The notes below the pieces were generated by a model. That model did no database searches and was not told the origin of the DNA. It saw nothing but the letters and a program-made list of their open reading frames with translations. A stretch of DNA of 64,000 nucleotides from a virus, in IMG/VR virus record IMGVR_UViG_3300030108_003783, positions 62,001 to 126,000 of that record; one strand, 5' to 3'. The first letter of the stretch is position 1. Every line of letters begins with the position of its first letter. Shown here piece after piece: positions 1 to 64,000 of the stretch. The translations under genes and the position numbers were made by a program.

Positions 1-2
1 AT

Positions 3-389
3 GGTGAACAAAAAAGAGCTTTCAGTTATGTTGACGATTCAATTATCCCATTTTGGAATGCTTCACAAAGAGATGAATGCATAGATGAAATAATTAATCT
101 TGGTGGTATAAAAGAATATACAATAAATGAAGCTTGTAATATTTTATGCAAAGTTACTGGCACTGATTTAAAACCTAAATATTTAGAAGCAAGGCACGAA
201 GCAAAACATGCATGGTCAACATGGGAAAAATCTCAAGATCTTTTAGATTTCAAACACGAAATAGATTTAGAAGAAGGTTTAACTAGAATGTGGAATTGGG
301 CACAAACACAACCAAACAGAAAAAGATTCTTTTGGGGAGATTACGAATTAAATAAAGGAATTTACGATTATTGGAAAACAGAAAAATGA
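3..389 (+). CDS. NAD-dependent sugar epimerase/dehydratase, C-terminal part
   Basis: The frame is open from the left edge to a TGA at 387-389, so the gene begins outside the window and only 128 residues are visible. The visible part opens with RAFSYVDDS, the motif of extended short-chain dehydrogenases (GalE and GDP-sugar epimerase type) just before the substrate-binding lobe, followed by a helical end rich in W and K. Such enzymes interconvert nucleotide sugars with bound NAD(P). The stop overlaps the start of a nucleotide-sugar dehydrogenase gene, so the two probably form a sugar-nucleotide cassette, perhaps for glycosylation of phage or host surface. Family call is fairly sure; substrate is unknown. 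Confidence 0.7.
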   Translation, partial: GEQKRAFSYVDDSIIPFWNASQRDECIDEIINLGGIKEYTINEACNILCKVTGTDLKPKYLEARHEAKHAWSTWEKSQDLLDFKHEIDLEEGLTRMWNWAQTQPNRKRFFWGDYELNKGIYDYWKTEK

Positions 390-1210
390 AAACACTAGGA
401 ATTATTGGTCAAGGATTTGTTGGAACTGCAGTCTTTGAAGGTTTAAAAGAGCATTATATTATAGAGACTTATGATATCAGTAAAGAATCAACATGTAAAT
501 CCTTAGATGAAATATATGGAAAATCTGAGGTTTTGTTTTTATGTTTACCTACACCAATGGATATTAATGGTTCATGCCACTTAGGAATCATAGAACCAGT
601 ATTAAAAGAATTAAATTCATTTGGAAAAAAAATAATTATTGTAAAATCTACAATCCCACCGGGCACAACGGAAAAATGGAACTCAGAATATAAAAATTTA
701 GATATAGTATTCAATCCAGAATTTTTAACTGAAGCAAATTCAATTGAAGATTTTAAAAATCAAAATAGAATTATAATTGGTGGTCCAAGACCAGCATCAA
801 CAAAAGTAAGAAGATTATTTAAAAAAGCATTTCCAAGAGTTGCAATAATTAAAACAAGTTCAACAATAGCAGAAATGGTTAAATACTTTACAAATTGTTT
901 TTTAGCAACAAAAGTATCATTTGCAAATGAGATGTACGAAATCAGTAAAGCTTTAGATATAGATTACGATAAAGTAATTGAATATGCTCAATATGATACA
1001 AGGATAGGTAATTCCCATTTAGAAGTACCAGGACCAGATGGAGACTTTGGATACGGGGGTCATTGCTTTCCAAAAGATGTTAGAGCTTTAATTGATAAAG
1101 CTGAAAAGCTTGGACTGATGCCTTTGATGCTAGAAGCAACAATGACAAAAAATAATATAATTAGAACCAATAGAGATTGGGAAAAACAAAAAGGAAGAGC
1201 AGTAATATAA
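386..1210 (+). CDS. UDP-glucose/GDP-mannose dehydrogenase family protein, short form
   Basis: The 274-residue protein has a Rossmann GQGFVG motif at residues 8-13, the NPEFLTEA segment, and the catalytic GGHCFPKD motif with Cys at about 227. Those features define nucleotide-sugar dehydrogenases, which oxidise a hexose to a uronic acid with two NAD+. I chose ATG 386 rather than an in-frame TTG at 371, because ATG overlaps the upstream stop (ATGA) and the Rossmann strand then starts at residue 1. Usual members are about 390-450 residues with a C-terminal UDP-binding domain; here the protein ends shortly after the central helix, so that domain is missing. It may act with a partner or on another substrate. 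Confidence 0.8.
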   Translation: MKTLGIIGQGFVGTAVFEGLKEHYIIETYDISKESTCKSLDEIYGKSEVLFLCLPTPMDINGSCHLGIIEPVLKELNSFGKKIIIVKSTIPPGTTEKWNSEYKNLDIVFNPEFLTEANSIEDFKNQNRIIIGGPRPASTKVRRLFKKAFPRVAIIKTSSTIAEMVKYFTNCFLATKVSFANEMYEISKALDIDYDKVIEYAQYDTRIGNSHLEVPGPDGDFGYGGHCFPKDVRALIDKAEKLGLMPLMLEATMTKNNIIRTNRDWEKQKGRAVI

Positions 1211-1452
1211 TGCAATATTTTATTTTATTTCCAGAAGACACAGAAAAAGAAGTTGTATTCGAAGATAACCTATTAGGAGAAAGTTCTTTTAAAACCTTTT
1301 GGGGTGGAAGAGGATTAATTAAATTAATGACCATGGTAGATAAGACTCCAGAATTATTAGGGTTAGTTAGAATAAAAGATGATAAAGGAAAAGAATACGA
1401 AGTTTTAGAATTTTTAGATTCAATTAAAAAATTAAAAGTCAGGACAAGATAA
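1210..1452 (+). CDS. Hypothetical protein, 80 aa
   Basis: Start ATG 1210 overlaps the upstream stop in a TAATG junction, implying translational coupling to the dehydrogenase gene. The protein (MQYFILFPEDTEKEV...) is a mixed acidic and basic small soluble protein without membrane segment or recognised motif. It ends in a TAATG junction with the next small gene. I do not recognise it. Confidence 0.6.
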   Translation: MQYFILFPEDTEKEVVFEDNLLGESSFKTFWGGRGLIKLMTMVDKTPELLGLVRIKDDKGKEYEVLEFLDSIKKLKVRTR

Positions 1453-1574
1453 TGAAAATTAATATCAATAAATTAGTAATTGACGATGATGGTGAAATTA
1501 AATTACCAAAAAGAAAAAGAAAAAAATCTGTTAAGAAACATAGAGAAGAAAAAGATCATCCTAACAAAAAGTAA
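1452..1574 (+). CDS. Hypothetical basic protein, 40 aa
   Basis: A short reading frame starts at ATG 1452 within the stop of the previous gene (TAATG) and ends at TAA 1572-1574. After an acidic DDDGE patch the protein is a run of K and R (KLPKRKRKK...), so it could bind nucleic acid. Support is only the coupled start and phage-like gene packing. Function unknown. Confidence 0.4.
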   Translation: MKININKLVIDDDGEIKLPKRKRKKSVKKHREEKDHPNKK

Positions 1575-1575
1575 T

Positions 1576-1586
1576 ATATATTTATA
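1576..1586 (+). promoter_or_regulatory. Possible late-type promoter motif
   Basis: ATATATTTATA stands about 20 nt before the TTG start at 1607. It matches the core ATATTTAT found before the structural operons in this window but lacks the preceding G, so it is a weak copy. Confidence 0.3.
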
Positions 1587-1606
1587 TATTTAATAAGGAG
1601 ATTATA

Positions 1607-1867
1607 TTGGCAAACCCTAGTAAATCAGAAAAGATAGGAAGCTTCGTTAAAAGTGTAGGTTATCTTTCTATAAGACAAAAAATAACACAACCGAGAAAAA
1701 AGAAATTACCGAATGGTAGTTTTGAAACAATAGGTGGTTCTGTAGAAATAAGTTTATTTCATGCTAAAAATAAAATAGGGGGACCATATAAATCTCATGC
1801 ACTTGCAGAAGCAGAAGCTCTCAAACTATTAGCGGATAAGTTCAAGTATAGAAAGCCAAAAAAGTAG
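1607..1867 (+). CDS. Hypothetical protein, 86 aa, TTG start
   Basis: A perfect AAGGAG at 1595-1600 lies 6 nt before TTG 1607, and no ATG fits, so TTG is the likely start. The protein begins MANPSKSEKIGSFVK and is strongly basic, with a RKKKLPNGS patch and a helical AEAEALKLLADK segment near the end. It may be a small DNA- or capsid-associated protein. I do not recognise a family. Confidence 0.6.
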   Translation: MANPSKSEKIGSFVKSVGYLSIRQKITQPRKKKLPNGSFETIGGSVEISLFHAKNKIGGPYKSHALAEAEALKLLADKFKYRKPKK

Positions 1868-1885
1868 TATTTAGTTTGGTTTTTT

Positions 1886-1894
1886 GATATTTAT
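1886..1894 (+). promoter_or_regulatory. Putative late promoter GATATTTAT
   Basis: GATATTTAT lies about 40 nt upstream of the ATG at 1935 and is followed by a second ATATTTATA at 1901-1909. It is one of the copies of this motif before late/structural-type genes. Confidence 0.45.
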
Positions 1895-1934
1895 TAAAGA
1901 ATATTTATACGAAAAAAGAAAGAGGAATACTTCT

Positions 1935-4232
1935 ATGAACGAAGCAAACGAATATAAAATAACCTTCGGACCATATTCTGCAGAATTAAAATCTGGTCAG
2001 GTTTATTTTAAAAAGAACAACAGTTTGATGAAAGCTATACCTGTAAAATCTACATTTGGGTTATATGACTTTAGAAAAATGGTTCAGAAAGTAGCAGCCT
2101 CTGTTAAAATGACTCACAAATTACCTAAAGATGTAATAAAAGCAAACAAGAACGAGTATAAAGCAATGAATACCGTTTACGATTACGTTAAAAAAGGTAG
2201 ACCTATAAAAGAAGAAATCAATTCAGATTTAAAATTACCTGCTGATAAACAATTAATATTACAAGCAGATACTGAAAAGCAACAAAGAGGCTTAAAAGTA
2301 TGCTGGAAATCTACAGGTGGTTATCATATAGTTTATTGGTACGGATCACCAGATAATGAAGTTCCAGCAGAATTAAGAGCTGCTCCAGAATTACCAGAAG
2401 ATGATATTTGGAAAAATCACGGAGAAGGCTTTGGTGATCATAAACATGTTTGGGTTGGATATCACCCATCAATCGACGAAGGGAAAGAAATGAAAAATAA
2501 AATTAATGAACGTGATATGGGTTATTATGTTTGGTCTGGTACTTATGGCCAAGATAAACCTAATAAGATGAAAGGTTTTACCTATGTAAAAGATTTAAAA
2601 GCTTCCATCGAAGCTACAAAAAAGAATAAAGCTAAATATGGAAATGCAAGAGCAATGATTGCTTATGAATTTGAAAAGGAGTTTCCAAAAGCTTTCAAAG
2701 CTTTAGCAGAAGGTTTTGCTTCTGATGCTCAAAGAAGAGCTGCTTTTGCAAGTGGATACAAAGCTAAAGGTAAAAAGAAAAAGAAAAACGAAGATGCAAA
2801 AGCAATATCCAATAAAAATTATGCAGATTATAAAAAGAATAATAAGCTTAAAAAAGAAATGGGTGTTGACTATGATAGATACGGAGATGCTGGTTCAGGA
2901 GGAGTTGATGAAAAATTTGAAGATCCAGGACCAATCAATCCTGTAACTATAATCAATACAGAAGATGAAATGAAAAAGAAAAGAAAAGTTTTACACGGAG
3001 ACATAGACGAAGATTACGTAAAACGTGATCATATGTACCAATCTTTAACATACAAAGTAAAAGATGCAAAAGCTGTAATGGATGCATATAAAAAATTCAA
3101 AGCAGGAAATAGAACTATCAATATGGTAGTAAAAAAATCTGGTGATGAGGTAACTATATCTGGCCATCCAACTAAAGGTAGATTTATAGCACCAAGTATT
3201 GCTGATCAATTAGATGCTGCAATCCAAAAAACTGGAAAGGCAAAACTAGTAAAATCTGATAGCAAGAAACTAAAGGAGAACAAAATGAACAAATCAGAAA
3301 TAAAGTTTAGAAAAATGATTAGAGAAATAGCTAAACCTATGTTAAAATCTGCTATGAATGAAATATCTGTTAAAGCTGGATTACAAGATATAATGAAAGG
3401 TAGAACTCCTTCTATTGAAGGAATTAAAATGTCAAAAGAAATGGCAGAAAATTTGATGTACTGGATTAATACTTCACCTTACGGTAGAAAATATGGTAAA
3501 TACATTTTAAAAGGAAGAATTGCTTCATTAATTGGACCAGCTAATGCAATGGGCTTTGGAGATAGATTAAAAGGAAAATTAAAAGGCGAATGGAAAGCTA
3601 TCGTTGCAAAGCACGGACCTAAAAGAGAAGCTGTGATAGAACAACTTCAATCTTTGAAAGAAGAAGAAATGGAAGGTCAAGTAAATGTTTACGGATATCA
3701 AACAAAACATTTTGATATATGCCCAGGAGCTCAAAGCTTATATAAAAGAATTCAAGATGAAGATTTAGTAGACACTGAAAAATTTGTAGTTATGTCAGCT
3801 AAATTACACGATGCTTTATTTGCAATAGAAAAAGATGCAATTAAAAGAGGTGGTACTGAAAAACTTGTAACAGCTGCTCAAGTTATTGCAGATAAAATAA
3901 TGAAACTTGCAAGAATGATGAATTTGGAATCTGAGCATTCTTATGTACAAGGTCATGTAGATAAAATAAAAGATTCAATGAATAAAGATACTGAAACACC
4001 AGTTGATGCTTCTTTTACAGATGGAGAAGTAAACGAGATGTCTGATTCTCAAATGTTGAAAATGGCAATGAAAGGTGCAAAACAAGCAAGAGTTGGTACT
4101 GCAGCAACAAAGGCTTATATTGATTCATTAAAAAATTCTTGGAGATTGAATCCTAGAGATAAAAAAGATTACAAAAACTTTTCGATAGATGATTGGGAAG
4201 AAGATGTATTATATTATATTCAAAACAAATAA
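1935..4232 (+). CDS. Large hypothetical virion-type protein, 765 aa
   Basis: ATG 1935 has an AGAGGA ribosome site 8 nt upstream; an earlier in-frame TTG at 1884 lies inside the promoter motif and is rejected. The protein is lysine-rich, with a segment SDAQRRAAFASGYKAKGKKK (about residues 258-277) of a type often seen in phage structural or packaging proteins. Alternating helical blocks follow. At 3272-3287 there is AAAGGAG then ATG in frame, so a shorter product of 315 residues (3285-4232) may also be made; it begins with a leader-like stretch containing FRKMIREIAKPML. No enzyme motif is seen. Function unknown; structural or internal capsid protein is the best guess. Confidence 0.6.
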   Translation: MNEANEYKITFGPYSAELKSGQVYFKKNNSLMKAIPVKSTFGLYDFRKMVQKVAASVKMTHKLPKDVIKANKNEYKAMNTVYDYVKKGRPIKEEINSDLKLPADKQLILQADTEKQQRGLKVCWKSTGGYHIVYWYGSPDNEVPAELRAAPELPEDDIWKNHGEGFGDHKHVWVGYHPSIDEGKEMKNKINERDMGYYVWSGTYGQDKPNKMKGFTYVKDLKASIEATKKNKAKYGNARAMIAYEFEKEFPKAFKALAEGFASDAQRRAAFASGYKAKGKKKKKNEDAKAISNKNYADYKKNNKLKKEMGVDYDRYGDAGSGGVDEKFEDPGPINPVTIINTEDEMKKKRKVLHGDIDEDYVKRDHMYQSLTYKVKDAKAVMDAYKKFKAGNRTINMVVKKSGDEVTISGHPTKGRFIAPSIADQLDAAIQKTGKAKLVKSDSKKLKENKMNKSEIKFRKMIREIAKPMLKSAMNEISVKAGLQDIMKGRTPSIEGIKMSKEMAENLMYWINTSPYGRKYGKYILKGRIASLIGPANAMGFGDRLKGKLKGEWKAIVAKHGPKREAVIEQLQSLKEEEMEGQVNVYGYQTKHFDICPGAQSLYKRIQDEDLVDTEKFVVMSAKLHDALFAIEKDAIKRGGTEKLVTAAQVIADKIMKLARMMNLESEHSYVQGHVDKIKDSMNKDTETPVDASFTDGEVNEMSDSQMLKMAMKGAKQARVGTAATKAYIDSLKNSWRLNPRDKKDYKNFSIDDWEEDVLYYIQNK
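3272..3287 (+). promoter_or_regulatory. Internal ribosome binding site and in-frame ATG
   Basis: AAAGGAG at 3272-3278 is followed 6 nt later by ATG at 3285 in the frame of the 765-residue gene. Spacing and strength equal those of the best real starts in the window, so a nested 315-residue C-terminal product is likely. Confidence 0.5.
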
Positions 4233-4244
4233 GGAAGATTAAAA

Positions 4245-4541
4245 ATGGCAAAGAAAATTAAAAAGACAGCTAAGAAAGTTGTAAAAAAAGTTTTAGATAA
4301 AACGCAATTAGATGAAAAAATCGTTGCAGAGTACAAAGAAAATAAAACTCTGATAGATACTATATTGTGCTATGTTAAATGTTATGGTGGTTACGTATTA
4401 GCTATAGGAGCTGGTTGCTCATTTGGAGTAACTTGGAAATTATGGTTACCACTTTTAATTGGATCAGCTGCTTGGGCTTATTGGCAAGTATGTAAATGTA
4501 AAGCTTGCAAAGTAAACAGCGGCACTTGTTGTAATGGATAA
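4245..4541 (+). CDS. Small cysteine-rich membrane protein, 98 aa
   Basis: The N-terminus is very basic (MAKKIKKTAKKVVKK), followed by an amphipathic helix, two hydrophobic segments at about residues 46-62 and 65-80, and a C-terminal cluster with CKCKACK and CC. Eight cysteines in 98 residues are unusual for this genome and may bind metal or form disulfides. An AAGGAAGA element precedes the ATG. The last 8 nt overlap the thermonuclease gene. Function unknown. Confidence 0.6.
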   Translation: MAKKIKKTAKKVVKKVLDKTQLDEKIVAEYKENKTLIDTILCYVKCYGGYVLAIGAGCSFGVTWKLWLPLLIGSAAWAYWQVCKCKACKVNSGTCCNG

Positions 4542-4923
4542 GTATATTTACAGAGGAAAACTTGAAAGAGTAGTTGATGGAGATACTATCGATGCTCTTA
4601 TTGATGTAGGTTTTGATATTTGGTTAAAGAAAAGAGTTAGACTTTCAGCAATAGATACATGGGAAAGTAGAACACGAAACTTGGAAGAGAAGAAAAAAGG
4701 TTTAGCTGCAAAAGCAAGAACCAAAGAACTTTTAGAATCAGTATCATCAAAACCAGGATTATTTAGAATTAAATCTCATGGCCTTGGAAAATATGGTAGA
4801 TTATTAGGTGAGATATATATTCAAAATGAAGAAGGAAAAAGCATTTGTATAAATGAGCAGTTAATAGAAGAAGGTCATGCTTACGTATACGATGGAGGTA
4901 AGAAAAAAATATTTAAAGGATAA
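4534..4923 (+). CDS. Thermonuclease (SNase-like) family nuclease
   Basis: The 129-residue protein matches the staphylococcal-nuclease OB-fold: RVVDGDTIDA at residues 12-21, VRLSAIDTWES at 35-45 with the expected R36, D41 and E44, and a later GKYGRLLGEIY carrying the second active-site arginine. The family cuts DNA or RNA with Ca2+. There is no signal peptide, so it should act in the infected cell's cytoplasm or from the virion, perhaps in host DNA breakdown. It overlaps the preceding gene by 8 nt. Confidence 0.85.
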   Translation: MDKYIYRGKLERVVDGDTIDALIDVGFDIWLKKRVRLSAIDTWESRTRNLEEKKKGLAAKARTKELLESVSSKPGLFRIKSHGLGKYGRLLGEIYIQNEEGKSICINEQLIEEGHAYVYDGGKKKIFKG

Positions 4924-4927
4924 AGTT

Positions 4928-5077
4928 ATGATAAATTGGATAAACGGCTTTGATGCTGGAAATAAAAAAGAAAAGTACTATCTAGAATTTAGATTAGGTA
5001 CATTTACAATATTAGAACTAAAATGGGAAGCTAATAAATTTAGATTTATGATTTTTAATTTGGGATTTGAATTATGA
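4928..5077 (+). CDS. Hypothetical protein, 49 aa
   Basis: ATG 4928 follows the thermonuclease stop by 4 nt; a longer frame starting inside the nuclease gene at 4877 is less likely. The short product has alternating charged and aromatic residues and overlaps the next start by 4 nt (ATGA at 5074). No family is recognised. Confidence 0.45.
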   Translation: MINWINGFDAGNKKEKYYLEFRLGTFTILELKWEANKFRFMIFNLGFEL

Positions 5078-8000
5078 GAAAATTATTATTTTTATTGCTT
5101 ATATTACCTTCGGTTATATTTGCACAAACAACAGACAGCTGGGTAAGATTTGCAGTTCAATATGATTATTGGGCTCCACAAGAATCAGCATTTACATTTG
5201 TATCAAATACTAACGGAGATACAATATTATATCATCAACCAACAAGCAACTGGGAATATTTAGATACAATAGTTGATTGCAACTCTGGACCTTATATTAT
5301 TACATTGAATGATAGTTATGGTGATGGATGGGCATCATATCAAGGTGGACAATTAATGTCACCATATCCTGAATTTAAAATGTCAAATGATTGTCAAGGA
5401 ATGATATTCTATGCTGATTCTACTGCATTAGTAGGTTTTTCAGTATTAGATACATTAGTTAATATCAATCCATGTGCACCTCCAATATCTGGGTGTACAG
5501 ATTCCAATGCAATTAATTATGATTCAACCGCCACAATAGAAGATGGTTCTTGTACTTATCCTCCATGCGGCGGTCTTGTTTGGACTAACGCTTATCAAAA
5601 TTGTCAACCTAATGGACAAGCACTATCTATATTTGAATGGGAAACTACTCCAGGCCCCAATTGTGCAGTAACAAGTGTTTGGATAACAAATGAAAATGGT
5701 TTAGGTCCATACCAATTTCCAGGAAACTGGCCATCAGGAGGACCTCATAATTTTGCATTTAATACTGGTCCAGGTCAGATGCCACCTAATTGGTCAGAAG
5801 ACTTTTATGCTATATTAGAATTTGCAGATGGTTCTATGTCAGATACAATTACATATACACCATATCCTTGTATACCTGGATGTTTAGATCCAACTCAAAT
5901 ATCTTATAATCCTTGGGCTACAATTGATGATGGCTCATGCTCAGGAACAACTTGTGATACAGCAACTCAATATCAAATTACAATGGAAATTACATTAGAC
6001 AACTGGCCAGGAGAAACTAGTTGGGACTTCGTTGACGGATTAGGAAATACATTTACATATCCCGTAGGAACATATGATTTCAATGATATAGGACAAACTT
6101 ATACATATACTTTTTGTGTAGATCAAAATGCTGCATTTGAATTAATTATCAGTGATGATTATGGTGATGGGATGGCAGGTTCTACTTCTGGTGGTTCAAT
6201 CGACGGAGCAGCAGTAATATATGATTGTTCAGGTGATACTATTTGGTATATGGATAATCCAGGGTTTGGAAACGTTTTATATTCAGGACCGCAAACAGCT
6301 TCACCATGTCCAACAACTCCAGTGATACCAGGTTGTATGGATGATGATTATGTAGAATTTAACCCGTTAGCAAATGTAGATGATAGCTCATGTACAACAT
6401 TACACACTTATGGTTGTACTGATTCATTGGCTTTTAATTATGATCCAACAGCAACTATGATGGACTTAATACCCGATTGTAATTATGAATTATGGATAGG
6501 AGATGCAGGAGGTGATGGTTGGGGTAACTCATTTATTGGAGTTTATCAAAATGGTATCAATCTTGGAACGTATACAATGGGACCAGGAAATTATCAACAA
6601 ACATTTAATATTATTTTAGATCCAGGAATACCAGTTGAAGTTTATTATTTTGAAGTTGGTGGACCACAACAACCGCCACAAGAGGTACAATTCCAAACTT
6701 GGCACAACTCTTTCAAATTAACAAATGCAGATGGTTTTGTATTAATGCACGAAGGACAGAATCCTTTTGCTAATAATGGTCAAGGAGCTTTACAATCTTT
6801 TGAATCCCCATTCTGGACTAAATATACAGGTATCCCATTCTGTGGTAACACTTGTATTCCAACAATATTAGGTTGTATGGATACTAACTCTTTTAATTTT
6901 GATTCATTAGCAAATGTTGATGATGGTTCTTGTATCCCCTTTATATTTGGTTGTACTAATGAATTTGCAATAAATTACGATTCTTTAGCAAATATAGATG
7001 ATGGAAGCTGTATAGCAATTGTAAATGGATGTACTGACCCAACAGCTGATAATTATAATGCATCTGCAAACACTGACGATGGTAGTTGTTATTACATTGG
7101 GTGTATGGATCAAACCGCATGTAACTATGATTCTACTGCAACAATCTCAAATGGTTGTCAATATCCAATTACATATTACGATTGTTACGGAGCATGTATA
7201 AATGATACTGATGGAGATGGTATTTGTGATGAACTTGAAATTTTAGGATGTACTAATCCAATAGCATTAAATTTTGATCTAAATGCAACTGATGATGATG
7301 GAAGTTGTATTTTACCAATATACGGTTGTACAGATCCAACAATGTTTAATTATGATGCTAATGCTAATACAGATAATGGAAGCTGCATACCATTTATTTA
7401 TGGATGTACAGATTCAACAGCCTTTAACTACGACCCATTAGCTAATACAGATAATGGAACTTGTCAAGTAATTATATATGGATGTACTAATCCTATTGCT
7501 TTAAATTATGATCCATTAGCTAATACAGATGATTTATCTTGTATACTTCCAATTTATGGATGTACAGATTCAACGATGTATAATTATAATCCACTAGCCA
7601 ATGTAGACAATGGAACATGTGAACCGTTCGTATATGGTTGTACTGACCCATTAGCTTTTAATTATAATCCACTAGCAAATACAACAGATAATTCATGTTG
7701 CCTAATTTCAGGATGTACAGATTCCACTGCATTAAATTATAATGAGTTTGCTTGTTATGATGACAATTCATGTATAGAAGTTATTACAGGTTGTACGGAT
7801 GTAGCAGCATACAATTATAATCCAATAGCAAATGTTTCAGATTCTACAGCTTGTTTATACGATGCAGGATGCTACGGAGGACCAGGTATACCTTATTGGT
7901 TAAACGATGGATGTTATGCTTGGGTAATAGATGTAGACTCTTATTGTTGTACTGACGAATGGGATGCATCATGTCAATCAATGTATGATTATTGTCAATT

Positions 8001-8247
8001 AGGCTGGCCAACATCAATAGATGAATTAGGAGATAAAGCAATTATGATTTATCCAAACCCATCTAAAGATATTTTCAATATAGAAACAAGATTAGATATA
8101 GAAACAGAAATTTACGATTTAACTGGTAAAAGAATAATATCTACAAAAGATAAACGAATTTCTTTAGCTGGTTATCCTTCTGGAGTATACAATATGATAA
8201 TTATATACAACGAACTCAGAATAAATAAGAGGGTAATAAAACAATGA
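5074..8247 (+). CDS. Secreted Cys-repeat protein with T9SS C-terminal sorting domain
   Basis: The 1057-residue protein starts with a signal peptide (MRKLLFLLLILPSVIFAQ), predicted cleavage after residue 17. Three DxYGDGW-like modules and about 16 copies of a 21-residue Cys-pair repeat (GCTDxxAxNYxPxANxDDGSC type, from residue 140 on) follow, with a DTDGDGICDELE calcium-type loop among them. Near the end is a CC/WDxxC cysteine block. The last 75 residues hold YPNPSKDIFNIE, DLTGKRI, PSGVYNMIIIY and NKRVIKQ, the layout of the type A sorting domain of the Bacteroidota type IX secretion system. The product should pass Sec, then the host T9SS, to the cell surface. It overlaps the next gene (ATGA). 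Adhesion, receptor masking or exclusion are possible roles. Confidence 0.85.
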   Translation: MRKLLFLLLILPSVIFAQTTDSWVRFAVQYDYWAPQESAFTFVSNTNGDTILYHQPTSNWEYLDTIVDCNSGPYIITLNDSYGDGWASYQGGQLMSPYPEFKMSNDCQGMIFYADSTALVGFSVLDTLVNINPCAPPISGCTDSNAINYDSTATIEDGSCTYPPCGGLVWTNAYQNCQPNGQALSIFEWETTPGPNCAVTSVWITNENGLGPYQFPGNWPSGGPHNFAFNTGPGQMPPNWSEDFYAILEFADGSMSDTITYTPYPCIPGCLDPTQISYNPWATIDDGSCSGTTCDTATQYQITMEITLDNWPGETSWDFVDGLGNTFTYPVGTYDFNDIGQTYTYTFCVDQNAAFELIISDDYGDGMAGSTSGGSIDGAAVIYDCSGDTIWYMDNPGFGNVLYSGPQTASPCPTTPVIPGCMDDDYVEFNPLANVDDSSCTTLHTYGCTDSLAFNYDPTATMMDLIPDCNYELWIGDAGGDGWGNSFIGVYQNGINLGTYTMGPGNYQQTFNIILDPGIPVEVYYFEVGGPQQPPQEVQFQTWHNSFKLTNADGFVLMHEGQNPFANNGQGALQSFESPFWTKYTGIPFCGNTCIPTILGCMDTNSFNFDSLANVDDGSCIPFIFGCTNEFAINYDSLANIDDGSCIAIVNGCTDPTADNYNASANTDDGSCYYIGCMDQTACNYDSTATISNGCQYPITYYDCYGACINDTDGDGICDELEILGCTNPIALNFDLNATDDDGSCILPIYGCTDPTMFNYDANANTDNGSCIPFIYGCTDSTAFNYDPLANTDNGTCQVIIYGCTNPIALNYDPLANTDDLSCILPIYGCTDSTMYNYNPLANVDNGTCEPFVYGCTDPLAFNYNPLANTTDNSCCLISGCTDSTALNYNEFACYDDNSCIEVITGCTDVAAYNYNPIANVSDSTACLYDAGCYGGPGIPYWLNDGCYAWVIDVDSYCCTDEWDASCQSMYDYCQLGWPTSIDELGDKAIMIYPNPSKDIFNIETRLDIETEIYDLTGKRIISTKDKRISLAGYPSGVYNMIIIYNELRINKRVIKQ
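5491..7857 (+). repeat. Array of about 16 Cys-pair repeats (coding)
   Basis: Units begin Gly-Cys-Thr-Asp/Asn and end Asp-x-Ser-Cys. They are spaced irregularly at first, then every 26-27 residues (about 80 nt) from 7250 onwards. Sequence identity between DNA units is moderate, so the array is old rather than newly expanded. Confidence 0.85.
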
Positions 8248-9329
8248 GAAAATCGATTTACATTTTAATAGCAATATTAGTTGCATCTTGTGCTGCTCCT
8301 AAAAAATGCTGTTCTCAAGACAATAACTTTAAAAAAGAATTAAAAAAAGTATTTAAGTTTTCAACTTTTTATGGTGCAGTAAACGGTGGTAATTCTATTT
8401 CAGATGTAGATGTATTCTCTGTTACAAATGGATTACAAACAAATACTGTTAAAACTCCATTCGATTATTCAGTTACATTTGGAGTTAGAAAAATTGCTAG
8501 ATTAGGTTATGAAAATAGAGCAAATACTTTTTACAATGGAACTGAAAATTCTTTTTCTGATGCTGCTACAATTGGTAAAATAAAAGGTTTTGAATTTTTA
8601 TTTGAAGGTGAATTAGCAAGACAACAAGGAATGGAGCTAATTAATCAACAACACTTTTTAAGATATGTTCATGACAAATTCATTATAAAAACAGAATATG
8701 TTATGGACGGCTTTGCAGATATAGAATACTTTGAAGCATCACAAAGATATAGATATAAAATTGGTAAAAAGCTTTCATTTAATATCGGAGCTGTACAAAG
8801 ATTTGCAGAACCTTATGGGTATGATCCATTAGAAGAATGGTTATTATCAAATGGAAATTTACATTATACTCAATTAGCATTACAAGAAGGATACACAGTA
8901 CAATTCGATGGAAACGGTGGTACAGAATATTATAATCCATCCGGAGGTTTAGTAGCAGAGAATACTCAAATATGGGAAGGAGTTGTTATACCTCAAGTTT
9001 TATCTGATTATGTAGAAAAAGAAAGAAATAAATTAGATCAAACTTTACAGCATTCAATTGTAATAGGTTTTGATTACTATCATTATACAAAAGACTTTTG
9101 GCTCCATTCATGGGGTAACTTAATGCCTTATCATTACGATGATGGCGGGGAATTCTCTTATCATAAATTCAACAATAACGAACAATGGTTAGATTATTCA
9201 GGCGGATTGATATTTGGATATTATATAATTCCAAAGAAACTAGGATTATTTATAGAAGGTAAATATAATAAATATTGGAATAGAAACTGGCATGATTTCA
9301 GTTTAGGTTTCAACTATGTAATACGATAA
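8244..9329 (+). CDS. Putative outer-membrane lipoprotein/beta-barrel protein, 361 aa
   Basis: ATG 8244 overlaps the stop of the T9SS protein gene, so the two are translationally coupled. The N-terminus is a lipoprotein signal (IAILVASC, lipobox Cys at about residue 16) followed by a second CC pair. The rest is rich in aromatic residues and alternating strands (FSTFYGAVNGG, FIIKTEYVMDGF, LGLFIEGKYNKYW) and ends FSLGFNYVIR, as expected for a beta-barrel closing strand. It could anchor or assist its secreted neighbour, as PorP/SprF proteins do for some T9SS cargo, but I cannot show membership of that family. Confidence 0.55.
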   Translation: MRKSIYILIAILVASCAAPKKCCSQDNNFKKELKKVFKFSTFYGAVNGGNSISDVDVFSVTNGLQTNTVKTPFDYSVTFGVRKIARLGYENRANTFYNGTENSFSDAATIGKIKGFEFLFEGELARQQGMELINQQHFLRYVHDKFIIKTEYVMDGFADIEYFEASQRYRYKIGKKLSFNIGAVQRFAEPYGYDPLEEWLLSNGNLHYTQLALQEGYTVQFDGNGGTEYYNPSGGLVAENTQIWEGVVIPQVLSDYVEKERNKLDQTLQHSIVIGFDYYHYTKDFWLHSWGNLMPYHYDDGGEFSYHKFNNNEQWLDYSGGLIFGYYIIPKKLGLFIEGKYNKYWNRNWHDFSLGFNYVIR

Positions 9330-9341
9330 CGGGATAAAAAA

Positions 9342-9626
9342 ATGGCTAAAGAATTAAATGAAGATTCAAGTTTCAAAGTAAGTATAAAAACTTTAATTGC
9401 TATCGGTATAGCTCTATCAACATTGATTGGTATGTGGTTTACGCTTCAAGCTGATATAGCAGAAGCAAAGGAATTACCTTTAGCTCCTCCACCAGATGTA
9501 ACAAGGATGGAGTTCGATATGAAAGATAAGAATATTAGATTAACTATCGAAAATACTCAAGACGATGTTGAAGAGATTAAAGAAGATTTGAAACGTATTG
9601 AAGATAAAATCGATAGACTCAACTAG
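9342..9626 (+). CDS. Small membrane protein with C-terminal coiled coil, 94 aa
   Basis: One membrane segment (about residues 17-33, LIAIGIALSTLIGMWF) is followed by a proline-rich stretch and a heptad-like acidic helix (ENTQDDVEEIKEDLKRIEDK). It opens the lysis-type region and has the shape of a phage membrane accessory (spanin- or holin-partner-like), although orientation and function are unproven. Confidence 0.55.
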   Translation: MAKELNEDSSFKVSIKTLIAIGIALSTLIGMWFTLQADIAEAKELPLAPPPDVTRMEFDMKDKNIRLTIENTQDDVEEIKEDLKRIEDKIDRLN

Positions 9627-9635
9627 GAGAACAAC

Positions 9636-9992
9636 ATGAAACTAATTAAATTATTAATAATTTTGTTATTTCCAGTGCTTTGTCACAGTCAATCTGTAAA
9701 GACTATAAAAATTAATGGTGAATTAACTATTGTGCATTTTAATGCAGATTGGAATTCTGCTAATGATGTAAAATGGTTTACAAAACTTTCTGATGCAAAG
9801 AAAATGAACTGCAATATTGCAAAAGATACAAAAGCTGGTGAAAAATATCAAATAGTTGTTGTTCCAACAATTATTATATTTCATGAAGGAGAAGAAGTAA
9901 AACGTTTTCAAGCTGATATTTCTTTTACTATGAAAGCCACTAAAGAAGAAGTACAAGAGGAAATAGATAATATAGTATCGGAGAGCTTTTAA
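9636..9992 (+). CDS. Exported thioredoxin-like protein without CxxC
   Basis: A signal peptide (MKLIKLLIILLFPVLCHS) precedes a compact thioredoxin-like domain: strand LTIVHFNADW, then NSAND where an active thioredoxin has CGPC, and later VVVPTIIIFHEGEEVKRF with the cis-proline VPT motif. The fold call rests on these two landmarks. With the redox cysteines gone it should act as a binding rather than a disulfide protein, in the periplasm. AGGAG precedes the ATG and the stop overlaps the next start by 1 nt. Confidence 0.6.
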   Translation: MKLIKLLIILLFPVLCHSQSVKTIKINGELTIVHFNADWNSANDVKWFTKLSDAKKMNCNIAKDTKAGEKYQIVVVPTIIIFHEGEEVKRFQADISFTMKATKEEVQEEIDNIVSESF

Positions 9993-10207
9993 TGTGGAAA
10001 TTATTTAAAGATGAAAATGATATAAATGAAAAAGCAATCGTAGGATTTGCTTCTTTTGTTTTAATGGTTATATTTGCAATTTGCGATTTAATTACTGGAT
10101 GGTGCGGAATGGAACTAGTAATTAATGAAGTAATATATAATTCTTTCGTGATAGTCACGTTAGGATCTTTTGGTATAAGTTCAATAGAAAAAATAAAAGG
10201 AAAATAA
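9992..10207 (+). CDS. Holin-like small membrane protein, 71 aa
   Basis: The protein has two membrane segments (about residues 16-32 and 46-62) separated by a short loop, a charged N-terminus and a basic C-terminal tail (SIEKIKGK). It abuts the putative cell-wall hydrolase gene at 10208 with no gap. Size, topology and position fit a holin; sequence alone does not prove it. Confidence 0.5.
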   Translation: MWKLFKDENDINEKAIVGFASFVLMVIFAICDLITGWCGMELVINEVIYNSFVIVTLGSFGISSIEKIKGK

Positions 10208-10810
10208 ATGTATACAAGAGAACAGGTTGAAGCTGCCGTAAAAGCTAAAGGGTATAAATGGTTTGAAAATGGTGATTACAATGTTAATATAGTTGGAATC
10301 AGAAATATGTCTGTTGGTGACAGAGTAACAAATAAATTTGATGATCACTTAACAATATCTTATAAAGTAGACGGGGAATGGTGTTATGAAATATTTAATT
10401 GCACTACTGATCCAGGTGATGATTGGATGGATAAACCAATGCTAGAAAAAGGCTGTGCTATATTAGTACCAGGTCAATACAGAGGTTCACACAAATTAAG
10501 ATTACACCAGGGAAGATATTTAGCTTTAGGACAGCAAAGACCAGTTAAAGTTTATAGAGATAGAGATAAAGATGGTAAATATGATTTTGATCCTTCAACA
10601 ATAGACGAAGGTTTATTTGGAATCAATATTCATAGAGCAACTAAACATGCTGGAAAAACTTCTACTTATGTAGATAAATGGTCTGCAGGTTGTCAAGTAA
10701 TTGCAAGTAACGATGATTGGCATTGTTTCTTAGATATATGTCAAACAGCAAGAGATACTTGGAATAACAATTTTACATATACATTACTTGAATCTACTGA
10801 CCTAACTTGA
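10208..10810 (+). CDS. Putative endolysin, L,D-transpeptidase-like (YkuD-type) hydrolase
   Basis: The 200-residue protein carries GINIHRA (His142) and, 20 residues later, WSAGCQV (Ser159, Cys162). This H-x(n)-S-x-G-C pattern is that of YkuD/L,D-transpeptidase-like cysteine enzymes acting on peptidoglycan. There is no signal peptide, so release through the preceding holin-like protein is plausible. An Asp-rich DRDKDGKYDFD loop may bind calcium. The stop TGA is part of the next late motif. It could instead be a virion cell-wall enzyme. Confidence 0.5.
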   Translation: MYTREQVEAAVKAKGYKWFENGDYNVNIVGIRNMSVGDRVTNKFDDHLTISYKVDGEWCYEIFNCTTDPGDDWMDKPMLEKGCAILVPGQYRGSHKLRLHQGRYLALGQQRPVKVYRDRDKDGKYDFDPSTIDEGLFGINIHRATKHAGKTSTYVDKWSAGCQVIASNDDWHCFLDICQTARDTWNNNFTYTLLESTDLT

Positions 10811-10817
10811 TATTTAT
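10809..10817 (+). promoter_or_regulatory. Putative late promoter GATATTTAT
   Basis: CTTGATATTTATA overlaps the stop codon of the hydrolase gene and stands 18 nt before the ATG at 10836. It is the same extended form as at 20012 and 56502. Confidence 0.5.
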
Positions 10818-10835
10818 AACAAAGAGGATAATAAA

Positions 10836-11315
10836 ATGGCACAATTTAACGATTCAAAATGGCGAAGAGAAATATTAGAAGGTAAACATCAATTGAAGGA
10901 GTTTACTGAATATAACTTTGACCCGATGGACATGTACAGTAGAAATACTAAAAATGCAGATAAAGTAGAAAGAATTTTAAAGAAGGCAGGTTTTTCAAAA
11001 GTAAACCTTAGGAAAGCTCAAAAGCAAGTAGTATTTATAGATCAAAATATGCACAGAACTAGAGGAGTTATGTTTGTTCATATCCAATATCATGTAGTTA
11101 AAGGAAAAGATGGAAAGACTTATTTCATACACCAAACGCAATATTATCATAGAGATTTTGGAACTGGAGTTGTCAATCTAACTGCAGTGATGGTAGAGGA
11201 ACAACCTAATTATCCATCTGATAAAGGTGAAAAATTTATAGGGAGAGCAGTTTTTCTTAAAGATGATTTCTTAGATGGTATAAGAAATGTTGAAGTATTG
11301 AAAAGAGCATCATAA
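10836..11315 (+). CDS. Hypothetical protein, 159 aa, probably late
   Basis: The start follows an AAGAGGA site. The protein begins MAQFNDSKWRREILEGKHQL and has a KVERILKKAGFSKVNLRKAQ helix-turn region, then beta-strands (VMFVHIQYHVV, FIHQTQYYHRDFG). No catalytic motif is seen. It heads the block of leader-bearing proteins and follows a late motif, so a virion or assembly role is likely. Confidence 0.55.
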   Translation: MAQFNDSKWRREILEGKHQLKEFTEYNFDPMDMYSRNTKNADKVERILKKAGFSKVNLRKAQKQVVFIDQNMHRTRGVMFVHIQYHVVKGKDGKTYFIHQTQYYHRDFGTGVVNLTAVMVEEQPNYPSDKGEKFIGRAVFLKDDFLDGIRNVEVLKRAS

Positions 11316-11329
11316 AATAGGAGATTATA

Positions 11330-11611
11330 ATGAAATTAAAGAAAATAATTAAAGAACATTCTTTAGGAGAATTACCTTCTTCTAAATTGATGAAAATGAA
11401 ATGGAATCCCGTTACAGATCCAAAACCAGTAAATGAAAGATTATCTAGACAAGCTTTAGACAGATTAGAAGGGCTTCATAATATAAGAGTAATGAAAACT
11501 TTTTTAGCTGCTGGTAAAGATTTAGCAAAAGAACTTTATGATGAAGGATTTGAAAACGATGAAATTTTAGATTTCTTTTATTACAAATTACAAAGAGCGG
11601 GTATAAGATGA
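11330..11611 (+). CDS. Small protein with capsid-targeting-like leader, 93 aa
   Basis: AGGAG lies 7 nt before the ATG. The N-terminus MKLKKIIKEHSLGEL has the basic amphipathic leader shared by seven genes between 11.3 and 15.7 kb, with a possible I-x-E cleavage point after residue 9. The remainder is helical and ends DEGFENDEILDFFYYKLQRAGI. Function unknown; the stop overlaps the next start by 4 nt (ATGA). Confidence 0.55.
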   Translation: MKLKKIIKEHSLGELPSSKLMKMKWNPVTDPKPVNERLSRQALDRLEGLHNIRVMKTFLAAGKDLAKELYDEGFENDEILDFFYYKLQRAGIR

Positions 11612-12402
11612 AAATTTCAAAAATCATAGAAAATATATTATCAGAAAAGAATAAAGCATTAGACAATAAATCTAAGAAAACTGGTATTGCTTATGGTACA
11701 TTAAAGAAAGTATACGATAGAGGAATGGCAGCATGGAATTCAGGACACAGACCAGGCTCAACTCAACAACAATGGGCAATGGGTAGAGTAAATTCTTTTA
11801 TCACTGGTAAAGGTGGTGCTAGAAAAGCTGATGCTGATCTTTGGAAGAAAAGAGGAAAGAGAAAAAAAGAAGGCGTTGAAGAAGCAAACCCTGCACCAAA
11901 ACCAGAAGATTTCGGAACATCTGAATCAACAAAAGAATATGGAAAGTCTCTTAGAAAAATAGCATTAGACAGACAATTAAAAAATATATCTAAAAAAGAC
12001 AAAGAAACTTTATTGAAAATTGCTAATTTAATGGCTAAAGCAAATGAAGTAGAAGTAGATGACGATACAGAATTTAAATTAGATCTTATGCATTTATTAA
12101 AAAAGCACGTTTCTAAAGGAGGATCTCCTGAAGTTGTTAAAGAAGCTACTAATCTTTGGAAACATTTCGATGCAAAAATGAAATTACAAGATACTATCAT
12201 GGACTTAGAATATGATATGAAGATGATAACTAAAGATTTATCTCAACTTTATAAAGATATGGAACAAGAAGCTGAACCAGAAGGTGGCCCTAAAGCTACT
12301 AGATATGGTAGAGAAATTGAAAAGAAAGAAAAAGAATACAAAAGGAAAAAAGCTGAATTTAAAAAGCTTATGGCTAAATTAGAAAAAATGGAAATGATGT
12401 AA
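11608..12402 (+). CDS. Leader-bearing protein with DUF5824-like domain, 264 aa
   Basis: The leader MKISKIIENILSEKN is followed at about residues 20-75 by a KTGIAYGTLKKVYDRGMAAW...HRPGSTQQQWAMGRVNSFI segment ending in ARKADADLWKK. That segment resembles the phage domain I recall as DUF5824, of unknown function and often in virion-associated proteins. The C-terminal third is a lysine- and glutamate-rich coiled coil (KKEKEYKRKKAEFKKLMAKL). The L/I-x-E point in the leader (LSE, residues 11-13) would suit a T4-type prohead protease. Confidence 0.55.
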   Translation: MKISKIIENILSEKNKALDNKSKKTGIAYGTLKKVYDRGMAAWNSGHRPGSTQQQWAMGRVNSFITGKGGARKADADLWKKRGKRKKEGVEEANPAPKPEDFGTSESTKEYGKSLRKIALDRQLKNISKKDKETLLKIANLMAKANEVEVDDDTEFKLDLMHLLKKHVSKGGSPEVVKEATNLWKHFDAKMKLQDTIMDLEYDMKMITKDLSQLYKDMEQEAEPEGGPKATRYGREIEKKEKEYKRKKAEFKKLMAKLEKMEMM

Positions 12403-12407
12403 AAATC

Positions 12408-12611
12408 ATGATCCGTTTTACAAATATAAAAGGTCAACAAAGTATTCAAGAAATATGCGATAATTGTAAAACTGTAATAAAAGGTTTATCCATTTCAGAT
12501 ATAACAGTAAATAAAACTGAAAATGTAAAAATATACGATGAATCAGGGAAAGAAATAAAAAGGACAGAAGCAAGACCCAAAATTTATTGCGATGATTGTA
12601 AAGATGACTAA
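12408..12611 (+). CDS. Zinc-ribbon-like small protein, 67 aa
   Basis: Two CxxC pairs (CDNC at residues 17-20 and CDDC near the end) frame a short beta-rich core, as in a zinc ribbon. It lacks the leader of its neighbours. The last 8 nt overlap the next gene. Function unknown; protein or nucleic-acid binding is possible. Confidence 0.55.
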   Translation: MIRFTNIKGQQSIQEICDNCKTVIKGLSISDITVNKTENVKIYDESGKEIKRTEARPKIYCDDCKDD

Positions 12612-13695
12612 AATAAGAAGAATAATAGAATCAATGATAACCGAAGCTCCTTTCGGTTTTAAAGGTGTTCCATTTCCATCAGAAACTCCTAATGAATTTG
12701 CATACTTAGATTTTGCTAAGTATATAAAGAAAAACGAAAAGAAAATGATCAAGTTTCTTAAACCAATGAGACCAGATTCAATGTTTAAAGCTTTACAAAG
12801 TTTATGGAAAGAATGGGACAAGAAAACTAATAAGGGTGAATATTCTAATATCAGAGGTAATAAGTTTGGTAGAGAATTAGTTAAAATGCTTTGGAAAGAT
12901 AATTTATTATTTGATAAATCTGGAAATAGGATTACAAAATTAAAAGAAGATAAAAAGAAAATAAAAGTTTCTAAAGATTATACAAAAGGGTTATCTAGAA
13001 AGAAAAAGAAATACGGTTCCAAAGATGCAATGGAAAAGGAAATAGAAAAGTACAGAGGAACTGATACATACAAAAAAGATTGGGATGCTGATTACAAGAA
13101 AGATAAAAAGACTGGGAAGAAAACTAGAGTAAAAACAAAAAGATCAGCAGCATCTAAAGCTTTTGCTAAAATGTACGGAGAAGGTATAAACGAAGATTAT
13201 TCTCAAAGAGCAAGAAACTTTAGAGTCAACCTTAGAATGAGAATGAAAGACCTTAAGATTGGTGGTAAGATAAAAGCTTACAAAATGACCTTTACAAAAG
13301 AGGGACCCGATAAATACAGTTGGAAAGGACCTCAAAAATGGAAAGCAGAAGCAGTTGTTCAAGCAATTAAAAAAGCAGCTGTCAATGATATAATGAAATG
13401 GAAAGGTGGAGCAAGAGGTGCACCTATGGTAAATGCTTTTCTAAAATTCGAAGGTAAACTAAATGAAAAAGGAAAAGGTCTTTGGCACAATATTCATAAG
13501 AAAAGAAAAAGAGGTGAAGCTCCAGCAAAGAAAGGTACAAAAGCATACAACAAAGCTGCAAAAGCAATAGATAGATTAAAAGAAGAAGCTCCTCCAGGAA
13601 TGGAAGATGTAGTTTTAGCTTTAAAAAAGAAAAAAGATATTACTAACCCATATGCAGTAGCTTGGGCAATGTATAATAAAAAAAATAAAAAATAA
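12604..13695 (+). CDS. Leader-bearing basic protein, 363 aa
   Basis: I place the start at ATG 12604, giving MTKIRRIIESMITEAPFGF, rather than ATG 12592, because it restores the leader shared with neighbouring genes; a cut after ITE would be expected. The body is extremely lysine-rich. The C-terminus holds PPGMEDVVLALKKKK and ITNPYAVAWAMYNKK, a tail module recurring in phage structural and internal proteins. It may be a DNA-associated internal head protein. No enzymatic motif is seen. Confidence 0.55.
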   Translation: MTKIRRIIESMITEAPFGFKGVPFPSETPNEFAYLDFAKYIKKNEKKMIKFLKPMRPDSMFKALQSLWKEWDKKTNKGEYSNIRGNKFGRELVKMLWKDNLLFDKSGNRITKLKEDKKKIKVSKDYTKGLSRKKKKYGSKDAMEKEIEKYRGTDTYKKDWDADYKKDKKTGKKTRVKTKRSAASKAFAKMYGEGINEDYSQRARNFRVNLRMRMKDLKIGGKIKAYKMTFTKEGPDKYSWKGPQKWKAEAVVQAIKKAAVNDIMKWKGGARGAPMVNAFLKFEGKLNEKGKGLWHNIHKKRKRGEAPAKKGTKAYNKAAKAIDRLKEEAPPGMEDVVLALKKKKDITNPYAVAWAMYNKKNKK

Positions 13696-13705
13696 AGGTT
13701 CAATT

Positions 13706-14038
13706 ATGATAAAGCTTAAGCATTTATTAGAAGAACCTAGAATTCCTAGAAAGAAAGGTCAAAAAAGACTTTCATCTAAACACTCAGATTTATATACAGA
13801 TGAAAACCCAAAAGGAACAATAAAAGGGTTAAAATTTGCAACTGTTAAAGATGCAGCAGCTTCTGTGAGAAAAATAGACGCTTCTGGTAAAAAGCATGCT
13901 CATAAAATTCAAGCTGCTGTTGCAATGGAACAAAGAGCTAAAGAAATGGGAAAAGTTTCAGCTGCTGGTGTATACAGAAAGTATATAAATAAAATGAAAA
14001 AGATAACCCAAAAAAGAAAAGAAAAAAAGAATAAATAA
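13706..14038 (+). CDS. Leader-bearing protein, DUF5872-like, 110 aa
   Basis: The start MIKLKHLLEEPRIP is the cleanest version of the shared leader (L-x-E at residues 7-9). The rest contains SSKHSDLYTDENPKGTI, GLKFATVKDAAASVRKI, AHKIQAAVAMEQRAKEMG and AAGVYRKYINKM. This conserved string is one I associate with DUF5872, small basic proteins of phages and bacteria with unknown role. The domain name is from memory and should be checked. Confidence 0.55.
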   Translation: MIKLKHLLEEPRIPRKKGQKRLSSKHSDLYTDENPKGTIKGLKFATVKDAAASVRKIDASGKKHAHKIQAAVAMEQRAKEMGKVSAAGVYRKYINKMKKITQKRKEKKNK

Positions 14039-14040
14039 AT

Positions 14041-14070
14041 TTGGATAAGTCGTAAAAATTTATTATATTA
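14041..14070 (+). promoter_or_regulatory. Promoter copy 1 (TTGGATAAGTC-N11-TTATATTA)
   Basis: The TTGGATAAGTC box is at 14041-14051 and the TTATATTA box at 14063-14070, 11 nt apart. The ATG at 14076 is only 5 nt past the second box, so the transcript should be nearly leaderless. With the first codons, this stretch is 46/47 identical to 15125-15171. Confidence 0.7.
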
Positions 14071-14075
14071 ATATT

Positions 14076-14603
14076 ATGATTAAATTAAAGAGATTATTAC
14101 AAGAAGCTAGAAGTTTAAGCGTATTTGATTTTGACGATACACTTGCTTTTACAGATTCTTGGGTTTATGTAAAAAAGAACGGTGGAGAATATAAATTAGA
14201 TTCTGCTGAATTTGCTGTACATAAACTAAAGCCTGGTGAAAGCTACGATTTCAGAGACTTTGATAGAATGTTACGTAACCCAAAGATAATAAAGAAAAAT
14301 GTAGACCTTCTTAAAAAACAATTGAAAAAAGTTGGTAGAAGGGTTACAATTTTAACAGCAAGAGCTGTTGGTTTCCCAGTAAAGCATTTCTTTAAAACAT
14401 TGGGAATAGATGTTTATGTTGTTGCTGTTGGTTCAGCTGATCCTAAAGTTAAAGCTGATTGGATTGAAGATCATATTAAGAAAGGTTATAATCCAGTTTA
14501 TTTCATGGATGATTCAGCTAAAAATATAGCAGCAGTAGATAAATTAAAAAAGAAATATCCAAGAACTAAAATACAAACAAAATTAGTTAAATTTCACAAA
14601 TGA
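14076..14603 (+). CDS. HAD-superfamily phosphatase with capsid-targeting-like leader
   Basis: After the leader MIKLKRLLQEARSL comes HAD motif I (VFDFDDTLAF, nucleophile Asp at about residue 18), motif II (ILTARA), a lysine in VKADWIE and motif IV (YFMDDSAKN). The full catalytic set suggests a Mg2+-dependent phosphatase, possibly on nucleotides or nucleic-acid ends. The L-x-E in LLQE (residues 7-10) is a plausible prohead-protease site, which would leave an intact HAD domain. The stop overlaps the next start by 4 nt. Confidence 0.75.
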   Translation: MIKLKRLLQEARSLSVFDFDDTLAFTDSWVYVKKNGGEYKLDSAEFAVHKLKPGESYDFRDFDRMLRNPKIIKKNVDLLKKQLKKVGRRVTILTARAVGFPVKHFFKTLGIDVYVVAVGSADPKVKADWIEDHIKKGYNPVYFMDDSAKNIAAVDKLKKKYPRTKIQTKLVKFHK

Positions 14604-15139
14604 TAAAGCTTAAAAATATCATAGAAAGATTTGCAATAAGATATCCAGATAAAGAGGATATGAAGAAGATTGCTAAAAAATTGAAAAAAGCAAGAGCATC
14701 AACAGATTCAAATAAAAAATATCAATATCATTTAGCTGAAAGACTTGGTAAGAATAATATAATGGATGTAGTTAAAAAAGTATATCCTCAAATAGTTAAA
14801 GATCTTGGTGGTAGAGCAGTAAAAGTAGAAGTTCATAATAATATATACAAAAGAATGGGTGCTGTTGGAATAGAAGATTTAATGAAAGATAATAACCCAT
14901 TTGCAGAATACGATTGGGATAGAAATAGAATTTATTTATATGCATCAGCAATAACTAATGTTGAACAAATAATAAGATCTTTATTACATGAGCATACTCA
15001 TACAAAGCAAGATAGAAAGAAATTTAAAGCTGGATATGATTCTGGTAAATATGATTATGCAACACACCCATATGAAAAGGCTGCTGTAAAATCAGAAAGA
15101 AATTGGAAAAAGTACTTAAAATATTTGGATAAGTCGTAA
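14600..15139 (+). CDS. Putative zinc metallopeptidase (HExxH) with leader, 179 aa
   Basis: The protein starts MIKLKNIIERFAIR, again the shared leader, and carries HEHTH at residues 130-134, a zincin HExxH motif preceded by a hydrophobic helix (VEQIIRSLL). HPYEKAA follows at 156-162, whose Glu159 may be the third zinc ligand. A strand NRIYLYASA precedes the helix, as usual in such folds. The substrate is unknown. The last residues, LDKS and stop, are written by the promoter of the next gene. Confidence 0.65.
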   Translation: MIKLKNIIERFAIRYPDKEDMKKIAKKLKKARASTDSNKKYQYHLAERLGKNNIMDVVKKVYPQIVKDLGGRAVKVEVHNNIYKRMGAVGIEDLMKDNNPFAEYDWDRNRIYLYASAITNVEQIIRSLLHEHTHTKQDRKKFKAGYDSGKYDYATHPYEKAAVKSERNWKKYLKYLDKS

Positions 15140-15154
15140 AAATTTATTATATTA
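15125..15154 (+). promoter_or_regulatory. Promoter copy 2, overlapping a stop codon
   Basis: TTGGATAAGTC (15125-15135) encodes the L-D-K-S end of the upstream metallopeptidase, and the TAA stop follows at once. TTATATTA is at 15147-15154 and the Nudix ATG at 15160, so the mRNA is nearly leaderless. Confidence 0.7.
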
Positions 15155-15159
15155 ACATT

Positions 15160-15663
15160 ATGATTAAATTATCAGAAATACTTATGGATACCTTTAAAGG
15201 TGAAAAATCAGCAGGAGCTATTATATTTAATAGGAATGCAAATGGAATAGAATATTTATTACTTCATGGTGATAAAATAGGATGGTCATTTCCTAAGGGT
15301 CATATTGAACCAGGAGAAGCTCCTAGGGAAGCTGCTATCAGAGAAGTGAAAGAAGAGACTGGTATAACTATAGAACGTTTTATTCCGAATTTCGAAGTTT
15401 ATTCTCATTACGTTATGACTCACGATTATAGATTTGACCCACCTAAACCTTTAGATAAATCAGATCAATTTGAAAAGATTGTTGTATATTATTTATCTGA
15501 AGTTAAAACAAAAGATGTTACAATATCTCATGAGCATGACAATTATACATGGGTATCTCATAAAAAAGCTCAAACGTTATTAAAATTTGGAAATGACCTT
15601 TTAACAAAGGCACACAAAAGAATATCAAATGAAACCAGAGATACAAGCATATCAAAAAGGTAG
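15160..15663 (+). CDS. Nudix hydrolase with leader, 167 aa
   Basis: A full Nudix box (GHIEPGEAPREAAIREVKEE, residues 47-66, then TGI) follows GWSFPKG, the arrangement of diadenosine-polyphosphate and related nucleotide pyrophosphatases. It should split a nucleoside diphosphate linked to another group with Mg2+. The N-terminus MIKLSEILMDTFKG is a weaker form of the leader shared with upstream genes. It could clean host alarmones or capped RNA; the substrate cannot be read from sequence. Its end overlaps a small frame at 15629. Confidence 0.85.
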   Translation: MIKLSEILMDTFKGEKSAGAIIFNRNANGIEYLLLHGDKIGWSFPKGHIEPGEAPREAAIREVKEETGITIERFIPNFEVYSHYVMTHDYRFDPPKPLDKSDQFEKIVVYYLSEVKTKDVTISHEHDNYTWVSHKKAQTLLKFGNDLLTKAHKRISNETRDTSISKR

Positions 15664-15805
15664 AAAGATTATAAGAAGCTGTGAAAATACAGCTCAAATT
15701 TTCAATGCATACAATTGGGTATGGTTATATAAGAATATGTACGGAGAAACAGATCTTTGGAAAAAATTATACAATTATTGCACACAAAGGAGAAACAGGT
15801 TATGA
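15629..15805 (+). CDS. Hypothetical protein, 58 aa
   Basis: ATG 15629 lies within the end of the Nudix gene in another frame and runs to TGA 15803-15805. The product (MKPEIQAYQKGRKIIRSC...) is basic and aromatic with no known motif. Its stop overlaps the ATG of a 23-codon frame. Overlapping starts are the rule here, which supports it modestly. Confidence 0.4.
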   Translation: MKPEIQAYQKGRKIIRSCENTAQIFNAYNWVWLYKNMYGETDLWKKLYNYCTQRRNRL

Positions 15806-15873
15806 ATTACTGGACAACTACAACAACTATCGGTGATATAGAAGTTATTTATCATATTAAGGAGAATAACTAA
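15802..15873 (+). CDS. Possible tiny protein, 23 aa
   Basis: AAGGAG at 15787-15792 stands 9 nt before ATG 15802. The frame encodes MNYWTTTTTIGDIEVIYHIK... and ends in a TAATG junction with the next gene at 15873. It may be a real peptide or a device coupling translation. Confidence 0.3.
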   Translation: MNYWTTTTTIGDIEVIYHIKENN

Positions 15874-16109
15874 TGGGATTTCACAAAAGATATATAGATA
15901 CAGAACAAGTTTGCTATAGATATAGAAATTATGGAATGCAAGCTGTATTAGATTGGATGAGATCAGCAGATGCATTAATTTGCACTGATGAATTTACAAT
16001 GGACTTGACAGATGTATTACATTCATCGGAAGATAAAATTAAAACTTGGAATAAAGCATCAGAAATGATATCAGCAAAATCTCTGGAAATCGAACAAAAC
16101 TCTAAGTAA
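15873..16109 (+). CDS. Hypothetical protein, 78 aa
   Basis: AAGGAG precedes ATG 15873, which overlaps an upstream stop. The protein is soluble and mostly helical (MQAVLDWMRSADALICTDEF) with an acidic C-terminal half. No family is recognised. It is followed by the first operator-promoter region. Confidence 0.5.
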   Translation: MGFHKRYIDTEQVCYRYRNYGMQAVLDWMRSADALICTDEFTMDLTDVLHSSEDKIKTWNKASEMISAKSLEIEQNSK

Positions 16110-16114
16110 CCTAT

Positions 16115-16125
16115 GACAAATTGTC
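16115..16125 (+). promoter_or_regulatory. Distal palindromic operator GACAAATTGTC
   Basis: Within ATGACAAATTGTCAT (16113-16127), arms ATGACAA and TTGTCAT flank one A. It is the distal member of a pair; centre-to-centre spacing to the next is 32 bp. Confidence 0.6.
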
Positions 16126-16146
16126 ATTAAAAAACTTTGAAAAATG

Positions 16147-16157
16147 GACAAATTGTC
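16147..16157 (+). promoter_or_regulatory. Proximal palindromic operator GACAAATTGTC
   Basis: It ends exactly 11 nt before the TTGGATATGTC box of promoter copy 3, the same distance as at 23294 and 25999. The fixed phase suggests an activator touching RNA polymerase. Confidence 0.65.
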
Positions 16158-16168
16158 ACCTAAATTAT

Positions 16169-16199
16169 TTGGATATGTCAAATATTTTTCTTATATTTA
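16169..16199 (+). promoter_or_regulatory. Promoter copy 3 with upstream operators
   Basis: TTGGATATGTC (16169-16179), 11 nt, then TTATATTTA (16191-16199). The start region holds the palindrome TATTTATATATAAATA at 16194-16209. It drives the 78-residue gene at 16227. Confidence 0.7.
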
Positions 16200-16226
16200 T
16201 ATATAAATAATAAAACATTAAACACT

Positions 16227-16463
16227 ATGACAAAAAAGGAATTAATTTACAAGTACCAATTAGGAAAAGATTATCAAATCGAGCTGAATAACAACATGTT
16301 ATACTATAAAAGACGTAACGAATTCAACGATTTCGATTTAATTAAAGCTACTGAAGCTCCATCGAAAATGTATGGTCATCACGAATTAAAAGAACATGTT
16401 CAAGATTTATCTAAAAAAATGGGATTACCTATTTTAAATGCTATAACCGGTTCAGCTGTCTAA
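16227..16463 (+). CDS. Hypothetical protein, 78 aa
   Basis: The leader has no Shine-Dalgarno site and ends AACACT just before the ATG, as in other genes with this promoter type. The protein (MTKKELIYKYQLGKDYQIEL...) is small, soluble and charged. It sits between an operator-controlled promoter and the control region of the VWA gene, mirroring the small gene before the MoxR ATPase at 23372. Function unknown. Confidence 0.55.
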   Translation: MTKKELIYKYQLGKDYQIELNNNMLYYKRRNEFNDFDLIKATEAPSKMYGHHELKEHVQDLSKKMGLPILNAITGSAV

Positions 16464-16465
16464 TT

Positions 16466-16474
16466 GTTAATAAC
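16466..16474 (+). promoter_or_regulatory. Distal GTTAATAAC box
   Basis: First of two GTTAATAAC boxes (odd palindrome GTTA-A-TAAC) 21 bp apart upstream of the VWA gene. Confidence 0.55.
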
Positions 16475-16486
16475 TATTTCAAAAAT

Positions 16487-16495
16487 GTTAATAAC
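16487..16495 (+). promoter_or_regulatory. Proximal GTTAATAAC box
   Basis: Second box; ends 15 nt before the TTGGATATGTC of promoter copy 4. The same numbers (21 and 15) recur before the MoxR gene. Confidence 0.6.
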
Positions 16496-16510
16496 TTCAG
16501 TCCAATTTAT

Positions 16511-16541
16511 TTGGATATGTCAATAATTAATCTTATATTTA
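16511..16541 (+). promoter_or_regulatory. Promoter copy 4 (VWA gene)
   Basis: TTGGATATGTC (16511-16521), 11 nt, TTATATTTA (16533-16541), followed by ATATAAATAA. The ATG is at 16570 after an SD-less leader ending CACTACTAAT. Confidence 0.7.
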
Positions 16542-16569
16542 TATATAAATAATAACAATCACTACTAAT

Positions 16570-18459
16570 ATGGGTTATACAAAATCAAACAATTTTTCTT
16601 CTTTCTGGTTAGATGGTTCTAACAATATAGATATCCTAACTGGAGAAAAGATTTCAAGTGGTAAAGATTACATCAAAATGGCTTCAACATTAAAAGCTAT
16701 CGGAAACTTTGTTAAAATCGTTTCTGGTAATGATGTTAAAGTTGAATATAGCAATAGAGATGAATCTTACACAGATGGTAAAACAGTTACTATCACTTCA
16801 AAAGTAAACGGTAAATCATTTGATTCTACTGTTGGTCTTGCTTTACACGAAGGATCTCACGTTAAATTATCAGACTTTAGTTTACTTAAACATTTAATGA
16901 GTTACCAAGGTAAAGATTTATTAAAAACAAGATTTAATTTCGAAATCACTGATGATATGGAATTAAAAGGTTTATCAGTTATGATGCTTAAAGACCTTAT
17001 CAATGTTATCGAGGATAGAAGAATCGATTATCATATCTTTACTACTGCTCCAGGTTATCAAGGTTATTACAATGCTTTATACGATAGATACTTTCATGCT
17101 AAAGTAATAGATAAAGCTATATTATCTTCAGAGCATAGAGAAGAAAATATTCAATCTTACATGTTTAGAATTATTAATATAACTAATTCAAACAGAGATT
17201 TATCTGCTCTTAAAGGTTTAAAAGAAATTTACAATATAATCGACCTTGCTAATATTTCAAGATTAAAAACAACAGGAGAGGTAATTGAAACAGCTATTAA
17301 GGTTTTCAAAGCTTTAGATAAATACATTCCAATTACAACACAAGATGGTGAATCAAAAACTACTGGTAAAGATAAAAAATCAGATTTATCTCCAAATGAA
17401 AAAAGCAAGTTAAAAAAAGCTATTCAAAAGCAAAAAGATTTCATCAGAAACAATATTCAAAAGTCTTCTATACGTAAATCAGAAAAGAATAAAATAAATG
17501 CTATTAATAGCTCAAAAGCTACATACGAAAAAGTTGGTGATCAATTTCAAAGTCACTGGCTTAAATCTTCTGGAGTTGATTGCTTAGTTGTTAGAAACAT
17601 AAACAAAGCTGTTATCAATTCTAATATCTTTGAGACTATCAAATCAGAAGGTCATTACTATCACAGAACAAAAGACAATCAAGAATCTATCGATAGAGGT
17701 ATTACATTAGGTACTCAGCTTGGTAGAAAGCTTCAAGTTAGAAATGATTCAAGAAGCTTACAATTCAATCGATTAAATCAAGGAAAGATTGATAAAAGAA
17801 TGATTGCTTCAGCTGGTTTTGGTAATGAAAATATATTTCAACAAGTTTTTATTGACAATCACAAAGATGCTAATGTTCATATTTCCATTGATGCTTCTGG
17901 TTCTATGTCAGGTACAAAATGGGACAAATCAATAACATCAGCAGTTGCTATTGCTAAAGCTGCTTCAATGGTTGGTAATTTAAATGTTACTATATCTTTC
18001 CGTTCAACAGAGCAACAAGGAAAGAAATACATTCCAGCTATTTTCATTGCTTACGATTCAAAGGTTGATAAAATTTCAAAGATTCAAAATCTATTTAAAT
18101 ACATCACTTGTCCTGGTACTACACCAGAAGGTTTATGCTTCGAAGCTATTCAAAGAGAAATCGTTCAATCTTCAAACAATTTAGATAGTTACTTCATAAA
18201 CTTTTCAGATGGTGAACCTTATTTTGAAAATGGACAAATTCAATACTGGGGAGATTCAGCTGCAAAACATACAGCAACTGAAATCAAAAAGTTTAGAGAT
18301 AAAGGTATCAAAGTTTTATCTTACTTTATTACTGGTTCTGATGAATCAACAACTTCATCCAATTTTAAAACTATGTACGGACCAGATGCTAGCAATGTTA
18401 ACGTCAATAATCTTAATCAGTTAGCTAAAACGCTTAACAATATGTTTATAGAGAAATAA
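16570..18459 (+). CDS. VWA-domain protein with HExxH metallopeptidase-like N-terminus (CobT-like)
   Basis: The 629-residue protein has LALHEGSHVKL at about residues 90-100, a zinc-binding HExxH motif, then a long helical charged middle. The C-terminal von Willebrand A domain has the MIDAS signature DASGSMS at 441-447, CPGTTPEG as the threonine loop and NFSDGEP as the third element. In known systems such proteins pair with a MoxR/CobS-type AAA+ ATPase, one of which lies at 23657 with the same operator arrangement. Together they may form a metal-inserting or remodelling machine; cobalamin-related cobS occurs in marine T4-like phages. Substrate is unknown. It is not in an operon with the ATPase, so shared control matters. 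Confidence 0.75.
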   Translation: MGYTKSNNFSSFWLDGSNNIDILTGEKISSGKDYIKMASTLKAIGNFVKIVSGNDVKVEYSNRDESYTDGKTVTITSKVNGKSFDSTVGLALHEGSHVKLSDFSLLKHLMSYQGKDLLKTRFNFEITDDMELKGLSVMMLKDLINVIEDRRIDYHIFTTAPGYQGYYNALYDRYFHAKVIDKAILSSEHREENIQSYMFRIINITNSNRDLSALKGLKEIYNIIDLANISRLKTTGEVIETAIKVFKALDKYIPITTQDGESKTTGKDKKSDLSPNEKSKLKKAIQKQKDFIRNNIQKSSIRKSEKNKINAINSSKATYEKVGDQFQSHWLKSSGVDCLVVRNINKAVINSNIFETIKSEGHYYHRTKDNQESIDRGITLGTQLGRKLQVRNDSRSLQFNRLNQGKIDKRMIASAGFGNENIFQQVFIDNHKDANVHISIDASGSMSGTKWDKSITSAVAIAKAASMVGNLNVTISFRSTEQQGKKYIPAIFIAYDSKVDKISKIQNLFKYITCPGTTPEGLCFEAIQREIVQSSNNLDSYFINFSDGEPYFENGQIQYWGDSAAKHTATEIKKFRDKGIKVLSYFITGSDESTTSSNFKTMYGPDASNVNVNNLNQLAKTLNNMFIEK

Positions 18460-18461
18460 TT

Positions 18462-18806
18462 ATGAAAATAACAATTTGGATACATAAATCAGAAGCAATT
18501 TCTGGTAATATAACAAAATATCATACTCATGGCCTTCCGCAAACTTCTAATTGGCCAGATTATGTTCAAGTGCAAATCTCTCAAGACGAATTTGCAAGGC
18601 TAGAAGATAACAATGTAGAATATGTTTCAGAAGAAGAAATGGATAAATTAGAAGCTAAATATGGTTCTGAAGAAATTCCTATGATTCACGAAAGAAATCC
18701 TGATACTGGAGATGTACGTTCTAGGCCAGCTTCATGGTATGTTGATCAATATAATAGAAATAGAGATCCAAAAGACCATATAACTCATAAAAGTCAAATA
18801 AAATGA
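18462..18806 (+). CDS. Hypothetical protein, 114 aa
   Basis: It starts 2 nt after the VWA stop and probably shares its transcript. The protein begins with strands (MKITIWIHKSEAISGNI) followed by an acidic helix SEEEMDKLEAKYGSEE and a polar C-terminus containing RSRPASWYVDQYNRNRD. No motif is recognised. The stop overlaps the next start by 4 nt (ATGA). Confidence 0.55.
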   Translation: MKITIWIHKSEAISGNITKYHTHGLPQTSNWPDYVQVQISQDEFARLEDNNVEYVSEEEMDKLEAKYGSEEIPMIHERNPDTGDVRSRPASWYVDQYNRNRDPKDHITHKSQIK

Positions 18807-19162
18807 ATATAGAAAGAAAACAATATAAGCTTAGAGAATATAAAAAATTCTTAAACAGAAAGTTTAAAGGTATAGAAACTAAAATGGCACCAAATGGTGG
18901 TTTTTACGTTTCAGATTCAAAAGGTAATAATTTAATAGGTAATAAATACCCAGACTTGGCTATATCACCAGACGTTTACACAGCATATAAAAATGCTTAC
19001 ATAGTAGAACATTGGAATAGAATGGAAGCAAGACAAGTCAAAGGTATTAGAAAAGATATTCAAAACAATACAGTTCAAGGTGGAGAAGGATTAGCAAAAG
19101 CTATACATGAATACTTTGAGGATGAATATGAAATGTATGACGAAGAAAATTTAAATGAGTAG
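18803..19162 (+). CDS. Hypothetical protein, 119 aa
   Basis: Overlapping ATGA start. The N-terminal half is basic (RKQYKLREYKKFLNRKFKG), the middle has GGFYVSDSKGNNLIG, and the C-terminus is acidic (YFEDEYEMYDEENLNE). Probably a small soluble phage protein; function unknown. It overlaps the HNH-like gene by 8 nt. Confidence 0.5.
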   Translation: MNIERKQYKLREYKKFLNRKFKGIETKMAPNGGFYVSDSKGNNLIGNKYPDLAISPDVYTAYKNAYIVEHWNRMEARQVKGIRKDIQNNTVQGGEGLAKAIHEYFEDEYEMYDEENLNE

Positions 19163-19772
19163 TATACAAGGACCGAAAGGTAAAATAACAAAGCATCATC
19201 AAAGAGGTAGACCTTTAAGGTATTTACTTCAATCTGAAGTGGAAGAAGCTATGGAGAATACTAAATCTAATCTTGCTGCTTCTAAATGGTGTAAAGTTTC
19301 ATTTACTACTTATAAAAAATATGCTTCAAATTATTACGATGAAAATGGTGTTTCATTATATGAAAAACATAAAAATCAAACTGGTAGAGGTATATCACAG
19401 TTCAGAGAAGGACACCATGGTAATCAATATCCATTAGAAGATATTTGCGAAGGAAAACATCCAGAATATCCTACATGGAAACTATTAAAAAGATTAATAA
19501 AGCATAAAGTAAAAGATGAATGCTGTGAAATTTGTGGTTTTGCTGAAAAACGTAAAGGTGATGGTAAAGTTCCATTGATACTTGGTTTTGACGACAGAAA
19601 CAAATTAAACAGGAAACTTAAAAATTTAATAGTAATGTGCTACAATTGTTTCTTCATTCATCAGGGTAAATTAGCTGGAGGTAAGAATGCTCCATACCCA
19701 CGCAAAAACAGCGCATTATTAAAAAAAGATAATCTTGATGAGCAAGATTACGAAATGTTAAGAAATCTATAA
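19155..19772 (+). CDS. HNH-like zinc-finger protein, 205 aa
   Basis: The protein has an N-terminal helix-turn-helix-like part (SNLAASKWCKVSFTTYKKYA) and a C-terminal module with CEICGF and CYNC pairs. The connecting LNRKLKNLIVMCYNC follows the N-x(n)-N-L layout of HNH nucleases. The usual first HNH histidine appears replaced (LGFDDRNK), so cutting activity is uncertain. This type may be a DNA-binding regulator or a degenerate nuclease. The stop forms TAATG with the next gene. Confidence 0.55.
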   Translation: MSSIQGPKGKITKHHQRGRPLRYLLQSEVEEAMENTKSNLAASKWCKVSFTTYKKYASNYYDENGVSLYEKHKNQTGRGISQFREGHHGNQYPLEDICEGKHPEYPTWKLLKRLIKHKVKDECCEICGFAEKRKGDGKVPLILGFDDRNKLNRKLKNLIVMCYNCFFIHQGKLAGGKNAPYPRKNSALLKKDNLDEQDYEMLRNL

Positions 19773-19999
19773 TGAAAAGGGAATTAGTTATGTATTATTT
19801 AGGAAGAGTAGAATTCATCACGCTAATAGACACAAAAGGTGGTGGCACAAAAGAAAAGAAAACAAGAAGACAATATTTAGTAAATGCAATGACTTGCACA
19901 GAAGCTGAAGCAAAGATTGTAGAGCAATTGAAAGATTCAGTTGAAGATTACGAAATAAAAGGTGTTCAACAGTCAAAAATTATTGAAGTTTTTGAATAA
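19772..19999 (+). CDS. DUF4494-like protein, 75 aa
   Basis: After MYYLGRVEF the protein reads QYLVNAMTCTEAEAKIVEQL, EDYEIKGVQQSK and IIEVFE. That order matches DUF4494, a small domain I know mainly from Bacteroidota genomes; function unknown. The coupled ATG 19772 is used here, but ATG 19790 would give the usual family start. It supports a Bacteroidota host. Confidence 0.65.
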   Translation: MKRELVMYYLGRVEFITLIDTKGGGTKEKKTRRQYLVNAMTCTEAEAKIVEQLKDSVEDYEIKGVQQSKIIEVFE

Positions 20000-20014
20000 A
20001 AACTGTTTGAACTT

Positions 20015-20023
20015 GATATTTAT
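20015..20023 (+). promoter_or_regulatory. Putative late promoter GATATTTAT
   Basis: ACTTGATATTTAT stands 95 nt before the Hsp20 ATG; a TCCGG/CCGGA stem-loop (about 20033-20059) and an inverted-repeat arm follow in the leader. Confidence 0.5.
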
Positions 20024-20072
20024 CTACGAGGATCCGGGGAAAAGATAATACTAACCGGACCTTAAATTAAGT

Positions 20073-20087
20073 ATACTGGATGGGTAT
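20073..20087 (+). repeat. Inverted-repeat arm upstream of Hsp20
   Basis: ATACTGGATGGGTAT pairs with ATACCCATCCGGTAT at 20546-20560: 14 of 15 positions match as inverted repeat, and the odd one is a G-U pair in RNA. Confidence 0.6.
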
Positions 20088-20117
20088 TTAATTTTTAAAA
20101 CATTTTAGGAGTTTATT

Positions 20118-20534
20118 ATGACAAGATTACAATTTCACGAGCGGTTGTTTCCAACCGACCTTCTGTTCAAAAATTTCTTTGAAACAGATTCACACTTTCA
20201 ATCTCATGCTGAAATAAAACCGAACTATCCTTGCGATTTGTTCACAGACGATGACGGTTTACATATTGAGATTGCTGCAGTTGGTATTAATAAAAAGGAT
20301 ATCAAAATAGAAACAGCAGAAAATCAAATTAAGGTTATTTATGATAAGACTGGTGATGACCCATCAGTCGATTATATTCATAGAGGTATTGCTAGAAGAT
20401 CTTTTAACTTAGGGTGGAAGATATCTCCAAAATTTAACTTGAATAGAGTTAAAGCTGATATGAATAATGGGTTACTTTCAATCTTCATTCCAATTGCTGA
20501 TGAAGCTAAACCGAAAGCAATTACAATAGGATAA
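20118..20534 (+). CDS. Small heat-shock protein (Hsp20/alpha-crystallin family)
   Basis: The 138-residue protein has a short N-terminal arm and an alpha-crystallin domain from about residue 37 (NYPCDLFTDDDGLHIEIAAV), a GINKKDIKIE turn, RGIARRSFNLGWKIS, and the closing VKADMNNGLLSIFIP signature. Such ATP-independent chaperones hold unfolding proteins; T4-like cyanophages also carry hsp20. The gene follows a TTTTAGGAG ribosome site and is a single-gene unit between inverted-repeat arms in its 5' and 3' untranslated parts. Confidence 0.9.
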   Translation: MTRLQFHERLFPTDLLFKNFFETDSHFQSHAEIKPNYPCDLFTDDDGLHIEIAAVGINKKDIKIETAENQIKVIYDKTGDDPSVDYIHRGIARRSFNLGWKISPKFNLNRVKADMNNGLLSIFIPIADEAKPKAITIG

Positions 20535-20545
20535 TAATATCCGCA

Positions 20546-20560
20546 ATACCCATCCGGTAT
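20546..20560 (+). repeat. Inverted-repeat arm downstream of Hsp20
   Basis: ATACCCATCCGGTAT begins 11 nt after the Hsp20 stop and pairs with the arm at 20073. On its own it can also form a 5-bp hairpin (ATACC/GGTAT). Confidence 0.6.
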
Positions 20561-20585
20561 TAGTTATATAAAAAAGGAAATAGTT

Positions 20586-20756
20586 ATGGAATTAACAGCA
20601 ATAATAATTTTTGGAATAGCATGTTTTGCATTAGGAATGTATTTTACTACACAAATTTCTGAATGGATAAGCGACAGAACACAGCACAAAAAATTTATAA
20701 AGAATTTAGAGAATTATGGCAAAGAAAAGAACACTAGACGAACTAAGACAAAGTAA
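20586..20756 (+). CDS. Small single-pass membrane protein, 56 aa
   Basis: The frame starts with an AAAGGA site before ATG and encodes a membrane segment (AIIIFGIACFALGMYF) followed by a basic tail (RTQHKKFIKNLENYGKEK...). The end overlaps the dCMP deaminase gene by 41 nt in another frame. Function unknown. Confidence 0.5.
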   Translation: MELTAIIIFGIACFALGMYFTTQISEWISDRTQHKKFIKNLENYGKEKNTRRTKTK

Positions 20757-21195
20757 AACTTTCGGTTATAAAGCTCCAATCTCCAAAAGACAAAAGAAAC
20801 TAGATGAGACATATATTAAAATGGCTGAAATCTGGTCAAAACAATCTCATTGCGAAAGAGCTCAAGTTGGAGCATTAATAGTTAAAGACAAAATGATAAT
20901 CTCAGACGGATATAATGGAATGCCATCTGGCTTTAAAAACACTTGTGAAATGGGAGATTCAACAAGATGGGAAGTTTTACATGCAGAAGCAAATGCAATT
21001 TTAAAATGTGCTAAACATGGTAAATCTTGCGATGGAGCTACATTATATTTAACTATGAGTCCATGTAGAGATTGTAGTAAATTAATACATCAAGCAGGCA
21101 TTATTCGAGTTGTATACAAAGATGAATATAGAGAAAGAGCTGGTATTGATTTTTTACAATCTGCTGGCGTAATTGTTGATAAAATATTTGGATAA
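20716..21195 (+). CDS. dCMP deaminase
   Basis: The 159-residue protein has the zinc-dependent cytidine/deoxycytidylate deaminase signature: HAE at residues 89-91 (catalytic Glu91) and PCRDC at 116-120, with ERAQVGALIVKD and DGYNGMPSGF upstream. It turns dCMP into dUMP, the precursor of dTMP, which suits an AT-rich phage genome. The C-terminal F-G and stop fall inside the next promoter box (TTTGGATAAGTC). Confidence 0.92.
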   Translation: MAKKRTLDELRQSKTFGYKAPISKRQKKLDETYIKMAEIWSKQSHCERAQVGALIVKDKMIISDGYNGMPSGFKNTCEMGDSTRWEVLHAEANAILKCAKHGKSCDGATLYLTMSPCRDCSKLIHQAGIIRVVYKDEYRERAGIDFLQSAGVIVDKIFG

Positions 21196-21218
21196 GTCGC
21201 AAAATTTTCTTATATTTA
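21188..21218 (+). promoter_or_regulatory. Promoter copy 5, overlapping a stop codon
   Basis: TTGGATAAGTC (21188-21198) contains the TAA of the deaminase gene; 11 nt later TTATATTTA (21210-21218). It drives the small membrane gene at 21238, which does have AGAGGA. Confidence 0.7.
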
Positions 21219-21237
21219 TATTATATAAGAGGAAAAC

Positions 21238-21399
21238 ATGATAACGTATTTATTAATAGGTATATTGCTAATGTGGATAATAGAGATAGGCTCACCTTAT
21301 CTTTGGACCATTCAAGAAAGAATCGGTATAATTTTACTTTGGCCTTTTGCTGCAATGATTATGCTAAACGCACTTTGGAAGAGATTTAATGATGAATGA
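21238..21399 (+). CDS. Small membrane protein, 53 aa
   Basis: AGAGGAAA precedes the ATG directly after promoter copy 5. Two hydrophobic segments (YLLIGILLMWIIEI and IGIILLWPFAAMIML) indicate a short hairpin membrane protein. The end overlaps the next start. Function unknown. Confidence 0.55.
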   Translation: MITYLLIGILLMWIIEIGSPYLWTIQERIGIILLWPFAAMIMLNALWKRFNDE

Positions 21400-21523
21400 A
21401 ATAGATAAACTAAAGATAAAAATAGTTAATTCTAAATTAGCAAATAAACCTTTTGGATACATCAGAATGTTACAACAAAAATTAGATAAACTAATAAGGG
21501 CCAAAAAAGATGGGACATTATGA
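21389..21523 (+). CDS. Hypothetical basic protein, 44 aa
   Basis: An overlapping ATGATGA start follows the membrane gene. The product is lysine-rich and helical (LDKLIRAKKDG). It overlaps the next gene by 14 nt. Only gene packing supports it. Confidence 0.4.
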   Translation: MMNEIDKLKIKIVNSKLANKPFGYIRMLQQKLDKLIRAKKDGTL

Positions 21524-21707
21524 AGATTTATTTTACGAAATTACAGAATCTTTAAATAATTTAGGATTGAGACAACAATTCGATGATCAACTAGAAAAGA
21601 TGAGATATCAAGATAAACATCGTTATAAAGAAACCCGAGATAAATGGGATTATGCATATAATAAAGTTATAAAAAAATATGAAAACAAAAGAAATAAAAA
21701 AATTTAA
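21510..21707 (+). CDS. Hypothetical charged protein, 65 aa
   Basis: The protein is almost all helix and charge (QFDDQLEKMRYQDKHRYKETRDKW), probably a soluble coiled-coil-like protein. It overlaps neighbours on both sides, in the manner of a phage small-gene operon. No family is recognised. Confidence 0.5.
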   Translation: MGHYEDLFYEITESLNNLGLRQQFDDQLEKMRYQDKHRYKETRDKWDYAYNKVIKKYENKRNKKI

Positions 21708-22071
21708 AAGACGCAGAGCACTAGTCTGCAAGATGGTAAGAAAATCTGTATCCAATCCAGAATACTTTAGATATGAAGTAACAGTTGGAGAATTAGATGG
21801 AACAATTACTAAGCACCCAGTTTATGGGAAAGATATGCAAGACGCAATATCAAGGCTTATCAATAAAGAAAGAACCGAAAAGATAGAAAAGAAAATGGAA
21901 AAGAATCCATTAATATTCTTTTTAATATGGATGCTCGTAATGGCTATTCCAGTTATATGGCACGGAGATCTGACTTATACTCCTTGGTTCATATTATACA
22001 TGTTTGCAACTTTTACTGCAATGTTTGCATTTGCAGGATGGTGGCAAAGTTATTTAGAAAAAGGAAAATAA
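21679..22071 (+). CDS. Two-pass membrane protein, 130 aa
   Basis: A basic soluble N-terminal half (RRRALVCKMVRKSV, then a small beta domain EVTVGELDGTITKHPVYG) is followed by a lysine-rich linker. Two membrane segments lie at about residues 76-91 and 99-119. It may recruit something to the host inner membrane. Function unknown. Confidence 0.55.
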   Translation: MKTKEIKKFKRRRALVCKMVRKSVSNPEYFRYEVTVGELDGTITKHPVYGKDMQDAISRLINKERTEKIEKKMEKNPLIFFLIWMLVMAIPVIWHGDLTYTPWFILYMFATFTAMFAFAGWWQSYLEKGK

Positions 22072-22305
22072 ATGAAAATATCAACAGCATTAGCAGTATT
22101 AGGATTAGCAATATTCTTCATACTAATATTAGTATTAGAAATCATGTCAGCACCTACAGCTGAAGACAATGAAGATGGAACAGAAAAAATACCACCACTA
22201 ACAAGAGAACAAGAAAGATATCAATTTGCATCAAAGATGTGTTTTTATGGTATATTAGGTATGGTATTCACAATAGTAATAACAGCATTAGAATCTTGCA
22301 ATTAA
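22072..22305 (+). CDS. Two-pass membrane protein, 77 aa
   Basis: It abuts the previous stop. Hydrophobic segments at about residues 5-24 and 57-72 flank an acidic, proline-containing loop (PTAEDNEDGTEKIPP). Both neighbours upstream are membrane proteins, so they may form a small membrane module. Function unknown. Confidence 0.5.
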   Translation: MKISTALAVLGLAIFFILILVLEIMSAPTAEDNEDGTEKIPPLTREQERYQFASKMCFYGILGMVFTIVITALESCN

Positions 22306-22362
22306 CCCCACGCGTATATAATAACTTGGTTGCGCAATAGGTGCAAGCACCAGATAAAAATT

Positions 22363-22551
22363 ATGAAAAGTGTAAAGATAAAATTTTCTCAACCCGTTAA
22401 GTTAAATAAGGATGATGCCGTAAAGGAAGTTATAGTTGATGGTGATGGACATAACACAATTGAAAGAAATGTACAATATGTATTGTGTAATGCAATGAGT
22501 GATATGAAATATCAAGGACTAAAATCATTTACAGTAGAATATATAGATTAA
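22363..22551 (+). CDS. Hypothetical protein, 62 aa
   Basis: I prefer ATG 22363 over TTG 22330; the added residues would come from untranslated-looking sequence. The product (MKSVKIKFSQPVKLNKDDAV...) looks like a small beta-alpha domain. It is followed by the SET gene 1 nt later. Function unknown. Confidence 0.5.
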   Translation: MKSVKIKFSQPVKLNKDDAVKEVIVDGDGHNTIERNVQYVLCNAMSDMKYQGLKSFTVEYID

Positions 22552-22552
22552 T

Positions 22553-22876
22553 ATGAAAAGAAAAGTTTGGACAGTAGAAAACAGTGATATTCATGGAAAA
22601 GGAATACATGCAATCATGGATATAGCAAAAGAACAATCGCTAGGCATTGCATATACATTAATAGGAAAAGTAAACGACAATCATATTGCAGGAGAAATAC
22701 ATGAACTTGGAATGTATGTAAATCACAGTAAAATGCCTTCAGCACAACCAAGATTATCAGGAACATCAGTGATACTGGTGTCATTGCATAAAATTAAATC
22801 GCAATCAGAAATAACAGTTAATTACAACGATTTTGTAAAATTAGGAATAGTAAATTTAGAGAGACCATCATGGTAA
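22553..22876 (+). CDS. SET-domain protein (putative lysine methyltransferase), 107 aa
   Basis: The protein shows the SET-domain landmarks in order: HGKGIHA (GxG, residues 14-20), YVNHSK (NHS, 56-60) and EITVNYND (86-93), with the dividing LGM and strands between. SET enzymes move a methyl group from S-adenosylmethionine to lysine. At 107 residues it is a minimal SET core without pre- or post-SET zinc parts. A host or phage protein target is likely, but activity and target are unknown. Confidence 0.65.
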   Translation: MKRKVWTVENSDIHGKGIHAIMDIAKEQSLGIAYTLIGKVNDNHIAGEIHELGMYVNHSKMPSAQPRLSGTSVILVSLHKIKSQSEITVNYNDFVKLGIVNLERPSW

Positions 22877-23064
22877 ATTGGAATTCAAAAAAACATGCTT
22901 ATACACCAATACACACAGACAGTGTAAAAGACATGGCAAGAAAAGCAAAGTATCTTCAATCATTGGGTATTAGTATAGACAGTATAGCAATCATGCTTGA
23001 TCGCAGTAAATCTCGGGTATACGAGTACCTGAAGCCTCAATTAAATAATACACACAAGCTATAG
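22870..23064 (+). CDS. Small helix-turn-helix protein, 64 aa
   Basis: The segment ARKAKYLQSLGISIDSIAIM followed by LDRSKSRVYEYLKP has the helix-turn-helix layout of small resolvase-like or regulator domains. It overlaps the SET gene by 7 nt and lies just ahead of the operator-rich region 23.27-23.63 kb, so it is a candidate binder of GACAAATTGTC or GTTAATAAC; that link is inference. Confidence 0.55.
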   Translation: MVNWNSKKHAYTPIHTDSVKDMARKAKYLQSLGISIDSIAIMLDRSKSRVYEYLKPQLNNTHKL

Positions 23065-23147
23065 GTAATGGCGTTTATTATATAAGAGTATAGCTATATA
23101 TGAATATACAAAGGCTGAAAATAATTTGCTAAATAATCTAAAAATGC

Positions 23148-23207
23148 TGGGCCGTGTGTCCCGAGAATAGCTTTTTTTTGCCGGCTAACACAGTTATTTT
23201 AGGCCCA
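23148..23207 (+). ncRNA. Candidate structured RNA in 307-nt gap
   Basis: The gap 23065-23371 has no convincing gene. Its middle can fold as nested stems: TGGGCC/GGCCCA (23148-23153 with 23202-23207), GTGT/ACAC inside that, and TAGC/GCTA around a U-rich loop. Local GC is higher than in the flanks. Two operators and promoter copy 6 fill the right end of the gap. Confidence 0.35.
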
Positions 23208-23271
23208 AATAGGCTAAGGCCATACGGGATACCAAGGTCATACACACGCTTATATGAGCTAATACACCGAT

Positions 23272-23282
23272 GCCAAATTGTC
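23272..23282 (+). promoter_or_regulatory. Distal operator GCCAAATTGTC
   Basis: One mismatch from GACAAATTGTC; lies 22 bp (centre to centre) from the perfect copy at 23294. Confidence 0.45.
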
Positions 23283-23293
23283 ATAGAGGTTTT

Positions 23294-23304
23294 GACAAAT
23301 TGTC
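23294..23304 (+). promoter_or_regulatory. Proximal operator GACAAATTGTC
   Basis: TTGACAAATTGTCA; ends exactly 11 nt before the upstream box of promoter copy 6. Confidence 0.6.
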
Positions 23305-23315
23305 ACCTAAAAAAT

Positions 23316-23346
23316 TTTTTTATGTCGAAAATTTTTCTTATATTTA
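23316..23346 (+). promoter_or_regulatory. Promoter copy 6 (weak upstream box)
   Basis: The upstream box is degenerate (TTTTTTATGTC), but the 11-nt spacer and TTATATTTA (23338-23346) are kept, and the operator is in register. It may depend wholly on the activator. Confidence 0.55.
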
Positions 23347-23371
23347 TATATAAATTAAAACATTCATCACT

Positions 23372-23557
23372 ATGACAAACGTATTTGCTTTAATCGGTGC
23401 TACCTTATCTTTCTTTACTGCGTATCTTACAGGTACTGGAAAGATCTTACAAATAATTTCTTTTGCTGATCCTTTAAATGAAATGGGATTCTTTATTGCT
23501 TGTATTATGCTTGGCACTTGTTGTTTATTTTCAATTGAAACTAAAAAGAATTGTTAA
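23372..23557 (+). CDS. Two-pass membrane protein, 61 aa
   Basis: The SD-less leader ends TCATCACT before the ATG. Two hydrophobic segments (VFALIGATLSFFTAYL and GFFIACIMLGTCCLFS) make up most of the protein. Its C-terminal Cys and stop are part of a GTTAATAAC box. It precedes the MoxR gene as the 78-residue gene precedes the VWA gene. Confidence 0.55.
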   Translation: MTNVFALIGATLSFFTAYLTGTGKILQIISFADPLNEMGFFIACIMLGTCCLFSIETKKNC

Positions 23558-23561
23558 TAAC
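23553..23561 (+). promoter_or_regulatory. Distal GTTAATAAC box
   Basis: Overlaps the stop codon of the 61-residue membrane gene; 21 bp from the next box. Confidence 0.55.
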
Positions 23562-23573
23562 TTTACTAATATT

Positions 23574-23582
23574 GTTAATAAC
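23574..23582 (+). promoter_or_regulatory. Proximal GTTAATAAC box
   Basis: Ends 15 nt before TTGGATATGTC of promoter copy 7, the same geometry as before the VWA gene. Confidence 0.6.
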
Positions 23583-23597
23583 TAACCGCTAAAATAT

Positions 23598-23628
23598 TTG
23601 GATATGTCGAATATTTGTCTTATATTTA
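23598..23628 (+). promoter_or_regulatory. Promoter copy 7 (MoxR gene)
   Basis: TTGGATATGTC (23598-23608), 11 nt, TTATATTTA (23620-23628). ATG at 23657 after a leader ending CACTACACTAC. Confidence 0.7.
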
Positions 23629-23656
23629 TACTATAATTAATTAAACACTACACTAC

Positions 23657-24856
23657 ATGAAGTACATTTTAAAAATTAATGATGTTACCGAAACAGTAAA
23701 CTGCTCTGTTGGTAAACATACATTTAGCTTTCCTCAACCGTTAGCTATTAAAAAAGCAAAAGCAGCTTTAAGAAAAGGCAACAACTTAACCGTTGATGCT
23801 ACTACTATAGAGTCTAAAGCTTTTGGGACTAGCTCTCAAAAAGTTAGCACATTCAAAAAAGTTCCAAAGGACTTAGAGCCTTTCTGGAACGAATATACTC
23901 CTCCGGTTAATCAAGAACATGCAGATATGATGTCATTCATACACAATGATTCTGTTGCTCTTAGACCTTCGCTATTAATGCTACCAGATCTTAAATGGAA
24001 ATATTTAATAAGGTCTGCAATGAGAGGAAAGAATATTATGATGACTGGAGCTGCTGGTTCCGGTAAAACAATGGCCGCTAAGGCACTGGCTAATTCATTA
24101 GATAGACCAGAGTTCTATTTCAATCTAGGTGCTACTCAAGATCCTAGAGCTACATTAGTTGGTAATACTCACTTCTCTAAAGATTCAGGGACTTTCTTCT
24201 CAGAGAGCTCTTTCGTCAAAGCTATTCAAACACCTGATGCTATTATTCTACTAGACGAGTTATCAAGAGCTCACCCTGAAGCTTGGAATATACTAATGAC
24301 AGTATTAGACCCAGGTCAAAGATACTTAAGATTAGATGAAGCAAAGGACTCACCTACTATTCAGGTTGCTAAGGGAGTTTGCTTTATCGCTACTGCTAAT
24401 ATAGGAAATGAATATACCTCAACAAGAGTTATAGATAGAGCCTTATTAGACAGATTTACAATTATTGAAATGGACCTTCTTTCAAAAGAAAAAGAAGAAA
24501 GCCTTTTACTTCAAATGTTTCCAGAAGCAGACAAAGACATGATTGCTAATATAGCTTCCATAGTATCTGCTACTAGAGATGAAATGAAAACTGAAATACC
24601 ACGTATTAGTACATCAGTTTCAACAAGAGCTTCAGTTGAATTTGCTTCTTTATGTTATGATGGCTTCTCACTCGAGGAAGCTGCATCGGTTACAGTATAT
24701 CCATTATACGATGATGCTGGTGGTCTTGATTCTGAAAGAACATTCATCAAACAGCTAGTTCAAAAGTTCATACCTGCTAATACGGATGAAAATTTATTTA
24801 ATACTGAGTCTGAAGAGGAATTATTCACTGAAGACGATATAAATCAAACAAGTTAA
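23657..24856 (+). CDS. MoxR/CobS-like AAA+ ATPase
   Basis: The 399-residue protein has Walker A GAAGSGKT at 131-138, Walker B IILLDELSR with D200/E201, a sensor region CFIATANIGNEY and an arginine-finger segment DRALLDRF. The LVGNTHFSKDSGTFFSES insert and the PGQRYLRLDE loop are typical of MoxR/CobS-type ATPases. These act as hexameric remodelers, usually with a VWA-domain partner; the partner is probably the protein at 16570, whose promoter has the same box pair. In marine T4-like phages cobS-like genes are common, though a cobaltochelatase role is unproven here. Confidence 0.82.
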   Translation: MKYILKINDVTETVNCSVGKHTFSFPQPLAIKKAKAALRKGNNLTVDATTIESKAFGTSSQKVSTFKKVPKDLEPFWNEYTPPVNQEHADMMSFIHNDSVALRPSLLMLPDLKWKYLIRSAMRGKNIMMTGAAGSGKTMAAKALANSLDRPEFYFNLGATQDPRATLVGNTHFSKDSGTFFSESSFVKAIQTPDAIILLDELSRAHPEAWNILMTVLDPGQRYLRLDEAKDSPTIQVAKGVCFIATANIGNEYTSTRVIDRALLDRFTIIEMDLLSKEKEESLLLQMFPEADKDMIANIASIVSATRDEMKTEIPRISTSVSTRASVEFASLCYDGFSLEEAASVTVYPLYDDAGGLDSERTFIKQLVQKFIPANTDENLFNTESEEELFTEDDINQTS

Positions 24857-24873
24857 TCATGTAGTGATGATTG

Positions 24874-24928
24874 ATCCGAAGAGAGCTTACAGCCCCCAAA
24901 AAAGTTTTTTGTAAGCTACTCTTTGGGT
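24874..24928 (+). ncRNA. Long stem-loop, terminator-like or structured RNA
   Basis: Arms CCGAAGAGAGCTTACA (24876-24891) and TGTAAGCT-A-CTCTTTGG (24910-24926) pair over 16 bp with one bulged A and one G-U. The loop contains AAAAAAGTTTTTT. It follows the MoxR stop by about 20 nt and fills much of the 189-nt gap 24857-25045. There is no classic U-tract right after the stem, so an mRNA 3' end structure or a small RNA are both possible. Confidence 0.45.
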
Positions 24929-25045
24929 TGTATAGGGGAGGGCGTTAGGCCGTTTATATGCCGAGCTCCAATTTTTTACCCGGGGAATTTACTTTCCACC
25001 ACTATAAGTAATACTTAATAAAATAATATACTAAATAATATACGC

Positions 25046-25300
25046 ATGCTAAATAATAAAATACACGAGAAAAGGAAGTACAGAGTAGAAGGAATATTTT
25101 GGATACCAGGATATAAAGACTTTGATTTCCACGATTTCGAAATAGAAGCTTACAATAAGCGTCAAGCAAAAGCAAAAGCTAAATTACATCCTATGTGGCA
25201 ATTGGCTAAGAAGCCACCTGCGATTAGCAGGATATACACTAACCATGAAATACTAGAAAGCATGGCGGATGATTATTGTAATTCAGATATAAACAGATAA
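25046..25300 (+). CDS. Hypothetical protein, 84 aa
   Basis: ATG 25046 has no clear ribosome site. The protein begins MLNNKIHEKRKYRVEGIFWI and contains FDFHDFEIEAYNKRQAKAKA, a small strand-helix domain, and ends acidic. No family is recognised. It opens a group of three short genes of one orientation. Confidence 0.5.
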   Translation: MLNNKIHEKRKYRVEGIFWIPGYKDFDFHDFEIEAYNKRQAKAKAKLHPMWQLAKKPPAISRIYTNHEILESMADDYCNSDINR

Positions 25301-25310
25301 TAAAATTAAT

Positions 25311-25574
25311 ATGAAAAAAACTACTGCACAATACCTATTCGATAAATTTGAAAAGCTGGAAACAGCATTAAAAGCACAGGGAGAATCAAACCCTGAATGG
25401 TTAAACAATGCCCTACTTGTATTTAATAAACATATACAATTAGATACCATGAAGCAATGCTCTGATGCTTTACATGCTCAATACGATTTTGCAGCTTTTG
25501 GTACCCTTAGAGATTACATGGTTAAAGCTAATTCTTTATGGAAAGAAGTTAGAGTACATCCTATGTTTAAGTAA
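25311..25574 (+). CDS. Hypothetical helical protein, 87 aa
   Basis: Predicted mostly helical (YLFDKFEKLETALKAQGE, MKQCSDALHAQYDFAAFG). It has no motif I can name and ends in a TAATGA junction with the next gene at 25574. Probably co-transcribed with its neighbours. Confidence 0.5.
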   Translation: MKKTTAQYLFDKFEKLETALKAQGESNPEWLNNALLVFNKHIQLDTMKQCSDALHAQYDFAAFGTLRDYMVKANSLWKEVRVHPMFK

Positions 25575-25774
25575 TGATTAATTACAAGGTTATTAATATA
25601 AACGGTAAGCTTTACAAGATCAAGCGTATATTGCCTGTGAAACGTATAAAGATGATTGATGGCTGGGCTGAAGTTCTGCGAACCCTTTATGTTGCCGATA
25701 TTATATTTAAGCAAAAAGATCAATTGTATATATGCGAAAACATAGATGACATAGATTACGACCCTATACCCTAA
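25574..25774 (+). CDS. Hypothetical protein, 66 aa
   Basis: Starts in the stop of the preceding gene. Short beta-rich N-terminus (MINYKVININGKLYKIKRIL) and an acidic end (CENIDDIDYDPIP). Function unknown. A hairpin at 25775-25804 directly follows the stop. Confidence 0.5.
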   Translation: MINYKVININGKLYKIKRILPVKRIKMIDGWAEVLRTLYVADIIFKQKDQLYICENIDDIDYDPIP

Positions 25775-25804
25775 CGCGCTAACCAAGTAGTTAATAATAG
25801 CGCG
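25775..25804 (+). terminator. Stem-loop after small-gene operon
   Basis: CGCGCTA (25775-25781) pairs perfectly with TAGCGCG (25798-25804), with inner AAC/GTT pairs. It immediately follows a stop codon. There is no U-run after it, so termination may be weak or factor-dependent. Confidence 0.45.
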
Positions 25805-25847
25805 GGGGAAATTTAACATAAAATTAATATACTGTTAACATACCGAT

Positions 25848-25952
25848 ATGAAAGAAAATATATTTATTAATATGAAAAGTAAACCAATAGATATTACACC
25901 TGTGATTTACATAGTCATTATGGCTATTGTATTTACTTTAGGTATTTTATAA
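25848..25952 (+). CDS. Tiny membrane protein, 34 aa
   Basis: ATG 25848 to TAA 25952 encodes a short polar start and one membrane segment (PVIYIVIMAIVFTLGIL). It lies in the gap 25805-26081. No ribosome site stands out, so confidence is limited. Confidence 0.35.
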   Translation: MKENIFINMKSKPIDITPVIYIVIMAIVFTLGIL

Positions 25953-25955
25953 TAA

Positions 25956-25966
25956 GACAAATTGTC
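25956..25966 (+). promoter_or_regulatory. Distal operator GACAAATTGTC
   Basis: First of a pair 43 bp apart before promoter copy 8; a GTTAATAAC box lies between them at 25977-25985. Confidence 0.6.
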
Positions 25967-25976
25967 ATATGCAATT

Positions 25977-25985
25977 GTTAATAAC
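25977..25985 (+). promoter_or_regulatory. GTTAATAAC box between two operators
   Basis: Only place in the window where both box types stand together, so this promoter may answer to two regulators. Confidence 0.5.
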
Positions 25986-25998
25986 TTTTGCAAAAGTG

Positions 25999-26009
25999 GA
26001 CAAATTGTC
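25999..26009 (+). promoter_or_regulatory. Proximal operator GACAAATTGTC
   Basis: Ends exactly 11 nt before TTGGATAAGTC of promoter copy 8. Confidence 0.65.
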
Positions 26010-26020
26010 ATATAAAATAT

Positions 26021-26051
26021 TTGGATAAGTCGTATTTTTTGATTATATTTA
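26021..26051 (+). promoter_or_regulatory. Promoter copy 8
   Basis: TTGGATAAGTC (26021-26031), 11 nt, TTATATTTA (26043-26051) leading into ATATAAATAA. ATG at 26082 after CTTACTACT. Confidence 0.7.
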
Positions 26052-26081
26052 TATATAAATAATTAACTAATACTTACTACT

Positions 26082-26393
26082 ATGACCTATTTAAAATCAT
26101 TACCTACTCTTACCGTTAAAGAACAACAATCAGCAATAACTAATTTAGTTGTTAATTTTTTAAAAGAGCTAGGGTTTGAATATCTCGATTCCGATTATGG
26201 AAGAGATCATATCTTTGAAAATTCAAATGGCGATCAACTTACTTTCTATGCTGGTTACTTCGGTGCTAATTCTGAACCTTCTATTTTAGGGAATTGGTAC
26301 AACGGAGATGACATTGATCCTTCAGCTGAGGAAGCTGTTAATCAAGTTGACACTTATCTTTCAGAACTTAAAAAATCAATCTTAAATAAATAA
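26082..26393 (+). CDS. Hypothetical protein, 103 aa
   Basis: The protein has a helical start (TVKEQQSAITNLVVNFLKEL) and an acidic aromatic middle (DHIFENSNGDQLTFYAGYFG). No known motif. It is the first gene after a promoter with two operators and one GTTAATAAC box and is followed 3 nt later by another acidic protein gene. Confidence 0.55.
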   Translation: MTYLKSLPTLTVKEQQSAITNLVVNFLKELGFEYLDSDYGRDHIFENSNGDQLTFYAGYFGANSEPSILGNWYNGDDIDPSAEEAVNQVDTYLSELKKSILNK

Positions 26394-26396
26394 AAT

Positions 26397-26807
26397 ATGA
26401 ATTTCGAAATTAAAGACGATCTTATATACTCTGACTATCTTAATAGCTGGGTATTCATTGAAGACTATCTACTAATGATAGTAAACGATGCTGCTGAAAC
26501 AATGAAGTCTTCAGCTACATTAAAATTTGTTTCTGCTAGCGATTCAGATGGTAATCGTTGGAAGTATCCCACTATTGGAGTTTCTAATTCTCATCAAGCC
26601 GAATTGGTTTGTCAGTCTTTGCTAGACCAAGGTATTACAGCTCAGGTTGATCTTTATGAAGATGATGATGGTTATCCTGGTCAGCTAAGACAGATCTGGT
26701 CTGTTACTATTCCAGATATGGTATTCAAAGATATTAATCTACCCAATTACGTAGACGACACAGTTTACAAATGGGATTCTGAAACAATGTCCTATGTTAC
26801 CTGTTAA
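26397..26807 (+). CDS. Hypothetical acidic protein, 136 aa
   Basis: Strongly acidic (DLYEDDDGYPGQLRQIW, NYVDDTVYKW). Acidic small proteins are often inhibitors or DNA mimics, but nothing specific is seen here. Its C-terminal Cys and stop are formed by a GTTAATAAC box (26803-26811). Confidence 0.5.
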   Translation: MNFEIKDDLIYSDYLNSWVFIEDYLLMIVNDAAETMKSSATLKFVSASDSDGNRWKYPTIGVSNSHQAELVCQSLLDQGITAQVDLYEDDDGYPGQLRQIWSVTIPDMVFKDINLPNYVDDTVYKWDSETMSYVTC

Positions 26808-26811
26808 TAAC
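26803..26811 (+). promoter_or_regulatory. GTTAATAAC box
   Basis: Single copy overlapping a stop codon, 26 nt before promoter copy 9, about one helical turn further than the proximal box before VWA and MoxR. Confidence 0.45.
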
Positions 26812-26837
26812 TTGTTTAAAAGTTTCTCTCTTTTTAT

Positions 26838-26868
26838 TTGGATATGTCAAATAAATTTCTTATATTTA
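26838..26868 (+). promoter_or_regulatory. Promoter copy 9
   Basis: TTGGATATGTC (26838-26848), 11 nt, TTATATTTA (26860-26868). ATG 26894 after TCACTACTAT. Confidence 0.7.
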
Positions 26869-26893
26869 ACTATAATTTAAAAATCACTACTAT

Positions 26894-27118
26894 ATGGCAC
26901 AATGCATTAAATGTTTAGGACCTATGCCTCAAGGTCGATTAGATCTAGGATATAAGGTTTGCGTCAATTGCTCTACAACACAAGCATACAGTTGTATTGC
27001 AATCACCAATCACAAGACTGGTAATAATATACAAATAGTTTCTCAAGCTACTGCTTCTGCTTTTCGCAAAGCAACGCAAAGAAAGGGCTATGGTATTATG
27101 GCTGGCGTTAAAGGATAA
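26894..27118 (+). CDS. Zinc-ribbon-like protein, 74 aa
   Basis: Two pairs, CIKCLG at residues 4-9 and CVNC at 23-26, with a LGYKVC hairpin, indicate a small zinc ribbon. A basic C-terminal helix (ASAFRKATQRKG) follows, as in nucleic-acid-binding adaptors. The next small gene starts in the stop region. Function unknown. Confidence 0.55.
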   Translation: MAQCIKCLGPMPQGRLDLGYKVCVNCSTTQAYSCIAITNHKTGNNIQIVSQATASAFRKATQRKGYGIMAGVKG

Positions 27119-27119
27119 T

Positions 27120-27227
27120 ATGAAAGGTTGTTTAACTATATTACTATTCGGTTTCCTTATTGGTACAGGTCAATGGCTTTTATTTTTTATTTGCCTTTGG
27201 CTTTTATCAATTTGTGATTGCGATTAA
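27120..27227 (+). CDS. Tiny hydrophobic protein, 35 aa
   Basis: ATG 27120 overlaps the previous stop (TAATATG spacing) and the product is almost entirely membrane segment (LTILLFGFLIGTG, LLFFICLWLLS) with a CDCD end. It finishes 3 nt before the tRNA. Confidence 0.35.
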   Translation: MKGCLTILLFGFLIGTGQWLLFFICLWLLSICDCD

Positions 27228-27230
27228 TTT

Positions 27231-27304
27231 GGACCGGTAGCTCAGCTGGATAGAGCATTAGCCTTCTAAGCTAACGGTCGAAGGTTCGAATCCTTCCCGG
27301 TTCA
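27231..27304 (+). tRNA. tRNA-Arg (UCU)
   Basis: A full cloverleaf fits: acceptor GGACCGG/CCGGTTC with a G-U at the second pair, D arm GCTC...GAGC, anticodon stem TTAGC/GCTAA with loop CTTCTAA giving anticodon UCU, and T arm GAAGG-TTCGAAT-CCTTC. Discriminator is A; CCA is not encoded. It reads AGA, by far the commonest arginine codon in these genes, so it would boost phage translation. Confidence 0.92.
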
Positions 27305-27328
27305 CTAACTTAAAATAAAATTACTACT

Positions 27329-28645
27329 ATGAATAAATTTAACGAAAACGGAAAAATGATTTACCACCACCCATGGAGAATGCTCCAGCACTTTGTAGAA
27401 GACATGAAAGGTACAACTTCTACATTAAAGAAAAAAGAAATAATTGAAAGATACTCTGAAAATGAGTTTGTAAAGAAATGTCTAAGATATACTCTTGACC
27501 CATTCAAGATGTATTATGTTACTAGTAAAAATATTAAAAAGCTAGGGGAGAAATATCGTTCAGCTGAAGCTTATGAAAATATATTTGAGCTATTAGACGA
27601 TTTAGATAAAAGAGTTATCACTGGCCACGAGGCAATATCAGAGGTAAATGCTTTTTGCGAAAACAAAGAAAAATTCGTTACAGATCTTGTTCATTCTATT
27701 ATAGACAAGAATCTTCAAATCAGAGCTAATGCTAAATTGATAAACAAAGTAATTCCTGGATTGATTCCTACATTCGAGTTAGCTCTTGCCAATTCTTATG
27801 ATCCTAAACATGTAAACTTACAAGAAGAAACTTGGTTAGCTTCTAGAAAATTAGATGGCGTTAGATGTATTGCTATCTGCGATTCTAATGGTAACGTTAA
27901 GTTACATTCTAGAGCTGGTAAAGAATTTGATACATTAGATAATGTTAAAAAAGAATTAATTCAGATAATGAAACCTAATACTGTATGGGATGGAGAGATT
28001 TGTATTTTAGATAAAGAGGGTAATGAATCTTTCCAAGGTATTATGAAAGAGATACGTAGAAAAGATCATACTATACCAAACCCTACATTTTTAGTTTTCG
28101 ATACTTTAACATTGGAAGAATTTAATTCTGGTACAAGCACTAGGAAGCTGTCAGAAAGACAATTAATTACGCTTAAAGGTTTCGATACTTTACAAGCTTT
28201 GGAAATGACTAAAGTAGATAGCTTTGAACAAATACAATCAATGGCTGATGAAGCAGATTCATTAGGGCACGAAGGTATTATGATTCGTAAAGATTGTGAA
28301 TACAAAGGTAAGCGTTCTAATGATATTCTTAAAGTAAAGAAAATGCACGATGAAGAATATGAAATAGTTGGTTTTGATTTTGCTGATCATAGGGTTATTG
28401 AAAATGGCAAAGAAGTAAAAGAAAGAATGCTATCTCAAATATACATTGAGCACAAAGGAAACAAGGTTGGAGTTGGATCTGGCTTTTCAAAAGAGCAAAG
28501 AAGATACTACACTAAAAACTTTGATGAGCTTACAGGAAAGACAGCTACTATCCAGTACTTTGAAGAAACCTTAAACGAGGATGGACTATACTCTTTAAGA
28601 TTCCCAGTTGTAAAACATATATACAACAACGGTAGAAATTGTTAA
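27329..28645 (+). CDS. ATP-dependent DNA ligase
   Basis: The 438-residue protein shows the nucleotidyltransferase motifs: KLDGVR with the adenylated Lys at 174, then VWDGEICI, FLVFDTL, HEGIMIRKD and LKVKKMHDEEYEI (motif V), followed by an OB-type end. This seals nicks in phage DNA, as gp30 does in T4. The N-terminal 150 residues are helical and specific to phage ligases. The leader between tRNA and gene ends ATTACTACT without an SD site. The gene ends Cys-stop within a GTTAATAAC box. Confidence 0.9.
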   Translation: MNKFNENGKMIYHHPWRMLQHFVEDMKGTTSTLKKKEIIERYSENEFVKKCLRYTLDPFKMYYVTSKNIKKLGEKYRSAEAYENIFELLDDLDKRVITGHEAISEVNAFCENKEKFVTDLVHSIIDKNLQIRANAKLINKVIPGLIPTFELALANSYDPKHVNLQEETWLASRKLDGVRCIAICDSNGNVKLHSRAGKEFDTLDNVKKELIQIMKPNTVWDGEICILDKEGNESFQGIMKEIRRKDHTIPNPTFLVFDTLTLEEFNSGTSTRKLSERQLITLKGFDTLQALEMTKVDSFEQIQSMADEADSLGHEGIMIRKDCEYKGKRSNDILKVKKMHDEEYEIVGFDFADHRVIENGKEVKERMLSQIYIEHKGNKVGVGSGFSKEQRRYYTKNFDELTGKTATIQYFEETLNEDGLYSLRFPVVKHIYNNGRNC

Positions 28646-28649
28646 TAAC
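28641..28649 (+). promoter_or_regulatory. GTTAATAAC box
   Basis: Overlaps the ligase stop codon; 25 nt before promoter copy 10, nearly the same offset as at 26803. Confidence 0.45.
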
Positions 28650-28674
28650 TTTTTCAAAATAGTCCTCAAAAAAT

Positions 28675-28705
28675 TTCGATAAGTCGATTTTTTTGATTAT
28701 ATTTA
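28675..28705 (+). promoter_or_regulatory. Promoter copy 10
   Basis: TTCGATAAGTC (28675-28685), 11 nt, TTATATTTA (28697-28705) followed by ATATAAATAA. ATG 28731. Confidence 0.65.
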
Positions 28706-28730
28706 TATATAAATAATTAACTAATAATAA

Positions 28731-29210
28731 ATGACAAATAAGAAAATTTTATACATTGATATGGATGGAGTCCTTTGTGACTTCGATAGTAAAGCTGCTA
28801 TGTCACCAAAACATATCAAAGATAAATATGGTGATAATCTTCATCGAGTTCCTGGGTTCTATAGAGATCTCCAACCTCTGCCAGGTGCAATTAAAGCTTA
28901 CAAAGAATTATGCAAACACTATGATGTTTATATTGCTTCAACACCAAGTTGGAGTAATCCTTCATGCTGGATAGATAAGAGACTTTGGGTTCAACAATAT
29001 CTCGGACAAGATGCTTACAAAAAGCTTATACTAACAAGTAACAAAGGGTTACTTAAAGGTACTGATGATGAGGGTGAACCTTATACATTAATCGACGACA
29101 ATACATGGAATGGAGTTGAAGATTTCCAAGGAGATCATATACACTTCGGAACTGATGTCAATGCTATGAACTGGGACGATGTCCTTAAATTACTTTTGCC
29201 TAATGTTTAG
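28731..29210 (+). CDS. HAD-family 5'(3')-deoxyribonucleotidase
   Basis: The N-terminal YIDMDGVLCDFD (Asp10, Asp12) is the hallmark of the NT5C-type deoxynucleotidases. PLPGAIKAYKEL follows, then IASTPSW (motif II) and LIDDNTWN (motif IV). The family removes phosphate from dNMPs and tunes the nucleotide pool, which suits the nearby dCMP deaminase. The next gene starts inside its last codons. Confidence 0.8.
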   Translation: MTNKKILYIDMDGVLCDFDSKAAMSPKHIKDKYGDNLHRVPGFYRDLQPLPGAIKAYKELCKHYDVYIASTPSWSNPSCWIDKRLWVQQYLGQDAYKKLILTSNKGLLKGTDDEGEPYTLIDDNTWNGVEDFQGDHIHFGTDVNAMNWDDVLKLLLPNV

Positions 29211-29706
29211 ATCTTGGACTACAGAAGAAATATTATTATTAGATCAAGCTGTTAAGAATCACTTAACTACTGAAGATATTTATGAGCTTGCTAAATTGAT
29301 TGATAGATCATATCAAGCAACTAGAAAGAAAATATTAGAGATTGCTAATATCATTCCTTCTAGCAGATTAGTTAAAGTGTTAAGAAGGAATGGTCAGTTA
29401 ACTTATGATGAAACCTCAGATTTTCCTAAAGATATAGATCATAGTTATATACCACCTGTAATATTCAATGATGTTCTTAAAATGCGCAAGAAGAAGCTTA
29501 AACCAGGCGACAAGGTGTTGATCCGAACGATAGAACAAATTAAAGGTATGACAGAGTTTGAAACTGATGGTGCTTTCAATTATGCTGATAAAATTATTAC
29601 GGTCGGATTGGTTTCTGGTAAATCTTTTTATGCAATAGAAGATGACAATGATTATCCTATAAGGTTCCATTTAGATTTAGTTAAAGATATTTATTATAAA
29701 GTATGA
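29203..29706 (+). CDS. SANT/Myb-like N-terminal protein, 167 aa
   Basis: ATG 29203 overlaps the previous stop by 8 nt and is preferred to an earlier frame start at 29179. The first 50 residues (SWTTEEILLLDQAVKNH...SYQATRKKILEIA) look like a three-helix SANT/Myb DNA-binding unit. A basic, strand-rich part with KKLKPGDKVLIRT follows. Possible regulator or DNA-bound protein; no firm family. Confidence 0.5.
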   Translation: MFRSWTTEEILLLDQAVKNHLTTEDIYELAKLIDRSYQATRKKILEIANIIPSSRLVKVLRRNGQLTYDETSDFPKDIDHSYIPPVIFNDVLKMRKKKLKPGDKVLIRTIEQIKGMTEFETDGAFNYADKIITVGLVSGKSFYAIEDDNDYPIRFHLDLVKDIYYKV

Positions 29707-29954
29707 CAGACAAATCTATAAATATCGAAAAGATGATTGCACTCTTTAATCATATAGCAATGAGAGAAGGGTACAATATGATTGTAAACGAAATAGACCC
29801 TTTAAAGTTTTTTAGCTCTAAAGAAAAGTTTTACAACATGATTGACAAGATGATAGAGTATTATATAGAATCTGAAGAGTACGAGAAATGCGCAATATTG
29901 TTACAAATAAAAAAACAAAATGGTTGGAAAGAACCAAAGGTTATTACAAATTAA
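29703..29954 (+). CDS. Hypothetical protein with EEYEKCAxLLxxK motif, 83 aa
   Basis: The C-terminal half reads MIDKMIEYYIESEEYEKCA followed by ILLQIKKQNG, which closely parallels LIDWYVGEEEYEKCAELLKL in the gene at 31281. The two are probably paralogues with a shared helical hairpin, as in small phage proteins of unknown role. The start overlaps the previous stop by 4 nt. Confidence 0.55.
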   Translation: MTDKSINIEKMIALFNHIAMREGYNMIVNEIDPLKFFSSKEKFYNMIDKMIEYYIESEEYEKCAILLQIKKQNGWKEPKVITN

Positions 29955-29966
29955 TTACTAAAACAT

Positions 29967-29997
29967 TTGGATAAGTCGAAAAAATTTATTATATTTA
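29967..29997 (+). promoter_or_regulatory. Promoter copy 11
   Basis: TTGGATAAGTC (29967-29977), 11 nt, TTATATTTA (29989-29997). The next ATG is 166 nt away at 30164, so this transcript has the longest leader of the set. The leader contains an AACTTA/TAAGTT hairpin (30003-30017) and AAGGAGGT. Confidence 0.65.
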
Positions 29998-30112
29998 GTT
30001 AAAAACTTAAAATAAGTTATTACTCAATAATCTTAACTTAATATAACTTATTAACTAATATAAAATATAACTAATATAATATTATTACAAATAGGAATTG
30101 TATATAATATTT

Positions 30113-30120
30113 AAGGAGGT
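30113..30120 (+). promoter_or_regulatory. Orphan perfect Shine-Dalgarno AAGGAGGT
   Basis: AAGGAGGT fully matches the anti-SD of 16S rRNA, but the nearest ATG is 43 nt downstream at 30164 and no good frame starts at the right distance. It may be a ribosome standby site or part of a leader structure. Confidence 0.35.
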
Positions 30121-30163
30121 AAGCCGAAAATCCTTTTTAGAGTAGGCACATTTTAAAAATTAT

Positions 30164-30496
30164 ATGAAAAGATATAACAATAAATTTAGAAAGTTTGATA
30201 AGCGTACAAAGCATAATCAAAACAAACCGTTTGAACCAGGTAGATATGGTAAGAACTGGGGTAGTATTAAAGTTGAATTAGCAAAGGGTGCAAAAGCAAT
30301 TAACCCTATACCACCTGCAACACAACCTATAATTGGTACGTTGATTGTTGGTAACATGAAAGTAGATATTACTTTCTCTGAAGCAAATAGAATTATGGAG
30401 GAGTTAAACGACGCCAAACATAGATACAATGTTGCTAGCAGAATGGGTATGTTAGATGCTACAACTGGTACTCCTAGTATTTATAGAGAAAGTTAA
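30164..30496 (+). CDS. Hypothetical protein, 110 aa
   Basis: A basic, disordered start (KRYNNKFRKFDKRTKHNQNK) leads into a small domain with TQPIIGTLIVGNMKVDITFS and a helix (EANRIMEELNDAKHRYNVAS). No known family. It is the first gene after the long leader of promoter copy 11. Confidence 0.5.
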   Translation: MKRYNNKFRKFDKRTKHNQNKPFEPGRYGKNWGSIKVELAKGAKAINPIPPATQPIIGTLIVGNMKVDITFSEANRIMEELNDAKHRYNVASRMGMLDATTGTPSIYRES

Positions 30497-30508
30497 AAGG
30501 AGAAAGTT

Positions 30509-30727
30509 ATGGAAAGTATATGGCTATTTATTATTGGATTGTTAGTTGGAAGTATTTCAATGTACATCTATATGAGAAAACAAGGAGTTGAACTAAAAGA
30601 ATTATACACTGATAGTTTGCTTAAAAATAAATTCTTGAAAGAGCACGTTGAAAAATCTAAGCCAAGTAAGCCAAAGAATTGGAACAAGAAGAAAAGATAC
30701 TATGGCAAATCAAAGCAACAATCTTAA
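30509..30727 (+). CDS. Small membrane protein with basic tail, 72 aa
   Basis: AAGGAGAAAG stands before the ATG. A single N-terminal membrane segment (IWLFIIGLLVGSISMYIYM) is followed by a charged helix and a very basic C-terminus (KPSKPKNWNKKKRYYGKSK). It overlaps the next gene by 26 nt. Function unknown. Confidence 0.55.
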   Translation: MESIWLFIIGLLVGSISMYIYMRKQGVELKELYTDSLLKNKFLKEHVEKSKPSKPKNWNKKKRYYGKSKQQS

Positions 30728-31013
30728 AGAAACTGTTATTACTATTATTAGTGAATGGGGAAAAGAGTTCACTGGTAATAGTACAACAGTAGATAAATAT
30801 GATAAAGTACTAAGTTTAATATCTTGCAATATTAAGTTATCTTCTGATAATAGAAATTTCGATTTAAAAGAAATGAGAATAGATAAATCTACTGTATTTA
30901 ATTATAAGATGAAGTATTCAACTACTGGTAATATAAGTAAAAATGATATTTCAGAATTAAATACTATTTTTCAGAAACATAAGAAAATTGCAAAATTGCT
31001 TACTAGTAACTGA
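30702..31013 (+). CDS. Hypothetical protein, 103 aa
   Basis: I use ATG 30702, since the earlier frame start at 30648 would overlap the previous gene deeply. The protein is polar and helical (LKETVITIISEWGKEFTGN). Its stop TGA is the first part of the TGATATTTAT motif that precedes the tmRNA. Function unknown. Confidence 0.5.
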   Translation: MANQSNNLKETVITIISEWGKEFTGNSTTVDKYDKVLSLISCNIKLSSDNRNFDLKEMRIDKSTVFNYKMKYSTTGNISKNDISELNTIFQKHKKIAKLLTSN

Positions 31014-31020
31014 TATTTAT
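31012..31020 (+). promoter_or_regulatory. Putative late promoter before tmRNA
   Basis: CTGATATTTAT overlaps the previous stop and sits 17 nt before the paired CTTATATT of the tmRNA acceptor piece. Confidence 0.45.
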
Positions 31021-31021
31021 A

Positions 31022-31250
31022 ATTGAATCGCTAGTACTTATATTAGCTGCATTTATGGACCCGGGTTCGACTCCCGGCATCTCCACTAAAAGATTTACAC
31101 GATATGGGGATGATTGGTTTTGACAGAATGATAAGGGTATAAGGATGATTCACTGCAACAACTGGCAAACAAGTTGAATATGCAATGGCTGCCTAATTAG
31201 GTACCCAGAGCAAACGGTTAACAGGGACCACGTCGTAAAAGTCCCGGAGG
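31022..31250 (+). ncRNA. ssrA: Circularly permuted tmRNA
   Basis: The usual 3' part comes first: T arm CCGGG-TTCGACT-CCCGG (31061-31077), then 3' acceptor strand CATCTCC (31078-31084) and A. After a 17-20-nt spacer comes the usual 5' part: GGGGATG (31106-31112), TGATTGGTTTTGACAG, and a tag frame. The two acceptor strands pair over 7 bp with the G3-U70 pair that marks alanine acceptance. GGTATAAG (31136-31143) pairs with CTTATATT (31037-31044) as helix P2. The tag starts at GCA 31155 and reads ATTGKQVEYAMAA then TAA, ending in the degradation-type YAMAA. A GGGAC/GTCCC stem follows. No T arm exists downstream, so the gene is permuted. Outer ends are approximate. Only 49 nt separate the acceptor from the tag, leaving little room for PK1. 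Confidence 0.85.
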
Positions 31251-31280
31251 TTAGAGGTAATAATATAAAGGAGTAATACT

Positions 31281-31664
31281 ATGACACAAGATGAATGGAA
31301 CAGTGCTGAAGAATATTTAGAAGGTTACATGTTAGATTTAACATACGAAATAGTTACTCAAAAAAGAAAATTAAAAGATCTAATAAATTCTGATGAAGAA
31401 GTAATATTATCTTACGACCCATTTTTAGTTGGAGAGATAGATCAAGTTTGGTTAATAGAAGATTTGATAGATTGGTATGTTGGCGAAGAGGAATACGAAA
31501 AATGCGCTGAGCTTTTAAAGTTGAAAATAAAAGTAGAAAAGGGTATTGTAGATTTAAGTAATATTATATACTTAAGAGATGAAGATTTTATAACTGCTCA
31601 AGAAGACAATGCAATAAAAGAGCTACTAAGAAATTTATTAGATAATAACTATAATAAAAATTAG
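31281..31664 (+). CDS. Hypothetical protein with EEYEKCAxLLxxK motif, 127 aa
   Basis: AAGGAG lies 8 nt before the ATG, just after the tmRNA. The middle (LIDWYVGEEEYEKCAELLKL) matches the protein at 29703, with an added helical N-terminus (EEYLEGYMLDLTYEIV) and C-terminal helices. The pair brackets the tmRNA region. Function unknown. Confidence 0.55.
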   Translation: MTQDEWNSAEEYLEGYMLDLTYEIVTQKRKLKDLINSDEEVILSYDPFLVGEIDQVWLIEDLIDWYVGEEEYEKCAELLKLKIKVEKGIVDLSNIIYLRDEDFITAQEDNAIKELLRNLLDNNYNKN

Positions 31665-31666
31665 TT

Positions 31667-32743
31667 ATGAAAAAATATTTATTACCTATTACAATAGCAC
31701 TATCGGCATTATCAGTATCTGGTTCTGCTGCATTTTATTCTGTGTTTGGTTTAAGTAAATTATTCGCCGGAGCTTCTTTTCAAGTAATAATAATGGCTGG
31801 TTCTTTGGAATTTGCTAAATTAGTTACAGCCTCTTTATTATATCAATACTGGAATACTATAAATAAGTTTATGAGGTTTTATTTATCTGTAGCAGTATTT
31901 GTTTTAATGGTAATTACTAGTGGAGGTATCTACGGTTTTCTATCTGGTGCTTATCAAGAGACTGCAACTAAGTCTGAATTTTTAGATAAATCATTATTAG
32001 TATTACAAACAAAGCAAAATAGGTTTGAAGAAAATAAAGCCGATTTAAATATAGAAAAAACTCAATTGAATAATACCATAAATGATTTAAGAACTTCTTT
32101 ATCTAATCCAGCCCAAGTTCAATATGTAGATAGAGAGTCTGGGCAATTGATAACTACAACTTCTTCATCTACGAGAAAAGCTTTACAAAAAGAATTGCAA
32201 ATAACAATAGAAGATAGAAATTCTATAAATCTAAAGCTAGAAGCTGTACAAGATTCTATTATGAGATTAGACAATGAATTGCTTGATTTAGAAATAGGTA
32301 ACGAAGAACAAAGAGAATTAGGGCCATTAAAATATTTATCTGAAATAACAGGAAAAGAAATGAGTTCTGTAGTAAATTGGTTTTTGTTACTAATTATATT
32401 TGTATTTGATCCATTAGCAATTGCATTAGTAGTAGCAGCAAACTTTGCTTTTGCTCAAATAAAAAATGAAGAGAAAGAGTTTTACGTAGAACCAGAATTT
32501 TTTACAGGAGAAGTAACTGGATCTGTTCCTCCGGGGTTGAAATATAATACTCCTTACACTATGGAAGAAATTAAAGCTGCAATGGAAAGTGAAGAAGAAC
32601 CTGTAAAATATGAAGTATACGGTGAAAAGCTAAATAATGACTATAAAGATTTAAAAGCAAAGTATAGAAAACAGTCAACTATACCAAATGCAGAATTTGA
32701 AAAATTAATAGATAAGTATAAAAGTTATGGCAAAGAAAACTAG
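31667..32743 (+). CDS. Membrane protein with periplasmic/cytoplasmic coiled coil, 358 aa
   Basis: Three membrane segments at the N-terminus (about residues 5-22, 35-50, 66-88) and one at about 232-257 frame a coiled coil of about 130 residues (KSEFLDKSLLVLQTKQ onward). The FGLSKLFAGAS and GSLEFAKLVTASLLYQYW segments recall a membrane protein common in marine T4-like phages, whose role is unknown to me. The C-terminal 90 residues are acidic and soluble. It overlaps the next gene by 17 nt. Confidence 0.6.
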   Translation: MKKYLLPITIALSALSVSGSAAFYSVFGLSKLFAGASFQVIIMAGSLEFAKLVTASLLYQYWNTINKFMRFYLSVAVFVLMVITSGGIYGFLSGAYQETATKSEFLDKSLLVLQTKQNRFEENKADLNIEKTQLNNTINDLRTSLSNPAQVQYVDRESGQLITTTSSSTRKALQKELQITIEDRNSINLKLEAVQDSIMRLDNELLDLEIGNEEQRELGPLKYLSEITGKEMSSVVNWFLLLIIFVFDPLAIALVVAANFAFAQIKNEEKEFYVEPEFFTGEVTGSVPPGLKYNTPYTMEEIKAAMESEEEPVKYEVYGEKLNNDYKDLKAKYRKQSTIPNAEFEKLIDKYKSYGKEN

Positions 32744-33284
32744 AAAAGCAACACGTATCAAAAATAAAAAGAAACTAGATCAAGAAACAGAATATATAGT
32801 ACAATATAAAAAGGGTACTAAATGGAATCAAAGATCTGATACGATGTATAGATATATGTCATGTAAAGTTTGCGGACAAATGGAAGTTGTGGGAGAAACT
32901 ACTACAGCAGTTACTTGTTCAGATTGCGTTATGGAAATGGTTGAGCCACCACAACAATCAAAAAGAAAAATTTCATCGGGTCGTCCAGCTGGATGGCATT
33001 TCATGGCAGAGTATGTAGATAAAGATGGTAACGTATTTCATAGAGGAAAAGAACAACCAAACTTGAAAGGCACAAAAGAACCTACTGTTATAGAAAAGAA
33101 ACAAAAGATTTCAAAGAACGAAAGAAATGCAATGATTACTGAAGCTAATGTTAAAGTGCATAAGCTAAAAAAAGAATTATTAAAAGCTAAACTTAAAAAA
33201 GATATTAAAAGAATAAAAAGAGAAATAGCAAGGAATAGCAAAATTGGTAGAGGAAAAATACCAAGGTCTATGAGATTTAAGTAA
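32727..33284 (+). CDS. Basic protein with zinc ribbon, 185 aa
   Basis: After a basic start the protein has CKVCGQM and CSDC pairs (about residues 46-74), a zinc ribbon, then RPAGWHFMAEYVDKDGNVFH and RGKEQPNLKGT. This string recurs in marine myovirus proteins of unknown role. The last third is a lysine-rich helix (KVHKLKKELLKAKLKKDIKR). A nucleic-acid-binding role is plausible. Confidence 0.55.
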   Translation: MAKKTRKATRIKNKKKLDQETEYIVQYKKGTKWNQRSDTMYRYMSCKVCGQMEVVGETTTAVTCSDCVMEMVEPPQQSKRKISSGRPAGWHFMAEYVDKDGNVFHRGKEQPNLKGTKEPTVIEKKQKISKNERNAMITEANVKVHKLKKELLKAKLKKDIKRIKREIARNSKIGRGKIPRSMRFK

Positions 33285-33290
33285 AAACAT

Positions 33291-33320
33291 TTGGATAAGT
33301 CAAAAAAAATTGTTATATTG
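33291..33320 (+). promoter_or_regulatory. Promoter copy 12
   Basis: TTGGATAAGTC (33291-33301), 11 nt, TTATATTG (33313-33320), the closest fit of all copies to the Bacteroidota TAnnTTTG box. ATG 33358 has AGGAG. Confidence 0.65.
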
Positions 33321-33357
33321 TATACTAATATAAACCAACTCGTATTAGGAGAATATA

Positions 33358-33576
33358 ATGGAGCACGATAAACTTATTTACTTAAGAAGCGAATCTAGCA
33401 GAGAAGCAAAAAAGATAGAAATGGATATTCCACCAAATCTAACTATTTCCGAATTTAAAATAGTATGTAGAAGATTAGCTGCATCATTAGGTTATGGTCA
33501 AGAATCAATTGGAAAGGCTTTTGGTTATGATAAAGAAGTTGGAAACGAAAATCAATTAAAATTATTATTAGATTAA
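33358..33576 (+). CDS. Hypothetical protein, 72 aa
   Basis: TTAGGAGAATATA precedes the ATG. The protein has a strand-rich start (DKLIYLRSESSREAKKIEMD) and a helix (TISEFKIVCRRLAASLGY), a small alpha-beta domain without named family. It is the first gene after promoter copy 12. Confidence 0.55.
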   Translation: MEHDKLIYLRSESSREAKKIEMDIPPNLTISEFKIVCRRLAASLGYGQESIGKAFGYDKEVGNENQLKLLLD

Positions 33577-33586
33577 ATTATATATT

Positions 33587-34135
33587 ATGAAAGACTCTGT
33601 AAAATTATTTTTATGGATAGCAATGATATTTTTTATTAGTATCTATGTTATCTTAACTATGGTTAGTTATGAAAAGCAAATAGAAATATTAAAATGCGAA
33701 GTAGAAACGCAACAAAATTATATTGACAGTTTAATGTTAGAAATTGACACTCTAACATGGGAAACTGAATTATGGGATTTCAATATAGAAAATAACAAGA
33801 CTCATTTATTGTCAGCATTAATATTTGTTGAAAGTGGAAACAATGATTCAGCACATGCTATAGGAGAAGATGCTGTTGGATGTTTACAAATCAGAAAAAC
33901 AATGGTAGACGATGTAAATAGAATATTAAAGAGACAAGGAAAAGATTACACGTTTACATATGATGATAGATGGTTAAGAGATAAATCTATTAAAATGTTT
34001 GATATCTATTGTAAACATTATGGTCTAACAACTGCAGAAGAAATAGCAAGATGTTGGAACGGTGGACCAAGGGGAATGAATAAAGATGCAACTGTTTATT
34101 ATTGGAATAAAGTACAAGAGGAGATGAACTCATGA
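33587..34135 (+). CDS. Membrane-anchored lytic transglycosylase-like protein, 182 aa
   Basis: An N-terminal membrane segment (LFLWIAMIFFISIYVILTM) and a coiled-coil stalk are followed by a goose-lysozyme/SLT-like domain. It has ALIFVESGNND with catalytic Glu82, then AVGCLQI (about 96-102) and ARCWNGGPRG. Such enzymes cleave peptidoglycan glycan strands. The anchor suggests a role at the inner membrane (lysis or exclusion) rather than in the tail. The stop overlaps the next start by 4 nt. Confidence 0.7.
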   Translation: MKDSVKLFLWIAMIFFISIYVILTMVSYEKQIEILKCEVETQQNYIDSLMLEIDTLTWETELWDFNIENNKTHLLSALIFVESGNNDSAHAIGEDAVGCLQIRKTMVDDVNRILKRQGKDYTFTYDDRWLRDKSIKMFDIYCKHYGLTTAEEIARCWNGGPRGMNKDATVYYWNKVQEEMNS

Positions 34136-34860
34136 ATTTAGATGAAAGAAAAATATTAGAAAATTGGAATGATTTATTAAAAGTTATTAATGACAATTTT
34201 GATGGTGAAAGAAAAAAGAATCTTAAATCAATGTACAATAAGTTAGCTGAAAGAATGATGTTAGCACCGGCATCTGGAATAGTGCATTATCATAATTGTT
34301 TTGCTGGTGGTTATGTAGATCACGTCTTAAGAGTTATAAAATGCGCAAAGCAATTACATTTAGTATGGAAAGAAATGGGAGCTGAACAAAATTACACCGA
34401 AGAAGAATTAATATTCTCAGCACTTAATCACGACTTAGGTAAAGTTGGAGATATGGAGCATGACTATTATATTCCAAACCCAAGTGAATGGCACAGAAAG
34501 AATCAGGGTAAGCTTTATAAGTTTAATCCAGAATTAGATTATATGTCTGTACCAGAAAGATCCTTATTCTTATTATCTCAAAATGATATTAAGTATTCGT
34601 ACAACGAAGCCATGGCAATTAGATTACACGATGGATTATATGACGATGCTAATGTACAATACTTAAAAACTTTTAATACTGATAAAGAAATTAAAAGTAA
34701 TCTGCCAACGATTTTACATCATGCAGATCATATGGCTTCAAGAATAGAACATGACAGTGTAGAGAAACCAATTGTAAAACCAAACAAGAGAGCAAAGAAA
34801 GTTGTCAGCACTGCTGGTACTTCTGCTCAAGATTTATTTAACGATTTTTTTAAGGAGTAA
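34132..34860 (+). CDS. HD-domain phosphohydrolase, 242 aa
   Basis: Metal-ligand motifs of the HD family appear in order: HYHNCFAGGYVDHVLRV, NHDLGKVGD (the HD pair), LHDGLYDD and LHHADHMAS. HD proteins hydrolyse nucleotides or nucleic-acid phosphates. In T4-like marine phages such genes are common with unknown substrate; signalling nucleotides or dNTPs are possible. Confidence 0.75.
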   Translation: MNLDERKILENWNDLLKVINDNFDGERKKNLKSMYNKLAERMMLAPASGIVHYHNCFAGGYVDHVLRVIKCAKQLHLVWKEMGAEQNYTEEELIFSALNHDLGKVGDMEHDYYIPNPSEWHRKNQGKLYKFNPELDYMSVPERSLFLLSQNDIKYSYNEAMAIRLHDGLYDDANVQYLKTFNTDKEIKSNLPTILHHADHMASRIEHDSVEKPIVKPNKRAKKVVSTAGTSAQDLFNDFFKE

Positions 34861-34864
34861 AATT

Positions 34865-35086
34865 ATGATGGAAATGATTATGAACGCATTATTTGCAGAA
34901 GCAAATGCAAAAGAAACAAGAGCAGCAGCAAATTTACAGAACTATATGAACAATTCAGTTGGTGTTGGTGAACACCCAGATATAGTTGCAGAATGTAATA
35001 AGTTAGTCAAAGAAATTGCAGAAGCAAGAGAGATGAAGTCTACTATACAAAGCTTGTTACCAAAAGAAGAAAGCGAGAAACAATAA
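34865..35086 (+). CDS. Hypothetical helical protein, 73 aa
   Basis: AAGGAG lies before ATG 34865 (two ATGs in a row). The product is a helical, alanine- and glutamate-rich protein (ANAKETRAAANLQNYMNN, AECNKLVKEIAEAREMKS). No family is recognised; the stop meets the next start in TAATGA. Confidence 0.5.
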   Translation: MMEMIMNALFAEANAKETRAAANLQNYMNNSVGVGEHPDIVAECNKLVKEIAEAREMKSTIQSLLPKEESEKQ

Positions 35087-35364
35087 TGATATTAGAAATA
35101 ATTTTATTTGTACTTTTGATTATTATATCTTTCTTGTTTTATAGACAAGATAAAACGATTAGCAAACAAATAGAATATATAGATTCAATTGAATTGAAAT
35201 TACTTAATACTTTTGAATCTATAAAAAAAGCTTTAGATGATATTAAAGAAATAGATGAAAAAGGTGGTTTCGAATCTGATGATGAAGTAGGACAAATATT
35301 TTCTAATATAAAAGACGTAATAACTAAATTAGATAACGAGATAAATTATGATGATGAATCATAG
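35086..35364 (+). CDS. Membrane-anchored coiled-coil protein, 92 aa
   Basis: An N-terminal membrane segment (ILEIILFVLLIIISFLF) is followed by a heptad-like helix (SIELKLLNTFESIKKALDDI) and an acidic tail (FESDDEVG). It is coupled to neighbours on both sides and overlaps gp55 by 17 nt. Function unknown. Confidence 0.55.
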   Translation: MILEIILFVLLIIISFLFYRQDKTISKQIEYIDSIELKLLNTFESIKKALDDIKEIDEKGGFESDDEVGQIFSNIKDVITKLDNEINYDDES

Positions 35365-36103
35365 CCCAGTAGATAAGTTCTATTTAAATTTGCAATCTAA
35401 AAATGTAGAGGAAGTAAAAACTTCTAAAAGAGGTAGACCAAGAAAGAAAAAGATGTACTTCACTGAAGATACGCAAGATGCAATTATAGCTTATAATCTT
35501 GAAACAGATAATGCAAAAAGAAATAAAGTTTGGAATGAGTTTATAAATAAACCTATAGATAAGCTTGCTGAAAATATTATTAACAGATTTAGATTTATGT
35601 ATATGGATGGTGGAATAAAAGAAGTAAAATCAGAAGTAGTTTCTTTTTTATTAACTAAGTTACCTAAGTATACAGAAGACAAAGGTAAAGCATTTTCTTA
35701 CTTTTCAATTGTTGCAAAAAACTATTTGATACAAAATAACAATAAAAATTATAAAAGGTTAACGTCTAAAGCAAGTGTTAACCATATAGATTGGCAAAGG
35801 AATATATCTAATGAAGTACAAAGAGAGATGGTATTAGATGGTGTAGTAGACTTTATGGATCTATTTATAGAATGGTATGAAGATAAAGTGGAAGAAAAGT
35901 TTAGATTGAAAAGGGATAAAGCAATAGCATACGCAGTTTTATATTTGTTTAAAACTAGAGATAATATTGAAACGTATAATAAAAAAGCATTATACATTTT
36001 AATAAGAGAAATGACCGATGCAAAAACTCAGTATATAACTAAGGTTGTAAAGGTCATAAAAAAAGAGTACGAATTTTACTATAAAAAATATCAAGGCTTA
36101 TAG
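35348..36103 (+). CDS. 55: Late transcription sigma factor, gp55-like
   Basis: The 251-residue protein begins with a KRGRPRKKKMYFT stretch and carries RRF-type helices: NKPIDKLAENIINRFRFMY, EVVSFLLTKLPKYTEDKGK and AFSYFSIVAKNYLIQ with NNNKNYKRL. This is the layout of gp55 of marine T4-like phages, a reduced sigma factor with a region-2-like part that recognises only a -10 box. It would direct host RNA polymerase to late promoters, here perhaps GATATTTAT. The start chosen (MMMNHSP) overlaps the previous gene. Confidence 0.82.
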   Translation: MMMNHSPVDKFYLNLQSKNVEEVKTSKRGRPRKKKMYFTEDTQDAIIAYNLETDNAKRNKVWNEFINKPIDKLAENIINRFRFMYMDGGIKEVKSEVVSFLLTKLPKYTEDKGKAFSYFSIVAKNYLIQNNNKNYKRLTSKASVNHIDWQRNISNEVQREMVLDGVVDFMDLFIEWYEDKVEEKFRLKRDKAIAYAVLYLFKTRDNIETYNKKALYILIREMTDAKTQYITKVVKVIKKEYEFYYKKYQGL

Positions 36104-36145
36104 TTATATAAAAGGTTATATAGAAAGGTTTCTAAAAAAGGTTAT

Positions 36146-36156
36146 GATATTTTTAT
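36146..36156 (+). promoter_or_regulatory. Putative late promoter, variant GATATTTTTAT
   Basis: GATATTTTTATA lies about 55 nt before the outer-membrane protein ATG and has two extra T. An inverted-repeat arm follows at 36161. Confidence 0.4.
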
Positions 36157-36160
36157 ACTC

Positions 36161-36171
36161 CGAAAGCATGT
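36161..36171 (+). repeat. Inverted-repeat arm before outer-membrane protein gene
   Basis: CGAAAGCATGT is the exact reverse complement of ACATGCTTTCG at 36635-36645, just past the gene. Same layout as around Hsp20. Confidence 0.5.
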
Positions 36172-36208
36172 AGATTTTTATTAATTGAAAGAATACAAGG
36201 AGAATTTT

Positions 36209-36616
36209 ATGAGAACATTAATTTTAACAATAGCTTTAGTATGCGGTTTAACTGCAACTCAAGCACAAACTCAAGGAGACTGGTACGTAGGTACTGGTGA
36301 TGTAGCAAATGTAGCATGGACTGATTGGTCTGTGTCTCCAACAATAGGCTACGGTGTAATGGAAAACTTAATGGTTGGTGCGTCGATAAACCAAGCAGAT
36401 TCAACTGCTGATATGAATATCGATTTCCATGCAAGATATTTTGTAAAAGGTTATTTTGCATATGTTGCAACTGACGGACTATCTACAGATGGTATGTCAA
36501 TTGGAGCTGGGAAAATGTTTACTTTAAGGAACAATATTTACGTTGATCCTAAAGTGGTTTATAACACAGGAGAAAAAACTACAAACCTTACATTAGGGTT
36601 TGGGTTTAGATTCTAA
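36209..36616 (+). CDS. Small outer-membrane beta-barrel protein, 135 aa
   Basis: AAGGAG (36197-36202) is 6 nt before ATG 36209; a longer frame from 36185 is rejected. A signal peptide (MRTLILTIALVCGLTATQAQ) is followed by alternating strands (DWYVGTGDVANVAW, NLMVGASINQ, YFAYVATDG) and ends LGFGFRF, with the C-terminal aromatic residue of outer-membrane barrels. About eight strands would fit, as in OmpX/OmpA-type barrels. A phage-coded barrel may mask receptors or alter host permeability late in infection. It is a one-gene unit. Confidence 0.75.
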   Translation: MRTLILTIALVCGLTATQAQTQGDWYVGTGDVANVAWTDWSVSPTIGYGVMENLMVGASINQADSTADMNIDFHARYFVKGYFAYVATDGLSTDGMSIGAGKMFTLRNNIYVDPKVVYNTGEKTTNLTLGFGFRF

Positions 36617-36634
36617 ATACCCATAGAGGGGTCA

Positions 36635-36645
36635 ACATGCTTTCG
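36635..36645 (+). repeat. Inverted-repeat arm after outer-membrane protein gene
   Basis: ACATGCTTTCG begins 18 nt after the stop and pairs with 36161-36171 over 11 bp. Confidence 0.5.
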
Positions 36646-36690
36646 ACGGCAATACTGCCACAGAACAATAAATTGAATTAGGAGAAAACA

Positions 36691-36915
36691 ATGGATTCAG
36701 TAATCAAACACGTAAATGGATTTTTCGGTGGACTAGCAACTCTTATGTTAGCTATCTTACCAGTAACAATCCTTTGGCAAGTACTTACAGGTACTAACGT
36801 TTTTGGGATGGATGTAATTGCAAATTTATCTGCTCTTGTAAGTTCACTAGGTAATGGTGGGTTTGTAGGATTAGTAGTATTAGTAATTATTGCATCTTTC
36901 TTTATGAAGAAATAG
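36691..36915 (+). CDS. Small hydrophobic membrane protein, 74 aa
   Basis: ATTAGGAGAAAAC precedes the ATG. Two membrane segments (GLATLMLAILPVTILWQVL and FVGLVVLVIIASFFM) are joined by a loop with FGMDVIANLSALVSSLG. Similar small proteins occur in marine T4-like phages; function unknown. A GGCA/TGCC hairpin (36648-36659) lies in the leader and a strong terminator follows, so the message is probably abundant. Confidence 0.6.
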   Translation: MDSVIKHVNGFFGGLATLMLAILPVTILWQVLTGTNVFGMDVIANLSALVSSLGNGGFVGLVVLVIIASFFMKK

Positions 36916-36926
36916 TTATTATAATT

Positions 36927-36958
36927 AAAAGGGCCCTAGTTAATTCTAGGGCTTTTTT
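36927..36958 (+). terminator. Intrinsic terminator
   Basis: GCCCTAG (36933-36939), loop TTAATT, CTAGGGC (36946-36952) and six T (36953-36958), with A-rich sequence before. It is the clearest Rho-independent terminator in the window. Confidence 0.9.
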
Positions 36959-36968
36959 GTGCGTTTAA

Positions 36969-36977
36969 TATATTTAT
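36969..36977 (+). promoter_or_regulatory. Putative late promoter TATATTTAT
   Basis: AATATATTTATAC directly follows the terminator, 12 nt before the first baseplate-region ATG at 36990. Confidence 0.45.
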
Positions 36978-36989
36978 ACTAAAGGGATA

Positions 36990-37337
36990 ATGTCTATGGA
37001 TAAAGAAATATTTAAAGGAAAAACTTTTTCAAGCTTAATGGAAGACATATATAAAAATTCAATTAAGAAAGAAAAACAAATAACATCTTTAATTAAAGAT
37101 TTACAACCAATGATTAAATCTATTGGTGATGCAACTGTAGTTGTTCCAATTATAAAAGAGTATTTAGAAGTTGGTGTAAAAAATGATGAGCATTTAATAA
37201 AGATGGCAGCAATTGTTCAAAGAGCACAAGCAAGAGCTGAATCTACTGAAACTGGTGGAATGCTTTTAACAGAAGAGGAAAAGAAACACTTATTGGAAAC
37301 TGTAGAGGAAATTAAATCGGAGGATAAAGATGTATGA
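36990..37337 (+). CDS. Hypothetical baseplate-region protein, 115 aa
   Basis: Helical soluble protein (FSSLMEDIYKNSIKKEKQIT, IGDATVVVPIIKEYLEVGVK) with an acidic end. It is the first gene after terminator and late motif and overlaps the hub/spike-like gene by 8 nt, so a baseplate assembly or chaperone role is likely. A second ATG at 36996 is possible. Confidence 0.55.
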   Translation: MSMDKEIFKGKTFSSLMEDIYKNSIKKEKQITSLIKDLQPMIKSIGDATVVVPIIKEYLEVGVKNDEHLIKMAAIVQRAQARAESTETGGMLLTEEEKKHLLETVEEIKSEDKDV

Positions 37338-38385
37338 TGCAGAAGTAGATAGTCCTTTAGGTTCTAATGATACTTTTGGCCCCAAACAATCAGGGTTAAC
37401 AATATATCAATGTAGAGTGTTTTCATTATATTTAGATGAAGATGATAATACTTCATATGGAAGAATAAGAGGGCAAATACTAATTGATAACAAAGATTTA
37501 GAGGGAAATAAATTTACAGAGATAGAAGCTTACCCTTTAGATATATACAATTATACTTTACCAGCACCAAATGAATCTGTGATAGTTGTTAAAGCAGAGA
37601 ACGGTCAATTTTTTTATTCTTCTATACCACCTGTTAATTTTATAGAACAAGCTGTAATAGACGACGAGGATAACCCTATGCCTATTTATGCTGAGGAAGA
37701 AGAAGACCCAGAAGAAAATTTACAAATCAATGTAAGTTCTTTTAAAAACTTTTCAATAAACGACGATGCTGACGAAGAGATATATGGTAGAACATTTACA
37801 GAAGATCTTGTAGCAGCAACTGATGTAGTTCAAGCTCGTAAAGTAAGAGAAGGAGATAAGATAATACAAAGTAGATTTGGTAGTTCTATTAAGTTTACAT
37901 GCAAGAATGAATTAAATGAAACTGCTTGGTCATTAGATGGAGAAGATGGCCAACCTGTTATTGTAATAAGAAATGGCCAAGACCCAGAACCTAATATTGC
38001 AACAGATAATTCTTTTATATATTTGTTATCTGATCAATCTTTAGATTATGGCGACTTTACACCATCGCCAGAAAGTGCAAATGTTTCGGATCCGAATGAT
38101 GCATATGTTGGAGGTCAAGTTGTAATAGGTGCAGACAGATTAACCTTTATATCTAAGACCGACGATATATCTTTATCTTCTACTGGTATAATATCTATGG
38201 CTACTCCAAAGTGGGCAGTAGATTTAGATGTGCTAATGGATCAAGTAAAAGCACTAGCAGAACAAGTTGCAGCTTTAACAAAAGGTGAAGCAACATTTAC
38301 AACAGGTGTTGGCCCAACTGGTCCAGCAACAAATGCAGCTGACGTTGCAACTATAGTTCAAGAAATATCTGGGTTAGAACAATAA
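37330..38385 (+). CDS. Putative baseplate hub/spike protein (gp5-like OB domain)
   Basis: The N-terminal part (TIYQCRVFSLYLDEDDNTSYG to IPPVNFIEQ) looks like an OB-fold hub domain as in gp5/VgrG-type spikes, without a lysozyme domain. The C-terminal part has GGQVVIGADRLTFISKTDDI followed by SLSSTGIISM, a beta-helix-like spike region. It then ends in a helix with VDLDVLMDQVKALAEQVAAL and GVGPTGPATN. Position before gp25 and gp6 supports this. Confidence 0.55.
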   Translation: MYDAEVDSPLGSNDTFGPKQSGLTIYQCRVFSLYLDEDDNTSYGRIRGQILIDNKDLEGNKFTEIEAYPLDIYNYTLPAPNESVIVVKAENGQFFYSSIPPVNFIEQAVIDDEDNPMPIYAEEEEDPEENLQINVSSFKNFSINDDADEEIYGRTFTEDLVAATDVVQARKVREGDKIIQSRFGSSIKFTCKNELNETAWSLDGEDGQPVIVIRNGQDPEPNIATDNSFIYLLSDQSLDYGDFTPSPESANVSDPNDAYVGGQVVIGADRLTFISKTDDISLSSTGIISMATPKWAVDLDVLMDQVKALAEQVAALTKGEATFTTGVGPTGPATNAADVATIVQEISGLEQ

Positions 38386-38924
38386 TGGCAATAGTTTGGC
38401 AAAATTTAGAAAAAGAAATAACAGATTGGCTTGAAGATCTAGGTGAAAAAACAACAGATGACACAGCTAAATTTTTTGCTGATTCTTATGCTTCTGCCGT
38501 AACAGCTGGAGCAGAACCAATAGGGAATGCAGTAATTGATCCTGCAAAGGAAGCTGCTATAGAACAAGCCTGGAAAGCAGCATTTGCACAACAAGCTGCA
38601 TCAGATACTCCATTAGGTGTACCGTGTTGGTTACCTGTTGCAACTTCGATAGTATTATATTGGACAGGAGCTTTATTTGAATTTAAAATTCCACATCCCG
38701 GAACGGTATCGGGTGTATCTAATTTAGTTACATTCCCTGGTGCTCCACCACCAATAGCAGCAGCAATAGACAAAGCTTTTAAACAAGAAGAAGCACCAAA
38801 AGTTGCAAAGGAATTAGTAAATGGGTATAAGACTCATCTGTCAACGGTTACTGGTTTATTCACAGGATTAACACCACCACCAGCATCTGCACCATTACCT
38901 GTTCCTTGGGCTGGTATAAAGTAA
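38385..38924 (+). CDS. Baseplate-region structural protein, 179 aa
   Basis: Start overlaps the previous stop (TAATGG). Alanine- and proline-rich protein with a helical N-terminus, a hydrophobic PVATSIVLYWTGALFEFKI segment and PPPASAPLPVPWAGIK at the end. Residue use differs from early genes and resembles virion proteins. No family recognised. Confidence 0.5.
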   Translation: MAIVWQNLEKEITDWLEDLGEKTTDDTAKFFADSYASAVTAGAEPIGNAVIDPAKEAAIEQAWKAAFAQQAASDTPLGVPCWLPVATSIVLYWTGALFEFKIPHPGTVSGVSNLVTFPGAPPPIAAAIDKAFKQEEAPKVAKELVNGYKTHLSTVTGLFTGLTPPPASAPLPVPWAGIK

Positions 38925-38932
38925 CTCTTTCT

Positions 38933-38941
38933 GATATTTAT
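38933..38941 (+). promoter_or_regulatory. Putative late promoter GATATTTAT
   Basis: CTGATATTTATTA lies 34 nt before the ATG at 38976, at the head of the gp25-gp6 gene run. Confidence 0.5.
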
Positions 38942-38975
38942 TATTAGAAAAAGGTTTATAAAAGAGGAGTATATA

Positions 38976-39329
38976 ATGACAAAAAAAGATTTAGTTAGAA
39001 TTATTAGAGAAGTTGTTAGAAAAGAAGTAAAACAACAAATCGGTAATGTACTAACAGAAATGGAACATAAAAAAGCTCAAGATAAGAACCCTATGTCTTT
39101 GAATGAAGCATTAAATCAAACTGATCCATTTCCAACAATGCAAGGAAAGACTTTTACTTCTGCTGATGCAAGAGCGCAATTTGCTTCTATGCAAAATGGT
39201 TTCAATCCTTCATCTCAACCGCAAACAGATTTATCTGGAAAGCCTGTTAATGTAAATCAATTAGGTGGTGGTTTAGATAAAGCTTTAACAAGAGATTATT
39301 CAGAATTAGTAAAAAGGTTTAATAAATAA
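38976..39329 (+). CDS. Hypothetical structural-region protein, 117 aa
   Basis: AAGAGGAG precedes the ATG. The start MTKKDLVRIIREVVRKEVKQ is a basic amphipathic helix reminiscent of the leaders at 11-15 kb but without a clear L/I-x-E at the usual place. The remainder is polar (DPFPTMQGKTFTSADARAQF) and glycine-rich. Similar proteins stand before gp25 in marine myoviruses. Function unknown. Confidence 0.55.
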   Translation: MTKKDLVRIIREVVRKEVKQQIGNVLTEMEHKKAQDKNPMSLNEALNQTDPFPTMQGKTFTSADARAQFASMQNGFNPSSQPQTDLSGKPVNVNQLGGGLDKALTRDYSELVKRFNK

Positions 39330-39745
39330 TGCCAAACGATCCAATACAAATAAACCCAATAGATCTTGAAGATGATGTAGCCTTAGGTATAATGTTTCCT
39401 ATGAACGCACCAAACGGTGGCGGTTTAAATAGTACCTTCTACACTAAAGATCAAGTAAAAGCTAATATGCATTTACTTTTTAGCACAATGATTGGTGAAA
39501 GAGTTATGATGCCAACGTTTGGAACTTATTTGTATAATTTATTATTTGAACCTTCTGATACTGATTTAAAAGAGAAACAAATAAGGAATGAAGTAGATAG
39601 AGCAATTTCAACATGGATACCAATAGTAGAAGTTGTTGATGTAACATTTCCAGAAGTAGTAGATGAAAAGTTTATTAGATTAAGTATATTCTATAGAATT
39701 CCAAACTTTAATATAGAAGACGAATTAGTATTACAGGTGAATTAA
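39329..39745 (+). CDS. 25: Baseplate wedge protein gp25-like
   Basis: The 138-residue protein carries the gp25 core: ANMHLLFSTMIGERVMMPTF, GTYLYNLLFEPSD, a helix EKQIRNEVDRAISTWIPIV, and strands VVDVTFPEVV and IRLSIFYRIP. Length agrees with T4 gp25 (about 130). It forms the sheath-initiating part of the baseplate wedge. It starts in the previous stop and is 3 nt from gp6. Confidence 0.88.
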   Translation: MPNDPIQINPIDLEDDVALGIMFPMNAPNGGGLNSTFYTKDQVKANMHLLFSTMIGERVMMPTFGTYLYNLLFEPSDTDLKEKQIRNEVDRAISTWIPIVEVVDVTFPEVVDEKFIRLSIFYRIPNFNIEDELVLQVN

Positions 39746-39748
39746 GAT

Positions 39749-41632
39749 ATGGCAGAAAAAGATATAAAATATGTAGGTAGAGACTTTGATGGGTTTAGAG
39801 CAAACCTAATGGAGTTTGCAAAAAACTATTTTCCTACAACATACAATGATTTTTCAACATCTTCTCCAGGGCAGATGTTTATAGAAATGGCTTCTTATGT
39901 TGGTGATGTACTTTCTTATTATACGGATTACGCTTTAAAAGAAAGTATGATTCATAAAGCAACGGAAAGAAAAAACTTATACGATTTAGCACAAGCTTTT
40001 GGTTATAAACCAAAGATATCAGTTGCTTCTACATGTAAGTTAGATGTTTATTTAAAGATACCCTCAACGTTTAAATCTACAGATGGAGCTGAAGGCTCTG
40101 CAGTAGCATCTCAACCAGATTGGGATTATGCTCCTATAATAGAAGAAGGCATGGTAGTTAAAACTGAAGGTGATATTAAATTCAGAACTGTATCTGCAAT
40201 AGATTTTCAATCGTCTTCATCTTTAGACCCAACTAATGTAACTGTTCATACAGCTAATGCAACTACGGGTCAACCTGAATTTTATTTATTGAAAAAAAGC
40301 GTAACTGTAATAAGTGGTGAAACTAAAACTACATCTTTTACTGGTAACAATAAAAAGTCGCAAACTTTTACAATACCAGAAGATAATGTAATAGAAATTG
40401 TTTCTTGCTTAGATTCAGATAATAACAAATGGTACGAAGTTCCTTTCTTAGCTCAAGATACAGTCTTTGAAGAAAATGTTAACAATAATGCTTTTGATCC
40501 TTCTAGATCTACACAAAAAGTTGGAACCCCTTATATTTTAAGTTTAAGAAAAACGGGAAGAAGATTCGTTGTAAGAGTAAACGATAACAACAGACCAGTA
40601 TTACAATTTGGAAGTGGCATAAGCTCTAATTCAGATGTATCTATTTTACCAAACCCAAACAATGTAGGTTCTAATTTGCCAGGGTCATCAACTAATTTAA
40701 ACAAAGCTTTTGACCCAAGTAATTTTATGTTCACTAAGTCTTATGGTAAAGCTCCAGATTCTAGTATGACTATAACGTATACTGTTGGTAAAGGGTTAGA
40801 TTCTAATGTTGAGCAAGGTCTAATAAATAAAATAGAAAGCAAAACTTTAACACAAAACTCTGACCAAGTAACACCAACATTACTTGCAATAGTAGAAGCT
40901 TCATTAGCTGTAGATAATCCTGAACCAGCTAGAGGTGGTAAATCTCAAGAAAGCTTAGAAGAGATAAGACAAAATGCATTAGGTCATTTTGCAACTCAAA
41001 GAAGAGCAGTAACAAGAGAAGATTATATTATAAGAGCATATTCAATGCCATCTAAATTTGGATCAGTAGAAAAAGTATTTATAACTAATGATACACAAAT
41101 AGATGAAAAGACCAAAGAGGAAGTAGCTAATCCAATGGCTTTAAATATGTATACTTTAGGTTATAACAATGTTAATAATTTAACTGCAGTAAATGAAGCA
41201 ACAAAAAATAACTTGAAAAATTATTTATCTCAACATAGAATATTAACAGATGCTGTAAATATAAAAGACGGATATATAATAAACCTAGGAGTTGATTTTG
41301 AAATAGTAGCACTAGCAGGTTTTAATTCAAGAGAAGTAGTTTTAAAATGTATAGAAGAAGTAAAGAGGTTAATGCATATAGATAGAATGCAATTTAACCA
41401 ACCAATTATAATAAAAGATTTAACGTTAGCTTTAGCAAAAGTAGACGGTGTTCAATCTGTTATGAAATTTGACATAATAAATAAGTGGCGAACAAGTTTA
41501 GGTTATTCTGGTAATAAATATAATTTAGAAGACGCTAACAGAGGAGGAGTAATTTATCCTTCACTAGATCCTTCTGTATTCGAAATAAAATATCCGAATA
41601 TAGATATACAAGGAAGAGCAACTACATACTAG
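39749..41632 (+). CDS. 6: Baseplate wedge protein gp6-like
   Basis: The 627-residue protein begins KDIKYVGRDFDGFRANLMEF, then FSTSSPGQMFIEMASYVGD and SYYTDYALKESMIHKATER, the N-terminal signature of T4 gp6/gpJ-type wedge proteins. Central strands and the REDYIIRAYSMPSKFGSVEK segment and C-terminal domain also fit. Length is close to T4 gp6 (about 660). It forms the inner ring of the baseplate with gp25 and gp53. Confidence 0.88.
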   Translation: MAEKDIKYVGRDFDGFRANLMEFAKNYFPTTYNDFSTSSPGQMFIEMASYVGDVLSYYTDYALKESMIHKATERKNLYDLAQAFGYKPKISVASTCKLDVYLKIPSTFKSTDGAEGSAVASQPDWDYAPIIEEGMVVKTEGDIKFRTVSAIDFQSSSSLDPTNVTVHTANATTGQPEFYLLKKSVTVISGETKTTSFTGNNKKSQTFTIPEDNVIEIVSCLDSDNNKWYEVPFLAQDTVFEENVNNNAFDPSRSTQKVGTPYILSLRKTGRRFVVRVNDNNRPVLQFGSGISSNSDVSILPNPNNVGSNLPGSSTNLNKAFDPSNFMFTKSYGKAPDSSMTITYTVGKGLDSNVEQGLINKIESKTLTQNSDQVTPTLLAIVEASLAVDNPEPARGGKSQESLEEIRQNALGHFATQRRAVTREDYIIRAYSMPSKFGSVEKVFITNDTQIDEKTKEEVANPMALNMYTLGYNNVNNLTAVNEATKNNLKNYLSQHRILTDAVNIKDGYIINLGVDFEIVALAGFNSREVVLKCIEEVKRLMHIDRMQFNQPIIIKDLTLALAKVDGVQSVMKFDIINKWRTSLGYSGNKYNLEDANRGGVIYPSLDPSVFEIKYPNIDIQGRATTY

Positions 41633-41644
41633 AGGAATAACAAT

Positions 41645-42730
41645 ATGAAACATTTTATATATCCAATAAAAGATACAACAATATATTCATACTCAGCAAG
41701 TATGAATACAGGTATTGACGAGATATTAGAAATAGAAAAAACTATACCAGTTGGTACAGAGCCTATACATAAAGCTCGTGCAATTATAGGATTTGATTTT
41801 GATACAGAATGGAAACAATTAACATCAAGCTTTTCTTCTTTTTCATCATCATGGGCAGCAGATACTTGGGCTAGTAAATTTAGATTGTATACAACTAAAG
41901 CTGAAAAGATAAGATACTCTTATGTAATAGAAGCCTCCCCAATAAAAATATCTTCAACTGGTAATTGGCAAATGGGTTTAGGAAGAAGATCCCACACTCC
42001 AATAACTGAAGAAGGTTGTAGCTGGGCTTTTAGAACAGAATCTGGATCAGATGCATGGTTACAACCAGGTGGTGATTTTTGGCAATATCCTAATATTACA
42101 ACTCAAGCTTTTGAATATGAAAGTACTGATATAGCAATTGAAGCTTCACATTCCATAGCAAAATGGCAAACAACTACTGATGGAGATAAAAAAGGCGTTA
42201 TATTTAAATTCTCTTCAAGCTTAGAAGAAGACACTTTAGAATATGGATGTATAAAATTCTTTTCAAGAGATACTAATACAATATATTCTCCAAGACTAGA
42301 GTTAGCTTGGGATGATTCTGAATTTAGCACTGGATCTTTATCTGCAGCAACATCTGATGAAATATTAGTTTATGTAAAAAATAATAAATACGAATACAAT
42401 GAAAATGAAGTTGTAAGATTTGAAGTAAGAGCAAGAGATACTTATGTAACTCAAACCTATGGAACATCTTCTGCTGCACTGGAAACATTTTATTTACCAA
42501 CTGGTTCTTATTATGCAATCAAAGATGCAGAAACAGAAGAAGCTGTTATAGACTTTGATACAAGTTATACTAAGATAAGTTGTACATCGTCTGGTAATTT
42601 CTTTAATGTATATATGAAAGCTTTAACACCAGAAAGATTATACAAATTAGTATTAAAAGTAAACAATAGAAAATATAATGGTCAAGTAGAACACTTTGAT
42701 CCTAATATAGTATTTAGAATAGCTAGGTAA
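41645..42730 (+). CDS. Baseplate/tail structural protein, 361 aa
   Basis: AGAGGAATAAC precedes the ATG. The protein starts MKHFIYPIKDTTIYSYSASM and GIDEILEIEK, a strand-rich beginning found in structural proteins next to gp6 in marine myoviruses. A Ser-rich beta domain (SSFSSFSSSWAADTW, HSIAKWQTTTDGDKKG) resembles carbohydrate-binding jelly rolls. Probable wedge or fibre-attachment protein; exact T4 equivalent unclear. Confidence 0.55.
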   Translation: MKHFIYPIKDTTIYSYSASMNTGIDEILEIEKTIPVGTEPIHKARAIIGFDFDTEWKQLTSSFSSFSSSWAADTWASKFRLYTTKAEKIRYSYVIEASPIKISSTGNWQMGLGRRSHTPITEEGCSWAFRTESGSDAWLQPGGDFWQYPNITTQAFEYESTDIAIEASHSIAKWQTTTDGDKKGVIFKFSSSLEEDTLEYGCIKFFSRDTNTIYSPRLELAWDDSEFSTGSLSAATSDEILVYVKNNKYEYNENEVVRFEVRARDTYVTQTYGTSSAALETFYLPTGSYYAIKDAETEEAVIDFDTSYTKISCTSSGNFFNVYMKALTPERLYKLVLKVNNRKYNGQVEHFDPNIVFRIAR

Positions 42731-42734
42731 TATT

Positions 42735-44612
42735 ATGCCAAAAAGAAAAGTAACATCAGAGAACATAGAACAAACTCTAAGAGATGCTAGGGTTAATAGA
42801 AGATCTTCTAAAGATAGCAGAGAAAAACTAGCAGATGATATTAGAAATAAAGGGCTCAATGCTGATTTAGATAAACGACCTACTATATTTAATGACTCTT
42901 TGGTTTTAAGTAATAGAGAATCTGTAAATACAACTTTAGAGTTTGATAATACTAGAGAATATTATAGTCAAGAAAGCTTTGAAAACAACTTCGATGTAGA
43001 ATTAACAGAGCTTATAACAAAAGCTCCAGAGCCAGAACCAGATCCAGTTCCAGAAGTAAGAAAACCACCTGCTCCTTCTCTTATACAAATACAAGGAACA
43101 AACAATCACTGGACACTAGACGGTAAACTTGGTAGAAGAGATAAAGATACAAACTCTTGGCAAAATAATTATCATCCAGAAGGAAACAACCCAGGTGGTG
43201 GTTATTTATATATACCAGATGATCATCCTTTATTTTATTTAAGAAAATGCGAGCCAAAAAATGCAAGAGCATCTTTTAATTACGAATGGAAAGTAAATGG
43301 TGAAGTAGTTTCAGATAAACCTTTTTTACAACTATATAATATTGATGACCAAGGAAAAAAGGATGAAGGAGATGATAAATCAAGGTGGAGAAATCAAGAC
43401 GATATAATAATTGAATGCAGAGTTTGGAATGAATCTGGTCAATTAAAAGCAGATACTAAAATGAGATGCGCAAGGGACGTTAGAAATGAAAACGAGCTAG
43501 AAGCAGACGAAGTAACTGGAAAGCCAAGATGGAAATGGAAAGGTTATAGAGAATTTAAAGAAGAAGTTTTTATGAACGGTGACTACAGAGTATTAACTGA
43601 TTATATTCAAGATCCTAAATATAAACAAAGAAATATAGTAGTAAAAGAATTTGATATATTTGATTTTAACAAAGATGCATTTACAACTCCCTCTAGATAT
43701 GAAGCAAAGCCTTGGTCTAAAAAGCAATTGATAAACGTTTCTCAACAATTAGCTAGACCACCATTTGTACCTAAAGACGATTTTCCAAGCCCTCAGGAAA
43801 TAGATAAGTTAAGAAAAGAAGCAAATCAAGGAAATGAAACTTCTGCAAAAGAATTAAGAAAAATGGGTTTTAAGCTAGGTCAAAGAAATTACGATGAATA
43901 TGAAACTGCAATATTAAACGACGCAGAAGAAGCTAAAAGAAATGCAGAAGATTATGACAGGTATGTAAGAACTAATAAAAATTTAATTAACGAAAGAGCT
44001 AAAAATTTCAAAGATGATCATGACTCTTTAATAAATAAAATTTGCAGACCTTATACTAAAGATGATTCTTTTATAGGTAGAGTTTATGAAAAAGGTAAAT
44101 GGGTAACATTTAAAGAATTTTGGTCTGGCTATGATGTTAAAGATCCATATGACTTAAAAAACTTTATGAGAACAAATGCAAAAGGCGAATTAGATCCAGA
44201 AGGTTCTACAGCTATGGAAAGAGTAAATAAACCTTTTCAAGTATCTGCAAGACCAGGAGACGAAGCAGTATTAGGTTTTGTTTTTGGATATGCTAAAACG
44301 TTAAAAGATTCTAAAAAAGTTTTCAAGCTTTATTCAAAGATTTATAGAAGAAGAATTAAAGAAGACGACGGAGATCAAATAGATGTTGTATTAAAACCGC
44401 GTATAGAAGAAATAACTTATTATGGTAAAAACGATAATGCTACAAAGTTTTTAAGTGAAGAAATAAAAAGAGCTAAAAAGTTTACACCATCATTTATAGC
44501 AGGTCAAAAGAAAAAAATAGCAACAGCAAAGGTTAAAGAACTTTTAGATAGGACAGGAAGATTTTTAGGTTCAAGAAGCAATAGAAGAAGAAATAGGCCA
44601 AGAGGATATTAA
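42735..44612 (+). CDS. Large structural protein, 625 aa
   Basis: The N-terminus is charged and helical, followed by a proline-rich linker (APEPEPDPVPEVRKPPAP) and an immunoglobulin-like part (NHWTLDGKLGRRDKD, ARASFNYEWKVNGEVVSDKP). The C-terminal half is helical and basic, ending RSNRRRNRPRGY. Placed between baseplate genes, it is likely a wedge or tail-surface protein. No firm family. Confidence 0.5.
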   Translation: MPKRKVTSENIEQTLRDARVNRRSSKDSREKLADDIRNKGLNADLDKRPTIFNDSLVLSNRESVNTTLEFDNTREYYSQESFENNFDVELTELITKAPEPEPDPVPEVRKPPAPSLIQIQGTNNHWTLDGKLGRRDKDTNSWQNNYHPEGNNPGGGYLYIPDDHPLFYLRKCEPKNARASFNYEWKVNGEVVSDKPFLQLYNIDDQGKKDEGDDKSRWRNQDDIIIECRVWNESGQLKADTKMRCARDVRNENELEADEVTGKPRWKWKGYREFKEEVFMNGDYRVLTDYIQDPKYKQRNIVVKEFDIFDFNKDAFTTPSRYEAKPWSKKQLINVSQQLARPPFVPKDDFPSPQEIDKLRKEANQGNETSAKELRKMGFKLGQRNYDEYETAILNDAEEAKRNAEDYDRYVRTNKNLINERAKNFKDDHDSLINKICRPYTKDDSFIGRVYEKGKWVTFKEFWSGYDVKDPYDLKNFMRTNAKGELDPEGSTAMERVNKPFQVSARPGDEAVLGFVFGYAKTLKDSKKVFKLYSKIYRRRIKEDDGDQIDVVLKPRIEEITYYGKNDNATKFLSEEIKRAKKFTPSFIAGQKKKIATAKVKELLDRTGRFLGSRSNRRRNRPRGY

Positions 44613-44614
44613 AA

Positions 44615-47600
44615 ATGATAGGCAATGAAAATTTAAGTATAGAGTTTGATGAAAAGAAGCAAAGTGAATTGTTATCTTTTGAAGCTGTATTACCAGGAAG
44701 AGAAATACAGCCAACTGATTTTCTTTACCTTTTAGTTTATTCTGATGGAGAATTAATAAATACTCATTGGCTAGAAATAGCTTCAACTGAAAGAGTTAAT
44801 GTAGAAGGTCAAGCTTTAGAAATAGATTTTTATGAATTATTAGTAGAAGATTTAGATTACAATGAAGGGAGTTATACAATAGAATATTGTGTAAAGAGAG
44901 AAGCAATACCTCCTAATAATTTTGCTATAGTAAAAGAAATTTCAAAAAGTAAAAAAGAAATTAGAATAGATGCTCCAGATGAAGAAGGTCTATTATCTAT
45001 TAGACCAGCTTTAATTGATCAAGAATATTATGCACCGATAGATGTATTTTGCGAAGGAGACTTTTATAAAATAGTTTCTTGGGTATTTGATGAGTATTAT
45101 GAAGATCAAACTTTAATATTAAAATTTGCTGATGTAGTACCTAGAAAAATAAAAGTTGGTAAAGAAATAGAATTATGGGATAGTCTTACAAGTACAAGAT
45201 TTTTCGATTTAATAATAGATATAGATTTACCAAAAGGATTAGAAGAATATACAGAATTAAATGGTCCTAATGTAACTGTAGAATATGATATTAAAATAGC
45301 AAAGCCAACTCAATATCAATCATACGATTCTATATTAACAGGGTCTTCAGATATCAATCAGAGAGTGATAAATACAACTCTATCTTCTTCTGGTGCAGAG
45401 CTAAATATAGATTACAGAAGATTTCAAAACTTTATACATTTTTCGTCAGCAAGAGAGAGGTTAGTAAACTTTCAATATAAACTTTCCTTAATAGAATTTT
45501 ACGCTTCAAAGTCTGTTGGTCATTCTTCAGCTTTAAGTGGTCAAGCTTCATCTTCTGTTACTGGGTCTAATTTATATGTTTCTTTATCTGCAGATTTTGA
45601 TTTGCAAAAAAATAAAGTAATAGGAACCTTTGATAATTATGAAAAGTTTTTATATTATGAATCTGCTTCTGGTGAAACTGCAGATGGTATAACATATTAT
45701 CCAAGTACTTTTCCAAAAAGTAACTCTAAAAAAGAATATGTAAATTATTCTATATCTTCTTCTCAAGGTCAAGCTTGGTTAACTGGATCATTAGCTTCTG
45801 CATCTAGATACGATGAAGACAACTTAAATTTATTAAATAAAACAATACCAGCAGCTGTTAGATTAGATCCTAGCAATTCTAACTTTGTATTATTTGTAGA
45901 TATGGTATCTCAACACTTTGATATATTATATAATTACATAGACAGACTTGGAGAGCAAAGAGTTAGAAATGAAGATTTAAATACTGGTATATCTAAAGAT
46001 CTAATATTTGACACATTAAAATCTTTTGGCTGGAAACCGCAATCTGGTTTAGATTTAGAAACGATATGGGAATATTTCATAGGTTCAGATGCAGATGGAT
46101 TATATCAAACAACATCTTCAGCAGATCATCCAACAGCAGCAGAAACTATATTCGTACAATCAGAGTCATTAAGTAGAAGAGATTTAGAATTAGAACCTTT
46201 GTCTAGAGTAATAAACAATTTACCATATATATTAAAAACAAAAGGAACAAAAAATTCTGTTAGAGCTTTATTAAATTGTTATGGAATACCACAATCGTTT
46301 TTTAAAATTCAAGAGTTTGGAGGACCAGATCCAAAAAGATCAGAGAGTAATTACACTGCTTCTTTAAGACCAATAGATGTACAAAATCAAGCATTAGAAT
46401 TTCAAGGGGGATTACACGATTCATTAAGTACTAAAGTTTCTTTTGTAAGTGGAACCTTTGCTGATGGGACTGCTAACGATTTTCAAAGTGTAAGCTTAAG
46501 GTTTAAAACGTCTTATCAAAATTCTCAATCCTTACTTATAACTGCACAAAACCCTTTACCTTTTGCAACTGGAAGACAAAATTTATTTTTAATTCCTTCT
46601 AGATCTGTTGGAGATCCTGATACTAAATATGCATTTTTAAAATACTCATTTGCAGATACAAATCAAACTACTTATGTTTCTGCTTCATTAGGAAAATTAC
46701 CATTATTAGATAATGATTGGTGGAATGTATTTTTAACAAAAAATGACACAACTAAACAAGTAACTTTAACTTGTCAAAAAGCACCAGATCATGCTAATGG
46801 AAAAATTACTCATGTATCTTCTTCCGTATTAGATTATGTTTCAACAGCTGCAGGAAGACCCTTTGGTTGGGATGCAGAACAAAACGATATATTCTATTTA
46901 GGTCATGCTAGAACAATGGGAACAACAGTATTTACTGATGCTGCATTAGGTGGAGGCCAAGCAAAACTAGATTGCTTTTCAGGCAGCATGCAAGAATTTA
47001 GAATATGGACAGAGGAACTAAATAAAGATGCAAGAGATGCACACACTATAGCTCCAACGTCAATAGTTGGAAATAATTATTCTTCATCTTATGATAACTT
47101 GGTATTTAGATTACCAATGGGAACAGATAATAATTTTAGTTATAATACAGCATCAAACAATACTTTCACTTCTGCTCACCCTGACCAAAGTAAAACTAGA
47201 GGGGTATCAACACAAATAGTACACTTGAGTGGTTCTTTTCAATGGGAAGATCAAGAAGAAGTCTATTACGTTTCAGCTCCAAACTCTTTTGGGTTAAGAG
47301 CTATTGGTGATAAAATAAGAATAGAGAATAATACAATAGATGGAGTATTAGATCCATTTGAAAAAATAGAAATATCTTCTGCAGATACTAATCCAATAGA
47401 TTTACCTGACTTATACGTTGTATCTTCTCCACAAGACGATTTAGATATCGATATAGCAAAACAATTTGGTAATATAGATTTAGATGAATACATTGGAGAT
47501 CCAAGAGACAGATATAAAACAGATTATCAAAGATTGATAACTTTAAGAAAAGATTATTTTAAAAAGTATTCTGGTCCACAAAGTATACAAGCTTATGTTA

Positions 47601-48331
47601 GAGTAATGAAATTTATAAACACAGCTTTATATGATCAAATAGAACAATTGCTTCCAGCAAGAGGTACTAATGTTATTGGTATGATGATAAAACCCACAAT
47701 GCTAGAAAGATCAAAAGTTGCATTTGAGCCATCATTCTCTTTGGAAGAAAACCATTATTTAGGAAAAACAAACAGAGATTTACAAAACCTAGAACACTAT
47801 ACACAAAGTATACAAACATTTAATAATAGTTATTTATCTTCTTCCGATGATTATGACGCAATGGTATTTACTAGAGAAGATGGAAGTACTTCTCAATTTT
47901 CAATATTAACAGACACTGTAAAAACTGAAGCTGGTAATGAACCCAATAGATACACATTTAATCAGACAACTATACAAAATGGAGTATTTAATGATGTAAC
48001 ATTTACTGAAGCTGGTGTAATGCCATATTATCATGATCAAAGATCTAGTAGTAAATACTTTAAAACTATATTCCAATATAGTTCATCTTTATCAGCATCA
48101 CTAGGGAAAAGTTATTCATCATCTTTTTCACCAACAACTTTTGTACCACAAGACGACTTTTTAGGTCTTGCAAATTCTTTTTACAAAGGTTGTAGAATGA
48201 CTTCAGACGATTTTAATATAGATAGTCCAGATACAATAGACGGTAAACCAGTAGTAGAATTTATAGTTGGTAACCCTAATACACTAATAGCAGATCAACC
48301 TTCATTCAAAGGTGACCTAGATGTTAGATAA
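44615..48331 (+). CDS. Very large baseplate/tail protein, 1238 aa
   Basis: A beta-rich N-terminal third is followed by a helical tail-assembly-type segment (FVDMVSQHFDILYNYIDRLG, DLNTGISKDLIFDTLKSFGW, VINNLPYILKTKGTKNSVRA) typical of large baseplate proteins. A LamG-like domain follows (FSGSMQEFRIWTEELNKDAR). It lies where T4 has gp7/gp10 and may play that role. Serine content is high, as in neighbouring fibre proteins. Assignment beyond structural protein is tentative. Confidence 0.6.
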   Translation: MIGNENLSIEFDEKKQSELLSFEAVLPGREIQPTDFLYLLVYSDGELINTHWLEIASTERVNVEGQALEIDFYELLVEDLDYNEGSYTIEYCVKREAIPPNNFAIVKEISKSKKEIRIDAPDEEGLLSIRPALIDQEYYAPIDVFCEGDFYKIVSWVFDEYYEDQTLILKFADVVPRKIKVGKEIELWDSLTSTRFFDLIIDIDLPKGLEEYTELNGPNVTVEYDIKIAKPTQYQSYDSILTGSSDINQRVINTTLSSSGAELNIDYRRFQNFIHFSSARERLVNFQYKLSLIEFYASKSVGHSSALSGQASSSVTGSNLYVSLSADFDLQKNKVIGTFDNYEKFLYYESASGETADGITYYPSTFPKSNSKKEYVNYSISSSQGQAWLTGSLASASRYDEDNLNLLNKTIPAAVRLDPSNSNFVLFVDMVSQHFDILYNYIDRLGEQRVRNEDLNTGISKDLIFDTLKSFGWKPQSGLDLETIWEYFIGSDADGLYQTTSSADHPTAAETIFVQSESLSRRDLELEPLSRVINNLPYILKTKGTKNSVRALLNCYGIPQSFFKIQEFGGPDPKRSESNYTASLRPIDVQNQALEFQGGLHDSLSTKVSFVSGTFADGTANDFQSVSLRFKTSYQNSQSLLITAQNPLPFATGRQNLFLIPSRSVGDPDTKYAFLKYSFADTNQTTYVSASLGKLPLLDNDWWNVFLTKNDTTKQVTLTCQKAPDHANGKITHVSSSVLDYVSTAAGRPFGWDAEQNDIFYLGHARTMGTTVFTDAALGGGQAKLDCFSGSMQEFRIWTEELNKDARDAHTIAPTSIVGNNYSSSYDNLVFRLPMGTDNNFSYNTASNNTFTSAHPDQSKTRGVSTQIVHLSGSFQWEDQEEVYYVSAPNSFGLRAIGDKIRIENNTIDGVLDPFEKIEISSADTNPIDLPDLYVVSSPQDDLDIDIAKQFGNIDLDEYIGDPRDRYKTDYQRLITLRKDYFKKYSGPQSIQAYVRVMKFINTALYDQIEQLLPARGTNVIGMMIKPTMLERSKVAFEPSFSLEENHYLGKTNRDLQNLEHYTQSIQTFNNSYLSSSDDYDAMVFTREDGSTSQFSILTDTVKTEAGNEPNRYTFNQTTIQNGVFNDVTFTEAGVMPYYHDQRSSSKYFKTIFQYSSSLSASLGKSYSSSFSPTTFVPQDDFLGLANSFYKGCRMTSDDFNIDSPDTIDGKPVVEFIVGNPNTLIADQPSFKGDLDVR

Positions 48332-48345
48332 AACTTAAGAAAACG

Positions 48346-48354
48346 TATATTTAT
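48346..48354 (+). promoter_or_regulatory. Putative late promoter TATATTTAT
   Basis: CGTATATTTATTAG stands 28 nt before the ATG at 48383 in a 51-nt gap. Confidence 0.45.
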
Positions 48355-48382
48355 TAGTATAAAATAAAGAGAGGAAAAACAC

Positions 48383-49030
48383 ATGGGATATTTAGATAAT
48401 ACAAGTTTAACTGTAGATGCTATCCTAACTAAAAAAGGAAGACAGCTTCTATCAGAAGGTGCATTAGAAATAACTAAATTTGCACTAGCAGACGATGAAA
48501 TCGATTATAGATTATGGGATGCAGCCCACTCATTGGGAACAAATTTTTACGGACAGGCAATAGAAAATATGCCTTTATTAGAAGCATTTGCAAATGAAAC
48601 TCAAATGATGAGATATAAATTAATAACGCTTCCAAAGAATACAACTAAATTACCTTTAGTTGAAATAGGACAAACATCAATAAATCATACAAGACCAGGT
48701 CTTAGAACTGTTATATCTCCAACTACAGTAAATCTACAAGGTGGTAACAGACAAGCTGGTTATACTTGTATATTATCTAACTCTGCAATAGCAACACTAG
48801 CAGTAGCTCCTGGTGGTGAAGTTGATGCAGATACTAACTTCTCTGCGATAGGCGATGATTCAGCAACAGCAGTATCAGTAGCAGGTACAAGATTCGTATT
48901 AACCTCGAAAACTGTTACAGCAGATACAACAACTAATATTACTATAATAGGAAATGAAACTGGTGGTTTTGTAACAATACCTTACACAGTTAAAAGAGAT
49001 CCTGAATTAGATGTAGTAACTAGTTCATAA
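48383..49030 (+). CDS. Tail/virion structural protein, 215 aa
   Basis: AGAGAGGAAAA precedes the ATG. The start MGYLDNTSLTVDAILTKKGR followed by QLLSEGALEITKFALADDEI and YGQAIENMPLLEAFANETQM is a conserved N-terminal module of marine myovirus structural proteins, of unknown place in the virion. The second half is a Thr- and Val-rich beta domain. Late expression is likely. Confidence 0.6.
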   Translation: MGYLDNTSLTVDAILTKKGRQLLSEGALEITKFALADDEIDYRLWDAAHSLGTNFYGQAIENMPLLEAFANETQMMRYKLITLPKNTTKLPLVEIGQTSINHTRPGLRTVISPTTVNLQGGNRQAGYTCILSNSAIATLAVAPGGEVDADTNFSAIGDDSATAVSVAGTRFVLTSKTVTADTTTNITIIGNETGGFVTIPYTVKRDPELDVVTSS

Positions 49031-49042
49031 GAGGAATAAAAA

Positions 49043-50155
49043 ATGGCAAAAAGAATTTCAAGAATAAATAAAAGAGCTTTGAGAGAAGCAAGATTAAGAA
49101 GATCATTTAGAGGAGTAGGTGTTAGTGCTTTTAATAGATTCGATGAAGAAGATGTAATAGAATCAGATGTAGCTAAATCGATTACTTCTGCTTTATGGTC
49201 TGGTAACACTAGTACAATGGCATATGGAGGTTTTTATACAAGCTCTACACAAACAGCTTCTGCAGCTGGTGGATATCAATATGAAGTATATTCTTCCAAT
49301 CCGCAAACTAATTCATCAGCATCAGTTCAGTTCAGTATTGCTTATGGTCATTATGCTGGGTCTGGTTCAGTAACTTCTTCTGGTGCATCTAATCAAGGTA
49401 ACACACCATCAAAAGCAGTTTACACAGCTTTTGCAAATCAATTACTTGCAGCAGGCGATGATAAATTTACAGTAGATTCTGCTGATCAAGATTTTATGTA
49501 TTTCTTAACTGTTCAAAGAGAAAGATTTAAAGAGAAAATGAACCCAGGGGGTTGGGAATTAAGATTAAAGAATGGCTCAAAGCAAGTTCATTTAATAGAT
49601 GATAGTTCGATAAACTCTTCTGGAGACTCAAACGGAAACAGAGTATTTAATATTATATCCGGTACACTAGCTACAGGTCAATCTTCAACTACTGCAAATC
49701 ACGGTTTCTTTTACCCAGACTTAGGTATACTTGCTATAGCAACTAAAGTTATAAATGATAATGCAAATTCTGGTGGAGATATAGGAGATAATACTCCAGA
49801 TAATATGTCAGCAGGTGGATCTACAACAGATCAAAATTTAGCTATGTATACAGCAATATCAGGATCATCAGCATTAGGTGGATACTTTAAAGCAAGAGCA
49901 GAAGAAGATATAACTTCTACTCATTATTTTGTTAGAGTTAAAAATTCAGAATACAATTTTTCAAATAATCCAACTTTTTCTACAACAACTGGTCAATTGC
50001 AAAACGCTTCAATGCAAGGTGATCCTTCTGTTTATATAACATCAGTTGGTTTATACAATGATGAAAACGAATTAGTAGCAACAGCTAAATTAAGTAAACC
50101 TTTATTAAAATCTTTTGCAAGAGAGGCAACAATTCGCGTAAAACTTGATTACTAA
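49043..50155 (+). CDS. Tail-fibre-type structural protein, 370 aa
   Basis: A basic start (MAKRISRINKRALREARLRR) is followed by a Ser/Thr/Gly-rich beta domain. The C-terminus has VYITSVGLYNDENELVATAK then LSKPLLKSFAREATIRVKLD, which matches the end of the next protein (YVTSIGLYDDYNNLIAVGKL). The shared tail module suggests both dock to the same site. No enzyme motif. Confidence 0.6.
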   Translation: MAKRISRINKRALREARLRRSFRGVGVSAFNRFDEEDVIESDVAKSITSALWSGNTSTMAYGGFYTSSTQTASAAGGYQYEVYSSNPQTNSSASVQFSIAYGHYAGSGSVTSSGASNQGNTPSKAVYTAFANQLLAAGDDKFTVDSADQDFMYFLTVQRERFKEKMNPGGWELRLKNGSKQVHLIDDSSINSSGDSNGNRVFNIISGTLATGQSSTTANHGFFYPDLGILAIATKVINDNANSGGDIGDNTPDNMSAGGSTTDQNLAMYTAISGSSALGGYFKARAEEDITSTHYFVRVKNSEYNFSNNPTFSTTTGQLQNASMQGDPSVYITSVGLYNDENELVATAKLSKPLLKSFAREATIRVKLDY

Positions 50156-50172
50156 TAAGGCTAGGGTATGTT

Positions 50173-51981
50173 ATGTCTGAAGTCTATAAACATTTTAAGT
50201 CTGGTGAAAAAAAGATAACTAATGCGGTTACTCACAAACACTGGGAATTAAATTCAAATACAACTGCTTCTTTAAAGGTACTAACCTTAACTGGTAGTCT
50301 GTCTTCACAAGCTGGCGGGATAGCTTTTGCTTTAAATGATGATAACCAAGGTGCTAGTGCAAATGAAATTTTAAATACGCATAACGGTTTTTCATATTAT
50401 CCCTTTTTATTATATCACTCTATATACAATCTGTATTACGACAGAGGAGATACTAGTTATGATCAATTTTGTAATTCTTCTCCAAGCAAATCTTATAGAT
50501 TAGAATATGGCGACAAAACTACAGTTTTATCTATACCTGGTAATATATATGGAGAAAAAATAAAACCAGGTAGTTTAATTATATCTCAATCGGAACATTA
50601 TTATACAGACGATAAATTTGGTAATTTAATAGATACAACTGACACTTCTGGGTCTGCTGCATTACCTATAATTTTATCTTCTTCTATAAATCTAACATTC
50701 GATAAAAATATGGTTGATTTATTGAATATAAATGGTACAGCAAAAACAAGCGGATTAGAATATGAGAATCAAACAACTGCTTCAATAGCAGGTGGAAATT
50801 ATGGATTATATGATGGTAGAGCATTTAACGTATCATTTGCCAACGACACTTCAGGTGTTAATGGTCCTTATGTAAGATTGCATGGTTCTCATAGTTTACA
50901 AGAGTCACACTCTGTAGCTGTACCTCATGATAATAGCATTATAGAAATATATGATACAAAAGGCTTTGAAATGCCTGATGATTGGAGTATTTCTTTTTAT
51001 GTAAATTGTCCGCCTTCTCAATCGGTAACTTCATCGTACTCTGGAAACTTTAGTGGAGATAATTCAAAGATAGTTAGAGAATTTAAAAGTAGAGATACAA
51101 ATGTAATATTAACTTCTAGAGAATGGTTCGGAGGAAATTGCCCATTTGAAATAGCAGTATATAATAGTAGTAATGTTGATAATAAAGGAAAAGTAAAATT
51201 CTTTGCTAAATCTAAATCTGGTCCACAATCTTTAACTATAAATTCAACAGCAACAATTAATGATGGAGATTGGCATCACATACTTGTAACAAAAAATAGC
51301 AGCTTATCTACAAATAATGTACAATTTTATATTGATGGAGCATCTCAAGGTCAAGGGACATACCCAACGAATAACACTAAAGCTCCTATCAATTTTCACA
51401 TAGGAGCAAGACCCTATAACTTTAAACAGAAACGCTACGACGATAGAACACAAAAATTTAGAACCGATAAAAAGAATAGAAATTATTTAGATCCTTTTTC
51501 GGGTTCATTAGACGGTTTGATAATTTCCAATTATTATGTTCCAGATACTAATGTAGCAAATGTAAGTTCAAGCTTTGGTCACAATTACGTTGGAAATGTA
51601 TTTTATGATCACGGTATCATTAACATTAATCATAATACTAAAGCTGGTAAATATAATCAAAAATATCGAAGATTTAATAGTGCATTTACAGAATTAAAAT
51701 TTAGAGGTACTCATATGATTAAAGAGCATCTATATGTTTGTAATATATTAGATGGTGAATTTAATGCAACGTACAATCCAACAGCAAGAGAAAAATTTGA
51801 CCCAAGGAATTCTAATTTACAAGCTTACACTACACATTCTGAATTTAATCCTTATGTAACTTCTATAGGTTTGTACGACGATTATAATAATTTAATAGCA
51901 GTTGGAAAATTAGCACAACCTATAAAAAATCAAGATGATTATGATAATTCTTTTGTTATAAGGTTTGATACAACAGTTTAA
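50173..51981 (+). CDS. LamG-domain tail protein, 602 aa
   Basis: Within a long Ser/Asn-rich beta protein is a concanavalin/LamG-like domain at about residues 255-460: GFEMPDDWSISFYVN, INDGDWHHILVTKNSS, VQFYIDGASQG and FSGSLDGLIISNYYV. Such domains bind glycans, which suits host-surface recognition. The C-terminal module (YVTSIGLYDDYNNLIAVGKL) is shared with the previous protein. It ends 1 nt before the GIY-YIG gene start. Confidence 0.65.
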   Translation: MSEVYKHFKSGEKKITNAVTHKHWELNSNTTASLKVLTLTGSLSSQAGGIAFALNDDNQGASANEILNTHNGFSYYPFLLYHSIYNLYYDRGDTSYDQFCNSSPSKSYRLEYGDKTTVLSIPGNIYGEKIKPGSLIISQSEHYYTDDKFGNLIDTTDTSGSAALPIILSSSINLTFDKNMVDLLNINGTAKTSGLEYENQTTASIAGGNYGLYDGRAFNVSFANDTSGVNGPYVRLHGSHSLQESHSVAVPHDNSIIEIYDTKGFEMPDDWSISFYVNCPPSQSVTSSYSGNFSGDNSKIVREFKSRDTNVILTSREWFGGNCPFEIAVYNSSNVDNKGKVKFFAKSKSGPQSLTINSTATINDGDWHHILVTKNSSLSTNNVQFYIDGASQGQGTYPTNNTKAPINFHIGARPYNFKQKRYDDRTQKFRTDKKNRNYLDPFSGSLDGLIISNYYVPDTNVANVSSSFGHNYVGNVFYDHGIININHNTKAGKYNQKYRRFNSAFTELKFRGTHMIKEHLYVCNILDGEFNATYNPTAREKFDPRNSNLQAYTTHSEFNPYVTSIGLYDDYNNLIAVGKLAQPIKNQDDYDNSFVIRFDTTV

Positions 51982-51982
51982 A

Positions 51983-52429
51983 ATGAGTCATTGGTTATAT
52001 AAAAATAAAATCTTAGAAGAAGCGCCTGAAGGAGCTTTTGGTTTTGTATACTTAATTACAAATATTGAAAATGGTAAAATGTATATAGGAAGGAAATACT
52101 TTGGAAAAACTAGAAGAGTTAAAAAGAAAGGTAATAAAAGAAGAAAGGTTATTAGAAAAGATTCAGACTGGAGAACATATATAGGAAGCTCCAAAATCTT
52201 ACAAGAGCAAATTCAAAAAAATAAAAATAAGTTTACATTTGAAATATTAGTATTTGGAAAGACCAAAGGGCAAGTTAATTATATAGAAGAAAATATACAT
52301 CATAAATATCACGTAGCAAATTCAGATAAATTTTATAACGATTGTATAGGTCCTAGAAGATTTGCAAGGGTTTCATTAGATTCAAAAGTAATTAAAAAAA
52401 TAAAAGCTATAAATTTGGATAAGTCATAA
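51983..52429 (+). CDS. GIY-YIG family endonuclease, 148 aa
   Basis: The first third reads GFVYLITNIENGKMYIGRKY, a GIY-YIG nuclease core, with the following basic loop (TRRVKKKGNKRRKVIRK) and DWRTYIGSSK. Small free-standing GIY-YIG proteins are frequent in T4-like phages, often as homing endonucleases. It is inserted between tail and replication genes, in line with mobility. The last residues LDKS and stop are written by promoter copy 13. Confidence 0.75.
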   Translation: MSHWLYKNKILEEAPEGAFGFVYLITNIENGKMYIGRKYFGKTRRVKKKGNKRRKVIRKDSDWRTYIGSSKILQEQIQKNKNKFTFEILVFGKTKGQVNYIEENIHHKYHVANSDKFYNDCIGPRRFARVSLDSKVIKKIKAINLDKS

Positions 52430-52445
52430 ATTTTTGTTATATTTA
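52415..52445 (+). promoter_or_regulatory. Promoter copy 13, overlapping a stop codon
   Basis: TTGGATAAGTC (52415-52425), 11 nt, TTATATTTA (52437-52445); the box codes for the L-D-K-S end of the nuclease. ATG 52451 is 5 nt past the second box, so the primase message is nearly leaderless. Confidence 0.7.
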
Positions 52446-52450
52446 GATTG

Positions 52451-53371
52451 ATGATAAAAACACGATTAAAGCGGTTAATGACTGCATTATTAGGCAGAGG
52501 CCTAGAAAGAAATAATGATGACGTATGGTACAAGTGCCCATATTGCAATCATCCTAAACAAAAAATGAGTGTAAACTTAAAAAGTGAAAAATGGCATTGT
52601 TGGCATTGTAACGCTAAAGGTAGAAAACTTTTTGTTTTATTGAAAAAAGCTAACGCAACAAAAAAGCAATTAGAAGAATTAAAAGATATAACTGGCGATA
52701 AAACTAATTATGTTGTATCAAAGAAAAGAGATGAGCACGTTTCTTTACCTTTAGAATTTATACCTCTTTTACATGGTAATATTAATTCGCCTCATTATAA
52801 AAATGCAATACATTATTTAAAGAAGAGAGGTTTAACTAAAATAGATATATTACGGCATAATATAGGATATGCTGAAAGTGGAGAATATAATGGTATGATA
52901 ATAATACCAAGCTATGACGACGAAGGAATTGTAAATTACTTTGTTAGTAGAGCTTTCTATGATACAGATTATAAGCACAAGAACCCAAAAGTATCTAAGG
53001 ATATAGTGGGTTTTGATTTATTAATTAATTGGGATGAACCTGTAAATATAGTAGAAGGAGCTTTTGATGCAATAGCAACTGGTGAAAATTCAATACCCTT
53101 GTTTGGTAAAATCTTACCAGATTCACTAAGAAAAAAGATAATAGAAAAGAAAGTAAAACGGATAAATATAATTTTAGACAATGACGCACTAGCATCTGCA
53201 ATAAAACATTCTGAATTTTTTATGGGTTATGGCATAGACGTACATTTAATTTATTTACCAGATAAAGACCCAAGTGATTTAGGTAAAGATATCGTAAATG
53301 ATATGATAAGCAAATCAGAAAAATTAACGTTTGGAAAGATTATGGAGTATAAGATAAATGCAACATATTAA
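52451..53371 (+). CDS. 61: DNA primase, gp61-like
   Basis: The N-terminal zinc-binding part has CPYC (29-32) and CWHC (50-53) around a KWHCWHCNAKG knuckle. A TOPRIM-type core follows with VNIVEGAFDAIATGENSIPL (Glu as metal ligand) and INIILDNDAL. This fits T4 gp61, which makes RNA primers with the gp41 helicase. ATG 52451 follows a TTG; I use the ATG. The end overlaps the recombination gene by 14 nt. Confidence 0.82.
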   Translation: MIKTRLKRLMTALLGRGLERNNDDVWYKCPYCNHPKQKMSVNLKSEKWHCWHCNAKGRKLFVLLKKANATKKQLEELKDITGDKTNYVVSKKRDEHVSLPLEFIPLLHGNINSPHYKNAIHYLKKRGLTKIDILRHNIGYAESGEYNGMIIIPSYDDEGIVNYFVSRAFYDTDYKHKNPKVSKDIVGFDLLINWDEPVNIVEGAFDAIATGENSIPLFGKILPDSLRKKIIEKKVKRINIILDNDALASAIKHSEFFMGYGIDVHLIYLPDKDPSDLGKDIVNDMISKSEKLTFGKIMEYKINATY

Positions 53372-56300
53372 AATTAACTTTGATGAAGTAGATAAGATTT
53401 TACATATTGCTGACGTTCATATAAGAAATTATCAAAGGCACAAAGAATATAGATCTATATTTAAAGAGTTGTACAAAGCTGTCAAGGCTTTACCTAATAA
53501 TTCTTTAGTTTATATTGCGGGTGATATAGTTCACAATAAAACTGATATATCACCAGAGCTTATAGAGATAACCTCAGAATTTCTAAAGAATCTAGCCGAC
53601 CTAAAACCTACTATCATTATCAAAGGTAATCATGACACTAATCTAAACAATGATACGAGGCTAGATACGCTGTCACCTATAGTTAAAAATTTAAATCATC
53701 CTAATTTATTTTATTTAGATAAAACTGAAGTTTACAAAATAGCAGATTGTAATTTCTCTGTTTTCGAAATATCAGATGATCCAAAAAATTATATTAAAGC
53801 AAAAGATATAGAAGGAAATAATAAAATAGCTTTATTTCACGGAGCTATAGATTCATCAGCAACAGATGCAGGTTTTAAAGTTGCAAACGAAGAACATAAA
53901 ATTAACATGTTTGATAATTATGATTTAGTATTACTTGGAGATATACATAAAAGACAATTTTTAAATAAAGAGAAAACTGTTTGCTATGCTGGCTCTTTAA
54001 TACAACAAAACTTTGGTGAAGCTTATGAAAACCATGGTTACATAGTTTGGGATGTAAAAACTAAAACGCATAAGGAATATAACATAAAAAATGAATATGG
54101 ATATTATACTGTTCATATACAAGATGGGCATATAGAACAAAATTTAAATGATATTCCAAAGTACCCTAGGTTAAGATTTAAAACTATAAATACTACACAA
54201 GCTCAAATAAAAGAAGTTGTAAAAGAAATAAGAAAAAAGTGCAAAGTACAAGACGTTATAGTAATAAGAGAAGACAAGATAAAAGGTTCTTCAGAAAACA
54301 AATCTTCTAGGAGATTAACTAAAGACGTTAGGAATGTTGATTATCAAAATCAAATGATACAAGAGTATTTAGAAAAGAATCATCAAATACAAGATGATAT
54401 AACAAAAGAGATAAAAATTATTAATAGGAATTTAAATAAAAATCTATCTGATATAGAAGTTGGTAGAGGAATAGACTGGAAACCTATAAAATTTGAATTT
54501 TCTAATATGTTTTCTTATGGTCCTAACAATTCTGTAGAATTTGAAAAGTTAAATGGGTTAATAGGTATATTTGCTCCAAACCATATAGGTAAATCGGCAT
54601 TATTAGATGCATTATCTTTTTGCTTATTCGATAGATGCAGTAGAGGAAAAAAAGCAGACGATATAATGAATACACAGAAATCAACCTTTTCCTGTAAACT
54701 GCATTTTAAAATAGAAGAGATAGATTATTATATAGAACGTAGAGCTAAGAGAAGAAGAAACAATACAAAGATTAGAGTAGACGTTGACTTTTGGTACATA
54801 GACGAAGGCGGAGAAAGAGTAGATTTAAACGGTGAACAAAGAAGAGATACAGATAAAAACATTAGAGGTATAGTTGGTGAATATGAAGATTTTATCTTAA
54901 CAGCTTTATCTGTACAAGGTAATAATACAGGGTTTATAGAAAAAACTCAAACTGAAAGAAAAGAGTTACTTTCACAATTTTTAGATATAACAGTATTTGA
55001 AGAATTATATCAATTGGCAAATGAAGATATAAAAGAAGTTCAAATATTATTAAAAGACTTCAATAAAACCAATTATGATTCTGAATTGATAGAAGCAGAA
55101 GAAGAGTTAAAAGTTTTTCAAAAAGAATATAAATCAAGCAGTTCTAAAGTTTCTAAAATCAAAGAAAAGATTAAATTTGTAAATGAAGAAATTAAAGAAA
55201 TGTATAAATCTTTGAAAAAGATAAAAAAAGATTATGATATAGATGAGCTTGAAGCAAATAAAAAGCAACTCTTAAAAGAAATAGAAATTGACTTGCAAAA
55301 GCTTGAGAAGTATTCAAACTATACAAATGCTAATAAAATAAAATACAAAGAATTAGATACAAAGATTTGTTCTTTAGATATAGAAAATGAAAGAGAAAAA
55401 CATAGAGTAGCTTTACTAAAAGAAAAAGAAATACAATCTTTAAAAAGTAGACTAGAAGTATTAAAAACAAATGCTAAAAGCGCAAAGGAAAAAATTGAAG
55501 CTATAGGAACATTCGACCCAAACTGCAGTTTTTGTAAAGACAATTCTTTTGTTAAAAGCGCAGAAAAATTAAAAAGTGATTTGTTATCGTATAAAGATTT
55601 GTATATAGAAATAAGTAATAAATTAAAAGAATGCGAAAAAGAGTTTAAAGCTTCTGGTGATACTGAAACTATATTAGAAGAATATGCAAAATGGATGTCT
55701 AATCTTTCACAGATTAAAGTTTACCAATCAGAGATAAAAGTTAAGACCGTAACTAGAAAGGCAAATATAAAACGTTGCAAATCGGAAATAAGAGCAATAG
55801 AAAAAGATATAAAGAAATATTACGAAAAAGAAGAGGCTATACTTTTTAATGAAAAAGTTAATTCGAATATATCAAAGAAAGAATTTGAAAAGAAAAAATG
55901 GGAAGCTGACTTAGAGTTAAAAGAAGAAAGCTTATTGCAAAATCATTCTTCTGTTAATTTATGGAAAACAAAAGTAGAAGATATAAATAACACAATAGAA
56001 AAAGCGCATCAATTAGAAATAAAATTAAAATCGTATGAATATTATTTAGAAGCAATCCAAAGAGATGGTATACCCTACGAAATAATTTCAGAAGTGTTAC
56101 CTTATATACAAGAAGAGGTAAATACTATTTTATCTCAAATGGTAGATTTCAAAATAGAATTTGAAGTAGATGGTAAATCTGTTTTAACGTATATTGTTTA
56201 TGATGATAAAAGATGGTCTTTAGAATTAACTTCTGGAATGGAAAAATTTATATCTTCATTAGCAATAAGAGTAGCTTTAATAAACGTTTCTAATTTACCT

Positions 56301-56501
56301 AGACCAAACTTTCTAGCTATAGACGAAGGCTTTGGAACATTAGATTCTGAAAATCTAAGTTCAATGGAAAGCATGTTCAGTTATTTAAAATCTGAATTTG
56401 ACTATATTATTATCATATCTCATATAGAGTCACTAAAAGATGTAACAGATTCTTTAATAGAAATAAATAGGAAAGGAGATTTCTCTAACGTTATTTGTTA
56501 A
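53358..56501 (+). CDS. 47-46: Fused gp47-gp46 (Mre11-Rad50/SbcD-SbcC) recombination nuclease-ATPase
   Basis: One continuous 1047-residue frame holds both subunits. Residues about 1-340 are an Mre11/SbcD phosphoesterase: HIADVH (Asp19, His21), IAGDIVHN, IKGNHDTN, LFHGA and LLGDIHK. From about 375 on is Rad50/SbcC: FAPNHIGKSALLDAL (Walker Lys412), long coiled coils, a CSFC zinc hook at 723-726, LTSGMEKFISSLAIRVA as signature, and FLAIDEGFGTLD with D989/E990. T4 makes these as separate gp47 and gp46. The complex resects DNA ends for recombination-dependent replication. The start overlaps the primase end. Confidence 0.88.
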   Translation: MQHIKINFDEVDKILHIADVHIRNYQRHKEYRSIFKELYKAVKALPNNSLVYIAGDIVHNKTDISPELIEITSEFLKNLADLKPTIIIKGNHDTNLNNDTRLDTLSPIVKNLNHPNLFYLDKTEVYKIADCNFSVFEISDDPKNYIKAKDIEGNNKIALFHGAIDSSATDAGFKVANEEHKINMFDNYDLVLLGDIHKRQFLNKEKTVCYAGSLIQQNFGEAYENHGYIVWDVKTKTHKEYNIKNEYGYYTVHIQDGHIEQNLNDIPKYPRLRFKTINTTQAQIKEVVKEIRKKCKVQDVIVIREDKIKGSSENKSSRRLTKDVRNVDYQNQMIQEYLEKNHQIQDDITKEIKIINRNLNKNLSDIEVGRGIDWKPIKFEFSNMFSYGPNNSVEFEKLNGLIGIFAPNHIGKSALLDALSFCLFDRCSRGKKADDIMNTQKSTFSCKLHFKIEEIDYYIERRAKRRRNNTKIRVDVDFWYIDEGGERVDLNGEQRRDTDKNIRGIVGEYEDFILTALSVQGNNTGFIEKTQTERKELLSQFLDITVFEELYQLANEDIKEVQILLKDFNKTNYDSELIEAEEELKVFQKEYKSSSSKVSKIKEKIKFVNEEIKEMYKSLKKIKKDYDIDELEANKKQLLKEIEIDLQKLEKYSNYTNANKIKYKELDTKICSLDIENEREKHRVALLKEKEIQSLKSRLEVLKTNAKSAKEKIEAIGTFDPNCSFCKDNSFVKSAEKLKSDLLSYKDLYIEISNKLKECEKEFKASGDTETILEEYAKWMSNLSQIKVYQSEIKVKTVTRKANIKRCKSEIRAIEKDIKKYYEKEEAILFNEKVNSNISKKEFEKKKWEADLELKEESLLQNHSSVNLWKTKVEDINNTIEKAHQLEIKLKSYEYYLEAIQRDGIPYEIISEVLPYIQEEVNTILSQMVDFKIEFEVDGKSVLTYIVYDDKRWSLELTSGMEKFISSLAIRVALINVSNLPRPNFLAIDEGFGTLDSENLSSMESMFSYLKSEFDYIIIISHIESLKDVTDSLIEINRKGDFSNVIC

Positions 56502-56504
56502 CTT

Positions 56505-56513
56505 GATATTTAT
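56505..56513 (+). promoter_or_regulatory. Putative late promoter GATATTTAT
   Basis: ACTTGATATTTATA begins 4 nt after the recombination gene stop and about 55 nt before GTG 56561. It marks the return to structural genes. Confidence 0.5.
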
Positions 56514-56519
56514 ATATGA

Positions 56520-56540
56520 AACTTAAGGTAGACTTAAGTT
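56520..56540 (+). other. 5' leader hairpin
   Basis: AACTTAAG and CTTAAGTT form a perfect 8-bp stem with loop GTAGA in the leader of the structural operon, followed by TATAAATA at 56543-56550. Confidence 0.6.
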
Positions 56541-56560
56541 GATATAAATAGGAGAAAAAA

Positions 56561-58648
56561 GTGATTCGTAAAAGAGCAAAGAGAAAGAACCTTGCCGGTG
56601 GTCAAAACTATTTGATCACGGATAACAAGTACGATTCAGCCTATTTTAAAGTATCAGAATTAAAATCAGAATTACATGGTGGAAAGAATATCTTTAAATT
56701 AAAAGGTAATTCAGCTTTATTAGAAAAGGGTTATCCTGTAGAAATAGAAGTAACTATGGAAAACCAGGAAGAGCCAATCTATCATGAAGTAAATAAGTTT
56801 ATAGATTCTTCTCAAAGGAGAATTATAACTATCTATATATACCCAGAGCAAGATCCAGGTATTGCAACAATAACAATTGTTGGTGTAGCAAGAAGAAGAC
56901 CTAATGGCAGATTAATACCTGAATCTTTTAAAGGTAAACGGAATGTAATATGGCAAAGAGAAGTTTTTGTAGATGCAGAAAAACCAAACATTACCGATAT
57001 ACTATTTGCACAGCAACCAAGAATAACTATCAATGAACATGTAAAATCTGTTCTAAGTGAATCTTTCCAACAAGGTACAACATCAGAAGTAACATTACAA
57101 AACCAAGGAAGTATATCGTATTCTTATCCTCAAGAAAGCCCAGTTGGAGGTTTTGGTAGTAAAGGAGCTAATGTTCCCAATATAATTGCAACTGCAACGG
57201 GATTTACATTTTCTTCATCTATGGAAGGTGGAACTTTAACTATACCTAATCCAACTTCTACTGCAAACCCACAACCTAACAGCAATCTAACAAATATACC
57301 AGCTTTTAAAGCTAGTGGACAACCTAATACTACAGATTACACTGCTTCTATAGTCCAAGTGATTAATTCTACTACAGCAAAACTTTCTACGCCATATCAA
57401 TATGAATATTTTTATTCTCATACTACTTCCCCTTCAAAAGGGTTCCAAGGTCCAGTTTCATATGATATAAGAATTACATACTCACCATTTACTTTTTCTT
57501 CTAATACTTATAAGATAGCTTATAATCAAGAAGCCATAGATTTAACAGTGTCTTCTTTAAACAAAGTTTCTTATGCAAATATTATATTAGCAAATATAGA
57601 TCCAATAGGTGGAGATGTATATAGAACAAAGGTGTCGATGAGAACTGCTGGGCTTCAAACTTTTGATTTACTAGCAGATGAAGTAATAGAGTCTAATGAA
57701 TTATTAGTAGATGAAAATAACGTATTTAAAATTCAAAAATTAGGCTTCTTCCCATCTGGTGATTCTGGACAAGCTATAACAAAATGGAATGCTACTATAG
57801 TAAAAAAAGACCCAACGTTTACAGCTACACCTGAAATAAAAAGAGACTCTGAAACGCTAATAGATGCAATGATGATATCTGGTTCATTAGCATTATCTGG
57901 TTCAGCAAATAGAGATCAAAATTATGTAAGAGTTAATTGCACTAAACCTATACAAGTTTTTAAAGATTGTAATTATGTAATATCTTTTAAAACAAGAGCA
58001 TTTACTGAATTAGACGACGAAAGAAATTCTAATAATAAAGGTAGAGCTGAAATGAGAGTTTATTTATCAGGTTCTGCAGTTGACGAATTTGTACCAGGAT
58101 TAGGTGCTAGATTAGATGCTGGTCAATTAAGAGGCCCATCAGTATCACCTGTTAATATATTTAATCCTATAGATTTTAAAAATAATAATTTTAATGCTAA
58201 TCCTCAAATGTTTATGAATGTTGCTAAGTCAAGTACAGTAGCTTTTGGAACACCAACAACAGAAGTAGGAATACCAGACATAGGAGCTAATTCATTACCA
58301 GCCGTTGATAAAGATCTTATGATCTTTGATTTTACACCAGTTAGAGATGGAACTATAGTACCAGTATTTCAAGTAAAATTTGGTAAATGGGTTGTATCTC
58401 AAATTTCTATAAAGTCTGGTATAGAATCAGGTTTTACACCTAATCACACTATTATAGAAGCAAGAGTGCCAGAATATCAAAATGACGATATATTAGATTT
58501 TAAAATTGAATTTTTTAATATCAATAGTGTTAGATCCGATTTAATATTATTAAAAGAAAATATAAGTTTTGAAGGTGGTAATACTTATATAAATAATGAA
58601 GGATTTCTTGGTGAAGGTATAATTTTCGATGGGAAGATAGGAGCATAA
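56561..58648 (+). CDS. Tail/baseplate structural protein, 695 aa, GTG start
   Basis: AGGAGAAAAAA stands before GTG 56561, the only reasonable start. The N-terminal domain has KRKNLAGGQNYLITDNKYD and a beta-sandwich (NSALLEKGYPVEIEVTMENQ, RIITIYIYPEQDPGIATITI). The centre is Ser/Thr-rich and the C-terminal domain is beta-rich (IEARVPEYQNDDILDFKIEF). Similar proteins of marine myoviruses are virion components. It abuts the S74-tipped fibre gene by 3 nt, so it may be the fibre adaptor. Confidence 0.55.
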   Translation: MIRKRAKRKNLAGGQNYLITDNKYDSAYFKVSELKSELHGGKNIFKLKGNSALLEKGYPVEIEVTMENQEEPIYHEVNKFIDSSQRRIITIYIYPEQDPGIATITIVGVARRRPNGRLIPESFKGKRNVIWQREVFVDAEKPNITDILFAQQPRITINEHVKSVLSESFQQGTTSEVTLQNQGSISYSYPQESPVGGFGSKGANVPNIIATATGFTFSSSMEGGTLTIPNPTSTANPQPNSNLTNIPAFKASGQPNTTDYTASIVQVINSTTAKLSTPYQYEYFYSHTTSPSKGFQGPVSYDIRITYSPFTFSSNTYKIAYNQEAIDLTVSSLNKVSYANIILANIDPIGGDVYRTKVSMRTAGLQTFDLLADEVIESNELLVDENNVFKIQKLGFFPSGDSGQAITKWNATIVKKDPTFTATPEIKRDSETLIDAMMISGSLALSGSANRDQNYVRVNCTKPIQVFKDCNYVISFKTRAFTELDDERNSNNKGRAEMRVYLSGSAVDEFVPGLGARLDAGQLRGPSVSPVNIFNPIDFKNNNFNANPQMFMNVAKSSTVAFGTPTTEVGIPDIGANSLPAVDKDLMIFDFTPVRDGTIVPVFQVKFGKWVVSQISIKSGIESGFTPNHTIIEARVPEYQNDDILDFKIEFFNINSVRSDLILLKENISFEGGNTYINNEGFLGEGIIFDGKIGA

Positions 58649-58651
58649 TAA

Positions 58652-61600
58652 ATGGCAAATTTAAGAACACTAGATTATATGGGATTCAAAGCTGCTAGTT
58701 CTTCTTTAGGAACAAGCGGATGGATGTTCTGGTCTGGTTCAAAAGTTTTAACTGGATCTGGTGCAGCAAATGGTCTTGATACGACATACGATGGTATAGG
58801 GTTAGAAGCAGCTTTACATTCCGAAAGCTTTTTCAGATATTCAGCCTCTTCAGCTGGATCTGGTTTAGAAATTAGAACTGATACATTTTTCTTAGGATCT
58901 TCGGCACAATTTATTTCTGGGTCTGGTGGTAACATAGGAATATCTTCTTCTAACTTTGAATTAACTTCTGATGGTAATGTTACAATGCAAGGAACTATTA
59001 CAGCTACTGCTGGTGATATTGGTGGCTTTACAATTACTGATAAAGCTATAGCAAGTTCTGATCTTGCTTTAGTATTATCTGGGTCAGGAGTTATAACTGC
59101 ATCATCTGGTAAGATTGGTGGCTTTGTATTAAGTGCAACATCAATAAGTAGTTCTGGTTTATTATTAAAATCTTCTGGACAGATAACCGGTAGTAAAGTT
59201 CAATTTACTGGAGGAGATATAGGAGGATTCGCATTAACATCAACTCAAATAAGTAGCTCTGGTTTATTGTTAAAATCTTCTGGACAGATCACTGGTTCAA
59301 AAGTATTATTCACTGGTGGAAAGATCGCAGGGTGGACTATAGATGAAGAAAAACTATCAAATACTGGTGTACATGTAAGTGCAAGTTATGGTATAAAAGC
59401 TTTTGACGCTACAGCTGCAAATAACGATTTTGTAGAATTAAAGTATAAAGCAAACGATAATTTTGGTATTATAGGAAAATCTGCAGGAAATACAATTTTC
59501 TCTTTAGGTAAGAATCTAATATCTGGTGTTGCAAATAATCAAATAGCTGGCTGGGAATTTGACAATGAAAAACTTACTGGTGGTGCAATGATTATTAGAA
59601 AAGATGGAACTATCGAATCTGATGGTTTTGCTTCAAATTTAGCTGGGTCTGGTTTTAGATTAACTGCTGCAAGTGGTGGTTTCTTAGAAGTAGAGAATGC
59701 AAGGATTAGAGGAACTCTGTCAACAGCTGTATTTGAAAAAGAAGCAGTCAATGCAGTTGGTGGTCAATTGTATGTTGCAAACTCTACTACTTTAACTGGC
59801 TCTACATTCCCAACTACATTAGAACCTTCTGGATACACTTCTTCAGAGTATCCTGCAAATGAAACAACAATGTCAGTAGTAAATGTTACGGGCTTTGCAG
59901 TAGGAGAAATATTAACTGCAAAGAAAATAACTGATACAGGTTTTGCAACAGAATATATGAAAGTTGAATCTTCTTCTAGATTTGCTGGAAGTAGTGATAA
60001 TGACTTTACTGGTGCAATTTATGTAGAAAGAGGATTAGGTCAAAGTTTCGCTGGAGCTTCTGGTTCTCTTGGAGATGGAGGTGGTTCTGCTCAAGCATAC
60101 TCTGGGTCACAAGTAATAGTATCAACTGGTAAACGGGGTACAGGGTATATTAGATTAAATGCTAATCCAAACGACCCAACAACGCCATATATAGATATAG
60201 TAGAAAGAACCGGGTCAGATGTTTATGATGTAGATTTAAAAGCAAGACTTGGAGATTTATCTGGAGTTACTGATTCTAAATTTAGCGATGGAGTAACTGG
60301 TTTTGGTTTATATACACAAAACGGGTATTTTTCTGGTAAGATAGAAGTCGCAAGTTTACCAGGGTTACCAACAAAAGATCCAACCTATCATTATGACTTT
60401 AATACAGGAAATGGATCAGTAGTATACAATACAGTTGGTACTGACTTAAATCATATTAGCGGTACTATTGTTAACCCTAATGATTGTTGGGTTTCTGGAA
60501 GTGGAAATTTTATAACAGGTGGTAAAGCTTTAAAATTTGAATCGGGTAAAAATACTCGTATAGAAATAGAAGATAGAGAATGGTACTATCCAGGAGGTTC
60601 AACTACTCCAATTAATTCTGCTAGTTTATCTGTTTGGATAAAACCTGAAAACGTTGCTCATACTGAACCGCAAATTGTTTGGGAAGCTGGGGGAGCATCA
60701 AATGGTAAATGTTTATACGTTAGTAGCAGTCACGTTTGGTTTACAGTTTGGGAAGGGTCTTCAAATAATTACGATGCTTTAAAGGTTTCTGCATCTATAG
60801 AATCTAATGTTTGGACTCATGTTGCAGCCACAACTTATCATGGTACAGCAAGTATATATTTAAATGGTACTCACAAAAAGACTGAAACTGGGCATCCTGA
60901 TATAAACACGAATGGAGTAAATTATTCAGGGTTTACAGGAATAGGAGCATCACATAATGATTCTGCAATAATAACTTCTAGTTTTACACAAACTTCAGGA
61001 GCTGTTTCTGGGGATGGTAAAAATCCTTTTACTGGTTCTATAGACGAACTAAGAGTTTATGGTCATCACAAATTAACAGCCAATAATATTACAGCTTTAT
61101 ATCAATCGCCAGCAGGAACAGTTGGTGGATCAACAGTTATAGAAGGTAATAGAATAAAAACTGGTAGAATACTTTCAACAAATTATGGAGCTTCAGTTGG
61201 TTCTGAAATAGATTTAGATAATGGTACAATAAAATTAGGTGGCTCATCTGCTCCAGATTTTGCAGTAGATGAATCGGGAGCAGTAACTGCAAGTGCTGGT
61301 AAAATTGCAAGTTGGACAATTAATGCTTCTACTTTAACTGGTGGTTCAACTACATTGAATTCAAATGGTACAATTACATGTGCAGATTTACAAGCATCAA
61401 CTGGTGGAAACATTGCTGGCTGGACTATATCTTCAACAAAGCTTTCAAAGAATGGTACTTCTAATGCAAATTATATGGCCTTAGATGCAGGAAATCAAAA
61501 ATTACAAATTGGAGGAAATAGTAAAACAAGAGTAGAGCTTAGCGGAGGTTCATTACAATATTTCTCTGGGTCAAATAATACAGCATTTTTACAGACTGTA

Positions 61601-62704
61601 ACATCTCCATCAACTATAGAAGTGATTACAAAACAAATAAAGTGGATGTCAATGAACAACACTCCAGATAATCTAGACACAAATAGAAAGTTTGCTGGAT
61701 TAATAATAAGCGCTTCAAATCCCTCGTATAATTTCTTTGGCCAAATGACAGCTTCGTATTATAATACTATGGGTATGCCTTTTACAAATACGGGTGACAC
61801 CTTCTCTCCTACTGAATGGCATGGTCCAGGTACATTACAAGGTACATTTGCTAGTAACGGTTGGACTCAAACTCCCGAGTTTGTAGAATACGGTATAAAC
61901 TTAAAAACGCCGGGATCTTTTTCTACTTTATATGCATATCAACATAAATCTGAAAATAGAGTTCAACTTCCTACTGGTACATGGTATGGTCCAAGTCAAG
62001 GGCCACAGCCATCTCCAGGTGGTAATTTTGGAGGTAATAGTCTAGGAGGAATACCTTCTACAGATCATACAAAGGTTTTAGTTGGAGGAAGAGAGCAAGA
62101 ATATTTTTCTCATAGATTTGCAACTTCCGGTAGTCACTCTTTACAAGGAGCGTTTTGGAATACTGCAAATGCAAATATTTCAAATGTACTATCAGAGATA
62201 GATTTTACATACAATAATACATATTCAGCTCCACAAGTATATGGGTTTCATTGCCAAATATCATCCACATCAACAACAGCTGCTAATCGTTATTGCTTTT
62301 ATGGAGACGGAGGACATATTTATACTACAGGAGATGTCAGAGCTGGTGGAGATGTTGTTGCATTTCAAACGTCTGATAAAAGATTAAAATATGATATTAA
62401 TACAATAGATTCTGCATTAACAAAACTTGATAAAATAAATGGTGTATCTTTTAGATGGAAAAAATTAAACGATGAAAGAGCTCAAAAAATATCTAGAAAT
62501 CACTTAATAACAAAGGGATTAGATTATGGAGTAATAGCTCAAGAAATTGAGAAAGTATTACCAGAAGTTGTAAGAACTGGAGATCATGGGTATAAATCTG
62601 TTAGATATGAAAAGATAATACCTTTGTTAATAGAATCTATAAAAGAATTAAATGAAGAAGTAAAAACATTAAAGAAAAAATTAGGAGATAAAGATGCCGG
62701 GTAA
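58652..62704 (+). CDS. Tail fibre with LamG domain and peptidase S74 chaperone tip, 1350 aa
   Basis: The fibre starts with NLRTLDYMGFKAASSS, then repeats of about 35 residues of the form IGGFxLxxTxISSSGLLLKS and GQITGSKVxFTGG. Later come similar IAGWxI modules and a LamG-like domain (AHTEPQIVWEAGGASNGKCL, WTHVAATTYHGTASIYLNGT). The last 110 residues are an intramolecular chaperone of peptidase S74: SDKRLKYDI with the catalytic Ser/Lys, GVIAQEIEKVLPEVV, and VRYEKIIPLLIESI before a coiled coil. That part trimerises the fibre and then cuts itself off. This is the best receptor-binding candidate. Confidence 0.85.
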   Translation: MANLRTLDYMGFKAASSSLGTSGWMFWSGSKVLTGSGAANGLDTTYDGIGLEAALHSESFFRYSASSAGSGLEIRTDTFFLGSSAQFISGSGGNIGISSSNFELTSDGNVTMQGTITATAGDIGGFTITDKAIASSDLALVLSGSGVITASSGKIGGFVLSATSISSSGLLLKSSGQITGSKVQFTGGDIGGFALTSTQISSSGLLLKSSGQITGSKVLFTGGKIAGWTIDEEKLSNTGVHVSASYGIKAFDATAANNDFVELKYKANDNFGIIGKSAGNTIFSLGKNLISGVANNQIAGWEFDNEKLTGGAMIIRKDGTIESDGFASNLAGSGFRLTAASGGFLEVENARIRGTLSTAVFEKEAVNAVGGQLYVANSTTLTGSTFPTTLEPSGYTSSEYPANETTMSVVNVTGFAVGEILTAKKITDTGFATEYMKVESSSRFAGSSDNDFTGAIYVERGLGQSFAGASGSLGDGGGSAQAYSGSQVIVSTGKRGTGYIRLNANPNDPTTPYIDIVERTGSDVYDVDLKARLGDLSGVTDSKFSDGVTGFGLYTQNGYFSGKIEVASLPGLPTKDPTYHYDFNTGNGSVVYNTVGTDLNHISGTIVNPNDCWVSGSGNFITGGKALKFESGKNTRIEIEDREWYYPGGSTTPINSASLSVWIKPENVAHTEPQIVWEAGGASNGKCLYVSSSHVWFTVWEGSSNNYDALKVSASIESNVWTHVAATTYHGTASIYLNGTHKKTETGHPDINTNGVNYSGFTGIGASHNDSAIITSSFTQTSGAVSGDGKNPFTGSIDELRVYGHHKLTANNITALYQSPAGTVGGSTVIEGNRIKTGRILSTNYGASVGSEIDLDNGTIKLGGSSAPDFAVDESGAVTASAGKIASWTINASTLTGGSTTLNSNGTITCADLQASTGGNIAGWTISSTKLSKNGTSNANYMALDAGNQKLQIGGNSKTRVELSGGSLQYFSGSNNTAFLQTVTSPSTIEVITKQIKWMSMNNTPDNLDTNRKFAGLIISASNPSYNFFGQMTASYYNTMGMPFTNTGDTFSPTEWHGPGTLQGTFASNGWTQTPEFVEYGINLKTPGSFSTLYAYQHKSENRVQLPTGTWYGPSQGPQPSPGGNFGGNSLGGIPSTDHTKVLVGGREQEYFSHRFATSGSHSLQGAFWNTANANISNVLSEIDFTYNNTYSAPQVYGFHCQISSTSTTAANRYCFYGDGGHIYTTGDVRAGGDVVAFQTSDKRLKYDINTIDSALTKLDKINGVSFRWKKLNDERAQKISRNHLITKGLDYGVIAQEIEKVLPEVVRTGDHGYKSVRYEKIIPLLIESIKELNEEVKTLKKKLGDKDAG
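59144..59330 (+). repeat. 105-bp tandem repeat in fibre gene
   Basis: The stretch beginning ATAAGTAGTTCTGG at 59144 recurs at 59249 (ATAAGTAGCTCTGG), a 105-bp (35-codon) period. DNA identity is very high over the first 50 nt, implying recent duplication or gene conversion. Confidence 0.75.
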
Positions 62705-63098
62705 TAATAAAAAAATTAATGAACTTTGGAAAGCAACACCAGGTGGATTAGGGTTAATGTATGCAGTTCAAGGGCCGCCTTATTTAAATCAAAGAGGAAA
62801 CCAATATGCACCTTCAGCTGGTCCAGGAACTCCTAACTCTTCTTTAAGACAAAGATACGACGATTGTAAAGCATTAGCAGATGTATATTCACCTTTCAAT
62901 CCTAATGGTTATACTTTCGATGATGGTAATTTAGTGGGAGGGTCTGTAGCTAATCAAAAAATTAGTCACTTCCAAAATACAGATTTAGATGGGGGCTCTG
63001 GTTTAGTAGGGGGGACATTTATTAACAGGATTATAACCTTTGATTTTTCAACATGGACAATGGTAATTACGAACCAAAATGATTTAAAATTTGGATAG
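62694..63098 (+). CDS. Hypothetical fibre-region protein, 134 aa
   Basis: Start overlaps the fibre gene by 11 nt. Gly/Pro/Asn-rich (GGLGLMYAVQGPPYLNQRGN, GPGTPNSSLRQRYDDCKALA) with beta-rich end. Perhaps a fibre chaperone or head-like tip, but no motif is seen. A GGATAGGAG site follows for the next gene. Confidence 0.5.
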   Translation: MPGNNKKINELWKATPGGLGLMYAVQGPPYLNQRGNQYAPSAGPGTPNSSLRQRYDDCKALADVYSPFNPNGYTFDDGNLVGGSVANQKISHFQNTDLDGGSGLVGGTFINRIITFDFSTWTMVITNQNDLKFG

Positions 63099-63107
63099 GA
63101 GTATTAT

Positions 63108-64000
63108 ATGCCAATAACACAAAACGCTTTAATGCCTATATCAGGAGGATTTGCATTTATCCCATCAGCTTCAAACGAAGTGCCGGGAACAGCAATCACA
63201 GCTTCTACTTCAGAAATTGTAAAATTAAATTTTTTAAATAATCCAGTTTCTCTTTCAACTTATTCTGGTTCTAACTTTACAGGATTGGAATACTTTTTTG
63301 CAGCTGGCCCTTATTATAATCATTTATTTTATTTCGTTTCTACTTCAAATACTGAACCAGTAATAGAAAGTCACTTTGCTCTAGAGGGTCCATTGTCTGC
63401 TTCTACTCTAACAACACAAAATACTCATTTTTACAAAGTAGCATTAGCTTCTTCATCTACTCATGTAGATATGATTAGAGCTTTTACTGCTTCTGTAGCT
63501 TCTGCTGGAACAAGTGGTTCTTATATATTCTTAAGTTCATCTGAAGCTAATAGGTCTGTTGATGTAAGGTTTTTAGCTGGAACACCTTCTCATTCTTCAC
63601 ATTATCCAACGTCTTCTTTTATTTCTACTTTTTCTGCTTCAACTGATTCTTATGTTAGTAGTTCAATAGTACAAAGAGGATCTGGTGAAGTTAATACTGC
63701 TTTCTTTTCTGGGACTCCAAACGTTTTATCTTCTTCAACTGAAATGTTTATTGATAAAAATGATGGGACTTCATTTATAATTACAGGATCTTCCAATGCT
63801 AAATTTTATTTATCAGGATCTGGTAAAATTGGAATCGGAACAGAAGAGCCTCTAGCAGATATAGATTTAAGAGCAGATCAATTGCAAATACAAAATCAAT
63901 CTAATAGAAGAGGAATTAAATTAAATGATGAAGGAAACATAGAAAGCTTTGATAGAACTTCTGGGGGAGCAACAACTGGAAGTGAATTAATATTAAGATA
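63108..64000 (+). CDS. Tail-fibre-type protein, N-terminal part (runs off window)
   Basis: ATAGGAG precedes ATG 63108 and the frame is open to the right edge (297 codons visible). Extremely Ser/Thr-rich (SASTLTTQNTHFYKVALASS, SSSEANRSVDVRFLAGTPSH). SGKIGIGTEEPLADIDLRAD near the edge is the GxxGIGTxxP motif that often marks the shaft before a trimeric tip, commonly an S74 chaperone, which would lie outside the window. Probably a second receptor-binding fibre. Confidence 0.7.
   Translation, partial: MPITQNALMPISGGFAFIPSASNEVPGTAITASTSEIVKLNFLNNPVSLSTYSGSNFTGLEYFFAAGPYYNHLFYFVSTSNTEPVIESHFALEGPLSASTLTTQNTHFYKVALASSSTHVDMIRAFTASVASAGTSGSYIFLSSSEANRSVDVRFLAGTPSHSSHYPTSSFISTFSASTDSYVSSSIVQRGSGEVNTAFFSGTPNVLSSSTEMFIDKNDGTSFIITGSSNAKFYLSGSGKIGIGTEEPLADIDLRADQLQIQNQSNRRGIKLNDEGNIESFDRTSGGATTGSELILR

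Follow-up and report, generated by a model that had tools for sequence, protein, structure and literature searches.

A circularly permuted, phage-encoded tmRNA gene with its own tag was confirmed at the sequence level in a 64,000-nucleotide stretch of viral DNA (the window), which corresponded to positions 62001-126000 of the 133,730-base virus record IMGVR_UViG_3300030108_003783. The gene showed a permuted architecture, conserved pairings, a charging determinant and an open tag, and it was widely conserved in related viruses. We consider it likely that the RNA is functional and acts in trans-translation.

Identity and layout of the gene

ARAGORN in permuted mode reported a tmRNA* at 30993-31287 with the tag GKQVEYAMAA. 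With a cut-off of 47 bits, the Rfam model RF04321 (tmRNA_permuted) matched at 72.9 bits, and the E value for the 64 kb was 4.4e-12; therefore the match was not due to chance. Both searches had been named as checks in the original prediction, and both agreed with the order it proposed. The T arm (31061-31077) and the acceptor 3' strand (31078-31084) lay 5' of the acceptor 5' strand (31106-31112) and the tag (31164-31196). This order was the reverse of the standard layout (RF00023). A conventional T arm and acceptor 3' of the tag, which the prediction had given as evidence against permutation, were absent. The betaproteobacterial two-piece model RF01850 gave 42 bits against a cut-off of 84, with overlapping matches of the same clan lower still. 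The alphaproteobacterial and cyanobacterial models (RF01849, RF01851) were absent among the matches listed, which omit lower-scoring overlaps of the same clan; if they belong to that clan, they scored below 42 bits. Alanine identity was indicated by the predicted 7-bp acceptor with G3-U70, which was kept in 57/57 relatives, and by the invariant A73. The tag frame was open and ended in an alanine-rich stretch followed by a stop. Upon blastn of the tmRNA against phages, only short pieces matched. For the proposed span of 31012-31260, support for the 5' end lay at about 31024, and helices were supported as far as 31245. The features are as follows.

31011-31021, + strand: TGATATTTATA, candidate promoter element of the phage, immediately upstream of the tmRNA
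31024-31029, + strand: PX helix, 5' strand, in the acceptor piece; pairs with 31147-31152, 6/6 pairs changed on both sides
31030-31047, + strand: acceptor-piece hairpin H1, GCTAGTA-CTTA-TATTAGC; 93% of cells paired, one-sided variation only
31037-31040, + strand: H1 loop CTTA, half of the inter-piece pseudoknot; pairs with TAAG at 31140-31143, 96% paired, 3/4 double changes
31050-31054, + strand: P2, 3' strand; pairs with 31126-31130
31061-31077, + strand: T arm (CCGGG-TTCGACT-CCCGG); 100% paired in 57 sequences, two pairs with double changes
31078-31085, + strand: acceptor 3' strand CATCTCC and discriminator A73 (31085); CCA not encoded, CTA next
31086-31105, + strand: intervening sequence of 20 nt between A73 and G1, expected to be removed
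31106-31112, + strand: acceptor 5' strand GGGGATG with G3
31113-31126, + strand: D-loop region ATTGGTTTTGACAG
31126-31130, + strand: P2, 5' strand, partner of 31050-31054
31140-31143, + strand: TAAG, coding-piece half of the inter-piece pseudoknot, partner of the H1 loop
31147-31152, + strand: PX helix, 3' strand, in the coding piece just before the tag, partner of 31024-31029
31164-31196, + strand: tag frame GKQVEYAMAA-stop with the probable resume codon GGC, from ARAGORN and the frame comparison of 57 sequences
31214-31245, + strand: H-type pseudoknot 3' of the tag; S1 31214-31218/31232-31236, S2 31224-31228/31241-31245
31281-31664, + strand: next ORF after the tmRNA, at a short distance; 127 aa, with AAAGGAG in front

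The element TGATATTTATA occurred 11 times in the 133.7-kb record, compared with 0.34 expected, and several copies stood just 5' of ORFs, including the tail-sheath ORF. This enrichment and position suggested that it is probably a phage promoter. Other copies were located at L096:16867 and L096:13348 and at 10809 and 56505 of the window. TATTTAT was present 5' of the tmRNA in 42/57 sequences. On the downstream side, an ORF similar to that at 31281-31664 was the first ORF in 12 relatives. A cluster of downstream ORFs from 47 contigs was rejected because it arose by single linkage, and only those 12 were directly similar to the ORF of the window. Three phages carried the Rfam DUF805b RNA motif near the tmRNA, no more than about 1 kb away (window 30113-30148, L004:2563-2597, L008:4347-4386). 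An Hsp20-like ORF, recognised by eye, stood just 5' of the tmRNA in some relatives (upstream ORFs of L007, L025, L031 and others). The window also contained a possible pair of CobT-like and AAA+ (CobS/MoxR-like) genes at 16570-18459 and 23657-24856, where the CobT-like match was weak.

Pairings between the two pieces and the tag

Since the minimum free energy of the RNA was unremarkable (z = -1.4), covariation was used. The tested structure consisted of the tRNA-like helices and two pairings spotted by eye, and it was counted on alignment A2, which holds 57 distinct sequences chosen with GGC and an A at -4 as a requirement. Paired cells reached 94.3%, compared with 83.4% in shuffles and 39-50% in slid controls, and double-change cells numbered 187, compared with 51.7 and at most 41, figures that the slid controls flatter somewhat because the structure came from the same 57 sequences, and in which related sequences share changes. 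The double changes were many and of several types. Compensatory changes backed P1, P2, the T arm, PX and the inter-piece pseudoknot. P2 across the two pieces, as claimed in the original prediction, had double changes in 5/5 pairs.

The inter-piece pseudoknot joined the H1 loop to the coding piece, and CTTA/TAAG varied with GTTA/TAAT or TAAC among the relatives. An alternative pairing, in which the loop uses the earlier of the two TAAG copies, had weaker support than that with 31140-31143. This pseudoknot, built from both pieces, occupies the position of PK1 just 5' of the tag, and its likeness to PK1 is one of position. PK1 had been thought lost. Because covariation supported a pseudoknot at that site, PK1 looks replaced by the inter-piece pseudoknot rather than lost. 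For the pseudoknot 3' of the tag, a best-pseudoknot search of 55 sequences gave a mean score of 25.4, compared with 12.7 for shuffles. It was present in nearly all, with the compensatory variants ACGGU/GUCGU, ACGGU/ACCGU, GCGGU/GUCGC and CGGCC/GGUCG.

The tag had been proposed to start at GCA (31155), and this start was not borne out by the comparison. A GCA within 16 nt upstream of GGC was in frame in 13/57 sequences, only out of frame in 33/57 and absent in 11/57, and indels upstream of GGC shifted the frame between relatives. In contrast, the context (T/C)AA(C/T)N-GGC was constant in the 57 sequences, for which GGC with A at -4 had been a selection criterion. Because the GCA frame shifted while TAACT-GGC or a close variant stayed constant, the resume codon is most likely GGC at 31164 and the tag 10 aa long. 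The tags varied among members. Most had the strongly conserved core G(E/A/K/T)QVE(M/L/Y)AMAA, and AMAA was the end in most.

Longer tags of 36-37 aa were present in L003, L010, L015, L028, L029, L030, L040, L081, L082 and L102. Those of 37 aa were of one type with eight distinct alleles (for example GTQIKSVKAGIFASLAAIRLLATETVATEESVYAMAA). L102 added a further 37-aa allele, GKQVETVKAGIFASLAAIRFLATETVATEESVFAMAV, read from the sequence, giving nine alleles of exactly the same length. A 36-aa tag of another type was common to four contigs, and the two types looked unrelated beyond their ends. No Pfam family was matched by the long tags tested. A scan aimed at finding more of them, with its gap set too short, gave L003 only. 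The long tags were free of indels, and their codons were weakly constrained (pairwise dN/dS about 0.3 to 1, few above 1). The most frequent tag length is 10 aa (PMC11915505). We found no published maximum and therefore claim no record length.

Relatives, hosts and known permuted tmRNAs

A scan pattern built from the T arm, the acceptor strands and the D-loop was run on IMG/VR and found six contigs; a relaxed pattern found 75 other contigs with the same gene. The 75 contigs shared one layout: an acceptor piece containing the hairpin came first, then the T arm and the acceptor 3' strand, and after a short spacer the acceptor 5' strand, GG(N)TTTGAC and the tag. A pseudoknot followed in most of them, and L066, L069, L080 and L088 were clearly more divergent. 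CCA was encoded in some relatives, unlike in the gene of the window. Applied to 84,980 genomes of bacteria and archaea, the relaxed pattern gave one match, L010, on a Pelagibacter MAG contig. It was rejected as a cellular member because it was 99.7% identical to the viral contig L048, and the MAG carried another permuted tmRNA of its own. This sole match indicated that the class is viral within the reach of the pattern, which covers spacers of 6-36 nt and a TTTGAC D-loop.

The predicted Bacteroidota host was supported by core genes near those of Flavobacterium phage immuto (terminase 54%, capsid 49%, baseplate 40% identity). However, the closest named relative was Microcystis phage Mel-JY01 (57%, 51% and 49% for the same proteins), which made the host phylum less settled. 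Shine-Dalgarno use and GroEL gave no decision on the host; a GroEL-like phage chaperonin was present in the same virus record (L098:6443-8062). From the core genes, Bacteroidota is most likely the host phylum. Hosts of such phages would be expected to have an ordinary one-piece tmRNA. A search of immuto and Mel-JY01, the nearest cultured relatives, gave no permuted tmRNA, which indicated that the gene is not essential for such phages.

Compared with the permuted tmRNAs of alphaproteobacteria, betaproteobacteria and cyanobacteria covered by RF04321, the gene order, the tRNA-like domain, P1/P2 and the tag frame were alike. However, the gene of the window differed in the D-loop GG(N)TTTGACA, the glycine resume codon, the PX helix, the inter-piece pseudoknot and the part of the coding piece 5' of the tag, which was very short. 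Permuted tmRNAs were also found in Chryseobacterium phage MA9V-3 and the crAss-like phages cr50_1, cr53_1 and Bohxovirus. These likewise scored above the RF04321 cut-off and had a glycine resume codon, but differed in longer spacers (three of the four), in other tags (for example GNVIDINKYVAKLEVAA) and in belonging to other phage families. MA9V-3 and cr53_1 each showed a PX-like helix in the position of PX, as did the gut-type phage L009, in each case read from a single sequence. The D-loop motif GGTTTTGACAG and the T-arm sequence were shared with the Bacteroidota phages Calle_1 and phi38:1 of Cellulophaga. In contrast, the tmRNA of these phages is one-piece, in standard gene order, with a predicted 22-aa tag. 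This tag is predicted to end in AVGV and not in alanines (L105, L110), and the gene of phi38:1 is without annotation.

The original prediction overstated the novelty of a permuted tmRNA in a phage. Individual tmRNA genes of Bacteroidota phages are already annotated in GenBank, and 53 putative two-piece tmRNAs have been published among 133 unique phage tmRNA structures (PMC9004378). Methylophilales phage Melnitz, like the virus of the window a marine myophage, also carries a permuted tmRNA; according to its authors, this gene belongs with the SAR11/alphaproteobacterial lineage and is equipped with a glutamine riboswitch (PMC9004378), in both respects unlike the gene of the window. In the literature searched, which was limited in reach, we found no description of the virus-borne class. 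This class, the inter-piece pseudoknot, the 36-37 aa tags, the tRNA-Ala within the spacer and a phage that also carries SmpB look new.

Proposed function and alternatives

Here we infer the promoter, the processing, the charging, the use of host SmpB and the benefit. A precursor would probably be transcribed from the phage promoter just upstream. RNase P would cut before G1 (31106), and 3' processing would free A73 (31085). The acceptor piece and the coding piece would be held together by P1, P2, PX and the inter-piece pseudoknot. CCA would be added, and the host alanyl-tRNA synthetase would charge the RNA via G3-U70. Host SmpB and EF-Tu would then deliver it to ribosomes that had stalled on broken mRNAs, where the tag GKQVEYAMAA would be added to the stalled chain. 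The likely benefit is that ribosomes would be kept available in infection while mRNA is degraded. A search for SmpB gave none in the record of the window, and the RNA would thus depend on host SmpB. Nor was SmpB found in 45 further virus records, of which many were fragments. The 168-kb phage that carries L009 encoded a full SmpB (161 bits), and one other record gave a weak partial match. In that 168-kb contig, permuted tmRNA (L009:6425-6701, - strand) and full SmpB (L101:9413-9856, - strand) were present in one phage; the tag, read by eye, was GNKTSYAMAA. The same phage encodes a 771-aa protein (L101:427-2742, - strand) with a weak, below-cut-off match to a Cas12f1-like TNB domain.

The absence of SmpB from the record of the window would also fit a decoy that binds SmpB and stalled ribosomes, mainly displaces host tmRNA and alters the fate of tagged proteins. 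The tmRNA of mycobacteriophage DS6A, which consists of the tRNA-like domain only, inhibits host tmRNA (PMC4131195, PMC11915505), and the variable tags that mostly keep AMAA are consistent with such a role. However, nearly all members kept the mRNA half: the tag was open, its start context was fixed and a pseudoknot followed it, none of which a decoy would need. Because conservation extended to the tag half as well as to the charging features, a pure decoy is disfavoured, and we regard it as improbable. The tag itself might instead matter most, as its authors proposed for Melnitz (PMC9004378), if host nascent chains received a phage tag that sends them to a protease or another fate. The conserved core of the short tags and the exact length of the 37-aa tags across nine alleles point to this, but the weak constraint on the long-tag codons argues against it. 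Such retagging is possible though rather unlikely; it could be the main or an added role and does not wholly exclude ribosome rescue by trans-translation.

The short spacer raised the question of whether one continuous permuted RNA could work uncut. In that case, A73 would be joined to the spacer and have no free 3' end for aminoacylation. Three relatives carried a tRNA-Ala(TGC) within the spacer (L003:4786-4860, L008:3674-3748 and L102 at about 4464-4537, the last read from the sequence), which argued for spacer excision, and processing to a two-piece form is known for other permuted tmRNAs (PMC3985003). We therefore consider an uncut RNA very unlikely. A permuted tmRNA with a tRNA-Ala in its spacer, called unique, has been described in one nominally archaeal MAG, GCA-2688965 (PMC11915505). 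By description, it has the same odd feature as these three relatives, and we suspect that it may be a misbinned phage contig. The least probable reading, which we give hardly any weight, is a passenger or integration-site remnant without function. Its appeal lies in the lack of the gene in immuto and Mel-JY01, and tmRNA genes are common integration sites. However, the gene was complete and not a fragment, and the compensatory changes across 57 sequences indicated selection on the RNA, which contradicted this reading.

tmRNA permutation has been described for three bacterial lineages and mitochondria. We tentatively put forward, with a confidence just short of balanced, that the gene belongs to a fourth lineage, virus-borne and in Bacteroidota phages, in which an inter-piece pseudoknot stands in for PK1, the hosts have one-piece tmRNA and the 36-37 aa tags may serve beyond degradation. 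If this is true, a widespread viral class, likely in a phylum outside those lineages, would mean that phages carry and spread split tmRNA. The many natural variants could allow the parts that a tmRNA needs to be worked out. The viral class may also account for some puzzling records, among them the permuted tmRNAs of archaeal MAGs. The predicted phage-specific tags should be detectable by mass spectrometry, which would make the purpose of phage tmRNA directly testable.
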